NCBI GenBank assembly: GCA_000181795.3
Contig: CM012953.1
Coordinates: forward strand, 12,070,006 to 12,134,005
Source of the DNA: Trichinella spiralis
Taxonomy: Eukaryota; Nematoda; Enoplea; Trichinellida; Trichinellidae
DNA length: 64,000 nt
Direction: 5' to 3'
Shown here: positions 1 to 64,000 of the stretch, in pieces
How the letters are laid out: every line of letters starts with the position of its first letter
Numbering within the stretch: the stretch's first letter is position 1
Notes under the pieces: generated by a model
Databases searched by the model: none
The model's input: the letters and a program-made list of their open reading frames with translations, nothing else
What the model was told of the DNA's origin: nothing
Translations under genes and position numbers: made by a program

Positions 1-1550
1 CTTAATAATTAAATTAATATCATCCTTTTTCAGAGATGAAGCAGTTTTCAAGTTTGTAGAAAAAATATTCAAAAATGTAAAATTCTCAAATTGCTTGCTT
101 GAAATTGCTTTATAATATTTTATGAATAAGAATTCATTTAAATGAGGTATTGAGTTCTTAAACTGAGGTTCTTTAAATTACCCTTTCCTTCATGAGCTGT
201 CTTTTCGATGGTAAAGTTATGTGAAAAGAAAAATGATGAACATTTATCTATTATTCATACGTAAATGCTTCCAATGACGGATTCTAGTAGAACTTATTAA
301 ATCCTTTAATAACAAATTATGTAATGCTGAGTGATATTTGAAATTTCTCTTCATTTTAAAACTTGTAACATGATATCTATGCTACAGATCAAAATGTTGT
401 CAGAAAAAAATATTTATTCATCATTCAGTCTGATACGTATAAAACGTCAAAGTCATTAGCATTTGAAATATGTAAAAAATGTCATACTAATAAATTTTCC
501 TATGGATAATAATATAAAAATTATTTTTAGAAATATTTTGACTTTGAAAAGCAACATTTTATATGGATTAGCATTAAAAGAAAAAAATTTTTATCTTTAT
601 AAAAGTGTTAATATTAAACTGAATGATTTCATATTTCGTATAGATTGTGTGCATGTAAGTAAATTTATAAGCACAATCAAAGCTTCTTCTACATGAGAAA
701 AGTAAGAATTTATGTGAATTTAGGAAAGTGACAAACAGAAGAAAATGGCGTGAAATCGATATACATGTCTGTTTCAAAGTTTCAAGATAATAGCAGAAGA
801 GTGTCAGATCAAAGGAAATCGAAATTCAAGTCATAGACACATTTTCCACACACAAACATGCACATGACCGCCAAGTGCAAGCCATATCACGGTAAATAAC
901 GTCAAATTTGCTCAGTAATGAAAAATCAAGCAGCTGACAGAAAATCATCATGAATATCTAAATGAACAAGACTAGATATTAATTTAAACATGGATTTGTC
1001 AATTTTAAAATTCGCACACTGATTTAAATCATTACATCTCATGCTTCGATTACACAATTTCAAATGGCATTTTCTGTTTGATATTTTTGTAAAAAACGTT
1101 CATATCACTGACGATAGAATGTCTTCATTTCAGGTGAGGAAATTGCAAATTATGACTAATAACCTAGAAACGTCATCGGGAAGTTACTGACTTCATTATT
1201 ATTATAAACGGCTAATCCCAAGCGTTTGCTTAGATTCGTAGAAAATTCTGCTTTGAACCTTCGGTTGAATATATCATAAATATGTTTTGCATAAATTGGG
1301 TTTTTAGTTCTAATATCTAAGACTACACTTATGCTTTCAGTGTGCAGCAAATTAAAAAGAAGAAGAAACAACTTAAACAATCAAACAACAGAAGTATAAA
1401 AAAATATCGATTTTTATTTGCTAAAAAACAATAAAAAATAATAATACATAATTTAATTTTTCCGTTTGAAAATTATTCCGTCAAACGTACTTCAGGCAGG
1501 GATAGATGAAATTCTATATTTTCTAATCTATCACAACAGCAGCAGTAAAT

Positions 1551-1576
1551 CAACAACAACAACGACGACGACGACG
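1551..1576. repeat. (CAA)n/(CGA)n trinucleotide tract
   Basis: About four CAA/ACA units run into about five ACG/CGA units, ending in AAT. It lies in non-coding sequence. It is a simple microsatellite with no sign of being translated. Confidence 0.8.
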
Positions 1577-4500
1577 AAATTCAACTTATTCGTCATGTAT
1601 TATTATTTCAATTGTTGCTTGTTATAAAGTATTATTTTAATCAATAAAAAAATATTATTTTTTTATTTGAATAAGCTCAATCTTTCAACTTTCAAAAACA
1701 ACAACCTACAAATACGCTTTGCAATAAAATGATTTCCAATTATGATTAAAAATGAAGAAACTCTAAGGAGAATAAGAGTGAAATTTCTAATGACAACTAA
1801 TGAAACCGTGAATCTGCACAATTTTCTTTTTTGACAATCTTTGAGTATTATTTTTCAATACATCCATATCAGTTGAAGTTGAAATCAATTTTTCAAGCAA
1901 GCAAGCAAAACGAGATATAAAAAAATTGTCAGTGATCAAGCATGCGTGTCTGAGGACTGTACAAATGCAATATCATTTGATTAAAAAGGTATTCATAAAT
2001 ATGCTATTAAATATACAAAAACTGTGTTCAAATATTTTCCATATTTACAGATGTATACCAAATTCAATTAGTCACAAATTTATTCACACTGCCTGTTAAT
2101 TACTGAATGATTCAAATTCCATTATAAATGGTCAATTAATTGAATAGATGGATAATGCTTTGTTTACGAATAAAATTTATAGAATATTATTAAAAATTAT
2201 TCTTAACTACAAATACAATAGCAGAATTAATATAGAGCGGATTTTATCATACTATCATGATTAAAGTTAAGAGGTAAAAAAAGGAATAACTAAAATTAAA
2301 GGGTGTGCATTTTCTGAAATGCATGCAATCGCTGATACGTTAAATTTTGATTTTGAAATTTCTCGACTCTACAACCTGCCATGTTGAAAGCGATATTGAC
2401 TTTCAAAATATTTAAAATTCGAAAATCAATTTTCAATTTAGCCAAAGCTTTAGCTGATCATAAAATTTATTTGACATCTCCCATATGCAAATTAATACTC
2501 TGTTGCATATTTAATTTCATTAAACTCCAAGCGCATTAATGCATACATATTACATTACATGCTATTTTTAAAACTGAATTTTGAAATTATATTACATTTT
2601 ACATCACAACAAATATGTTTTAAACTCATTTTTTGTCTCATCTTATTAGATAAATAACAAAATAATGAAAATTTGAAATCACAAGATCATCTAAATATAA
2701 ATTTGCAAAAATGGCATTTACAAAATGTATTCTGAAATATACCCAGGAATTTTTTAATTAAATTTACCGCTAAAAAATTAAATTTCACTATGAAACAAAT
2801 TACTTAGGAAAAAGAATAACAAAAAGTGAAATTACAGAATAAGCGTTGCAATTATGGGAATTATTTCTGCAAATTATAAAAGTGAATTTTAATTTAAAAA
2901 ATATAAAACGTAATTTTATATCAAATATAAAGTTTAATCAATGTAGGTTTTATTTTAAAAGAGTATTTCAAAAATTTTCAAATGCAAATGCAATTGCTTT
3001 TTTCATTGTCTTACACCTGTTAATCATCTCTTATCACGTGTTTAAAATCATCAGAATGCATTTTCTAAATATTTATATGTATCAAAAAATCGTTTTAAAA
3101 TCACAGCCACGAGAAGGCAATTTTGAATTATTGCTCTTGATTGCATTAATTCATCAAAAACTGAAAATACAACCAAATGATCATGTTCAAATTAAAAATT
3201 TGTTCTACATAATTATTTTATTATTTTACAGTACAAATTTTATTTCCTTCATTAAAAATTGAGTAATAATAATAATATTATTATTATTATTTGCTGCCTG
3301 ATGAACCGTGCAAAATTACAACCTATTCAAAAGAAAGATGTTTGACAATTTGTATTTGTATGAAAATGCACTTGATCAGAAGTGCAATATTAATTGAACA
3401 TCGTGAAGTACAGCATGAAATTAGAAAGCAGTATCTTGTGGAACTAGTGAAAAATTTATAAGCATGTCACTGGTCAATTATTAAGTAATGAACAGATCCA
3501 CCAACTTATGTTATGCTCAATAAACAAAAGCAAGGATAAAACTGTGAATGGATTTTCAGTTGCAATTTTTATTTTACGAACCGACATTATGGCAAAGTTT
3601 GCGCGAAGTTGATGCATACTGAACTCATCTGTTGTTGCTAGTTTGTCCATAAAATTTTATTTAAAATTTTAATAGCCACAGCAACCGGAAAATAAATATA
3701 AATACAATTGTTTAAGCATTGCTAGTATCTATGATTTCTTCTCAGCAAGTTTACTCTCCCAAAGCTCGAAGCTTTAATGTTGGAAATTTCAAGAACAACT
3801 GTTTTCAAAGAATTGCTTGCAACTGTTGAAGAAATTGCTTCGGCAGTTAATTCCGACGAGCTGTCACATGCAAACTAGCAAATTTTCCCAACAAAATCAT
3901 TACAACCATCATTATATCGGCGTGCATAATAGTCAATCGACTTTTTCAAATTTAGGTATATTTATAACTTTTGCGCGGATGAGGTGCAAAATTTACCTTT
4001 GAATAATTATACGATACAACAATAAAAGTCAAAAAGCAAAATATCCAATTGAATAATTGGAAGCACTTGAATAACTTCAAAAATGTAGATATGCATCGAA
4101 AAATGAAAAATGAATTTGACAAGAAACACATCAAGTTGTGATATTGCATCTTGTATAATGCAGTTGTATTTTCACTTTATCCGGTATACTAAATTCAGAA
4201 AATAAGAAAATATGCAGAATAGAACTTTTATAAAAATTAAAAAAAATTTACTTTTCATGTTGGGACATTCGGATATATGAAATTTCATTTCATTGATTTA
4301 AATTCAATAAGAGTAGATAAACAAAATAATGAAATTTGATAGCGCAGTATTGCTATTTTTTATTAAGCAAAAAAAGAAATTGAATTTAAAATTTTTCGAA
4401 CAATTACGAGTAAATTTAATAAAATTTTGATTTTCATTTTACATTAAAGTTTAAAGAAAAACCCTATTTCAAATCTGAAATATTTGAACACTCTGCAATT

Positions 4501-5473
4501 CCGATGATCAGATTTAGATAAAAATAAAGGAAAATATAAAATTTCAAAAAAATTGTCAAATTTAATTTTCAAAAAATAAAGATAGAAAACATTTCAATAA
4601 ATGCAAATTGCTTTAAAGGCTGCTGCTGAAAATTTAAAATGTAAATAAAAATGTGAAATGAGCAGATTTTCATTTTTCTTTTTTATATACATCTGACAAA
4701 ATGATATTTTAAAAATGTAAAATTCCTGAAAAACAAACCAGAAATGTAAAAAAATATTAATTAAAACTACTTTAATTATTATCGAGTTATTTTTAAATTT
4801 GTGGACGGAAAAGAGATTTGAAATTGTTTTTCTTAGATGAGATAAATGATTGAAAACATAAAATGCAATGAAATAAAGGTCTAATTTTATGGGAAATATT
4901 TATTCATTAAAAATGTTTTTTTTTCAAAAATTAGTAAATATTGAAATATATATTTTTTAAAATATTATGCATAAACTTGCAAGTGCATGTGTAAGCATGA
5001 TATAAAATAAAAATTCTTAAGAAGAAGAAGAAGCCGCTTTTGGTTTTTTGAAATATAAATTGAAATTATATTACTTGAAATGTGTTGCGCCTTTGTCAAC
5101 GGTCAGCTATGTGCAAGCGTAGTGCCATGAGCCAGTTCGCTATGCAATGATGACATTAATCTGCTCGAGCTTGGCTGGATGTTCATAAATATATTGACGA
5201 GATAATTTTCAATAGCAAGAATATCTTCCGTCTGAAAGGAGCAAAATTAAACAAACTAAATAAACAATTATGAAATGTTTGTGCAAACTTTGAATTCATT
5301 TATTTCTATATTGCAGGTACGTCGATGTCAAAAAAATTTATGATTCATATTTTTATTATTTATTAAATTCTTGGCGTTAAAAAAGAGAAAAATTTCCATT
5401 ATTTTATATTCAAATGTTGTACAGAATAACATGAAATTACAATTTCAATTTGTTGTTCAGTTTTGAACAATAA

Positions 5474-5734
5474 ATGACGACAATGCCATCAAAACAAAAG
5501 CCATCACACAATATCAGCAATATTATTGTTGTAATTCTACTGACGGTGTTCGTTCCTATTGAAGCATATATTTATTTCTGTTTTGAAATTTATTTGCTAT
5601 TGATGCTTTTAATCAACTTTTTAATGCTTTTGTATGTAAATAATTTTTGTTGGAACAAACTATTCTACAAATATTTTTTTGCTAAACCTATTTTATTTAT
5701 ACTAATTTTAATATATGTATATTTTTTTAACTAA
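5474..5734 (+). CDS. possible small membrane protein, unknown
   Basis: An 86-codon frame starts at a true ATG. A polar N-terminus (two Met, then Ser/Lys/Pro/His/Asn) is followed by two or three hydrophobic stretches (about residues 17-35, 38-56 and 68-85) that could span a membrane. A T-rich 3' splice acceptor (ending TTGTTGTTCAG) lies 13 nt before the ATG, the same arrangement as in confirmed genes of this window. I do not recognise the family. T-rich DNA readily yields hydrophobic translations, so this may be chance. Confidence 0.22.
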   Translation: MTTMPSKQKPSHNISNIIVVILLTVFVPIEAYIYFCFEIYLLLMLLINFLMLLYVNNFCWNKLFYKYFFAKPILFILILIYVYFFN

Positions 5735-7009
5735 TATATATTCATCTGTATCCATATAATTTTTTAGCTTTATACAAAAATAAGATGATGATGCATTTAA
5801 TTTGATTTTATATGGCAAATTTGTTCAATTGAATTGAGAAGAATAATCATTTCAAAATATCCAATCTAATCTAATTTAACTTTCATTTGTAATTAAATTC
5901 TTTTTTTTGAAGTTTACATAATATGAAAAATTTTTTCTGTTTTTACAAACAAAAATAGAGACAAATAAAATGCTGTTATTGTTCGCAAAATTATTATGTA
6001 AAACCAATCGAAAGAATAATTTAATAATGTTGAAAGTTAATAAATTTAAATAAATTTACATTTTTATCTCATAAAAATAACAGCTTAGCTTTCAGATAGC
6101 ACAAAAGAAGTTTGAAAATTAAAATTAAAAAAGAAAAATTGGTATATAATTTATTTTAAATCAAAACATCTTAAATAAAGATTATTATTATTTGAAAACA
6201 ATGAAAATTTGTCAACAATTTTAATAAAATACTCCCATTCGAAGCGTCCATCTATCGAATCATGTTTTACTTACTGAAAAAATATTTTTTACAATATTCC
6301 CTTTTAGAAATTTCAAACGCATCGTGTGGTAATAAATTAAAATATTTTCCTGATCATGAAAAATCAGCTAAGAAGTCAGAACAATTTTTTCTGACCACTA
6401 ATAATAATATTATTACTATTATTATTATTATTATTAATGTTTGGTATAGTGTGAAATGAAAATTAGCTAGCAAATTCGATTAAAGTCTATAAAATGATTA
6501 TTTTGGTCACAATTGAGCATTTCAATCAGACAAGCACAATGCAAGCAAACGGCAAACTCTGATCACGTCACGTTGGAAATCACTTTTCATCCAACTGTGA
6601 ATTTCCTTTTTTTTCCCATTTCTTTCAATTTATACAATACAGTTTTTCTAATAAAATACGTTTCAAAAAGCTTTTTTAAAAGAAAAAATTCATACTTAAA
6701 ATATATTAAAATTATTATATTGAAAAGAAAAATGCAAATTTCAATTTCATTTGTGACAATTTTCAAATGGAATTAAAGATGAAATTTATACAATGGAATG
6801 AATGAATAATGCAAATGCTTCAAACTGAAATCATCACATTTGAATATTTGTATATGCTGTTTCATTTATTTCACTTGCCTCGATTTCGATTTATTACAGT
6901 AATGGTTATTATTATATTATTATTGAAATGGAAACATTTTCAAGAACAAAAATTCCCAATCCACTTATAAAAAACAAACAAATATGTATAGATATACATT
7001 TCTATTATT

Positions 7010-8723
7010 CTAAATTAAATTTTTCACAGATGACAAAAAGCGTTCATTGAACTTGTCAACGCCAAATCGTTGTACGGAATTTCTAGCAGCTTCTTGCATT
7101 CGTCTTCGGACGTTTGGCGGCATTTGTAAAATTTTCACAATAGCATCCGAATATTCTTCGGCCGAAGATGCGGTAAAGCCGACTTTGTGGGTGTGAAAAT
7201 TTTTCACAATATCCAATTTCGGACCGCCGGAATCGTTGGCAACGACAATAATCCCAGAAGCCATCATTTCGACAATGCCTAAATTGAGCAATTTCAACTT
7301 CAATCATCGATATTTATTTTCATTTTCAACAACGTGAAACAGTTCTGTGTAGATAACGCAATAAAATTAATTAATTATTACAAAATCAAATTTACCAATT
7401 CCAAAATGTTCATTCCACATCGTGTGAATTCCAACAGTAGCTCCAGCTAGCAGTTCAACAAGTTCATCGAAACTGACGTTCACGTGCCAAACAATTTGAT
7501 CACTTGGAATTCCAATATCCCGAGCCAATTTTTGCAATGATCGCAGACGTTGCTGATCATCACTGTCTCGACAACCGCCAACAAGAGCCAGCTTGACATT
7601 TTTTTGATTCAAATTAGACGCAGCAAGCTTGTCCAAAAGTAGTCTGAAGCTTGCCAACGCCAACGGATAATCTTTCTCGGGTCGAAACTGTCCAATGGCA
7701 ATTATGCCAATAGAATCTGCATCGTTGGCACGTTCAAATGGAATCTTCTCAAATATACCAACATCACACGGTGGATAGACAAGAAACGTATACTCTGGAT
7801 TTCTCCAAAGTTCAAGAATGTGATTTCTTGTCCAAGTGGAGTTGACCATCACCACGTTTGTAGAACAGCCCGCAAATTTGTACAACAACGCGAACGCTTT
7901 GTAATAATAAAGCTTAGCCGCTGAAAAAAGAACACTATTGGAAATCCATTCGGCATGATTGTAAGCTGCCTTTTTCTCTTTCACAATTTCCAACATATCC
8001 GTACTGATAGTAGGATAATGTATATAGCAAGCGGTTTTGCATCCTCCAACATAGCGGAACATTGGAAGCAGAAATGCAAATCCTGTAGTGTCTATGAAAA
8101 CCGATGGCTGAAAACGAAACAGTGCCTCAAGACCAACAATCAAGCTAAATAAATTTTGAGCTAACAAAGTGAACCGTGGATACAGAGTATCTTTGAGAAA
8201 GAAACAACTGGCCAAGCGGACAAATTTGACAGTCGATGCAGTGAAACTTAGTCCAAAACGTTTTTCAACATTTTTCAAAATATCCTCATCAGAGCATTCA
8301 TAATCATCTGAATAAATGATAAATTCGACATTTTCGAATCTAAAAAAACAAAAAAATATTAATAAAGAAGAAAATAAAACTTTCTCAAATGTACTACAAG
8401 AAAAATTCATCATAAAAAAAATAAACAATTCAATCATCAATAAATAACTGAAATTTAATAATATAGAAATGTACCCTTTTATAGAGGAGAATATTAAAAA
8501 TAAAAACAAGAAATAACTTTATAATAAATACATACTTTTCCAAAGCTTTAATTGCACACCAAAGAACCCGTTCACCGCCTCCTCCACTGTTGCAATAGGG
8601 ATGAAAAAAAGCAATGAAACATTTCCCATTATTACAAGAACGACGGGACAAAAGACGAAATATCACAGCCAAAAGTAGTAAAAGTAACACAATGCTGATA
8701 GTCGTCCAACAAAGCATTAACAT
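7010..8723 (-). CDS. ALG11: ALG11, GDP-Man:Man3GlcNAc2-PP-dolichol alpha-1,2-mannosyltransferase
   Basis: Three exons (8723-8536, 8339-7396, 7278-7010) join in phase to a 466-residue protein, close to the family's usual length (about 490 in mammals). ALG11 adds the fourth and fifth mannoses to the dolichol-linked oligosaccharide on the cytosolic face of the ER, in the N-glycosylation pathway. Visible hallmarks are an N-terminal membrane anchor (about residues 5-25), the glycine-rich GGGGERVLW segment after HPYCNS, the GT-B nucleotide-sugar site NEHFGIG..VE with the EX7E pair split across the last intron, and [10 protein letters not shown] chose the ATG at 8723 because GTG at 8726 is only a near-cognate codon and an acceptor lies 24 nt upstream. 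The gene is head-to-head with BOLA3. Confidence 0.95.
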
Positions 8724-8949
8724 CACTACAACTTTAGAATAACATTTCTATAAAAGCATTCTTTTGTCAAAGTATATTACAAAAGTAAAAAACAACAATT
8801 CAAACACAACAACTACCCATTATGTCATACGCTGCTTTTTTTGAATTACTGCAAAAAATTTAAACCTGAAAATCACAAAAATATACTGCATGATAGTAGA
8901 AACTGATTTATGGATAAATTATATTTCCAGTATTACAAAAGAACAAATA
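8724..8949. promoter_or_regulatory. ALG11/BOLA3 shared head-to-head promoter region
   Basis: Only 226 bp separate the two divergent start codons. The stretch is AT-rich and holds two acceptor-like sites, one for each gene (TTTATAG on the minus strand near 8748, ATTTCCAG on the plus strand ending at 8930). A bidirectional promoter is inferred from the geometry. No specific transcription-factor motif is claimed. Confidence 0.5.
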
Positions 8950-9514
8950 ATGTGTTTTCTTACATATTTCAGGTAATAAACAAGCCTTTTTTACGAAATA
9001 ATTTTTGATTATATAATATGAATATTAACTTTAGAACCAAAACTTTCGAAAATACTGCAGAGCAGCAGCTGCAGAACAATCAATTGCTAAAATTTTGAAA
9101 GAAAAATTTCCAAAAGCACTGTCCATTAAGGTTCAAGATATTTCTGGTATGCTATTTAAATTCACTTTCAAAACTTAAATCAGAAATTAAATAAATGTCA
9201 AATATTCTGAACAAATCGGATTGTTTTTTTTCCTTTCTTAATATAAAGTTTTTTAAGCTACATACTTAAAAAATTTTGCTTACATTTAATCTCTGATGAG
9301 TCGATAATTTCAGGAGGTTGTGGGGCAATGTTTGAGGTGAAGGTGGTGTGCCGTACTTTTCAAAATAAGTCACTCGTTGAGCAGCACAAAGAAGTTAGTG
9401 AGGTAACCGTTTAATTTCAAGTTAGTTGCCCATTTAATTTCACATACTGTTTAGGCTTTGAAGAGTCAAATTCAGCTTATGCACGGTATTCGGATTATTA
9501 CTGCATCATCATGA
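8950..9514 (+). CDS. BOLA3: BOLA3, mitochondrial BolA-type Fe-S cluster factor
   Basis: Four exons (8950-8972, 9061-9146, 9314-9402, 9455-9514) give 85 residues. BOLA3 works with GLRX5 and NFU1 in delivering 4Fe-4S clusters to mitochondrial enzymes such as lipoate synthase. The BolA core is clear: ILKEKFPKA, VQDISGGCGAMFEV with the conserved cysteine of BOLA3, and the C-terminal MHGIRI with its invariant histidine. The first coding exon is only 23 nt (MCFLTYF), so the targeting sequence is very short and could be incomplete. The ATG follows an ATTTCCAG acceptor by 19 nt, which suggests trans-splicing or a 5'UTR intron. A poly(A) signal AATAAA lies at 9526, just after the stop. Confidence 0.9.
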
Positions 9515-9937
9515 AAGCAGGCTTCAATAAACAGCCTAATTTAAAGAATCTATCATTGAAAAACTGCTATCATGCTCACATCATAATAAATAATCCAATT
9601 GTTATTTTGCGCTATGTATTAATAATTTATTATTCACAAAACATTTAGGAAAGGTTAATCAGTAAAACACTAAAACAGTTATAAAAATTTGATTACTATA
9701 AACTAATAATTTCCAACAGAATATATTAAATTATTATTGAATTGAAGAAATTAATTTATAAATTTACTGTTTATTCAAGTAATATAATAGCAATTATTCA
9801 AAACGCAAATGAAAAGATAAAGTGAAATTATATAGTATTTCTGTTTGCGACAATAAAATATTCAATTTCACACTTACAATGCAGCTTATAATACTTCTTT
9901 TCAAACAAAACCTTACGGTACTTGGCTAAATAGTGAT

Positions 9938-10769
9938 ATGGTGAAACCAGCTTTACAAAAGTGTTTATCTTCTACAAAATTTCGTGTTACAAAAATAATT
10001 AACAGGTACAGTTTTTGTGTGGCATTTGAATTTTGCCATTATTTAATTTAAATAAATTTACTGAACCTAATAATTATTATTTGAATTAGAATTTTATCCT
10101 TTTCAATAACAGTCACTATAAAATTTTATGTTGATGTTTTATGATAAGCACTAAAAAAGGTTAAACTGTTGCATTAGCGTGGCAGATCATTTCAAAATTG
10201 AAATTAACCACTTCGTATACTGATTTTAATGCCTGAAATGCAGTTTATAAAAATGCATGGATTATATTTACAATTTTTGCATAATGTCTTTTCTCTTGAC
10301 AGAAAAAAAATATAATTTAAAGTTAGGTTCGGTTAAGTTTAAGCTGAATCTACAAAAACATTTATATATGTCAGCGATTTTGCGACAATTATTAGTTCCA
10401 TATTAGTGCAAATGCTGCTGCTCATTTTGTAAAATCGTCTCATATTACTAATCTGCAATCATTTCCATCTTAGTTTTGTTCAGTTTCGTACAGTGGCTAA
10501 AGAAGACCGTACTAACGTTTTTTTCCGTGGAAAAGATTGATGAAATTATCTGCAGCGACGTCCTTGATGCTTCAGCTGGGATTTTGTTGCTTCACAAGTT
10601 TGGCAATATGCCCACTACATTTTCTCATCTTCTCACAGATGAGGCGAGTAAAACCGTCGATGAACCCTTTCAATTGGAAGCTTTTCACTATATTAGCCAA
10701 ACAACAGATTCCATGCACTGCTTGCAGCTAATTTTCGCGTACATATCTCAGGAAGAACGATTTATATAG
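9938..10769 (+). CDS. two-exon gene of unknown function
   Basis: Exon 9938-10005 ends in an AACAG|GTACAG donor. It joins in phase to 10484-10769 (acceptor TTGTTCAG) to give about 117 residues. The start is uncertain: the frame is open upstream to 9854, so an earlier exon may exist. The second exon encodes a mixed, non-repetitive protein with balanced composition (Lys, Asp, Glu, Thr, His), including two CxxxxC-like spacings but no motif I can name. This composition differs from the hydrophobic noise translations of the region, which is why I list it. It sits between BOLA3 and the 3' end of TBC1D23. No function is assigned. Confidence 0.35.
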
Positions 10770-11379
10770 TTCCACCAATGTATTTTTATAGGGATGTCGT
10801 TTTTCAGGACAGTTTTTGCTGACCTTTTTTATTAATTTTTCTGATTATGACGTTTGACGGCATTTTATCGGTTGATTCGTTGAAAATGTTCTTCGTACGG
10901 ATCACATGCAAATGCTGTCTTTTATTTCTTATTGTTCTCTTTGTTTGGGGAATTCATTCGTTAATAATTCCTAATTGTGAATGGCTTCAACATTTGATTT
11001 TGGAATATTTGAGATAAGTTTGAAAAAAAATAGGATTTTATTTATAATTTCTACAACTTCAAATTTCTGCAACTTTTTAAATGCTCTAAAAATTTCGTAG
11101 ATGCCAACAAAAAAGCATTCATTTCTGATCCTACCATACGTAAACCACTTGAAACCAATAAAAATGTCGAACCAGTGTAAAGAAAATGGACCCGATATCG
11201 AACAAACCCAGAAACAACTTTTGAACTGAAAACAAAGATGACGACTATAAATGAAGATTTTCCATTATTAATTCATTACAAACGAATGGCAGGTAAAAAA
11301 CATATTCCACAAAGCTAACAAAACTAGTAGAATAAAAAATTCTTTAGAAAATTATAATATAAAGGGGAAAAAAACAAAT
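10770..11379. other. intergenic; one interrupted open frame
   Basis: This lies between the unknown two-exon gene and the convergent TBC1D23 stop. A plus-strand frame from an acceptor-like CGTAG at about 11100 runs to about 11305 with a single internal TAA. It is charged, non-repetitive and coding-like (see findings). I see nothing else apart from AT-rich sequence. Confidence 0.4.
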
Positions 11380-12527
11380 TCAACTTTCAGTACAATTGTT
11401 CAATATAGCCTGTTTGACTGACTTTGCACAATCGCCTGACTTTGGCACTATGTAACGTTCAACAATGTATGGACCATTTTGGGAGGCATCGTTTTCACAG
11501 AAAAACGTGAAAGTTAACAATTCCGGAAACATCCGGCCGCTAGTAATTTTATGTATCGAATCCAACGGATGCTTGGCCATGATATAAGCTTCGCCTTTTT
11601 TGCACACAGAGACGCGCAAAACAAGCAAAGCATCTTCTTTCACAACCAAATATCTGAAAAAGAAACGAACAATTTCAAACATTTTCACCATGTTTAAAAT
11701 TTTTTTTTTCAAATGACACACGTTTCAAAATGCTTTCCATCTTTCTCCACCTGCTGACATTCAAAGTAATTCAGCACGTCAGAATTGTTCAAAACTTCTT
11801 CCAGTACAACAATCTCTTTCTCGGATACACGTTCCCCAAACTCATCGTCACTTTCCTCTTCTAAAATACACAACAGACAACAATTTGACAAAAAAAATAA
11901 TTCTAAACAAATAAAAACCTGAGGAATCGCCTTCAACGATGCTAAAAACCGATGTTTTCCCACGATAAGGTTGCCCGTAACGGTCTGAAGCTTTCACGTG
12001 CCTTTAAATTTAAGCAAAACTACATTTATTATCATACATATTTAAAATTTTTTCTTCATATAAAAACTACTTTTCTACTTTCAATTGCCAACATATAAAA
12101 ACGTATGTTCACAAAATAACACTGTATATTCATTTAAAACTTGATATATAAAATATGCTTATTTAAAACGGTCAAACCTTTCGAAATTAGAGTAGTACGA
12201 ATTAGTAAAATTAAAAAAAAATATTTCATAACATAATCTATATAAGTTATAAATTTTCACTGCAAAAAGTAAAAAGTACCAATAACAAATAACATACGCA
12301 TTTCGCTTTTCATTTTCGTTTGCAGATTTTTTCAAAGCATTTTTCAAACGTTTCAACACGGACGCAGACTGGAATAAAATACAAAATAAACTGTACAATT
12401 GACAAAGACAAAAAACTGATCATGCTTTTTTCATCTTGTTTATCACGTAAGATGAAGCGGCATTTTCAAAATTATCCAGCTTCGAAACAACGCTCATTTC
12501 TTCAATATATGCAGACGGTATTGAAGA

Positions 12528-12559
<32 letters not shown>

Positions 12560-15500
12560 CAGCAGAATTGTTCTTCTTGCAAATAAAACACTGCTTACTA
12601 TCATGTGACTCTAAGTATGAAACCAGATGATCTTTTAAAAGATGATGTAATACTAAAAAAAAATAATGAATAAATAATTTAACGATATACAAGTATTGAA
12701 AAAGTTGAAAATATTAAGAAAATAAAACCTAAAGTAAACCAATGAACACCAGCAAACAGTAATAATTAATATAACAGTCGTTCAATTTAAAATGACTTCA
12801 TTTTAAAAACTACACCAAAAACATTTCTATTCATGTTCATAAATGAATAAACAAGAAAAAAAAACAAAATAAACTATGAAAATCATGGCTGAATAAAATT
12901 TGCATACCTTGATAACCACCGGAAGCCATGCAAATGTATCGCTTTCCACGTTTTAAAAAATAAGAAATACACATGTAACATATACTATCATCCTCTTCGA
13001 GTCCGCTGCTAAAGAAACACCAATGTGCATCAGGAAATACTGATTCAATTTTGCGTTCCATATCTGCAGCCAAATCCTCAAACTGTGACGGATCAGTCAA
13101 CAGCTAAATACAAACAACTCGTTCAATAACATTATTATTTATAAATAAATTCAACATTAAACCAAACTGTACAGAAATACAAAGTTACGTTTAACATTAT
13201 TATCTTTTTACATTATAATAGATTTATGAAACAAATTAAATTAATTTAAATTATACCTGAGAAGTATCAAGATGATATGCCCCGCTAATATGTCCACTGG
13301 AAAACTGATTTGACGGTCGTGTATCAATTACTGCCAATTGAATACCTTGATTCTAAAATATGCAAATATTTTAGAAAGCACCCTATTCCACACTATCAAG
13401 TGAACTTACAAAGACAGAACAGAGCAAAAATTTATTCATTTTTATTTATATCAAATTTCACTCAAACTCACATTCAAATCAAAATCAATAATAAATTTGC
13501 CAACAAAATAACATTATATACTTGAAATAAATATAAAAAATCGCCCTCTGCCTAATGTTAATATTGTTTTAATTAACTGTCATACTATTTACTGATTATT
13601 CAATCAATCTTTGCATCATTTTTAAACAATTATGTACACATCATTCATCTCACTCGATATCCCACTACTAACGGCAATAATTCTTGAGCTGAAATAGGAA
13701 GGCAAAGGGTAGGCAAAAATGCAGGCTGTATAACTTCAGTGAAATTGCTTCCAAACAAAGGACCATGAAAATCCTAGAACAGAAAAGTTTTTAATATTAA
13801 AAAAATGTTTTTCACACTTTAAATTCACCCTCCTAAAAGACTGTGGTGTGCGATTACAATAATACTGCATAATTTGATAAAAGTCTTCAATATCATCAAC
13901 TTGCAACTGATATGGAAGCGCAGCAATAGATTCTAAACATTTTAATAAGAAATGCTTCTCAACTGTTACATATAAATCATAAAAACAAACTTACCCGCAA
14001 TGTAAGATTTAGATTTCCCTTTCATTAAAAGTATCTGATTTCTACAACGGAATTTCATATGATTAAAAGTATACAATTACATTAAACAGTTATAAAAATT
14101 ACTTAGAATTGATTAAAATAATTAAAGCCATAAAAAACACTTGAAATGGATCAGCTTGCTGTAAATATACATCCAATATTTTCAACGCAACGTTCAATTT
14201 ACAAGAAGATGTAAAAAGAGAATTGAACTTAAACAAAAATTTTCATAGATAAAAACAAAATACAAAAGTAAAAAAGATAAATATATTAAACCCATTTCTT
14301 GCTATAATCTTCTGGTGAAATTTTTACCGAGTCCAAAAATGCACTGAGCTCTGGTTCATGATAAAGCAATAACAAACGAAAAAGATCAAAAACTTTACCA
14401 TTAGTTGAACAATCCCTAAAACTTTCAAAATTTTTAAACCAGCAATTCAATCACATTAAATAAATTATACTTTGGAATATATTTAGTTGTAACTGTAAAA
14501 AATACACGATACAATTCAGATTTAGATAAACGCAAAGTCGTCAACAGCTGCAAAATGTCTGTCCACCCATTGTCGTTGGTAAAACAAACATTTTGATTTT
14601 TGCAATACAACGTAATTACGCTTTCCAGATTGCTGACAAGAGCAAGTCTGTCACTTTCTGAATTTCCAAACATTTCTATAACAAAATAAATCTCAAATAA
14701 AAAAATCCCCAGAAAACATTCATACCTGAAATCTTTATACATGCTGAACGAATTTCATGCTGTTCAAGTAAATTGAACAGTTCTTCATGACCAATAAATG
14801 GATCTGGTTTATGCGAAACTCCTAATAAAATCTTAAACAAGAATTAAGTTTATGTTTACAGCAATCCACTCTGGTGATGCGTTTAATACAAATAATTAAT
14901 GACACCACATGAACATATACATTATTAAAGAAATTACATAAAATACACTAATTTACAAATATAGTGTCAAAAATCTAATTATCTTAGTACAAGATAAGGA
15001 CCTGTTTTCCGTAATTTACATAAAAGACAAATAATGCATTCCATTCATTTTATTATTTCTTCAAAACAATAGAGCATATTTTAAACTAACAAACAAAACC
15101 GATGATGACAGCAAAACAGTCAAAATTAATGGCTGTAATAAAACTTCGTATGATTGTAAAAGAATAACGCATAAATTAAACAGATTTAGATAACTATGAC
15201 AAATGAATATTATCTGTCAATTTTAATCTTCTACAAGTACGTTTTAACCATGTGTAATGTGTAAGATCACACTGGCACTGAAACTTTCCCATTATGTTAT
15301 TAATAGTTACCATAATATAATAAACAACGTAGCATACAATAAAACATGATCAAAAGATTAATTTGTAATTATCTGTGAAACAATAATCACCTGCCATGCA
15401 GAGCTTCTTAGCTTATCAGATAATGGTCTGTTTTCTGCTAATAAACGCACTGTGTTAAAATCACAGTCAGCGGCAACGGCCAACTCCAAATCTTTTACCC

Positions 15501-15595
15501 TAATATTTCAGAATAAGCCTTAAAAAAATACATTTTGCTACGCAAAATTACCATTCAGAATCAGAATCCGAGCACTCTTCACTTTTCACACTCAT
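11380..15595 (-). CDS. TBC1D23: TBC1D23, golgin-binding TBC/rhodanese adaptor
   Basis: Sixteen exons join without a phase break into 682 residues (human about 699): 15595-15552, 15499-15391, 14831-14726, 14675-14471, 14415-14292, 14227-14103, 14041-13995, 13932-13829, 13773-13654, 13352-13257, 13103-12908, 12652-12447, 12368-12298, 12001-11919, 11860-11722, 11653-11380. TBC1D23 tethers endosome-derived vesicles at the trans-Golgi by linking golgin-97/245 and the WASH complex. Domains in order: an inactive-type TBC fold (YIPKDCS, YHEPEL, YLQQADPF), a rhodanese-like fold (VIDTRPSNQF, GHISGAYHLD, SGGLEEDD-like SSGLEEDD, ASGGYQ), a linker, HVKASDRYGQPYRG, and the C-terminal PH-like domain. The ATG is 18 nt after a TTATTTTCAG acceptor. 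Exon 12 carries a CFIC cysteine pair and an Ala/Thr tract. Confidence 0.95.
12528..12566. repeat. AGC/AGT trinucleotide tract inside TBC1D23 exon 12
   Basis: About six AGC units, five AGT units and two AGC units run in a row on the plus strand. Read on the minus (coding) strand they give GCT and ACT codons, that is a Thr5-Ala5-type tract in the linker between the rhodanese and C-terminal domains. The tract is in frame, so length changes would be tolerated in protein terms. Confidence 0.85.
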
Positions 15596-16134
15596 TTCAA
15601 TTGAATACAAATTCTGAAAATAAATTAACACAATTATAAGTTCATATTTATTCATATCAAAATTTATTTCAAAAGTTTAAAAAGTAAAAATAATAATATC
15701 CATAACAATGGAAAAAAATTAATAAAACATTTTAATATCAATATACAACAACTAACGTATTTATCCAAAAAAGGAATAAAATACAGAGCATACTGTATTA
15801 AAAAACAAAATGTGACAATCACGTTAGATACTACAGTAAACAGAATGCAGTACCTTGATACAAAATTTACAGTAATAAATTAGACAGCGTATTTAGCTTT
15901 TAATTTAGAAATGTTAAGACATTTAAAATAAAAACATGTATTATACAATTAATTACTTTTTTAAGAGTGTGCTACATCTGTTTTACACCTAGTAATTCAA
16001 AATAAGTTGGTTACACATGTCTGCATATCAAAGTTTACTGTAACCCTTGTTTTATTTCTAAAACTTAATTTTACCTTTGAAGTTTTTAGTGTGGCTTTTT
16101 ACTGATTGCGTCTTATCAACAATTAAAATTAACG
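15596..16134. promoter_or_regulatory. TBC1D23/KAT7-like head-to-head spacer
   Basis: About 540 bp separate the divergent start codons of TBC1D23 and the KAT7-like gene. It contains the TBC1D23 leader acceptor (minus strand, at 15614) and an acceptor-like TTTTTAG near 16089 before the KAT7-like ATG. A bidirectional promoter is inferred from position only. Confidence 0.4.
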
Positions 16135-18627
16135 ATGCCTAAGATTAGGAAGAACAGGAAAGAGTTGGCAAATTTGAAACCACTGAAAACGGAAAGTTCT
16201 ATTTCATCAAATAGAGCTGTTATTGGAAAATGTCCTTATCCAGGATGTCCAGGAAAAGGTATGATATCAGAGTGATGTCACTTTAATATATTATTGTAAA
16301 GTGTTATGTAATTAATTCTCATGTATAAATTTTATTATGTTTACAGGACATTTATCGGGCAAATTTGACACTCACTCGTTTATTGAAGCGTGTCCCCTAA
16401 AACAAAATTTTACTCCAGAAACATGTGTGGTGAGAATATTTCGTAAGGTATGTTTTGAAAGCAGTAATGACTAAATGTTTAAGCTGTTCGCAAAATACCG
16501 AGATCTGCTGAAAAGTTCTATCAGTAAAAACGAAGATGTAAGTTGGACAAAGTTATTAAGTTGACTACATTCCGTTGTATGTTAAAATTGTATTTATCGT
16601 TTTTTTAATAATTTAAATTATTATTAAATTATTATTCATTATTCATATATTCGAATTCAAGAAAATAATATCGGTTTAAATCAGTGGCTCTCATCCATGC
16701 ATCCTTTTCATCGTTTGTCATAACGTCATTCCTCCCTTTCCAGACTGTTTGGCTCCAAATAATACCAATATAATATTGAAAATATATTTATTATTATATA
16801 GATACATGTAAATTTACTTCAGTTATTTTTATAGTGAAGTTTTCCATTTTAATATATAAAAACGTTCGGTAGAATGCTAGGGTACTGTAATTCAGTCCAT
16901 TCTGAGTTTACAAATCTGAAGACGGAATTTCCTCTGCAGGGGAATTCTCCCCCCTCCCTCGGTTGAGAGCTCCTGGTTTAAATGGATTTTAATTTTTCAT
17001 TTTCAAGTATTAGGTGTCAAATTTGGCTATTTTCAGAAAGAGAATAGAAGAAAAAGTAGAATTGAAGCTGATTTACGTAGTTTAAAACAAATTTTGCGAG
17101 ACCAAAAGGATGTTTTATATTTGGAGTCATTGGCCGATACAGCCGAATTTTTGGAACACGAACCTGATTTCAGGCAACCTTATTCGCATAAGGTTGAAAA
17201 AATTCAGCTTTACGATGTTGAATTTACACTCCCAAAAAATGCTGTGTGCATTTATCCAAACTGTGAAGTGTCTCGCGTTTACGTTTGTGAACGCTGTTTT
17301 CAATATTTTTTTGATAAATATGCCATGCAAGATCATTGTGTAAGTATTGTTTTTATAACTGTGTGATTAAAATTATTATACGTATTTGTAATTAGAGCAG
17401 TGAGAAAACTTTCAAATAGTGATATCTTTGATAAGATTTGTTTCACACAAATAAATTGAAAATAGAAGTGATCTTCACGTATAAAATCATACGAAATATG
17501 ATTATGGCGGAGCTTTGTGTATTTTCTTTTATTTCTATATTTGTTTCATTGTTTTTTATACTTTTTTGTTTAGCTTAATGTGTTTCCGTACGAGTGTCCA
17601 CCGGGAAAGTTAATATACAAGGATGATTCTTTGTTGGTATACGAAGTCGACGGTCTTAAGGAGAATGTAAGTTATATTAATTTTTTGCATTCTTTTTTGT
17701 AATAATAGCTTTGATTTTTAGGTTTATAGTATGAATTTAACAATGTTTGCGAAAATGTTTATCCCTGATAAGCAGCATCGAAGTGATGTTGGCATTTTTA
17801 AGTTTTACATATTGATTAAAAATGATGCCATTGGATGGCACACTGTTGGGTATTTTTCAAAAGTATGTTTTTTTAAATATTTTACATTAATTTCTTCAAA
17901 TGAAATATCTATTCAGGCAAAAGATTTTGATTCAAAATACAGTTTGTCATGCATCATGGTAATGCCCACCTATGGGAAGCAGGGCTATGGGGGATTTTTG
18001 ATAGATTTAAGTATGCATTATTTGTTCGCTGAAAAAATATTTTCTTATATACTGAAATATTTGAATTAGGTTATATTTTGTGTAAAAAGGAAAATAAAAT
18101 TGGAACTCCAGAAAGACCATTTTCCATTGATGGATTGATGGCTTATCGGCGTTATTGGTTACGAATCATTGTTGATTATATGCTTCAGAAGGGAACTAAA
18201 AGACAATTTGATATCGTTGGTAAATCTGGATTCTTGTTTGTTTTTTAATTAATTTTTTTTCGAATTTCAGAACTTTCGAAATCTACAGCAGTTCGAGAAA
18301 TTGATATAGTGGCTACGCTGTTTGCTTATGATATGGTTTTGAAAGAGTTTGACGAGTACTGGGTAGTTATGTCTGAGGTATGCAATGACTAATTTGATTT
18401 GTTCATATATGTATAATATTATTTCTAATGTAATGCATTTAAATGCTTTTTCTTTTGAATTTTTTTCAAAATAATGTAATAATGAATAACCTTTTTTTTT
18501 TGAAAACATGAATTCCCAATCCGCAAGCATTAATATTAATTCATAATTGTAGACTTTTCGCAAAGCTTATAGCAAGCTGTATTTTGGTGAAAGACCATGC
18601 CGAGTGAACAATGCTTGTTTTGTTTGA
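16135..18627 (+). CDS. diverged KAT7/HBO1-type MYST histone acetyltransferase
   Basis: Nine exons (16135-16258, 16347-16447, 17037-17339, 17574-17666, 17722-17862, 17917-18010, 18070-18219, 18271-18377, 18553-18627) give 395 residues; human KAT7 has 611. KAT7 acetylates histones H3/H4 in BRPF or JADE complexes. The N-terminal CCHC finger (CPYPGCPGKGHLSG...H...C, residues about 33-58) is of the KAT7/MYT1 type. The MYST domain keeps YFSK with the autoacetylated-lysine position, the catalytic-type cysteine in LSCIM, acetyl-CoA loop KQGYGG, and TPERPF with the catalytic glutamate. Oddities: the Ser-rich N-terminal region is missing, the usual YDVEPF is SDVGIF, and the MYST zinc finger keeps CERC and the histidine but the fourth ligand cysteine is shifted. 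It could be a fast-evolving paralogue. Poly(A) signal AATAAA at 18870. Confidence 0.88.
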
Positions 18628-19180
18628 CCGTTTATTGATTATTTTTTATTTTATTCTTCTTCTTGTTTTTGTTATTGTTATTATATTTTTATTTCTTGTC
18701 AGTTTGATATAGTTATTAGAAGTTTTCAGGTGAAATTTTTTTTACAATATCACTGATGTTATTTGTGAATGCAATGTTATATTTTTCTTTAAAACATGCA
18801 AATAGGAATTTGCAATGTTTTAGTTTATTATTTGAAGTGTTTGTCTTGTTATTGAAATTGTTAAGTTTGAATAAAAGGAATGAAAATAGAACAAATGATA
18901 TGTAATTTTTGGTTCCGTTTTTTTTACATTTTTTAAAATTAATTCATTAAACATTTAGTTTGTAAGATTCCGTTTCGCTAAAATTTTAAACATATGACAA
19001 TATTTTAAAATGTGCAAAGTGTATGTATGCTTTGAAATTTAATCTTCCTATAAATATTATTTCCGATTGTTTAAAGTAGAACTTTTGTTTTAAATTAATT
19101 TTTACTGATAGTTCCATTCAATTTAATTTTCAATTTGCCACGCCCCATTTTTCACTTTTGCAGCAGTTAATTGAAAAAGC
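18628..19180. other. intergenic, KAT7-like 3'UTR to kinase 5' leader
   Basis: It holds a T-rich 3'UTR with an AATAAA at 18870 and, at its end, a TTTTGCAG acceptor (ending 19163) 17 nt before the kinase ATG. I see no other gene. Confidence 0.6.
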
Positions 19181-20086
19181 ATGTCGTCTGATAGCAGTGA
19201 TTGCGAAATTGACGATGTTCTTGACGGTTGGATAGTAGAAAAATTTTTGGGAAGAGGTGCGTTTGGATGTGTTTATCAAGTTGTACACGAAAAAACTAAG
19301 CAGAAGGAAGCGATGAAGATTGAAAAACGACTATTTGGCTATGATAAGCTGTTTTTTGAAATTGAAGTGATGAAAAAACTAGAAACATTTGGCGCGAAAC
19401 GTTGTTGCAAATGCATTGCATATGGGGAAAATAGACACTTTAGATATGTTGTGATGACACTGATGGGAATGTCAGTTTCTGAAGTATTGAAGTCTTGTGA
19501 AAATTCACTTAGCATATATGAAGCGATGTATATCGGTATGGAATCGTTGTATGCTATAGAAGAATTGCATAACGTTGGTTTCTTGCATCAAGATATTAAA
19601 CCACAAAATTTTGTCTTTGGTCTGCATTCAAATTCACACATTCTGCATATTATTGATTTTGGAAGTGCAGCGTCATTTCTACTTGAAGATGGAAGTCATC
19701 GACCTAAAGATGATAAAAAAGGCTTCACTGGTAGTTACCTTTACGCTTCAGCATATGCAATGAGTCATTCAACTCTTTCTCGTAATGATGACATCTGGTC
19801 ATGGTTTTTTATGCTAATAAAGCTTACTGTTGGCAAGCTACCCTGGACGAAACTTCGAGGAAATTCCTATACACACACATTGCTTTTGAATCAGCAAACA
19901 AAGTATCATTATATGGCCAATCCCGTTGAATTTCTTACTGATTGTCCTATATGTTATTTCAAAATAATGGAAACTGTTGCAGGAGAAAGTTTTTTTGCTG
20001 TTCCTGAATATAATGCAATTCAGTCCATTTTAAAAGAAGCAATGAATGCTTGGACTGGAGAAAAGTTATTAAGATGGTTAACCTAA
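19181..20086 (+). CDS. intronless casein kinase 1/TTBK-like protein kinase
   Basis: A single exon codes for 301 residues of a complete CK1-superfamily kinase domain with hardly any tail. Visible elements: glycine loop GRGAFGCVY (about residues 24-32), VAIK-equivalent AMKIEK, catalytic loop HQDIKPQNF (Asp, Lys and Asn present, but HRD has become HQD), DFGSA, the CK1-type GSYLYAS in place of APE, and DDIWSWFFMLIKL. Nematodes carry very large families of such short, often single-exon and germline-expressed CK1/TTBK-like kinases; their substrates are mostly unknown. The ATG lies 17 nt behind a TTTTGCAG acceptor. Activity is plausible because all metal- and ATP-binding residues are kept. A CK1 relative is certain; the subfamily is not. 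Confidence 0.93.
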   Translation: MSSDSSDCEIDDVLDGWIVEKFLGRGAFGCVYQVVHEKTKQKEAMKIEKRLFGYDKLFFEIEVMKKLETFGAKRCCKCIAYGENRHFRYVVMTLMGMSVSEVLKSCENSLSIYEAMYIGMESLYAIEELHNVGFLHQDIKPQNFVFGLHSNSHILHIIDFGSAASFLLEDGSHRPKDDKKGFTGSYLYASAYAMSHSTLSRNDDIWSWFFMLIKLTVGKLPWTKLRGNSYTHTLLLNQQTKYHYMANPVEFLTDCPICYFKIMETVAGESFFAVPEYNAIQSILKEAMNAWTGEKLLRWLT

Positions 20087-21265
20087 CATTTAGAACTGTA
20101 ATAGTTTGTAATAATTAATAATAATATATTGAAATTCTCAATTTTTAAAGAAAACCAAACAAAAATAATTTCAAGTCCATGTATATAGTATTACTTGTTA
20201 ATTTTTATCTAAACCAAAATGATACTTTTACAAAATTTCATTAAATATTTCATAATGGCTGCAATATTAAAAGGCTTCGTTGGTCAAAGTGTTTCCATTA
20301 CAATTTTCCAAACATTAAGTGTATTTTTGATATGAAATTTTTATTAAAGTAATTTAATCTGATTTTACGAAGTTTTTGTCACTAATAAGAATATTTACTC
20401 TAATTATACTCTAATTTGATTTTGAGCAGCAGCTTATGTTGCAGGCTATAGTATTTTAAAATGTTAATAAATAGTTTTAATTTGACATTATCTGAGTTGA
20501 TAACAAAAGTACAGGCTGATTGTGATAAACGAAGTCATGCATTTACTGGGTATTATTCTGACCCAATTTTAATGTATATACTGAGAAAACAAGCATGTAA
20601 ACGCTAAAAATTTATCCAGTAAACTGATATACAAACAAGGAAAAGTAAACACTCTTTAAACTGAACCAAGACGTAATGATTTTTCGATTTAAGGTAGGGT
20701 CATTGTATTAATTATTATATATTAAAAATTCACATGCAAGCACATTACAAGAAATGGTGAAATTCACAAAGATGCACCTTTTACTGTAGAAAACAGAAAA
20801 CCAGCAACATTAAAAGTTGCGTTGATAATATGGAAAATGTATCTTTTTGTTACATTTTAATACTGATATCAAAAAAAATATTATGAAAATTGATTTATAC
20901 ATTTATACAAAGAACTGTTTCAACAGATAAAACTGTTTCTATAAAATTTGCAACATATTTTCTTCTTGCAACAGCGCTTTTCATCAGTTTGTTTGTTGAA
21001 GTTTTATTTTTATACCCGTCAATAGTATTACTGTTTCTTTTTCTTATAATGTCATTTTTCTTCTTCAGTTATAACATTTTTATTTATGAAGAATGGATTA
21101 AAAAAAACAGTTGGCAGTTATCGGATTTAAAGTAAAATTTTTTTATGGAAAGCAAAAACCATTTTCCCCATTGCTAGATAAAAAAGAATATTCAGCTGCT
21201 AACATTGGCCATTCCCAACGGAGCTTTAACGACAACTTTGGGCAAATTGACAGTTGTCTATTCAG

Positions 21266-21286
21266 ATCTCTCTCTCTCTCTCTCTA
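21266..21286. repeat. (CT)n microsatellite
   Basis: About ten CT units in non-coding sequence. Confidence 0.9.
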
Positions 21287-21723
21287 TTAAAGTCACCATT
21301 AGCTTAACAATTGCTCATAATAAAGTAATGCAACCGTTAGCTTGTCACCCTTTTGAACTATTATTCAATGACAAAACAGTTTAAAACATTTAGATCAAAA
21401 CCAACGCGTGCGGTTTATCAGCTTTATTGCTTTTTGCCAGATACAAGTTTCTTTAAGTTTCATCAAAATTTATGTACATACAGTATATACAGTACAATTC
21501 CATCGCCGAAATTACTGATCAAAACTGAATAACTAATAAAATAGCAGAAGCCAATCGCCAATTACCGATCAAACTCTGTACAGCCTATCAGCGATCAGCC
21601 AATCACAAAAATGAGGTCGAATTTTAGCTGGCAGAATCGGAGTAAACCGTTCTCAGACTGCTCGATATTTTATCAGTTGATGATGATGCATTACTATTAT
21701 ACTGATTAATTGTCAATGTTGAT

Positions 21724-21860
21724 AACAAAGGCTGATTTACTATTTTGTTGCATTACGGCTAATTTTTCACATTACATTCTATATGACTTCATTGTAATAC
21801 AATAACGTATACAATAATAAAAAAATTATTTCTAACAATGCATATTAAAGAAATTAAAAA
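21724..21860 (+). repeat. diverged duplicate, copy A
   Basis: It shares a sequence order with 23123-23300: GATAA..., GGCTGATTTACT, TTGTTG, GGCTRAT, an ATTGTAATACAATAA-like end, then AATGCATATYAAAGAA. Indels and substitutions separate the two, so the duplication is old. Same orientation as copy B. Confidence 0.55.
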
Positions 21861-22470
21861 TGTAAAACAAATCAAATATAAAAAGTGGATTATGTTGATA
21901 ATTGCTCTAATAAATGCTAAAACTTTATAAAATAGTAATATTAATAAAAATTCCAATTATTTATACATACACTTTATGTTCTGAAAATTACAATGGAAAT
22001 ATTTTGACCAATAAAACGTAAAATATTGCAGCCATTTACAATTAACAGTTAGTAGCTAATGAAATATTAGAAATTATGAGCTATTCGAATTTCGTTTAGA
22101 CGCCAATGAAGAGCAATTGCAAAAAATCGAATCATACTAAAAAAACTTTTTACAAATGAATAAATAAAGCCAGTAAAATCCTAACCAATAAAAGAACGCT
22201 GTGATTGAAGGGAATTGTCCACTCATTGCAGTAAGTCCTCAAATATTCATAACAAACTATTGGAAATAGACTAAGCAGTGACTGCAATGTTTTAAATGAG
22301 AAAACAGGACAATATTCAGTTGCATATTAAATTCTGCAGTTCAACAATTATTTATTTATATGAAAGGAAATAGTAGCAATTATGAAAATGAGTGGTCGAA
22401 AAAGATTTATTATGTGATTATCAAAAGTTATAATTGAGTAATAGAAAACTGTATTTGATATTGGCTGAAA

Positions 22471-22838
22471 ATGTGGCTAAGTGATCCAGAGGAAGATGTC
22501 AGGGTGCTTTGTACGCGTAGCAACATTCGACTGCGGAAAACCAGCACAGTTTGGTGCACAAGTAATTCATTGCTATCAACAACTTTGGTCAGCAAGTTCA
22601 TTGCCGATGAGCTGGTACTATCAGTCTATTGCTTGTGTACGAGCAAAGATATTAGATAAAGACACATAGAGTTGTAATTTTTATGTTTTAATTAACAAAG
22701 CGGAAGTTCTCCATTCTCTGATTTCTGAGCAAAGTGTAATGGAGACGTTCGTCCAACAACGTAATGAGGAAATGCTACTGCCAATGAATGACTTAAGACG
22801 TATAAACAACGTTTATGCTAGAAAGCAAGGATAACTTT
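22471..22838 (+). pseudogene. possible gene remnant, unidentified
   Basis: Two consecutive plus-strand segments read like protein. One runs from about 22500 to a TAG at 22668 (Cys, Trp and Tyr rich: QLWSASSLPMSWYYQS). The second runs from about 22698 to a TAA at 22830 (Glu/Gln/Arg rich: EEMLLPMNDLRRIN). Both end in stops and no start or clean donor links them to neighbours. I do not recognise a family. Chance cannot be excluded. Confidence 0.25.
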
Positions 22839-23122
22839 TACAACATAAGGATAAATTCATGAGCAGTATGAATACGTTCAAGAAGTTCTTCTCGGCATTA
22901 TCATACATAGCAGCTGAGCTGTTTAATTACTGCCTAATGACTTGTATGATATATTTTACTGTTTGGCTTCCCTGTTTTGTCTATTTATCATCTAGTTCTT
23001 TTTAAAGTTGTTCAATTTTATCCTTGATATTATTCCTTATTTATGGATTATTTCAATCATTGTTGTTGATGAGTAATGAAGGGTGTCTTTTTGAAAATCT
23101 CCAATAGTACAAACAAATATTG

Positions 23123-23300
23123 ATAATATAAAAGTCACTGGCTGATTTACTGTTTCGTTGTGTTTCCTTGGCTGATCTTCTACCACCACAATTTATATTG
23201 CTTCACCGTGGTACAATAAAATGCATAGCAATAATAAAAACTGATCACCATAAGTATAATAACGTTGTAAACAGTTTCAAGAAAATGCATATCAAAGAAG
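23123..23300 (+). repeat. diverged duplicate, copy B
   Basis: This is the second copy of the element at 21724-21860, about 1.4 kb downstream in the same orientation. It overlaps an open frame (23168-23359) that is disrupted in copy A, so copy B may be closer to the ancestral sequence. Confidence 0.55.
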
Positions 23301-23984
23301 CCGAAATATATATTGAAGGTGCTTTTCTGAATTTGGAATGGATTAGCAAAGAAAGTTAGGATTTTTAGTAATAATTATAAAAATTATTGCAAGTATTCGA
23401 ATTGTTGGAACATATGTATTAAAATCCATGGTTAAGTGAGTTATACTTCGATGACAAACTGTGAGGCATATGTGTATGTTGTGTTTCTGTAAACTTATTC
23501 TTTATGACTGACTCACTTTCACAGTGACTCACATTGCATGCGATATTTAAAGTAGAGAAGCATTGTTTGTCAGTGTTTGACAAATAGATGAGGAGAAATA
23601 ATCATTGTTGACATACTTGCTTACCTTGCACATTATATTTCAAATGTAATTTCAAATTTATAATTGCATATGTTTTAGCAAAATAAGGATAATTAGCTAT
23701 TTAGTATTATAAAGCTATTTATTTTAGCTATACATTTATAATTAGCCATTTATTTTATTTTGAAAACCTTTTTATTATAAATTTGTTCTTAAAAAGTGAA
23801 ATTATGTATGACAGCATATAAGCCAAATATTTTAATAATTTATAATTTTATTTAATTTAACCTTTAATTGAACACTTTAAATAATACATAAAATAATAAT
23901 AATAATTAATTTCTTAAACAGTATTTTAAAATAATATGAATATAAAGCCATATTAATCAGTCAGAGGCATGAAATAAGCTGCAG

Positions 23985-24992
23985 TTAATTTTCTGGGTCA
24001 TTTTCTTCTACTACATCGTTCTGTTCTTCGATCTGACTTTGATATGGATTTATTATTTGTCTTTGCGGCTGCTGAACAGTGTGCTTGTAATCTTCGCCAC
24101 CTTCTTCCCAGTCATATGGTGCTTCCATACTATAGCCTTTCATTTCCATAACTTTATCATACTGTTGAATAAACCAATCATAATCAGGCACGTCTTCATA
24201 TTTCAACTTGCAAAGTTCATTATGAACAGCATATATTTCTTTTGGAAGATTTCCTATTAGCGTACGTTGCTTAACAGCCAACTTGAGCTCTGCCAGTTGC
24301 TTGAAGTTACCACTTCGTGACCAAGGAAGGTTACCGTAATAAAATTCAATTAACATATAAAAAGTACTGTAAAGATCATCATGGCGCCCTTGCTCTTTAT
24401 TCAGATGAACATTGGGTGATGCGTATTTAGGGGTACCACGGAACCCACAACGTTTACGCTTTTTCCTAAGTGTTCCAGTCTTTGGGTTGATTATTTCTCG
24501 CGCCATGCCATAATCCAACAGGTAAACAGTCCGACTGTTCTCTGGATCTCTTCCTAATGCAAAATTTCCAGGCTTTACATCTCTGTGAATAAAGCCAATA
24601 GAATGCAAATCTCTGAGGGCTTCTGTGCACTGACGAACTATGCGCAAGGTGGTGCTCAAAGTGATTCTTCCTTCTGGACAAGCTTTTCTTAGGTCTGATA
24701 AATTTTCACCAGCTAGTTGCATTATCAAATAGCGATTCTCCTCTTGAATACCGGCAGCTTGGAAAGCCAATGAATGTGGCATTCCTTGCATTCTTTGTAG
24801 AACATATGTTTCTAATTTCATGAATGGAGTTTGTAAACCTGCAGGCTCGACCTTCATAGCTAGCTTCTTTCCTTTTCTTTTGTCTTCTACCATGTAAACA
24901 GCTCCAAACGCCCCAGCTCCAAGAGTTTGCACCACTTCAAAAATGCCACGGATGACATATCCTTTTGGAAGAGTGTGCTCTTTTCCGGCCAT
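23985..24992 (-). CDS. intronless TTBK-like protein kinase
   Basis: A single exon codes for 335 residues from the ATG at 24992 (the GTG at 25004 is not needed). It is a complete CK1/TTBK-type kinase: glycine loop GAGAFGAVY, AMKVEP, PFMKLE, catalytic loop HRDVKPGNFA, DYGMARE (DFG changed to DYG), the basic KKRKRCGFRGTPKYAS activation segment and GRHDDLYSTFYMLIEF. A short acidic/Gln-rich tail follows (about residues 290-335). The basic KKRKR cluster near the activation loop is shared by nematode and vertebrate TTBKs; vertebrate TTBKs phosphorylate tau and tubulin. A TATTAG acceptor lies 17 nt upstream of the ATG. It is convergent with the CK1-like kinase at 19181-20086 but clearly different in sequence, so not a recent duplicate. 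Confidence 0.94.
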   Translation of the reverse strand: MAGKEHTLPKGYVIRGIFEVVQTLGAGAFGAVYMVEDKRKGKKLAMKVEPAGLQTPFMKLETYVLQRMQGMPHSLAFQAAGIQEENRYLIMQLAGENLSDLRKACPEGRITLSTTLRIVRQCTEALRDLHSIGFIHRDVKPGNFALGRDPENSRTVYLLDYGMAREIINPKTGTLRKKRKRCGFRGTPKYASPNVHLNKEQGRHDDLYSTFYMLIEFYYGNLPWSRSGNFKQLAELKLAVKQRTLIGNLPKEIYAVHNELCKLKYEDVPDYDWFIQQYDKVMEMKGYSMEAPYDWEEGGEDYKHTVQQPQRQIINPYQSQIEEQNDVVEENDPEN

Positions 24993-26140
24993 CTCTGAAT
25001 ACACTCGTCCTAATATTAATCACCTCAATTTATGTGAGTTTCACTGAGGGTTGTATTAACACTTTAAAAAGCTTTAAAACTTACTGTTTAAATTTAAACA
25101 ATAGACTGCTTAATGTTTGCTTTAAAGTACATTGTCTCATAATAAATAAATAACAAATCACTTTTTAACATTACTTATTTATATATTTATTGAACATATT
25201 ATTATTTACGTAAAGCTTAATGAATATGCATGTTAAATATGTTGTATTCAACGTTGAATCTTCAAATCTGAAAGAATATTGTATTAACAGTGTAGACTGA
25301 GATAAGATGAAAGAATAGAATATATATAATAACGTGAAAAACATGCGTTTCAACTTTGGGATTGACAATATCCCATAGTCGAAAACCGTGTACAGTGCCA
25401 AAAAGCCATCAGAAAGTCAATGTGATCCTATTAACAAAGTCAAGTTTGAACAATAAGTATAATTAAGAACATTTAGCATCTTTAACAAAACAGCCAAAAA
25501 TAAATACATGAGCAGCATTATAAAACAATTATTTTCTGCAATAGCGTAATCTGACAGATGAGGCAATGCAAAAAAGATAGAATGTTTTTTATTACAGAAA
25601 TAAACAACTTTTCTTATACAACAGCTACAAATACATAAATACACACACAGACACACAAACACAGAACCCACACACGCACGAACACACACACATAATAGGT
25701 ATGTGTATGTGAGTGTGTGTAATGCATGTGTATGTATATAGATATGTATATGTATTTATGCGATGAACAACTCTCTCTGTGTAGAGGTAAAAGAGCCAGT
25801 AACGTCACCAACTGAACAAGCGCAACGACAAAAAATTGAAAGGAAAAAAGGGAAACAACATAAACGATAAAGTTCTACTGAGCGCACACAAACACGAATG
25901 TATAAATAATAAAATAAGTGAAACGACGTAAAATGAATTGTATTATAATACAAAACCGCTTATGGGCACGCAGAAAGCATGTTCTGCGAAAACAAAGAGA
26001 AAAAACGATAAGAAAATGAATAAAAAAGAGAATACATATATATAGCACGAAACAGACACTGATTGCACTACAGGGTAAAACAAAACAAAGAAAAACTCGG
26101 CAAACAAGCAATAAAAAAACAACATCGTATGATTTCAGAT
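24993..26140. other. intergenic with dinucleotide repeats
   Basis: It lies between the TTBK-like start and the LDB1 stop. It holds the kinase leader acceptor near 25010, a short AT-rich spacer, and the AC/GT repeat at 25627-25760. Minus-strand frames across the repeat are artefacts of the repeat. No gene seen. Confidence 0.6.
25627..25760. repeat. imperfect (AC)n then (GT)n inverted microsatellite
   Basis: A roughly 70-nt imperfect AC tract (25627-25696) is followed after ATAATAG by a roughly 60-nt GT/AT tract. The two halves are complementary in register, so the strand could fold back. It is downstream of LDB1. Confidence 0.75.
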
Positions 26141-29100
26141 CTATCCAAAGGAACTGGACGTTGGGGTGCTAATTTGTGAGCTGCCGTTTCCGTTGCATAC
26201 GGGTCGAGAACTGATCGGGGAGCTTAACGTCTGCTGACCATGCCCCGTGCCAGCAGCACCACCGCTCGCGTTGCCACTGCCATTCGTGAGATTTGAGCCA
26301 CAGCTTAAAGCATCCGCGTCCGAGCCGGCCGATGCGTTGTTTTGCAATAGCACGTTCGGCGTCGACACTGCAGAAGGTGCTGTCCAACTTAATGGCGACT
26401 CGAAGCGTCCTAACAAACAACGCATATATATTATATATATTCCATCCGGGGTAGGTTCACGTTGAACAACAACAACAATATTCTCACCTTGATGTTCCTG
26501 AGAGTTCGAAACAGAACCCATGGATAACGAGTTCGGCGTCATACTCGACTGTGCCACGGCATTTCCACTACTGGATGGATCGTATTGGGTGTTTTCCAAT
26601 CTCGATATCAAACGTTCATCTTCATCCCCAAATTCACCTCCCATCATCGACGGCTCGCTGACTACCATCACATCCTGCATTCACAAAAAATGCGAACATA
26701 ACTGTGTCGAATAAACGAAAAAAGAAAAGAAATTTACAACGTGGGTTGTAAGTGGAAAGTTCACTGACGATGGTGCAGGCGAAGCAGCGCTTTTCTTTTT
26801 CCCACCTCCAGCAGACCCTGAATTCGCACCGCTACTTGAACCCTTCCGCTTTCGACGTTTAGACGCCGGTCTTGGAGTTTCTTAAATAGAGAACAAAAAA
26901 CGATGGATAAATGTGTTCGAATTTCAAGTTGGGCTGCTACTAACTCAATTCACCTTCCGGAGGCATCATTGGTGGATTGGCAGGAGCGGCAGTTCCTAAG
27001 ATAAAGAAAAATAAGCAATTTCAAAACCATACTAATAAATTTTTAAGTGCCCAAATTTTCAGAAGCGCAAAGCATGTATAATAATAATAATAATAATAAG
27101 TAATATCTGCAAACGATCATACTCTGTTGTTGAACGGCAGTATGGGTTTGCCACTTGTGAAACATAAAGCTCTTTAAGCAGTCTCTAGGTGTAATATTGC
27201 ACGACTTTTGCAAAGCCATTAATTCTTGCATGGGCTCCAAAATTACGCACAGCTAAATTACAATGCATGCAATAACGTCAACCAGGCATCCTCTTATGTT
27301 CTCAGTTCAGAGCAAAGCAAACTCGCTTACCCGCAAATAATTCAAAGTTACATTAGTCAAACCTTGACGGGTTAAATTTTTAGAAAGTTGTTCCAAAACA
27401 CCAGGATCTGGCTGCAAAACAAAGCAAAATCAAAACAGCACATAAGCGTACAAAATAATCATAAAAAACATGACATACAGCCACTGAAAATAAGCATCTA
27501 GGTATGTATTCATTGTGATTTCGAATCACAAAATGCCATGTTCTTATACGAGGCATCAATTCCTCGACCATATGTCCAGGTACAGGTGAAAACGTAAATT
27601 CAAGCAATAAGCGGCCATCCGTTTGCACCTATCAAAACAGATCAATCACATTGTGTATTTGCAACAATACCTTCGAAATCATTTTGTGTACCATACTGCT
27701 AGCACAATATTACATTACCAAACAAATTAAATAACACCAACAAATATTATGAAAAGACTGATCCTTCACGGTTTATCATAAAAAACATATATTAACATCT
27801 CGTTCAATTTATTAATTCAATTTAATAATATAATATGCCATTTCCACTATCCTAAACTGTCTAACTTGCAAAGTAGAACATTTTAAACCTCATACTTCTA
27901 GAAACTAAAATACAGTGACATATTATTCTTCAAATAAAAACTGCAACAATATTATTATCACTAAAATGACTAATATCACCTTTTAGCAGAATTGAACATT
28001 TTTCTATGCAAAATATCAAGTGAAAAAAAACATAAACGAACAAGCATAGTAATATAATTGATGCATAATTAATAAAGTAAACTTACATTAACCATAAACG
28101 GTTTGCAATGCTGAGTCACCATAGAAGTGTGTTCACAATCGAGAATTACTGTATTGGTCGGCTGTTGAAATGTTTCGCGGGCACAACGCGTAATAAAATA
28201 GAGCTCAATAACACCACCTTCAAAAATGCTCCGAAAGTAGCGTGGAATAAGGTATCGGCCAATCGCTAAACATATCATCATATATTATTGATATTTCTGA
28301 TCACAGCACATAAATATTACAATAAATAGTAAAAATAAACATTAAAAAAAAGAACCTACTGTATCGTTTCGGTCCATCTTCCAAACAAAATGATAAGCTG
28401 AGAGTAGCATCATCGTCAAAAAACTCATTCACAAAAGCATCCCACCATAGAGATGCGTTATCTGGATCCTGAAAATTTTCAATAAAAAAAGAAATTAAAA
28501 AAATACAAAGTACTTTTGGTAAAATATTAAACTGAAATGAACTAACAGAAAAAGAAAAAGAGACATAATGCAATCGAAATATGCGACTTTTAGAAAGTAT
28601 CACCAACGTACGACAAAAACCGAACCATGCCAATCACTTTGCCAAATTAAATAAGAATTCATTTAAAAAAAGTGACAATTTTAACAATAGCTAACCAACA
28701 ATTTTCATTCTGAGCAATACATCATTTCAGACTCTACCAATTATAACAACAACATTAATAATAATAATAATAATAAAGTTTGAATGTCGACATTAAAATG
28801 TTAAAGAAAATCATCGCAACTGGAAAAAAACATCACTTACGTCACTTCTCTGCTGCAACCGTCGGTTCATTTCGAAGATCTTGTATTCAAGATTGAATAA
28901 CGGTCCGCGATTTCTAAATGTATACAGAAATTCATTCAGAATAAGGTAAAAAATTAAAATATATCATGATTCTTTTCTTGTACAGATAGCAGCAATGTGC
29001 CGCATCCGACGAGAAAAAGCTCAGTATATAAATACATCTCAGCATAACCAAATAAATAAATATCAATATTGGAAGTTGGAAGAAAATGCAAAACTTTCAA

Positions 29101-29557
29101 TAATAGACTTTCTAAAAAATCAGCGCACCACTCAACATAGCACAACAATAATTACATTAAAAAATCAAGCATTCAAAAATAAAATGAAATAATAGTAAAA
29201 CATAAATAAAAACAAGTTACAAGTCGAATTCAAAAAAAAAGAACTTTTCCCATGCAAGTTGGTTGTTAATGAACTAGTAATGCATTACCCGCCAGGTTCT
29301 GCAGTCACCGATACTGGACCATGTGAAGGACCTTGTTGCCCTAAATGTGGAGGCGTGTGTCCTGAAGGTCCTCCCAACAAATGCGGCGCCGACACGGCCG
29401 GCTGAACCATGACATTGGGCGGCGGGCCGCTGAAAACGTTGGCCGGATTTCCGGGTGTTGCGGGGGCACTGACTGGAAGCTGCATAAACGGGCCGGAGCG
29501 TCCCTGTTGCCACGCCACACTGAGATCTGTATCCAGCTTTTGAAAATGTTTTACTTT
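26141..29557 (-). CDS. LDB1: LDB1/Chip, LIM domain-binding co-regulator (5' end missing)
   Basis: Eleven exons join in phase to 542 residues: 29557-29289, 28913-28841, 28468-28360, 28265-28087, 27628-27479, 27411-27331, 27252-27123, 26995-26954, 26880-26741, 26674-26488, 26409-26141. LDB1 is a nuclear scaffold that dimerises and bridges LIM-homeodomain or LMO proteins and SSBPs to join enhancers to promoters. Visible: a Pro/Gly-rich N-terminus, the dimerisation domain (LWWDAF, FCLEDGPKRYTIGR, LIPRYFRSIFEGG, MVTQH), LEPMQELM...SPRDCLK-like ITPRDCLK, a nuclear localisation signal KRRKRK, and the LIM-interaction domain (DVMVVSEPSMMGGEFGDED, then LISRLENTQY). The first listed exon starts at a TTTTAG acceptor behind an in-frame stop and has no ATG before residue about 30, so at least one upstream exon is missing. 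Intron 26410-26487 is a multiple of three with no stop. Confidence 0.95.
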
Positions 29558-32471
29558 CTAAAACAATGTCACACACAAACTAAATATTTCAATTAACATT
29601 AGCAAACTAAATATCTCTTGCAACCGCTAAACCATGATTCATCACCATGCTTCAACAATATTTATTTAACCACTGATAACATTTTTCAAAGCAAAATAGC
29701 AAAAAAGTCGTATATGCTTTACATAAACAGTAAAATAATACATTACACAGAACATTTTTCTAACAACTAATTTAAAAAACAGTTCGTGTCAGAAAATTTG
29801 TATATTCAACAATACTTAACATTTAAGAAACAAAGTTCTAAAACAAAGCATATAGCAGCATATTCAATGCATAGTGTAAGAAGTAACCGAACCACTGATC
29901 ATATACCTTGATCAGCAAAAAAATCAATAAGTATCACTAAAAAGAAAGCACAACTAACGTTGAAGGCAACAATTAAAACCAATACTTAAAAAACAGATAA
30001 ATTAAAATATTCCTATTAATAACTTTTAATTACAATTAAAATTAAAATAAATATTAAAAACTAGTTGCCATAACAAAAAATAATACTTGATCATCAAAAC
30101 AAATTACAGTTCATCATTGAAGGATTTACATATTGACTTAAACTGTTCTTACTTGAAAATAGGCAGCACAACATGGAATCATTCAATACATTAATTTTTT
30201 TAAACAGTTAATCAAAATGGCAGTATAAATAATAAAATTTGCGATTTGGTAAATAAATATTAAAAACAACACTCCAAGAACCTAAATGAGTAAACTTTCA
30301 TGTCTTCAGCAATTTACATGTTGGAATAAAAGATTGCCTTTTTAATGCAACGTTAAACCATTTTTGAAATATAAAAGTTCATTTTCCTTCATTTACAGTT
30401 TTTAAAAATAATACATGCATTAACTTCATGTACACTTTTAAAAAATTGTTTTCCTTTTTGTTACTTTAATATTAAATGACCGTATTCAGGCCATACATAT
30501 ATCTGTATCTTTTAAATGTACATCAAAAAAAGTAAAACTGTAAAGAGATATATAAAGCAACACACCCATACAAATGCAAATTAGTGAAATTACAAAACTT
30601 AACTTCCAACAAAATTTGAAAATTATAAACACAAATAAACAAAGACAAAAGCATACACATGTTCTGTAGATTAACGTCAAAACAGTTCTACGTAATAAAT
30701 AAACACAGCAAAAGGACTACAAACCACTCATTTATAGCATAATCAGCTACATATAACATTCAGTAAAGTATTATAGTATATTGTGCAGACTTCTTAAACA
30801 TGTATTAAAGCAAAATATCGTACAAAACACAAATTGTTTTAAATTGCAGCCTGCTTTGTCCATTGTTAGAAAGAGAACCGTTAGCTTCAACCAGTAAGTC
30901 GCCTGGCCAACAAGCCTCATTCATGCATTAAAATTGGCTGGCTAAATCTAAGATAATAAAGGAAATTTACTTATTCTATAAACATTCTTCAAAAATATAC
31001 AAAAATTATAATACATACATTTGAAAATGCTCTCAAAAAAAAGAAATTTCAATAATTATCTTCTGTCAACTGTCTGCAAAGCTTAATAATATATCGATCA
31101 AAACGCATAATTACAAAACAGACGAAGCAAATCGACTAGAAGCCAAAAATTTAGAACGTACATAAAAACATATTTTGGAATGAGGTCACGGTTAAACGAA
31201 TATCAGTTAATTAACAGAAAGAATATGCAATGTCACGATCTGATGTTCGCACGTTTAAAAACTGATGCTAGTTTAAAAAAATATTAAATTAACCTGTACG
31301 GCATATGATTTCTTTACATCTCAAAAGCACTGATATACGACAACTAATGTACGGCAAAAAATATTTACTTCCTACAAGAATTCCCAAAACGTCAAAGTAA
31401 ATATCATATGAACCGGAAATAACAGGGACGGATAAAAGTTATACTACTTTTATCAAAAATAAATCAAATATAAAATAAAAATTTAAATAAAATAAGCAAA
31501 AAATGCAAGTGAATAAAAAAGAGAGTTACAATTAATAAAGCATAAATAATAAAGAAAGACGGCATTCGTTAAATAAATATTAGCCCCATCAGTAACAATT
31601 GAAAATATGAAATATTTACAGTCAAAAATATTTGAAAATTTATGTTCCACTTACAACAGTATCTGTTTGGTATAAACGGCAATGCTAGCAAGAGTTTGAA
31701 AGCCAAATGACACGCATCAAATAAGCATCAAGGAACAAATTATAAAACATATATTGATTGACTATGTAAGAGTAACAGTTAAAGCTACAGTACCCATGCG
31801 CGAGCAAATATATATTTAAAGATAGTCAAGATTAATCATGTATTCAATCCAGAATTTCTGTTCAAATAGTATTATAAATTTGAAAAATATTATAAAAATT
31901 ATAAAAATTGACGCAAATAATTTGAATAGCATTAATTTAATAAATTTAATGGTCCAATTCATAATTTTTTCTCATTTTTTAATTTTTAAGTAAAAGTTTT
32001 ATTTATCAGTGTTTTTATTTTTAGGCAAAAGTTTTATGATAAAGTGTTTTAAAACCGCAAAATTGATTATATAAATTCAGCTTAAGCTATATGCATAGAC
32101 ATTCATTTTAAATATTTGCATGAATAATAATCTGTATAAATACTGGCATTCCTTGATGACAGTTGATACGTTTTAACAGTATTCTGTTTTAACAGTAAAG
32201 AATTATTCTTTCGTTGTATTTGAAAACGAAAAAGTCAAAATTATCATAATTTAAAGCTTACTGCCGGTAAGACGATAAACCAAAAGCCAAGTGCATAGCA
32301 ACATAACAATAAACAATGCTGTGTTATATGATGCCAATACTTTTGGAAAAGCATTTTGCATTATAATATTTTCAAGAATTTTGTATATCTTTTAAAATAA
32401 AAGATGAAAATGAATTACATGCTTATTCCGGGGGTAAATAAGTTGGAAATAAATGCTGATTAAACCAAAAG
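29558..32471. other. intergenic; expected to hold LDB1 5' exon(s)
   Basis: No coding exon could be placed. The missing LDB1 start and 5'UTR should be on the minus strand here, and the 3'UTR of the IR25a gene occupies the upper end. A CGCGCATGGGTACTGTAGC stretch on the minus strand near 31795 is a possible but unproven first exon. Confidence 0.45.
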
Positions 32472-35400
32472 TTAGGACTGCTTTGTGTAGTGTAGCATAT
32501 GCACATCGCCATTCTTTGAAGTATCAGCTGCAGATGTAGTAACTGGAAAGCAACGTTTCTGTTTTCTTTTAAAATAGACGTATTCGAATAACAAAGATAT
32601 CAAAGAGAAAAATATTCCAATCAAAATAACAATGAAAACACCTCCAAGGTTTGTAACTGAAATGCCTTTGGATTCGCTGTCGTGATTTGGACAATTCATT
32701 TTACGAGGGTTGTTCTTCCACCATTTTTCTTTCAGAATTTCCAGTTTTCTTTGATTTAACAATTTTAAAATTCTAAAATAAGCATAAAATTTGATTTTAT
32801 AATTTGAACTTCATCAATTTGAAATATTATTCATTAAGTATTCATGTCTAAATTATGCACTAAAAAAAAGCATTCAATTTTATGGATTTACTTTATTTCA
32901 TTCTCACAGTTATAAATCATAATTGTTTTCAACATTTTATTCCATTATGACATGTAATATACTTCAAATTTATTTTTCGATTTAAATTTCTGTGACAGTC
33001 TGCCCTAGTCAGTAAAGCATTTCTTCATAACATAAATTAAGCTAATAATCAACTAATAATGTAATAATATGATCATGAAAATTAGAATCAAACACAAAAA
33101 AGCAAAATATTAAAAGATATAAAATCAATGCTGAATTTAAATTTAACTTGAACAGATAATAATAAAATATATAGTCATTAAATATTTTAAAGCTACATTA
33201 AAAAATCTGCAATATTTTTGAAGATCATACGTGTAAATAACAATTTAATTGCAATAAACTGGCACAGTCGCTTACAATGAACTGAACTGATCCTTCAGAG
33301 GAGAACCTTGCTGAACGGCCAATGCATATGGACGGCGACTGAATTCTTCTCCAACAACTTGCAGTCTGCAGTCTGTTATTTCAATGTATCTAAGATAGCT
33401 AGCTTCTGCTAAAATAAAAGGAAAAATAAATATTCTAAAAGAAATAATATACTACCGCAGTTTAAAGCAAGAGTTATTTTCAGCACACGCAGAGGAAGAA
33501 TTAATAACAAGTCATTTAATGTAAAATTTTATAATTTGATTTATATTTAAATATTATTCTCAGTTGTAACGACAAACGATATTCATGTTGACACTTTAAG
33601 ATAACAACTGATTGATTTATTGATAACTTTATCTATAAATTATTAATAATTTTATTGAATAACCACTGTAAAGTACGTTGACAGTTTTAGCCAATAAAAT
33701 ATTGTTTGATAACATGTGCTAAGCATTTAAGAATTCTGCATAATAATTATTTTTGCATGATTTAAAAATTTTCTGTTTTACCAATCAGTGCATAGCCATC
33801 ATTTATAGATTTTGAAGCCAATACCCATTCAATTCCTTCTTCTAAATTATTCGGCAATCCAGTTTCTTGCATGTAGCGCCACATATTTGTAAAATGGTCA
33901 CTAACTGGATAATCCCACACGGCCAAATGAATTCTTTCTAATGCATTCATCGATTCATTGAGACTCATACTCTTCCATGTACTAACAGAAAAGAAGCGAC
34001 ATTATTAAAAAATTACATACTGAATTAAATTTTTTGTAAAATTAAAATAAAATAAATTATTAAAAAATCTTACTCGTAAAATCGTTGTTCAATTTCAGCC
34101 ATTCTTTGAAAGTATGCGGCTGCGAGAGAATCTTTAACAACCCCGTATTTGATTTTATATTGTTTTGCCAGTTGATCAATGGATGTTATTGATGATTCGA
34201 TGCGTGATACGGTAAGAAATGCTGCAAGATTTGCAGTATACGATGCGATGATGATAAATCCAAAAAGCCACCATGTTGCTGCCACTATTCGTCCACTGAA
34301 ATTTCTGGGAGTTTCACCGCCACCTGTAAATATTTCAATATTTTGATAAACAACAACTCTTTCAGCAATGTAGCAATGCAATGACTTTTCAACCTTGCGG
34401 TGTTAATGAATTCATACAAAACCAAAGACTTTCTTTGAATGTAAATTCACGTTTCTCTGGTCCATTTTTATATTTTTCTTTGTTGTTTTTGTAACTGTAC
34501 GGGCTAAACCGATCAAATAGCCACAGCAAAAAGCTCGTGAACAAAAATGATCCTATGGTACAAAGCCAAACTGGCAATTCAAGTACAGTGAGAAATTTGA
34601 AAAATGATTCATCTGATTCTCCACGTTTGAGCAGTATAGCGTATCCAGATAGATCAAAGTGAGGAAAAGTGAAATCAATCACCATTTCACGAGAAGCAGT
34701 AACGGTCATTGATGCTAAAGCAAAATCAGCATCCTAAATAATAAGGCGATTTTTGAAGTAAAATAAATGTCTGCCAATTTTAGAAAACAAGTTTGCTGCT
34801 ATTATCAACAGTGCAAAAAATTTGTAAAAATAAATTTTGCCACCCTGAATTATGTAATAATATGACAATTAAAAAAATGCAGTTCAACTACGCTTAAAAG
34901 CGTATAACTCTAATCATTATTATAAAAATTAGTAAATAATTATGATCATATTTCAAACTATAACATTTAATTTCTGTTTTAGATAATTTTTATCTCATAT
35001 TTATAATATACAAAAATGCTTCTATATATTTAAATTGTAAATTTTTATATAATTTAAAGCAATTAAAAATCAATTTTTGAAAAAAAAATTGCAGTGAGAA
35101 CTAATTTGGAAGAAAAAATACAGAATATATACACTCAGAAAATTGGAATTTCAGCATTTCTACACAATGACGCTTACCCCTTGCAATATATTGCTCATTA
35201 TTCCATTCCATCTACCAAGTTCATTTGGCCAGCCGTACAGTTTATCAGGCGCTTCATAAAGTTCATAAGAAAAATTAAGCTCTTCTTTCATCATTTCAAG
35301 TAAATCAATGCAATATCCTCGCAACGACCAATTTCCATTTTCATCTTCATACTTTTCAATAAATGGGGGTTGCTAAATGACTTTTGTTAAAGTTATTAAT

Positions 35401-38280
35401 TTAAAGAAAAGGTTATTTAACTAAGACATAAACCACTCTGTAATGGTTCTGAGAAATTATATCTTCAGAAAGTCCAGACTTGTAAAAAAGTGTTATCCTA
35501 TTGTTTGAGTTCCAGTTTCCAATCTAAAATAAGGCAGTTATTATTAGAATTTTCTCATCCTATATGATTTATCATTTTTTTCAGCAATTAAGCTGTTTAA
35601 TAAGATGTCATCAAGCATTTCAGAATGATTAATAAAATAAAACTATTAAAAAGAATCATAATTACCAGATGTTGTCGACTAAAATCAGGCCCTTCTCTGA
35701 TGCGATACAAATTTAACGTTACCATTTGGAAAGCCATGTTTTTAAAAAGTTCATAAACACCAAAAGCTGATTTTGCTGACATCTGAGTAAATAAACTTGA
35801 ATACTGTAAAATATTTAAATTTTACCAAAAATGAAAAGGAAATAAGTTACCCCTTTCAATGCTTCAAGTAGTTCCTTTCTGACAGAAATGTTCTTTGCTT
35901 TGTCATCTGTCGTGCAACTGTTTTGAAATGTTTGATTAAAATATAACAAGCATAGGCTTGCTATGTCGTAATAAAATGCAATTTCGATCTAAATGAATCA
36001 AATCAAAAGTTAAATGTACATTCAAATGAGGAAGATGACAATAAAATTTTTGTTCGCACTTCATCCATGTTGTTTTTCAAACTTTTCAAGTGATCACTTT
36101 TTTCAATCCAGATTAAAAAATTATCCACTGCATTCAAGCTTTGAACATTTTTTGGTCGAGAAAATAACAATGATAAATATGATTCGCTATTTGAATAAGG
36201 CAAAGTATCCTAAATAAATTTTGCAATATTATGTTATTTTATTATAAAAAATGTTGATCAATTATTTTTAATAATTTAGCTGGTGCTATTTTGCCGGAAC
36301 TCTGTTAATATTTTATTCCCTTGAATATGTAATATTATTTAATAAAATAAATGAAAAAAATAGTTTTTCAATTAAAATTTATTCAAATTGAAATTTGATT
36401 ACTGAAAAGTTGAAAATTTAGCATTCATTTATTGTCTTCAATAAAAGCATATTCTCAACCCCACATAAATTCTCAAAAAATATTCTGCTAAAAGCTAACA
36501 AGAACTTTGCTAACGTGCAACTGATCAACAATTTTATTGAAAAAAACGACGAATGAAAGATAATGAAAAATAAAGACCAACAATTACCGTGCTTATAGCA
36601 GTCCATTTAGATGAATTGTGCTTCATGAACTGTTCAATATGCAAAAAATAAGTCTGAAGAAAAGTTGTATTTCCGAATACATAAAAATTAACACTGCCAT
36701 TCAGGTTAAATAAAAGATTTGACATTTGCTTGTGGATTTTTTCTTCATAGTTTTCCACCTTTTGAATTGTTACTGGTTTGTTAATTTTAGCCTTCCATAT
36801 TGCTTCATTTTTGAAAAAGTCTCCTATAAAATAAATGAACTTCACAGAAATTAGCAATATCACAATTTTTGTATAGTTTGTACTGTATTTGTTGTCGTAC
36901 AAAATATATACTGCTGTGGAATCCATAAAATTTATTAAATCCATTAATGCAGCAACTAAGACGTTCAATGGCGATATAAAAATCAGAGAATAAATTGATG
37001 GCTCAAAATATTCTAAAATTAAAATAAATTGAATTCAAATTTGAAACTAATTTAACTCATCAAGCAAATTTTAAAATTTTCAATTATTTATACTTTATAA
37101 TAATTACATGTACATATGCAAGTTTAAACATAGTGATATTTACAAACTGATTCGTGCATTACTGCATTTGTAAAACGCTGCAAAGCAAGCAAAAAATCAG
37201 CAAAATTTTCATTTTTACTAAATAACTGTTAATTGATAAATTAATAAGTTTCATTTAATTTTTTCCAAGTCTGCTGTTGTTAATCACATAAATATAAAAA
37301 GTTTTTTGTAAAATATGCATTTCTGAAGCATCTGATTGAAGGAAGAAAGAAAAGCTAGAATTAGTTACTAAATTTCACAATTACTGACACGTGAAACTCC
37401 ATACTGTGCAAGCAGAACATTTTATCGTTGAAACTGAATAAATATTTACCTAAATTTCTTTCGTCCATATCCCAGAATTTAGTGTATATTTTCAAGTGTG
37501 GAATTTTGGTTGGCTCTTCCAGCACTGCTGACTTTATAATGCTGTTATTATGAGCAAAAGTAATAACAAAGTCCATTTTTTCTGTTTCGTAGTTATCTGA
37601 AAAAATAATTATTTTCATATGATAATTAATGCTGATTTCATGAATTTTTATAAATAATTATTTCAATGCAGATGTCATGAAGTGTTATTTTAGCTAAATT
37701 AGTTTTCCATAGAGTAAACATGAATGTTGCACAGCAAATTAGTTCAAATATTTTACAAAAAAATTAATTAGTATACATATATAAATTTTTCTATTTTTGT
37801 TTATATTGAATGTAAGTAAAAGCGTATAATTTAGAAATTTTAAAATGCAATGCTGACAACCATTATTACATGCACTATCGGAGTCAATATCTATAATTGA
37901 TAGTTCTGCATTTGGCATCAAGTAATGCATCATTTCTCGAAAAATTAATACGCTCCACTGGGTTTCATTTTCTCTGCTCTTGAATATACCTGAAATTTTA
38001 TGTCAAATTATTTTTATTGTAACGCTTTTCAGCAGTAGTTTTGAATAATTTTCAATAAAACAAATGAAATACTTCATAACAAAATAGAACAATGATGGAT
38101 ATAAACAATTCCACAAACATAAATGAAGATATCATCATTAATATAAATATGAATAAAAAATCTTAGAGAAGTTATCTTTTGCAAAACAAGTCTTTTACCT
38201 ATTTTACATGAATTCACAGTGTCAATTTCTTTTAAACCAAAAAGTACAAAAGGAATCAACAACAGAAAATTGCGCTTCAT
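32472..38280 (-). CDS. IR25a-type ionotropic receptor (GLR-7/GLR-8 clade)
   Basis: Fifteen exons join in phase to 882 residues: 38280-38199, 37989-37861, 37596-37450, 37012-36884, 36823-36588, 36209-36060, 35988-35851, 35782-35666, 35523-35422, 35372-35178, 34733-34394, 34323-34074, 33981-33782, 33408-33276, 32772-32472. IR25a is the broadly expressed co-receptor of variant ionotropic glutamate receptors in chemosensory, thermo- and hygrosensory neurons of arthropods; nematodes have the related GLR-7/8. Present: signal peptide ([16 protein letters not shown]), a full amino-terminal domain, S1 with TVTASRE (ligand-carboxylate arginine kept), pore [18 protein letters not shown], the M3 motif [13 protein letters not shown]2 with VWDYPVSD (ligand-binding aspartate kept), KEKWW, M4 and a short tail. 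The S1-S2 match to arthropod IR25a is striking. Divergent from the NUDT9-like gene. Confidence 0.95.
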
Positions 38281-40140
38281 ATTAAAAGAGCAATAATCTT
38301 GTATTAAAAAACAAAATTTACAAAGCTGAGTTGAAGATGGAAATAAACTTGATGCAGTCCTTAACAGAATAAATAATATTGTGTAATATAGTATGTTATA
38401 GGATTCAATCGATAATACGAATAGAAATTAAAGTTACCTTTTAATGCAATTTGATATTACTTATGTTTACATGAAAATTTATCGACCAGCACACTTATGG
38501 CTAACAAAAGATAATTATTCAGTGTTTTCAAAAATAAGAGCAAATGTTAAATTTTAATGCATATTCTGAGAATAAAAATCAATACTAATTTTAATAAAAA
38601 TTTCATGAGCATTAAAAAATCAGAAATCATTTGTTTATATATATGTTTTGCAATAAATTTCTCTACAGTTTTCCATTTTTATCATTCAGTTTTTAATTAA
38701 TTGCTTGACATAATTTGATTCACTATAGTAGATTTTTTAACTGTAAAAAGAGTGTTTTTGACATTTAACTACAATTCGCTATTCTAACGTTTTGATGCGT
38801 AAATTGATACAATCAAATACTGATGAAGTTATTTTTATCTTGAGAGAGGAAATGACTATTTATGGTCAGAACAAATAAAATAAAGTCAGCAGCTGAGCTG
38901 AGAATTGCATAGAATAAATTAAAAAAATACTCATATTAATGCAAACATATTATAATAGTATGCAAATTGTAAAGTATAGATTGTAAATTTCTTGAAAGTG
39001 CAAAAATGCAAAATCATTCTCCAAAAATATTTATAAACATATAAAAACTAACTTTTTGCATAAAACTTGATTCGTTTAAATTTTGTAAATATTAACCGAG
39101 CAACTTAAAGAAATTTAATTATAATTGTATAATCTGTCGCTATTCATCTGCAGCATTACTGAAATGAATCCAAAATTAAGAACTTTGCAGAAATTAGAAA
39201 TTAAGAAATTTTAAATTTGCATTTTAGTTTTCCATTCTAAGACATTTCAGCAATCTTGGGCATTAAGTAAAAAATCATGAAACCATTCATTTATTATTTA
39301 TATTTACTATCAAAATTTGGCATTATTGTTTTGCGTTTCTGTTACTGAATCGCAAATTATGTTACGTAACTTAAATGCAATGTTTATAATATGTGGATTC
39401 ATAATTTCACAATAGCGTTTAATTCATTTATTGTTTGTGGCAATTTCAGGTAACAGCTTGACTCATTTGAAATCTATAAACGCATTGTCAATATTTATAA
39501 GTGTTAATAAATAAAAATTATTCATTGATCTTTATTATTACTTTCATCTTTATTTTTGACAATATACTTATTAAATTAGCTGCAGTATCTGTACTTTCTC
39601 CAGATAACATTACGTCGTCCCACCATATATTTTGTTTACATAAATAAAATACTCATGTTGATCATTTAATGATCTAAACTAAATTATTGATTGTAATATT
39701 TATTTATCAACTATCAAATGAACTTTTAAAAAGTGGTGACCAAGCGCAAGCATCAATATTTCACATACGTGTATCACAGTTTGTATAGTACAGTACAGTA
39801 CAGTACAGTATAGTATAAACGCCTGTTTAAAATTCATTTTTAAATATATAAGTACACTGTTTTAATGAAGAGTAAAATTAGTGAATAAATTCAACAAACA
39901 ATTAATAATTATTTGTGCCAAAGTTATTTGTAAACGCAATGTTTAATGTGTGCTTTATAAATGACGTCAGTTTCCCACACATGATTCAGCATGTCTTAAA
40001 TTGAGATAAAATGCGAATTATCACTTCAGTTGCAGCCGTTATCACCAAGTCAAAGTCAGTGGTCAAAAGGTTGTCGTAGTTTGGACAAAAAAATATACAG
40101 ATACAGCTTTAGAGAAAGAGAAAAACCACGATAAGCAGTG
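38281..40140. other. divergent intergenic region, IR25a/NUDT9-like
   Basis: This 1.86-kb AT-rich spacer lies upstream of both genes and must contain both promoters. A short (CAGTA)n tract lies at 39785-39815. No exon recognised. Confidence 0.5.
39785..39815. repeat. (CAGTA)n pentanucleotide repeat
   Basis: About five units of CAGTA flanked by TAGTA variants. Confidence 0.85.
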
Positions 40141-43100
40141 ATGGAATTTTGTGGTTTCATTATACTTTTCAAGTTAACAGTTCTGACTGTAATATATTAA
40201 ATCAAAAGAATAAAAATAAAAATAATAAATCAAAAACAAACTTACTGTTTTAGACTCTTCTGTTAATCGTTGGGGAAGTCCACTTGATTTCAGCCAAAAC
40301 GATGGTCTACAAAAAATATTACCCAAATACGAAAGTAAGCGATTAGTACATGATTCAATTATTATACATTTTGATGTCAGTCTATTGTAGATAGAAAGAT
40401 GGAGCTTGAGTAAAAAAGAAATTCCCTGGAGTTATCATCATCCAAAATATCTTCCAAAAAAATATAATGCTCCTTGTCCACCAGATAAAGTTTGTGATCC
40501 TGAAAATTACGAGTAAACCTGCCCAAAATTAAGCTATTAAAATTATAAAAATAACTTTCTTTCTTTAAAGTAAAATTCTTTGCTAAAAATTCACAAGTTT
40601 ACCAGTATCTGTTGATGAATATATCTAAAATGTGAAAAATTTTCAATGTAGATTTAAAAAATTTTTTCAGTGTATGTTACCGATATAACAGCATTGATGG
40701 AAGTGTAAATCGTCAATCAATTCTTGGAAAGTATGGAGTAGACAAATTTTGCTTTCCCCAAAATCCAAAAGGAAGAAGCGGTTTGCGTGGGAGAGGTGAA
40801 CTGTTTCGTTGGGGACCGAATCACTACGTTCAGTATGTCATTAGCAGGTAGTCAATTTTATTTCTTTTAGAATAATTTAAATAATTAGCATTTTATTTGG
40901 GCTTGTTTTGGATTATTTGCATGAAATTTTATTTATTTATTTACGTGTATTCATATTAAAAAATAAATGTGAGATAAATAATTATAAATTTATGTGTATA
41001 TTGAAAAGATAGTTAAACTGAAGTTGATGAAGTTCCTCATCAGTTAAGTCTTCTGATTGAAGTCAGTGACAAGAAAATTTAAGAACTACCATATAAAACT
41101 TGAATGAATATTTTGCATAATGTTTGAGATAAATATATTCTTTATTAATTATTATATGCTTTTGGAAATTAAAAAAGCATCAAATGAATTCTTTATCTGT
41201 TAAAAGAAGTGTATGTTTATTGAATAATTGCTTCTTTTTTTTGAAAAATATAATCCATAATTTGGCTTCATAATTTTTCAATCTAATATTTTTAATGTTG
41301 AATGTAATTCAGCATATATAATTTTATCATGTATTAAATTTAACATTTTTTTTATTTAAGTCAGTTCATTATTTAAATATTAACTAATCACAAAGCGCCA
41401 TTATTATTTAAGCAAACTTAAGCTGTTGATGAAATAAGAACAAAGTTGCTGGCTGATTATTTGTAAAATATGCTTTATTTTGATTCACTACATTTACAAA
41501 ATGATTTATTCTGTAGCTATAGAAATATCAAAGTTATGGAAGAAATAAAATTTAGACTAACCAACTAATTTGTTCATGCCTATCAGTAATAACATTGAAA
41601 TTCATTATGCATTATAAAATTTACTTCCAAGCTATCTTTATGGCTAAATTAAAAATTTTTGTAAAGTACTGAATATGAACTTTTGAAATATATTTTTAAT
41701 TAAAAGACTATGTTATTTTATTTGTAAAATGTTTGATCAGAGTTGTATGAAAAGTTTTTACAAATTACTATTTATTTACAAAAAGACTTTTCAGGAAGCT
41801 ATGCATATGCTATGCCAATTATCAAAATTTTCATGCTCTAGCTTGAACGAGATTAAGCAAATGTTAGTATTTACTTAACAGGAAAAGTAAATTAAATCAA
41901 TTACAACTTTGCATCATTGACTTATTTTAATAACCTAATTAAGATTATTGACTTAAGCATTCCAGGTGCATATATGATTATGAACAAATTTTCTATTCTT
42001 ATGCATCAACTGCTGATCTACAAATTAATTTTGGCAGATAAGAAATATTACTTTACCAGTTTTCAGTTTTAACTTTTGTCTATAATTGAAGAAATTTCAA
42101 TTTATAAACTTCTCAAAATATATATTTATTTTCATAATATTACAAAAATATAATAATATAAATGAAAGTATTTTTAAATAGTGCAAGTATTTATTAGAAA
42201 ATGTAGGCCGAAGAAAATTGACTTTCACTAGCTATTATATTATTTTTTGCTCATGATTCTTTGAATGTTAAATAATTTTAATTCGCAATATATTTAAATT
42301 GCTTGTTTATCTAATTCAGCGACTGTTGAAATATAGAAGAAATTAAAATGTTGGTTGCTACGTTTTCATGTTTCATAGCAATGCTTTATTTTTCATAAAA
42401 ACAATATGAAGAAAGAAGTTAAAAATATTAAATTTTTTGCATAAATACATAATTTTTTCCAAAATACATTAATGAAAAAGGATTCGAATGAAGTTGTTCA
42501 TGATGTATATACATATACAAGAAGAAAAATGAAGATCTATAAATGCTGTTTACATCTATATTTTTTAGAGGCGTGAATGTGCGTGAATATTTAGTTGTAA
42601 ACAGTGATGATAAAAAGAATGTTATTTTCCCAGGAGTAAGTTCAAAGTTGAATAATTGAGTAAAGCTTATTGAGCACAGTTAGATGTTTAGGAATTTGTG
42701 GACAATTCAAGAAATATAACATTTCCTCCGATGCTTTTAAATTTCATTGAATCAAATCTAAGTGAAAAATATCCAGAAAATGTTGTTCAAGAAATCATTG
42801 AAAATGCTCTGAAGAATCGAATACTTGTAAGTAAAAAGGAAAAATAGGCATAAAATAAAAAAAGTAAAATGTGAATGTTCACTTCAGCGTTACCATGGCT
42901 ATTATGCGGACGACAGAAACACTGACAATGCTTGGATGGAAACACTGATATATGACATCAACGATAGTGGTGACAGTAACTTAGGACTTCTGGATACAGA
43001 GCATTTAACCAATTCGTTGAACTTAACGTGGAAAACTATTGATAAATCAGTCATAGACAGCAAAATACAAGTTATCGTAAAAAGAGCTAGACTGACTTTT

Positions 43101-43250
43101 GGGCAAAAAGTTGCAAGCATTATCAGAAGCGCTTTAAAAGCTCTAAGAGATGAAAATAAAGCAGGAATCATGTTTGCTTTTGGAGATGCGGTCAACAATT
43201 TCGTAGGACTTTCAGCCATTGTTATTACATTGGTTGACATGGTTGGTTAA
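40141..43250 (+). CDS. NUDT9-related protein with degenerate Nudix box and predicted signal peptide
   Basis: Seven exons (40141-40188, 40254-40334, 40391-40512, 40671-40847, 42569-42635, 42692-42826, 42888-43250) join in phase to 330 residues. NUDT9 hydrolyses ADP-ribose; the TRPM2 channel carries a related sensor domain. Conserved landmarks: KKEIPWSYHHPKY, NPKGRSGLRGRGELFRWGPNH (split here as GRSGLRGRGELF and RWGPNH), and DDRNTDNAWMET. The Nudix box itself, normally GX5EX7REUXEEXGU, has lost the REUXEE glutamates (PGEFVDNSRNIT, then LLNFIES), so hydrolysis is unlikely. The first two exons encode a hydrophobic leader (MEFCGFIILFKLTVLTTLLL), suggesting secretion or a membrane anchor. Two cysteines flank PPDKV. 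The C-terminus is extended and ends in a hydrophobic segment. The leader exons are less certain than exons 3-7. Intron 5 is 1.7 kb. Poly(A) signal near 43388. Confidence 0.85.
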
Positions 43251-44250
43251 ACTACACGCACTTATACATGCTCAAATATTTTTCTCTTCGTTTCTTTGAA
43301 TGTTTGCTAATTTGTTACCATTTAAAAATGCCTCTATATTCTAATATTAGCATTGTAATGTCTGCTTTTTATTATGCATTAATTTAAAATAAAAGTATTT
43401 TGCACAATGTCTGTGAAATTGTTATTGTGAAATTGTATTATGAAAAGTTTAAAGATAAAGAACACAATAAGGTGATTTATTTGATACTAATTATCTGACA
43501 GAGTTGTTGCTTGCATTTTCTTTGTAAAATTATAAATGCATCTATTCAAAAAGGAAAATTAAATGTTTAATTAAAACTGAGCAGTATTTATATACAGATG
43601 TTTTTAATATAAGAAATCAAGTAAACAATCATATGCGTCAGTAAAAATTTCTTAAAAATTTAGTGTTTTCCTACAGCATAGATTTTTTTTTCATCTTAAG
43701 ATATGATTTCTAAACTTATTTTTCAGCTCTTATTCTCGTCAGCAGTTGTGAAGTTTAAACTTTCTGTTATTATTACAAATTGATAACTGTTGACTCTTGA
43801 AAAATTTTTCACTGCGAAATTATATCTCGACATTACTATTTGGTCTGTACTCTTCATTTATTTTTATTTTTTAGCATTTTATAAACAACAAAGATATCGG
43901 TTCAAGCATGCATTTTTCATCTCATTGTTTGTGGGATCTTGTATTTCTGCTAAAGCAGCATAACTGTTAATATATTTTTAAATAGAAACATCGGTGAATA
44001 TATTCATTTTTATCATTATTAACGTATTTTGCATATATTCTTAATTTTCATTTTTACTGTAAATTAATATATCAAAAAGCATTTTGATTTCATGTGCTTC
44101 AGCTATGCTGATTGTTTATTTTGCCGTTTTACTTTTACTGTGACATCTCTAAATTAAATGTGCTATCAATGAATAATGTATTTACAGAAATCTAAACTTT
44201 TGTAGCAGAGATGCAGGTTCTCAGTGTCCTTAGCAGGAAATCTTGAACAT
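43251..44250. other. intergenic, NUDT9-like 3' flank
   Basis: AT-rich, with the poly(A) signal near 43388. No further gene seen. GC content rises at about 44250, where the retroelement remnant begins. Confidence 0.6.
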
Positions 44251-44299
44251 CACTCATTCTAGGAACAGCAGAAGAAGATCAGCCACCGCAAGACGACGT

Positions 44300-46440
44300 G
44301 GCAGATGACTGATAAAGAGGGTTCATGCGGCATTTGACTGTCTGATAAGGTACGGTACGTAATAGGTACTGTAGTGATGCTCGTTGGTTTGACGCCGGTG
44401 GTTTCGTTAGTTACGGTAATTGTCAGTAGTACGTGATAATAAACTTTTTTATCTGTTGCATTGCTGCCTTGTATTTGAAATATTTTCGGGAAAATTCGAA
44501 AAAGGTCAGAAAGTTATTACAAATTTCAGTGACCAATGAGATAGTCCTGAAGCAGAGTTGTGCCCGCCGGCTTTCATTGGCAGCACGTTACAATGGGACC
44601 TGTAATGGAACCGCTGATAACAACGGAATCTCGACACCACCACCAACATTCATGCCTGACATGGAACCTAGATCGTGATTACGATATACGTTGGACGATT
44701 TCATCCTTCTTCAAAGCATTTCGCAGTAAGAGTGCATGGTGAACTGATACCTGATCAGTGATGTTGCATAAGTGAACACGCGAGGGACTTCAAAGAGTTC
44801 CAGGAAATACTATTCCATGCCTTCGGCGACAGGAAGTCAAGGGTGGACACAGTCGCTCGTTTCCATCGACTGTGACAACGTGAGGGACAGTCAGTGGACG
44901 AATTCGGCTGTGAAGCAGCAGAGGTAGGGCAGAAGGTCGATACTGCTGAAGGACACTTGCTGGCACGAACTGTGGGCGAACTGGCAGTAAAATTGGCCTT
45001 TCATGTGGTCCGTCATTCCTGGAAAAGGCGCGCAGAATTGCAGAGAGGGTCATCAATGGAGGCGAAGCATTTACGCAGCAACAAAACACTGAATCAGTCG
45101 TGAAGAAGACGAGAGGCTGTTACTTGGAGAAGGTTATGGGAACGAAGAAAAGGCAAATAAGCGAGTGACGAAACAGATGGCACAGTTCCAACTCTCTTCT
45201 CCAAAACCGCGAACGTCAGTTGTGGACTGTTTCTAATGTGATGAAGCGGGTAATTTTCGATGCGAATGTGCTGAGTTACGACAGATCGTTGGAAAAACAC
45301 GAAGCAAGCGCCCAGAAAGTCGCCGTATGCTGACCGCTATGCACATCAAACAAGAAGCGCACTGACAGTTTTAGGTAAATTAAATAATCTAAGCATCCTG
45401 TCATTGATCGACAGTGTACGACGGTTTCAAATCTATTTGGAATAAGGCCACATCTAACCAGCCATTAATGGCTATGACAGAATCAGCACTGCTCAGTGAT
45501 AGGCGCAGGATGCTCAGCTGCGGCTGGGGAATAACGCAAATACAACTATGGGAGTGTTGGAAATACTCCCAGTATGAATGGTTTCTGGCACTTTTGCTCA
45601 TTATCACAGATTAAACGCGGTAACACGCATCGATGCACAGCCCACCCTGCGAATCGACGAAACCTTGAACGCTCTGGTGAGAATGCGTTGGTTCAGCACG
45701 CTTGACGACACCTCCAGATATTTGCAGGTAAAAGTAGCTGAATCTGATACAGAGAAGATGGCATTATCGATAACAGTGTACTGCACCAATTCAGGGTTAT
45801 GCCCTTTAGCCTGTGTAATTTCCTGCCATGTTCCAACGACTAATAGAGAGTGTGCTCACCGGTATGACATGGAGCTCCTATGTCGTTTCTCTGGACGACG
45901 TTGTTGTGTATACATAAACAGAGGAGGAGCACTTGGAGTGGTTCACTATAAAGTTCTGCGCCGCTTGAAACACATGAGAATGAGGATTCGCTTTGAGAAA
46001 TGCCAGCTAATGCGCCTGAGCGTACGGTACACATAGTGACGAACAAGCAATAGGGGCCAATGCTGAAAACGCAGTAGTGATCTAGAAATGGCCCGTACCC
46101 TGATGTGTAAAAGAAGTCTGGCAGTTCCTAGGTTTGGCGTTCTACTACCGTTGGTTTGTCAGAAAAATTTATCATCACGTACCGCAGACACGTGTGACTG
46201 GCCAAAACCTACAGCTGGCGTCAAAGAAATGAACATTAACTGTCTGTATCACCACGCCACTGCCTATTGTATCATTTTTGACAGTCAAGTGCCACCTGAA
46301 TTTTTTCTACCGGTCGTCGTGTGATGGTGGCTCTTTCACTGCCGTACCTGGAATGAGTGATGTTGAAGACTTCCTGCCAAAGGACGCTGAATACTTCGGC
46401 GTTTGTTTCACTTTCTTCTTGAAACGAATCTCACGTTGAA
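44300..46440 (+). mobile_element. broken Ty3/mdg4-type LTR retrotransposon (gag-pol remnant)
   Basis: In order on the plus strand: gag-like fragments (about 44775-45105), a nucleocapsid zinc-knuckle remnant (about 45225-45270) with an internal stop and its histidine replaced, a reverse-transcriptase core (about 45600-46035) with the fingers/palm region in one frame and the active-site region in others, and a piece of the connection region typical of Ty3 (about 46105-46235). Frameshifts and stops break every domain, so it is inactive. No terminal repeats were recognised. GC content is clearly higher than in flanking DNA, consistent with an insertion. The lower and upper limits are estimates from composition. 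Confidence 0.8.
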
Positions 46441-49114
46441 AATTATGCTAATTTAAAAGGAAGAATTAAATTTTACGAAATATACAATTAACTTGCATGT
46501 TTCAATGTTTAAGCTTGAGTATTATTTGGAAAAAATCTTTGATTTTCAATAACTTAAATCTGAAATTTTACGTGATGCAGTTTAAAAATTACTCGCTTTT
46601 AAAGAGTTTGCTGTTTGAAATGGCAAATTTGTTATTTTTTATATTTCAAAATGTTGTGAGACTGAATTTAAAATATATTCATTCTTTCTTTAATCTTGAA
46701 AACTTTTTAATTTATGCTTTTTATAACTCAAAAGAATTGAATGAACAACAGAAGTAAAGCATTCGGATGAAAGTTTTTCAAAATAACCAATATTGAAGTT
46801 GAACAAAAGCTTATTTATGTAATTACTTTAATTGTTTGTCTGCATAAAGTGTTTACAATTTAAACAGTTGTAAACTTGAATTTGAAACATCTGGACAGGC
46901 GTTTCTCGATTTGTTGAATTGCATGTAAATTTAATTAAATTGCTTCTAATTTGTTATTTGATTATCAAATTCACTGCAATTATTTGTTTACTTTTGATCA
47001 AGTAATATTTTGAAAAAGTATCAAGCAATTCTAGATATTCTAAAGCAGGAAGGAGCACATTACACGTATCACAGATGTGAAACATTTTATTTGAAGTTGA
47101 TTTTTAGTTATAATATTTGTTTCATATTTTTGCAATTTTATTCCACTTTCTTTTATTTAATTATAGAAATTATTCACATGACAATATCTTGTAAAGTAAT
47201 GTATAAATATATTTACAAATGTAAACAATATTTTTACCTGCTTGACAAGGCAGTTTAATTCCCTTCTCACATTAGTGTAGCCAAGAATTCAATTATGTCA
47301 CATTATTAAATAAAGCACGATAACATACGCAATTGTATATTACGCAACATACGTAATACACTAAGCACATGCATGTAACGGTGACACTAGCGACTGCTAT
47401 TATTATCAAAATACTGGTGCATATTTTAATTAGCTTTCAACAGAAAGCATTTACAAATTTGAATTTGTCAGTAATTAAACATCAAATATACCAAAAGTTG
47501 AATATTAGCTTCTCTATCAAAAAATGCTTTGAAATATAAATGTCGCATTTGAATTTCAATGACAACAATAACGGTATTGTAGCATTTGGAATAAAATTTA
47601 CTGATTAAAATTTAATATTTCACTGATTTTTCTGTTTAATTTATTTTAAAAAAAAAGATTCAAAAAGGAGTTTCATTGAATAATGAATTGAATAAAGTAG
47701 AAAAAGAAATTGTTGAATAGGAGTAAAATTTTTCAACCGTAAATTTGTGACAGCTTTTATAATTAATAATTTTTATTTAAAATGCAATTTAATTTAGAAA
47801 ATCGAGTAAGTTATAAGTTGCATTTATTGTCGTTGAATATAAAATTTAAAGTGAACAATGCAAAATAGGCATGCCGAGTGAAGTACTTGATATATGCTAA
47901 ATAGGAAGGTTTTTAACAGCACTTCCTGTGGTCGATTGAAATAAATTATTGATCAGTTTCAACACTTCATAAACACAATTAAATCAGCTTATAGATTGTA
48001 TCGGAATAAGCGATTTATCAATGTGGCTGCTAATATTGGTGAATATAATTGATGGACTGCAAGTGAAAAGTCAGAAGACTGGTGAGCTTGCAAAAAAAAC
48101 ACCATTATAATTGATCAGAGTTAATTTCACAATTTACACTGGTGAAATAAGCGATTAGTCAGTGCACTGGTTTTTCTGCGCATGAACCCCGCCCAACCGG
48201 GTTGCTTGCATGGTGTTTATTTCAGTGGATAGCTGTTGACACGTTGCCCAATTGTGTCGTTACTTTTGCCCATAATTATCATTTCACACTGGAAAACAGC
48301 CAATCGAAATTGACTGCCCGTCGCCATTGCCGCAAACCGTCTCTGCGAACAGTTCACTTTTGAATCATCAATCTTTATTCAGTAAATAATTTGATTGCTT
48401 AATTTTTCATTTAAAAAATAAACATTTAAAATATATACATATAGAATGCATAGTTTTGGTAAAATATAATATAATTGCACAGTAGAATAGAGATAGACAG
48501 TTTTGTCAAACAAACAATAAGATGACGCGATTTGTGTGAATTAAAAGCGAAAATTGCCAACCAGCTTGGTAAGATTGGAAAGCTACTCAAACAGTAAAGT
48601 AAAGCATCCTCGAAGATCTCTTTTACATTTGTCAATTTGTTTAGCAAGACTGGTTGGTGAATTAGCGAATGCAATGTTGTTGCCCTTCTAATGTCACGCC
48701 CAGCTCCTCATCTCAAGTCATGCTACAATCAGACAGTTGTCAACGTTGATTTGTCCGACTAGGTTACGCTGACTTTTGTCGATCAAAACGCTGCTGATCC
48801 TGCTCTACAGTGAAAACAATTTCTGAATGCCGTTTTTCCCTTTTGCTGAACAAAGAACAATTTTCAAAAGCTTTCATTTTCCATTTTGACGCTCCACTTT
48901 TCCGCTACGTTGAAGCTTCAAATTCCATTTACTTCGTTTCATTGAAATCCATTTAGAGTGTTTTCTTCATTGATCGAGTGGGAATTTCCACTTCTTATAA
49001 GAAATTCACTTATTTTTCCAACTAGTCTTTGTCTCCTTTCATCCTCGTCCAAATCTCTGCATTATCAAATTCCCCCGCTGGATCATACCGATTATACATC
49101 GTCATTTGCAAAAC
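46441..49114. other. intergenic, 5' flank of the glutamate transporter
   Basis: No coding exon supported; the few frames are AT-rich noise. The last part (about 48170-48330 and 48680-49110) is less AT-rich and probably carries the promoter and 5'UTR of the transporter gene. An 11-bp palindrome CAACCGGGTTG is at about 48196. Confidence 0.5.
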
Positions 49115-52100
49115 ATGACCGAAACAGAAGAACAAAGCCGAATGTTGACATATGCGCAAGAACAGCAGCAGCAAAATTTGGATGCGAAATCTGAAAACCG
49201 ACTATCCATCAGTCCAACAAGAAATCGACGTTCAAAGCGATCTAGCTTTGTGAATACAGCTCGTACATTTGGTCATCGATGTCACTGGATTCGAGCTTGT
49301 CATATGGAAAAAGACAAGCTACTGCTATTGTTCACCGTTATTGCGTGTGTTCTTGGCCTTGTTCTTGGCATATGCTTGAGAGGCCGAAGTCCGGCGTTCA
49401 CACCGCGCGAATTGATGTATTTGCGATTTCCCGGCGAATTGTTTCTACGGATGCTTCAAATGCTAATTTTACCATTAATTGTCAGCAGCATTATCAGCAG
49501 TATAGCACAGCTGAACTCCAAAACTGCCGGAGAATTGGGTTTATATACTGTTCTGTATTATTTTACAACAACTTTGTTAGCCGTTGTTGAAGGAATCATC
49601 TTAGTGATGACAATTCGACCCGGAGACTGGTCCACAGACGTTAACATTGCTGATGATGCGCCTGAAGCAGCTCCGTGCTTAAGCAACGCAGTTGACACAA
49701 TTCTTGATCTCATCAGGTAAATTACTCTTTTATCATTTCGAGTTTATTAGGAAATTAGAAACAAAAAAATGTTTTGATGCGTGACAATTGACATTAGAAA
49801 TATTTCATTTTTCTGCAATAAGATTATTGTTGTTGTTTAATTTAAATTTATGATTTGAAGCTCAATTCTTCTCTGCCATACAATTAATACAATAGTTGTC
49901 AGATTGCAATTGTGGTCATTGATTTTACATTTATTTAGCAAAATAATTAATGTAATTGTGCAATTTAAAAATTGTTTTGCAAAATATGCAGTTTATGCCA
50001 AAGCTTTAGCGTAAATCAATTGAAGATGTATTTGATAAGCTTGCCTTGATTCAAGCTAATTTGAACACTCACACTATCTAAATACAACACCGAAGCTAGT
50101 GTTTGAATAAAATTTTCAAATATTCTTCAGTAATTGCTTAAAAATGAAATATTTTTATTATTCATTCGTGCAACAAATGAAAACTAAAGTCCATGCAAAA
50201 TGTATTTATTCAGGCTTGCTACTGCAGCTATTGATAATATTAAAATATCGCAACTGTGAATGGTATTTACGTAGAAAGTCTTTTCATGAGCATTGAAATG
50301 ATGATTCACTTGATTAATAAAGAGAAAAAATATAATTGTCAGGAGATAATTTTTATAAAAATTTGAAATACGCTTATTACGTCATTTTGATTATTAACAT
50401 TTTACTTCCGTTAACACTTCAAACCTGTTTCAATGAAAGGCAAGTGATTTTCTGCGTGAAACGTTGTGTACATGTTGACAGGAAAATTGTTTTAACTGGA
50501 TTTTATGTGTTTCGTCGTTGTTTTTCTTTTTTAAGCATCTTTCACTTTAAAACTCAATGCTCAACATTTGCAAACCTTGCAAAAACTTATCACCACTAGT
50601 CTGTTGACAGCATTGCTATTTCTCGCTTTCATCATCAAAAAAATAATTCACTTCAGGCAAAATATGTTCATAATTTATGCAATCGTTCTATTGCATACTG
50701 TAATCGTTTTCATGCAAAGAATTGAAAAATAAGAATAAGAAACTGTTTCTCAATTTCACAAAGCATAAGCTATTTAGAACAATTTTAAATTAGATGCTGT
50801 TTGACTTTTGATGAAACTTTTACTTCATATTTTTTATAAATACGAAATTGTCATATTTCTCTTTTGCAATTAGTCATATTATTAATTTAGAGTACTGTTA
50901 TGTTAAAAGAATCATTAACTACAAACTGATACATTTCTAATGCTCTATTATGTATCCTTGAATTCATTTTAAAGAAGCATTTTAAAGAAATTTATTAGTT
51001 TAATAAGCTGAAACAATCTGTGGTAAATTTTATTGTTGATTTTAATCTTTCATTGCTGCAGTGCAGGAGGAAGTATGCGGAAATGCTTATTTTTGCACAT
51101 CTGTGTATGCTAACGTTTGTATCGTGTTGAGCTATTTTCGTAATATTTTCATTCGTTATTCTTTCGTTCAAGCGACTGTTTCACAACTACAATTTATGAT
51201 TTTTGTTCTGGACATTGCTTTTAGTGTTTGGTAAAGTGGAAGAATAATGCTCATTCACAACATGTGCAACTGATGTGTTGATGCCAGTTATTGAACAATG
51301 AAACATTGGCGTATGTAAATATGTCAGTTGTGAAATGATGAGAATTGAAAACGGTCAGCCAGTGCTTTTATCCAAAGTATAAACTCTTTGACAGAATGCA
51401 AGCATTTATTGATTTTATTCGCATATCAAAACAATACTTCCAAATCAAAAGTAATCATCAGGGTTCTGTTCAATTATTATCACTGATACGCAATAACAAT
51501 AATGTTCAAACACATTCATATCTCGCAAAGAATTATAATTTCTTATTTAAAAACGTTTGACTTCTATTTTTGCATAACTTTTAAATAATCAAACATGTCT
51601 TCTTATACATATATATGCATATCTTCTTTTTCTATAAATTATATAATTTTGTAATATTAATAACATAATTAATTTGAATTTTTCTAATTTGAAATAAACA
51701 TCCGCTTTGTAATATATGATGCCGTAGTTAAGATTCATTCAATGACGAAATTTAAAGCTTAAAAAAAGCTAGAAATGTGCATCGGTGATTTTCAGCTGAC
51801 TTTTGTTTATGCTTTATTTGTTTACTTTGTTTGAATTTTGAGGCTTTTTAATACAATCAGTATTTTTTGCATTGGCTAGTTGAAGCTTATCAGCAGATAT
51901 GCAACGCCCAGTTCAAACGAGTACTTCAGTATTGAATTATTGTTAACACCTTAACGAATGATTAACTGCTTTAATAGCTGATCGCTGTTAAACCTTTTAA
52001 ATTACTGATTAACTTATAAAATAATATTTTGCAAAATTTGCTGATTTTGCAAATTTAACATAAATAGAATTATAAAATATGAGCTAAAATAGAAAGCAGG

Positions 52101-54776
52101 TTTTACTAGTAGTTGCTAATACAACAGGATTCAGAATTTGCTTTTGTAATATTGATTTTCACAAGAGAAACAATAATCTATTTATTACAATTCGTACCTG
52201 TTCGTATTAGTAAATACATACATGCATAATGCTGCTCTTATTTTCATGTTATTATTCAATTTTACATCAACCGTAGCACTGAAAGAGAAAGTTTTATGTT
52301 TCAAATTAAATGAATTTATATGCGATACACAATAAGCTTTATAAATGTTTATAAATTATGTTACAGTATGGTATTTAAAATGTGATTTAAAAGATTATAG
52401 CTTTTAAGATTTTCAGAAGCATAAAAAACACAAACACTATTTCTTTAAGAAAAACTTTTGCGTGTGCTGTAGAAAGCTTGGAATAAACATAGCATATATA
52501 AATTTTTGTCATACAAAGCTAATTTGAAATAAAAACCTTTTAATTTTATTCTGCTCAAACAAAATTTATATGTATAAGATTAATCAATTCGAGTATAATT
52601 TGAAAAAAAGTTTGAAAATAAAAAAATAATTGATAAATTTTCATGTCTGTATTACTGGTTATTATTAGGTGATATTCTTTGATAAATGCATGGGAATAAT
52701 TTGTTTCCTATTTGTTTTAGGAATTTATTTCCTGAAAATCTTATCGAAGCCTGCTTTCAAAGCGTATAACAAATTTAAAAAAGTGTCGATCACTTGATGA
52801 ATAAAAATGCTGCTTTAGGTTAAAACATGCATGACATTTAGCAATGTTTCTTCTGGTGGAAATGGTACTTACAAAATTCCGACCGAGATTGTTATGCAAC
52901 TCAGTCAAGGTTAGTGATGAAATTCGTTGTATTTTTTCATTTTTTTATGAATCAAAGCACTGTTGGAAACTTTTAGAAGAAAAAGATTTACTCCTCGAAG
53001 CCCCGCAAACGCGTTTAGGCAAAGGGATGAATATTCTTGGTCTTATTTTCTTCTCGGTAGTGTTTGGATTGTTTATCAGTCTTCAAGAAGAGGAAGGAGA
53101 ACCACTGAGAGATTTTTTCAAATCTCTCGAAAGCGTCATGATGAAAATGATTGCTGTTGTCATTTGGTAATTTAGAGTAGAAAATAATTAAAATCACCCT
53201 CTTCATAATTCAAAATTTAATGAAATATCTGAGGTGGTGGAAAATAATTTCCAAATTTTACAGCAAATTTTCTTTTTTTCATTTTTGCCATATTTTATCA
53301 ATTTCGTTTGTTTCGTTTTTGTTTCACATTGAACAACATAATAATATCATTGGCATCCACATCTAACAAATTAGACACATAACAACCAGTTTAATATAAA
53401 TGTCAAACAATATAAATGAGACTTTCACTTTTAATGTGCAGAAAATGATCCAAATTGTAGGTATGCACCTGCAGGAATTATTTTTCTTACTGCTCATCAA
53501 ATAGTTGTATTCAAAGACCCAGTCAAAGAGCTGCAAAGATTAGTTGGCTATATGATAACAGTGCTAAGTGGGCTAGCAATTCATGCATTTGTCATTTTAC
53601 CACTTATAATGCTTCTTGTTGCTCGGCGTAATCCAATAAAATATGCATATGGAATACTGCCAGCTCTTTTGACCGCACTTGGGACATCATCGAGGTAAAT
53701 TCATTTTCTGTTTAAACGGCTTTACAAACTTTATTCAATGAAAATTTTCCAGTTCGGCAACACTACCTCTGACAATCAAATGCTGTGAAAAAAATAATGG
53801 GGTAGATCCGAGAGTAACGCGCTTCGTCTTGCCTCTTGGTGCTACAATTAACATGGATGGAACGGCACTGTATGAAGCTGTCGCAGCATTATACATAGCA
53901 CAGACATTAAAAATTGATCTGTCATTTGGTCATGTTATACTTGTCAGGTAAAATTGCAAAAAGATATTTTTCTCGATACTTTCTAAAATGGAACGTCGAA
54001 AATTATTTTAATATTTATTAAATAACATATTTAAGATGAATAAATCATTCACTCATAAATCAGCTTGAATAAGCAGTGCAGTTAGTACTCACTGCCCAAA
54101 AGTAACATTCAATAATGATACTATTTGAAATCTTTAATAATTTAATCTATTATCTACAAATTAATAATATTTTGAATACTTAAGGAAAAGATTTTCAACA
54201 TCTCTCTTCTATGATTTTAATAATAATAATAATGTATTATTGAAAAATACTCAAAAATAGAATGAATATAAAATACAAATATAGAAAATAGTGAATTGGT
54301 AATCAATAAACTGATTTATTAGCATATAATATATTTTATAAATTTTCTTTTCTACTACGTTAAAATTTTTATAGTTTGACAGCTACATTAGCAAGCATTG
54401 GTGCAGCCGGCATCCCGCAAGCTGGAATTGTTACAATGCTTATGGTGCTCATGGCCATTGGTCTACCAACAAAATATTTCATTCTCATCATTCCGGTCGA
54501 TTGGTTTCTGTAAGCTACAACAATCATGATAAAAGGTAAAACAAAAGCAACAATCAAAAGGTTTTCAATTTCAGGGATCGAATCCGAACCACGGTGAACG
54601 TTTTCGGTGACAGTTTGGGAGCCGGTGTGGTGCACAAATTATGCATAAATTATCTGATCAAATCTGATGAAGAACGTGCTAGAAAATATTCGGTTATTGA
54701 TGGTCAGTTTAGCAGAAAAAGAATCTGTTCAACAAGCAACGCTGAGGCTGATTCAACTCAACTCTCAGCATTGTAA
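49115..54776 (+). CDS. excitatory amino acid transporter (SLC1 family, EAAT/GLT)
   Basis: Eight exons (49115-49716, 52721-52763, 52819-52909, 52977-53166, 53461-53694, 53753-53947, 54375-54509, 54575-54776) join in phase to 563 residues, typical of EAATs. The protein takes up glutamate/aspartate with 3 Na+ and 1 H+, exporting K+, at the plasma membrane. Seen: a polar N-terminus with a poly-Gln run, TM1 after [27 protein letters not shown], an extracellular loop with two N-glycosylation sites (NVS, NGT), HP1 serine-rich GTSSSSATLP, the [10 protein letters not shown] sodium-site motif, AALYIAQ, HP2 [11 protein letters not shown], and [13 protein letters not shown] with the substrate-side arginine. 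The ATG at 49115 was chosen over the upstream TTG. Intron 1 is 3 kb. Poly(A) signal AATAAA at 54937. Convergent with GrpE. Confidence 0.95.
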
Positions 54777-55170
54777 AAAATGTGCTCATTGCATACATTT
54801 ACAAAATTTGTCCTTCCATCTCATGGCAAAAACGAGATAGAAAATCTGAACGTGTTGTTTATGGTTTTAGCAAAATCACACACATTTTAATTATGGATAG
54901 TAATCAATTGAACTAATGTTGATTTATTATTTTGTAAATAAAATTAAATTAAAAAGCCTATCAAAGTTAAATTTTTCAATCGATTTAATTTCATCAACAA
55001 TTGAAAAATAATTTCTTGCAAAAATATTAAACTTCAATTTGCATATTAAATTATTCAACTAAAAGCTCTTCATAAATTCTTCCATTAATCAGTAATTTAT
55101 TAAAACTTTATAAACAAAAAAATTTATGAACAAATATAAAATTCCATTTTTAATGACGACAATTAAAAAA
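54777..55170. other. convergent 3' flanks of EAAT and GrpE genes
   Basis: This 394-bp spacer between two stop codons is AT-rich, with the EAAT poly(A) signal at 54937. Nothing else seen. Confidence 0.6.
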
Positions 55171-56522
55171 CTACAACTGAGCCTTAACAACTCCAACCTG
55201 TGCGGCTCTTAAACATCGTTGGTGAAGCATGTAGCCTATTTTTTGAACAACTGCTACAGTCCCTGGCTCTTTTACTGGATCGGGTACTTCAAAAACTGCT
55301 TCATGAAAATTAGGATTGAATTTCTCATTTATAGGATTCACTGGCGTAACCCCATATTTCTGAAAGATTTTCAAAAGTTGTGTATTTGTCAACAGCACTC
55401 CATCATGTAAATTTTTCAATTCTGGTTGACTATTCTTTAAAACTTCTTCAGAAACTGAATCAGCTGCGAGACGCAAAATATCGGCAATCTAAAATAAAAA
55501 AAGCAAATTATTTAAGTGCATTCTACAATTATGAAAAATAAACAGACATTTTAAATTCACATAATATACTTTACAGTGCACATAAAACCCTGAACATCAA
55601 ATACTATTATAAACTACCGTAATTGATCACAAACAATTAAAAATTCACATTCCGAGACGCTAGTTTTTTAAATGCAAAATATTCTTCAGTGCGAATAAAT
55701 TCAACTTAATATTTAAATGTTAATTATTTAAAAAAATACGGAAAAATTAGATAACATTTATTTGTTTTTCCTAATTTGATGTAAAGTTAAAAACGGTTTC
55801 TTTAATAAATTCGATTTCATACTTCCAAAAGATCTTTGCAAAATGCCTGTAAACTGAATAACTTGACTTCTTCAAGTTGACGGACCATTCGAGCTCGCAA
55901 GTTTTCATTCTCTGCCAAAGATCTCTTGTACTTGTCCTAATCAAAGCCCAATAACATTAAACGAGAAAAATTACATTTTACATTAGCATGCTACATATTA
56001 CATAAAAATCGAACTAATGCGAATAATTAAATAAAAATAATGTATAACGAACATGCTTCATGCAGAAATGATATTATTAATTAATTATAGCAAGTTTAGA
56101 ATGCTAAAAAATAACAAATGTACATTTATCAGCATTACATACAAGCACACTGTAAGCATTATACGTGCCTCTAATTCTTTCATTTTCTTTTCCAACTGAA
56201 CATTTTTATCATTCAAGGCAGCAGAAGCCTCCGCTGCTTCCTTATCCGAATCAGCATTGCAAGTCTGTGGACCATCTCCATCCTTTTTAGATTTATCTGC
56301 GACAATAGTTTCTTCATGTGACTGTGCAGAATAGTACTTCAGTGTTCGTGCAGAATAAACAGGTGCACTCAAAAATGGTCTTCTGTAAATGTTTTTAAAC
56401 TTAATTATAAAAATTTATCAAGTGCTTGCTCATTACTTTGTGCATGAGGGACAAAAATTTGAACCGTAACGAACAACCTTTTGAAATACATTGCAGGTTA
56501 TCATTAAACGGCTGCACGACAT
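55171..56522 (-). CDS. GRPEL1: mitochondrial GrpE homologue, HSP70 nucleotide-exchange factor
   Basis: Four exons (56522-56437, 56382-56151, 55936-55823, 55488-55171) join in phase to 249 residues. GrpE releases ADP from mitochondrial HSP70 in the presequence-import motor and matrix folding. Visible: a basic N-terminal targeting sequence with few acidic residues (MSCSRLMITCNVFQKVVRYG), an acidic Lys-rich linker, the coiled-coil long helix (LEKKMKELEAR to DKYKRSLAENENLRAR), KLFSLQAFCKDLLE, and the C-terminal beta domain ending HEAVFEVPD and PGTVAVVQKIGYML, then GVVKAQL. The donor after ARIMLT (GTGTGC) was chosen because the alternative breaks the frame. The ATG follows a TGTTTAAG acceptor by 10 nt. 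Confidence 0.94.
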
Positions 56523-57660
56523 TTTGTGTTTTCTTAAACAAAACCAATGAAAAATAGTAGAAATCGAGTTAAAAAAAGATACATTGTAATAAATATGATG
56601 TTCTACACTTTAGTTAAGATTTAGTTTGAAGGTGGCTGCATCATCCGACACAGATCCTATATGAAGTTAGCAAATAAAATTCTCTTTAAGTTACTAAAAA
56701 TTAAAACATTCTGAAAAAGTAACCATACATACATACAACGCACTATATATATATGGATTATGATAACATTGTAACTGAAAAAATTTTGAAATCATACTAA
56801 AAAGCATTTTTTATAAAATGCCACTGAAAAACAATTTAAAATAAATGTGATTCAATAATTTATAAAAATTATAATTTATGAAAAAAATTCTAGCAAATTA
56901 TAAAAACCTAAACAGCTCTATTTATCCAATATTCTGACACTTTTCGACAACGAAAATTATTACTAACATAACATTTTCTTATTTCAATTATTGCGTGAAA
57001 TGTCTGTGAAATGGTAAGATGAAAAATATTTCAAAAATCATGAATTACTATAAATCAGAATGCATAACATAAAGCATGATGGTAGTTAGTAATGAGGCTG
57101 TAATAACACAGTATGACCAAAATGAAATAAAGGTTTGTTCTCATTAGTGAGCTTCTGAAAGTTACTAAAAAGAATCATTTTTCATTGAAAAATGCAACAT
57201 AAGATTAAAATTGTAAGAAAATATTTCAGTGCAATTTTTTAGCGGATCCTACTTAAGTCTGTGAGCTACTTTACTGAGACTGAAATGCAAATAATCAGTA
57301 TTCATACTAAAGATGATAAGAATATTAAAATACATTTAAAGTGCATCTTTTGCATAATAATAAATAAGAAAACATTGACAAAATGCAATATGAGCGTTCA
57401 CTTGAGTTGCTTTGCTAAACCAAGATGAATTTTGGGGCAACAAGTATTTTTGAGTTCTGATTTAGTTGAAATTTAAAAGAAATTTTAGATTTAATTTTAG
57501 AAAATCAAATGTTTAGAAAAAATGCATAATGTGTGGGAAAATATCATATTTGTAGTGCTCTTTTGGACTGCGTTGGATCTACTCGTATTGTTAACACGTT
57601 TAGCACGTTAATAACAATATACAAGATGAAAGCATTACAGATTACATATTATTAAGATTA
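56523..57660. other. AT-rich intergenic region
   Basis: No gene seen in either strand; a few short ATAT runs (for example near 56745). Composition changes to GC-richer DNA at about 57660 where the second retroelement remnant starts. Confidence 0.6.
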
Positions 57661-57679
57661 CAAGATTAACAATACACCT

Positions 57680-59560
57680 CGGTTTGGTGCTTCTGAACGT
57701 TGTTGTGATTTCAGTTGTACTGTCTGTTGTTTCTGCTTCCCATTTTGTTCCTCCTCTTTTCGAAGATCTCACTTCTGTACTTTCGTTTGTCTTTTATCTC
57801 TTCTGGACTAGCATAACGACCGCGATCTACGTGACTATCGAGGTACCTCACCTTCTGGCCTTTCGGGTATTATACGATACTGGTCCAGTTTTTCAATTAC
57901 TGCCGGAATGTATCTCTTTTCGTCTAAGTATTTCTTGATGTATACTGGTTCGTTTGAGTGGAAAGCTCTTGTTTTCTTATGATTCTCCGTATTTCTCTAA
58001 TGAATATTTTCCCTTTTCCATGATATTGCAGTGCTGTCGAGATGCGGGTTTTTTGTTCTTCATCTGTGATGCATTAGCAATTCTGCTGGACTCAATCCTG
58101 TTTTGCTGTTTGGGGTTATTTGTTGGCTTAGCATGAATTTTGCAAGATGTAAATTCCAGTTTCCTTTTACTATTATTTTTAGTGCTTGTACCATGAGCTC
58201 AGCCTGCCAGTTTGAAGCTGGTGATACGGAGCGGTTGTAGCATATCTGATTGAGTTGGAAACAATGAAATAATGAAATTCGTTTGACGTAAATGCTGTAT
58301 TGTGTGAGTGGCTGTCCTGGATAAAATGACCCACTTGGTCACATGTCCAACAGGTGTGGCGGTCGCTGCTTTGCCGACAGCTTTGTTTTTACTGTGGCGT
58401 TGATTTCTCCTGCTAGCAGCTCTTTCACTTTCATTGCTAGCTTGTCTATGTCGCTTGGCTGCTCCGCGTGTATCGCTGCCACTGCCCCTGTTTTTGTCTC
58501 GTCCTCATGATCTGAGGTTTCCTTCCAAGCGTCGGCTGACACAACTGCGTTAGAGGCGGTGACTTGATTTATCATGATCTTCTTGCGAACCCTCTTTTCA
58601 AAGCTATCTGGTAATATTGTAAACTTAATCATGTCCTGGTGGATTTCGGCTTTGAATTTTTGTAGCAGAATGTCATCTGCTTGATCTTTCAACTGTGGGA
58701 ACGCCTTGGGGAGTAATCGTTTCAACGTACTCTTCGACACTCTCGTTTTTCCGTTGTCGCCGGTTAATAAATTCATTCATGTATGGTCCCTCTGAGCTAT
58801 TTACATCGAATATTCTAAACAGTGTCAATTTCAACTTATCATAATCGTCAATCTCTTCCACTTCCATCGCCGATAACACGTCCCCCATGGCTTCGTCCAT
58901 GTGGTATTGCACCGTAGCAGCTCTATGGTTATCAGGAACATCTGCCGCTCGGAAGTACCTTTCCAAGCGGATGAACCAACGTTCGACATCAAAAGACTGC
59001 GTAAGCGCTTCCGGCGGCATTATCCAAAGTGGATTCTCTAAAATCCTGCCGTGCTCACCAATTTTAGCGCTGCCCGGTGCCTTGTCCATTATACACGATA
59101 CAGGTATTATGTTTAATGGCTAATCTGAATGTATACAGATATCGTAATGCCCGCTGGCGCCACTCGCAGGCTTTATTCACCACACACTCGCACATATATT
59201 ACTTCCTTTTTCTGGACCCTATAAAAACGCATTTGATGTTCAGGTACCATCGCCACAGAGGCACTGGCAATTATTTTTGCTGGGAACTGGGACTTTTGGA
59301 ACCACATATGACGGCGGAAGAACGGAATTGTATCTGCACATCTTACTAATATTTTTGTAGGCCTACGCATCGTAGGGAACGCGGCAAAGTTGATTGCTCA
59401 CGGAGCTGCGGTTCTGCTATCTTGATTGTCATTGCTGTATTCCTCTCCGTTGTTTTTGTGTATAGTAAACACTTAACCCTTCGTGATGGTCCGTAATTAT
59501 ACCGCAATAGCGCAATCCAATACCACAGACAATGTCGCCTAGAATGCTACGTTGCAGTCT
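57680..59560 (-). mobile_element. truncated Ty3/mdg4-type retrotransposon with gag remnant
   Basis: The minus strand encodes a gag-type capsid protein. One frame runs from 59089 to about 58745 and continues in another frame from about 58775 to 58339. A nucleocapsid zinc knuckle follows in a third frame at about 58357-58315, with its final cysteine changed. Below 58300 only a Lys/Gln/Arg-rich linker-like translation remains; no protease, reverse transcriptase or integrase is recognisable. About 65 nt upstream of gag the palindrome TGGCGCCA (59155-59162) could be a tRNA primer-binding site, preceded on the minus strand by an AATAAAG poly(A)-like signal, so 59163-59560 may be the remains of the 5' LTR. 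At least two frameshifts make it inactive. Limits are estimated from GC content. Confidence 0.72.
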
Positions 59561-60624
59561 GCAATTAAGCGCTTATATATGAACTTTGTTTCAAAATAAG
59601 AAAATATTTGGCAAAATCTGATGCGTTGAATAGACGTGTTTTTTTTGTGTTATTGGGTTCTGTTTACTTTGAATAGTCATATTATTTGTTTAAGCGTTTT
59701 TATTATTATTTAGTAGATCTAGTAAGGTTTGGTCCTCATCGGTGTAAACTGGCTGAACAAACCCACACGATACACAGTAAAACCCAAATAAGTTAATCTA
59801 AAAAATTACAAAGTGCATTCAATTTGAAATTTGACAAGCTTCAGTAATGTTCAGTAAGTTAGATTAGAATTTTTCACATTAATACTGATTATATATATTG
59901 CATTATTATTATTATTTAATTTGCATTATAAGATTATTTCATATCTCTGGCAGAGTGCTACCACCGAACAGCGCGATTCAATTTTGAATGCCCTTATTTT
60001 ACTCAAAAAGTCTATTCAATTTATTTGATGTGAGACTGTTTCATACTAAAATACTAACTTAATCAATGAACTCATGAATGAATTTTAATTCTGAGATTTC
60101 GCGAACTGCAAACGCATAAGAAAAAACTTGGTTAAAAAAGACAGCGAATATAGTATTAATTACATTACAATTTTAAAGGAACCGTCTGCTTTTTATAACT
60201 AATTATCTGACAAATCCGTGCTTACGCCAGCAAAAATGTTATTTCAAATTATTAAAATTAATAAGCAAAAATTATGTAAATATTTAATAAAGTATATTTG
60301 TTTATTTCTATTTAAGCTAAAATTTCAAAATTAAACTTAATTATTAGAATTACAGTATTCTTATTTGTAAATCAAGCAAAACTAAAATTTTGCGTACATT
60401 ATTTGCTTGCAGTAAATAAGTTGTTCATCTATTTGTCTGTTGTCTTTCAATCTATAATATCACTTTTATAATGTTTTTACATTGCTTATTTGTACATAAC
60501 GAAAGTTTGTATTCACTTTACAATTCACAATTGATACGCTTTGAAAATGACAGCATTTTTGTCTTTTTCTTTTGTTTTGCATTTGGTTGGTATTTTGTAA
60601 TTTATAATTTTAAGCTTATTCATC
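59561..60624. other. intergenic, upstream of SUZ12-like gene
   Basis: AT-rich with no recognised exon. It ends with a TATAATTTTAAG acceptor (60614) 10 nt before the SUZ12-like ATG. Confidence 0.55.
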
Positions 60625-62153
60625 ATGAGCCGCAAAAGGAAACATGAATCACCATGTACCTTGGGTAACGTATTTGACGATATTGTAAGTGCTTTCTTCC
60701 AGTGTAAGTTTTATGTTATTTCTTTCTGCGCTGCTGTTTATTGTTTGCTTTGTTACTAATGTCATTCTGTTTTCTTTATTCTAAAATTCTTTTTATATTT
60801 GGAAGGAAATCATGCATTATATGTTTTTGCAAATTGAAATGATAAAATAGTATGATAGTATGAGATGATAACTCTAAATTGTGGTAGAATTCAAGTAGAA
60901 TTACATTTTTATAAATTTTATTTTGATTGTGTAATTCATATAATATAATATAATATAATATAATATAATATAATATAATATAATATAGCATAGCATAGCA
61001 TAATATGCTATTACTATACTACAAAACAGATATTTCAAGTATCATAATTTATAACAAAAATATTATTTGTGGAGTATCTCATTCTATGGCTATCATTATT
61101 AATTATAATTTGATGTTTTTGGTGTAATTTATTTTGTATTAAAAGATTACCACTTATTTATATAGAAGTTAATTATTACATTTTGCACAGATGCGGCCCA
61201 AAAAGAAGTAGTGAAAAATCGCGCTATTTTGGTAAGGATGTTGCATGCATCTGTATTTTAGAAATAAATTGGTTTATTTAGCGAAGACGATACAGAAAAG
61301 TTTTGAAATCAAGGAAGCATAATAAAAGAGTAGCTAAATTGTGAGTAGATTTTATCATGTTACTGTTTGGTGAAATAATGGCTGTTTCAGAAAGTATAAT
61401 AAAGGGAAAATATGTATATTTTTTAGAAAATGTTTTGCAAGGATGCGTTTTCTTTTGCAAAATGGAAAGTTGATGATTTACGGTACAATTCCAGATGGAA
61501 AATCTTGTCCTCTTTGTAGTTTTGTAGGACAGTCAACTTATCATTTGGTTTCACATTTGAAGCAAACCCACACATCTTTCAAATATAAATATTATGTATT
61601 ATTATATGCATATTTAAAATTGTTCGTAGTTATTTTACATTAGAATTTATTTAGTGCAAACATAAAGTTATTGAAGTCACGCCTAACATACCTGACTCTG
61701 AAATTATATCGATTTCGGTAAGTTTTTCATTAATTATTCATTTTTAATTCGATTTTTTTCAGGATCAAGACGCCTAGAAAATTTTGATAGAATTGATGTT
61801 ATTGCTGATTTGACGCTTTTTATCATAAGACGAACATTATGAGAATAACAGATTATGAAATTGTATTGGAATAAAAAGAATAGTATACACGAAAATTGTT
61901 TTGTTAAATGTGACATAAGTGAATTATTCTATAATTCATTTATTTTTTGAAAATACTTTTTAAGTTTTCATGTCGATGCTCATGGTTCATCATACTTAAC
62001 TTTCTGTGTAAGAGTGATGAAAGTTGCTATTTGCAATCTTGTCTAATTATGCGTAAGTGAAAATTTAGTATAGTAATGTTAATTGTACTTGAAAATCGGT
62101 TTTTGCATACTGTATCAGTGGTTGAATATTCTGCTGCAAATGATTTTTGCTGA
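60625..62153 (+). CDS. compact SUZ12-like protein (zinc finger plus VEFS-like segment)
   Basis: Eight exons (60625-60703, 61191-61231, 61282-61340, 61427-61595, 61655-61717, 61852-61902, 62013-62052, 62074-62153) join in phase to 193 residues; SUZ12 of animals has 700 or more. SUZ12 is the scaffold of Polycomb repressive complex 2. The single C2H2 finger (CPLCSF...HLVSHLKQTH, then SFKYKYY and VIEVTPN) matches the SUZ12 finger in spacing and in the residues after it, and RMRFLLQNG before it matches the segment preceding that finger. Exons 6-8 give MKLYWNKK..IHENCFSDES and NRFLHTVSVVEY, which align with the VEFS box that binds EZH2. Exons 1-5 are well supported by splice sites and phase. Exons 6-8 rest on the VEFS resemblance, and the donor at 61903 is weak. 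If exon 5 joins 61763 instead, the protein stops at 61777 and lacks VEFS. Confidence 0.55.
60938..61005. repeat. (TAATA)n pentanucleotide repeat
   Basis: About ten units of TAATA, then three GCATA units. It is inside intron 1 of the SUZ12-like gene. Confidence 0.95.
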
Positions 62154-62693
62154 CATTTATTATACAAATATGATTGTGATGGAATTGTTAAATGCACTTA
62201 TTTATAACACTTTCAGAATAAGATGCAGTAAATTTTGCTGCGTGTGCCGCACTTTATTGTGGGTAGGTGAGTTCTTTGTAATTTTGTAAACGGAAAGCTT
62301 ACATGAATAGCTTTAGATTTACAACTAGGTCACCGTTATAAATTGGTAATGTTTGCAGGGTTGAATTTTATTCAAACAGAAAATTTTCGATCATTTTACG
62401 CTAAATTAGTCGAAAGCGTTAACGAAGTTAACGAAATTCTTAATTTACAGTTTCTAGTTGTTTGACGTCAGTTGCCGTACAGTGGACTTGTTTATCTGTA
62501 TTCAGTTGTCAATTTGAATTCGCTGTGAATTTTGCTATTAATCAGTGAGCTTCCTTCAGCGACGAGTTCAGCTTTTGATATATAATAATTTATGTAAACA
62601 ATGACTGTCTTGGTTGGTTTGTTGAATGCAGGTGTGTATTTTTGGTATTTTTTCTTTAGAACATTTTGTTTAATCGGTGAATACTGGCGTTTC
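62154..62693. other. spacer between SUZ12-like gene and PI3K regulatory subunit
   Basis: Contains a donor-like GTAGGT at about 62263 without a convincing exon and, at the end, a TTTTTTCTTTAG acceptor (62659) 34 nt before the PI3K subunit ATG. Confidence 0.5.
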
Positions 62694-64000
62694 ATGGTAG
62701 AACCGTCGTCTTCGACGTCCGAACAATGCAAGAGCATTATTCCCTCCGGTGCATTCGACGATCTGACCGAAGACCAGCTGGTCGATCTGTGCAAACAGGT
62801 AGATGAAGAGGAGAACGTGGAACGGGTTGTTACGGAGCCGGTGCCCAAGCCGACCGACGACAAGCAGCAGTCAGCGCATCCTGCATGGTACTGGGGAGAT
62901 GCCAGTCGTGATGAGGTGAATGTACAAATGCGTGACCAGCCGGATGGAACGTTTTGTGTGCGCAATTCGAGCACCGTCGGCGATTATACGTTGACAGTTC
63001 GCACTGGTGGTTGCAACAAGATGATTCGAATTTACCAACGCGACGGTAAATTTGGCTTCTCGCCTGAGACCAGCATGCAGTTCACCTCTTTGGAAGATTT
63101 TGTTAAGCATTACAGTTCCAATTCGCTCAGTGCTTACAATCGCAATTTGAATTTGGTTCTGCAAAAGCCGCTTTCCCGGCGCATGCGATTCACATCCATC
63201 AACACGGATCAGTTGGTGAAAATTAGTCGATCTCTGTGCAAACAGTACAAACTGAAATCCAATCGCTACGACCTCATATACGAAGAGTTTTTGCGACTGT
63301 CAGCAGAATCTAATGGCAAAACTCGCGCAGTGGTTGCTTTTGAAAAAAATTTGGAAATGTACGAGCAACAAATTGATGTCCAAATCAAGTGAGTTTTTTT
63401 ATCAGATTGTCGAAAAGCTTTTCTTCACACACAAATTTCGTTGGTTGTTCAGCAGTTGTGCAAATATATACGATAAGGGTTTGGTGTAATATTATTGTTC
63501 TATCTTCTGTAAATTGCAAAGTATAAATTTATTGGATCAACGATTGAATTTTTTTAACGTTTTGTCAATTGAGTGAATTTTTTTTATTTTCTTTTTCACA
63601 AAAATTGTTTGCTCACTGCTTTTGATTGTTAAATATTAGCACAACTGTTACTTCATTAACATTTGGACGTATAAGCATTTTTGTTGCTTTTTAATTTGAA
63701 AAATAATTTTTAGATTTCAAGGTTTTGCGTTACCTCATGAAAAGCATTATTTGAAGAAAAATTGGGAATTGTTGAATTCAAGAATTCAGGCGTTGAAAGA
63801 AAACAAGGAGAAGCTGTGTCATGAAATAGACGCATTTTCTGCCAAAATGAAAGAAATCGAATCCGAATTGAATGCTCTGAAACCGGAATTGTATCAGCTT
63901 TATCGTAAACGGGACTGCATAATACGGCTGCTTTTGGAGAGGGGCGTGAGTGCGGCGTTTGTGCAGAAATTGTTGTTTCAAAATTTAACCAAAGATGACA
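62694..64000 (+). CDS. class IA PI3-kinase regulatory subunit (p55/p85 type), 3' end outside window
   Basis: Exons 62694-63388 and 63714 to the window edge give the first about 327 residues. The protein binds phosphotyrosine motifs on receptors and adaptors and holds and regulates the p110 catalytic subunit. Residues 65-165 are an N-terminal SH2 domain ([21 protein letters not shown] with the phosphate-binding arginine, [16 protein letters not shown]). Residues from about 185 are the inter-SH2 coiled coil that binds p110 ([11 protein letters not shown], and [17 protein letters not shown]). No SH3 or BH domain precedes the SH2, so the layout is like vertebrate p55/p50 or C. elegans AAP-1. A second SH2 domain is expected beyond the edge. 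I chose the ATG at 62694 over 62601 because a strong acceptor at 62659 separates them. Confidence 0.94.

Follow-up and report, generated by a model that had tools for sequence, protein, structure and literature searches.

A probable short Trichinella gene with a single SUZ12-type zinc finger and without a VEFS box

Introduction

Does the locus at positions 60625-62153 of the window (the whole 64,000-nucleotide stretch of Trichinella spiralis DNA that was analysed) encode a miniature SUZ12? A preliminary description had read eight small exons here as a SUZ12 stripped to 193 residues, consisting of the zinc finger and a VEFS-like end. A lone SUZ12-type finger is of interest in a nematode lineage where, in the available parts of two papers, SUZ12 is stated to be present in T. 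spiralis (Figure 1 legend, PMC9253717) and is not recovered in this species (analysis of PMC11075575). MES-3 of Caenorhabditis elegans is a divergent SUZ12 from which parts of the canonical architecture have been lost; according to the available part of PMC9253717, its Zn domain is gone, whereas the C2 domain and a fold resembling VEFS remain. No treatment of the gene at 60625-61777 was found in the few papers retrieved on SUZ12, or on Polycomb and EZH2, in Trichinella.

Gene model and exon chain

A protein database search with the 193-residue model identified two relatives, the only ones among 28 candidates with lengths of 0.55-1.75 times that of the query. P0001, with 141 residues, is recorded for T. 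spiralis as 'Zinc finger protein' (100% identity over 71% of the model), whilst P0002 is T. nativa T02_13181, a protein of 147 residues (86% identity over 72% of the model). The gene is already deposited, without a SUZ12 label, and the names of both records, for the gene itself and for its T. nativa relative, do not mention SUZ12. P0001 was compared as a deposited protein sequence and the exon chain was rebuilt here from the window DNA. In-silico translation of the following six exons, when joined, gave P0001 exactly.

61191-61231 and the other exons are listed in order along the forward strand:
60625..60703 (+), exon 1: start codon and basic MSRKRK; P0001 residues 1-26 plus one base
61191..61231 (+), exon 2: within the chain yielding P0001; preceded by intron 1 of 487 nt
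61282..61340 (+), exon 3: within the chain yielding P0001; preceded by intron 2 of 50 nt
61427..61595 (+), exon 4, with the SUZ12-type C2H2 finger: Pfam Zn_SUZ12 29.6 bits; genome match E 5.3e-5
61655..61717 (+), exon 5 (CKHKVIEVTPN...): its inclusion takes the Zn_SUZ12 match to profile position 63
61763..61777 (+), last exon of the P0001 chain: DQDA and a TAG stop, joined via a 45-nt intron

Exons 1-5 (60625-61717) encode P0001 residues 1-137 exactly. The five introns that yield P0001 range from 45 to 487 nt, and the shortest (61718-61762, TCG/GTAAGTTT ... TTTTTTTCAG/GAT), which precedes DQDA, has strong splice sites at both ends. Exons 1-5 have a GC content of 0.305-0.415, compared with 0.169-0.28 for the introns. 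The predicted pI of the P0001-type protein is 10.0. A search of the genome found no second copy of the gene. Intron 1 contains a short ATAAT tandem run (60940-60990).

A SUZ12-type zinc finger

Pfam Zn_SUZ12 (PF23320; cut-off 28 bits) was the highest-ranking family in all four forms of the sequence, namely the exon (29.6 bits; next-best family 15), the 193-residue model (29.9; 13.6), P0001 (29.5; 14.5) and P0002 (28.9; 15.9), and PF23320 is also precomputed for both P0001 and P0002 in the database. Every one of these scores exceeded the cut-off, so the SUZ12-type finger of the preliminary description was borne out. One of the two outcomes that it named as refuting, a profile search in which neither the finger nor the C-terminal part ranks SUZ12 first, does not hold, since the finger does so. 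Across the genome (53.1 Mb, 14 contigs), there were five Zn_SUZ12 matches at E <= 1, and this locus alone scored above the cut-off.

The finger follows the pattern C-x2-C-x12-H-x4-H (C87, C90, H103 and H108; codons 61506-61571, +), with the same spacing in human SUZ12, where, by eye, a F-x-F/Y-x-Y stretch likewise comes after the finger. These four residues are the probable zinc ligands. The intact C2H2 set lies in a coding exon and is retained in P0002. In a sequence search of the PDB, SUZ12 occupied the top two rows, though with weak E values (0.056 and 0.057), and was followed by a CTCF finger (E 0.066).

For comparisons at the DNA level, a spliced protein-to-DNA aligner was written for the analysis, in which any frame and any GT-AG intron were allowed. 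Control windows were drawn from either strand, 85% of them from window positions 1-57000 and the rest from fetched loci. The human SUZ12 Zn region aligned to 61200-61900 with a score of 69, which was reached by 0/600 control windows (control maximum 63). As these controls were general DNA and not C2H2 genes, this result indicates a finger of the SUZ12 kind and does not separate SUZ12 from other C2H2 proteins. That distinction comes from the Pfam ranking alone, on which we accept the finger as SUZ12-type. No NCBIfam family was assigned to P0001 (NCBIfam models are prokaryotic), and AlphaFold prediction from two sequences gave a mean pLDDT of 39, too poor for a fold search.

The sequence beyond exon 5

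The preliminary description continued the gene past exon 5 through three further exons, and its eight exons do join in frame with GT-AG ends (582 nt, 193 codons plus stop). Exons 1-5 of that model match P0001 exactly, whilst exons 6-8 are contained in neither deposited protein. In P0001, a protein record, the chain instead ends shortly after exon 5 at the stop at 61777. At the level of this deposited protein, the other refuting outcome of the preliminary description, an end at 61777 (named there for RNA-seq), therefore holds. The features downstream are as follows.

61852..61902 (+), proposed exon 6, coding unsupported: absent from P0001 and P0002; GC 0.196, intron-like
61870..61875 (+), possible poly(A) signal AATAAA: 93 nt past the stop at 61777, within proposed exon 6
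62013..62052 (+), proposed exon 7, unsupported: weak acceptor; absent from P0001 and P0002; GC 0.325, although this is exon-like
62074..62153 (+), proposed exon 8, unsupported: requires a 21-nt intron; no VEFS-Box match; GC 0.312, although this is exon-like

The motif WN-x5-H-x3-F-S-D and the block NRFLHTVSVVEY, on which the VEFS-like end was based, can be read here, but only via a poor intron 6 and a 21-nt last intron, and both are missing from P0001 and P0002. Intron 6 has a poor donor and a poor acceptor (ttt/GTTAAATG ... CTGTGTAAG/ag), and the chain bypasses the strong acceptor TTTTTTTCAG. The 21 nt of the last intron compare with 45-487 nt for the introns yielding P0001, and we know of no animal introns this short. 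Base composition counts against exon 6 alone, since exons 7 and 8 are exon-like in GC. The AATAAA at 61870 is the only AATAAA or ATTAAA in 61701-62700, but is only a hint, because we estimate such words to be common by chance in AT-rich DNA.

The VEFS-Box profile (PF09733) gave no support to the proposed end. No Pfam match at E <= 10 was obtained in the 193-residue model, its C-terminus or three variants of the C-terminus that were hand-joined to favour a VEFS box, with the proviso that HMMER filters may drop weak matches; one hand-joined variant had a sub-threshold TLD match (E 0.015). Alignment of the human VEFS core to 61718-62200 scored 32 with introns of at least 20 nt (equalled by 264/600 control windows) and 30 with introns of at least 30 nt (346/600), and the core score was equalled in 463/1000 DNA shuffles meant to preserve dinucleotides. 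The C-terminal peptide of the preliminary model scored 26 against human VEFS, as did or exceeded 475/1000 shuffles. A longer human VEFS sequence gave a somewhat high score of 51 at 61718-62600, equalled by 47/600 controls. A traced 51-point path (61718-62617) begins in the frame of exon 6 (QIMKLYWN...), runs beyond 61902 and departs from the proposed chain. A VEFS resemblance of this size is roughly what can be expected in this DNA when frames are chosen freely. What is corrected here is a tempting gene model, in which a VEFS box was read into AT-rich sequence downstream of the P0001 stop.

The highest-scoring VEFS-like site in our scan, which covered the window and ten other pieces on both strands, was elsewhere. 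An AT-rich open frame of 139 codons at window positions 2843-3259 (+) reached 56 in plain and 71 in spliced alignment to the human VEFS core, more than any of 2000 composition shuffles or 1000 DNA shuffles, and very likely also gave rise to the control maximum of 71 in the control-window comparisons. As it was picked post hoc among several hundred windows and has no Pfam family at E <= 10, we counted it as chance.

The sequence ahead of the finger

In P0001, the finger comes after just 86 residues. The N-terminal ZnB, WDB1 and C2 part of SUZ12 was not found ahead of it, as the human N-terminal part scored 32 against 60600-61450 (+), equalled by 182/200 controls, and 71 against 57700-60700 (+), equalled by 48/100. 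Matches to MADF were all sub-threshold (E 0.0098 in the N-terminal piece, 0.086 in the 193-residue model and 0.046 in P0001).

Relative to SUZ12, neither the VEFS box (PF09733) nor the N-terminal WD-binding and C2 part was found in the Trichinella gene, and its protein has approximately 141 residues compared to 739 in the human SUZ12 chain 6c23_A. The loss is the reverse of that in MES-3, with the Zn domain being all that the Trichinella gene retains. This contrast with the finger-less MES-3 makes Trichinella PRC2 worth closer study.

Conservation in Trichinella nativa

Conservation was assessed at the protein level between two proteins. P0001 and P0002 are 84% identical across the entire alignment and share 118/130 residues once alignment columns 21-28 (spliced differently) and those beyond 138 are excluded. 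Eight of the 12 changes score above zero in BLOSUM62 and 10/12 score zero or higher, and all four probable zinc ligands are retained. This pattern fits a working gene, as judged from the two sequences.

The C-termini of the two proteins differ and neither includes exons 6-8. P0002 ends in VSFPLTIHF, the T. nativa counterpart of VSFSLIIHF plus stop in intron 5 of the window, and so the C-terminus of the short protein is provisional. Relative to P0001, P0002 fits a different splice acceptor before exon 2 and read-through of intron 5. One of the two records may be mispredicted at the exon 2 acceptor or at intron 5.

PRC2 components elsewhere in the genome

Genome profile searches located an EZH-type gene by a CXC match of 55.4 bits (C1:9043030), whose frame, in our reading, continues into a SET-like stretch. 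There was no MCSS match at this gene; the genome holds two sub-cut-off MCSS matches, neither of them there. The 5 kb preceding the EZH-type gene (L020) served as control DNA and formed part of the VEFS scan. EED gave 14 genome matches at E <= 0.01; the one inspected (C2:6065202) reads like WDR26. No VEFS box candidate was found in the genome by PF09733, by human SUZ12 VEFS or by a 606-residue human SUZ12. These were single-exon searches, run exon by exon without a known positive in an intron-rich animal genome, and so they cannot demonstrate absence. Among the best 120 of 1210 SUZ12 relatives, the named ones were vertebrate and approximately six had no name.

A possible second SUZ12-like stretch, judged from its sequence, is L004 (G000:C1:10603633), a 277-residue stretch of open frame with a finger-like segment. 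It contains KKLYPFLKHMQICSKRFQFEF, which resembles the human SUZ12 finger stretch closely, and scored 76 against the human Zn region (0/300 controls equal), exceeding the 69 of the gene studied here. The human SUZ12 N-terminal part scored 93 against 10601001-10603700, equalled by 5/100 controls. Against its being SUZ12, L004 has in our reading only two of the four ligands. The genome search gave 18 bits (E 0.117), and Pfam Zn_SUZ12 scored 16 bits versus the cut-off of 28. Its sole PDB row was a potassium channel (E 0.97), 0/275 candidate database proteins (lengths 0.55-1.75 of the query) matched at E <= 10, and VEFS searches around it gave scores of 61 and 68, equalled by 80/150 and 16/150 controls. 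L004 lies downstream of what we take to be an EDEM-like mannosidase gene. Three other loci (L002, L003 and L005) contain, in our reading, other C2H2 fingers.

Interpretation of the locus

The exon chain reproduces a deposited protein exactly, the finger scores above the Pfam cut-off and T. nativa has a relative. We consider it probable that 60625-61777 is a short Trichinella gene of six exons, encoding a basic protein of approximately 141 residues with one SUZ12-type zinc finger and without a VEFS box. This judgement concerns the anatomy only. A generic small C2H2 gene, resembling SUZ12 by convergence or distant kinship and binding DNA or RNA without a link to PRC2, would have the same anatomy, so our estimates for the two overlap. 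Such a gene is a possibility to be taken seriously, if clearly the less favoured one: the Zn_SUZ12 score is barely above the cut-off (29.6 versus 28), CTCF comes third in the PDB search, and the stretch ahead of the finger is unlike SUZ12 (182/200 controls equal), with only sub-threshold MADF likeness. However, Zn_SUZ12 outscores the second-ranked family by 13 to 16 bits, its match continues beyond the finger into exon 5, and the ligand spacing is identical to that of human SUZ12. Five introns with every frame open, together with a T. nativa protein that retains the frame and the probable ligands through mostly conservative changes, also make it unlikely that the locus is a relic or pseudogene of a SUZ12 copy, even though just one domain remains, the C-termini of P0001 and P0002 are unlike each other and, ~1.5 kb upstream, there is an open frame that matches Retrotrans_gag below threshold.

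The 193-residue protein with finger and VEFS box, proposed as a very small PRC2 scaffold or a competing paralogue, is highly improbable and was left unsupported. It needs a 21-nt intron, lacks a VEFS-Box match at E <= 10, aligns to the VEFS core at chance level, and both P0001 and P0002 stop right past exon 5. These points outweigh the in-frame joining of eight exons, the look-alike words MKLYWN and NRFLHTVS, the exon-like GC of exons 7 and 8 and the 51-point alignment of the longer VEFS at 61718-62600 (47/600 controls equal).

For the short finger protein, a role can be suggested only tentatively, with much less certainty than attaches to the anatomy. It would be a nuclear protein whose finger retains the surface with which the Zn domain of SUZ12 meets its partners, and might thereby occupy a JARID2-like accessory partner of PRC2. 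Docking of this kind is possible because this domain of SUZ12 contributes to the JARID2 surface (PMC9253717, available part). Alternatively, the protein could be a small adaptor that binds chromatin or nucleic acids by means of its basic N-terminal part, and a generic C2H2 role is as likely as the docking idea. Acting as a PRC2 scaffold in the manner of SUZ12 would be impossible, since the part that holds EZH and EED, whose binding by SUZ12 is required for H3K27 methylation, was not found. We regard as very unlikely the broader proposal that the finger-only gene is the remnant of SUZ12 in Trichinella, in which EZH would be kept with no detectable VEFS scaffold, PRC2 would be built or steered otherwise and the small protein would serve as an accessory-docking fragment.

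Genomic neighbourhood

Downstream on the same strand, window positions 62598-63999 (+) carry a gene for a PI3K p85-type regulatory subunit, with SH2 (54.5 bits) and, on the next exon, inter-SH2 (63.3 bits) matches. Upstream, there are two open frames at 58339-59119 (-). The first has no match, whereas the second (58673-59119) matches Retrotrans_gag below threshold (16.7 bits versus a cut-off of 24.1); on the strength of this match, a retroelement piece may lie ~1.5 kb from the gene. Elsewhere, the window includes an ALG11-type glycosyltransferase (7367-8518, -), two protein kinases (19175-20086, +, and 23985-25019, -, in listed order), a LIM interaction domain protein (26141-26680, -, in listed order) and a sodium:dicarboxylate symporter (49001-49720, +).
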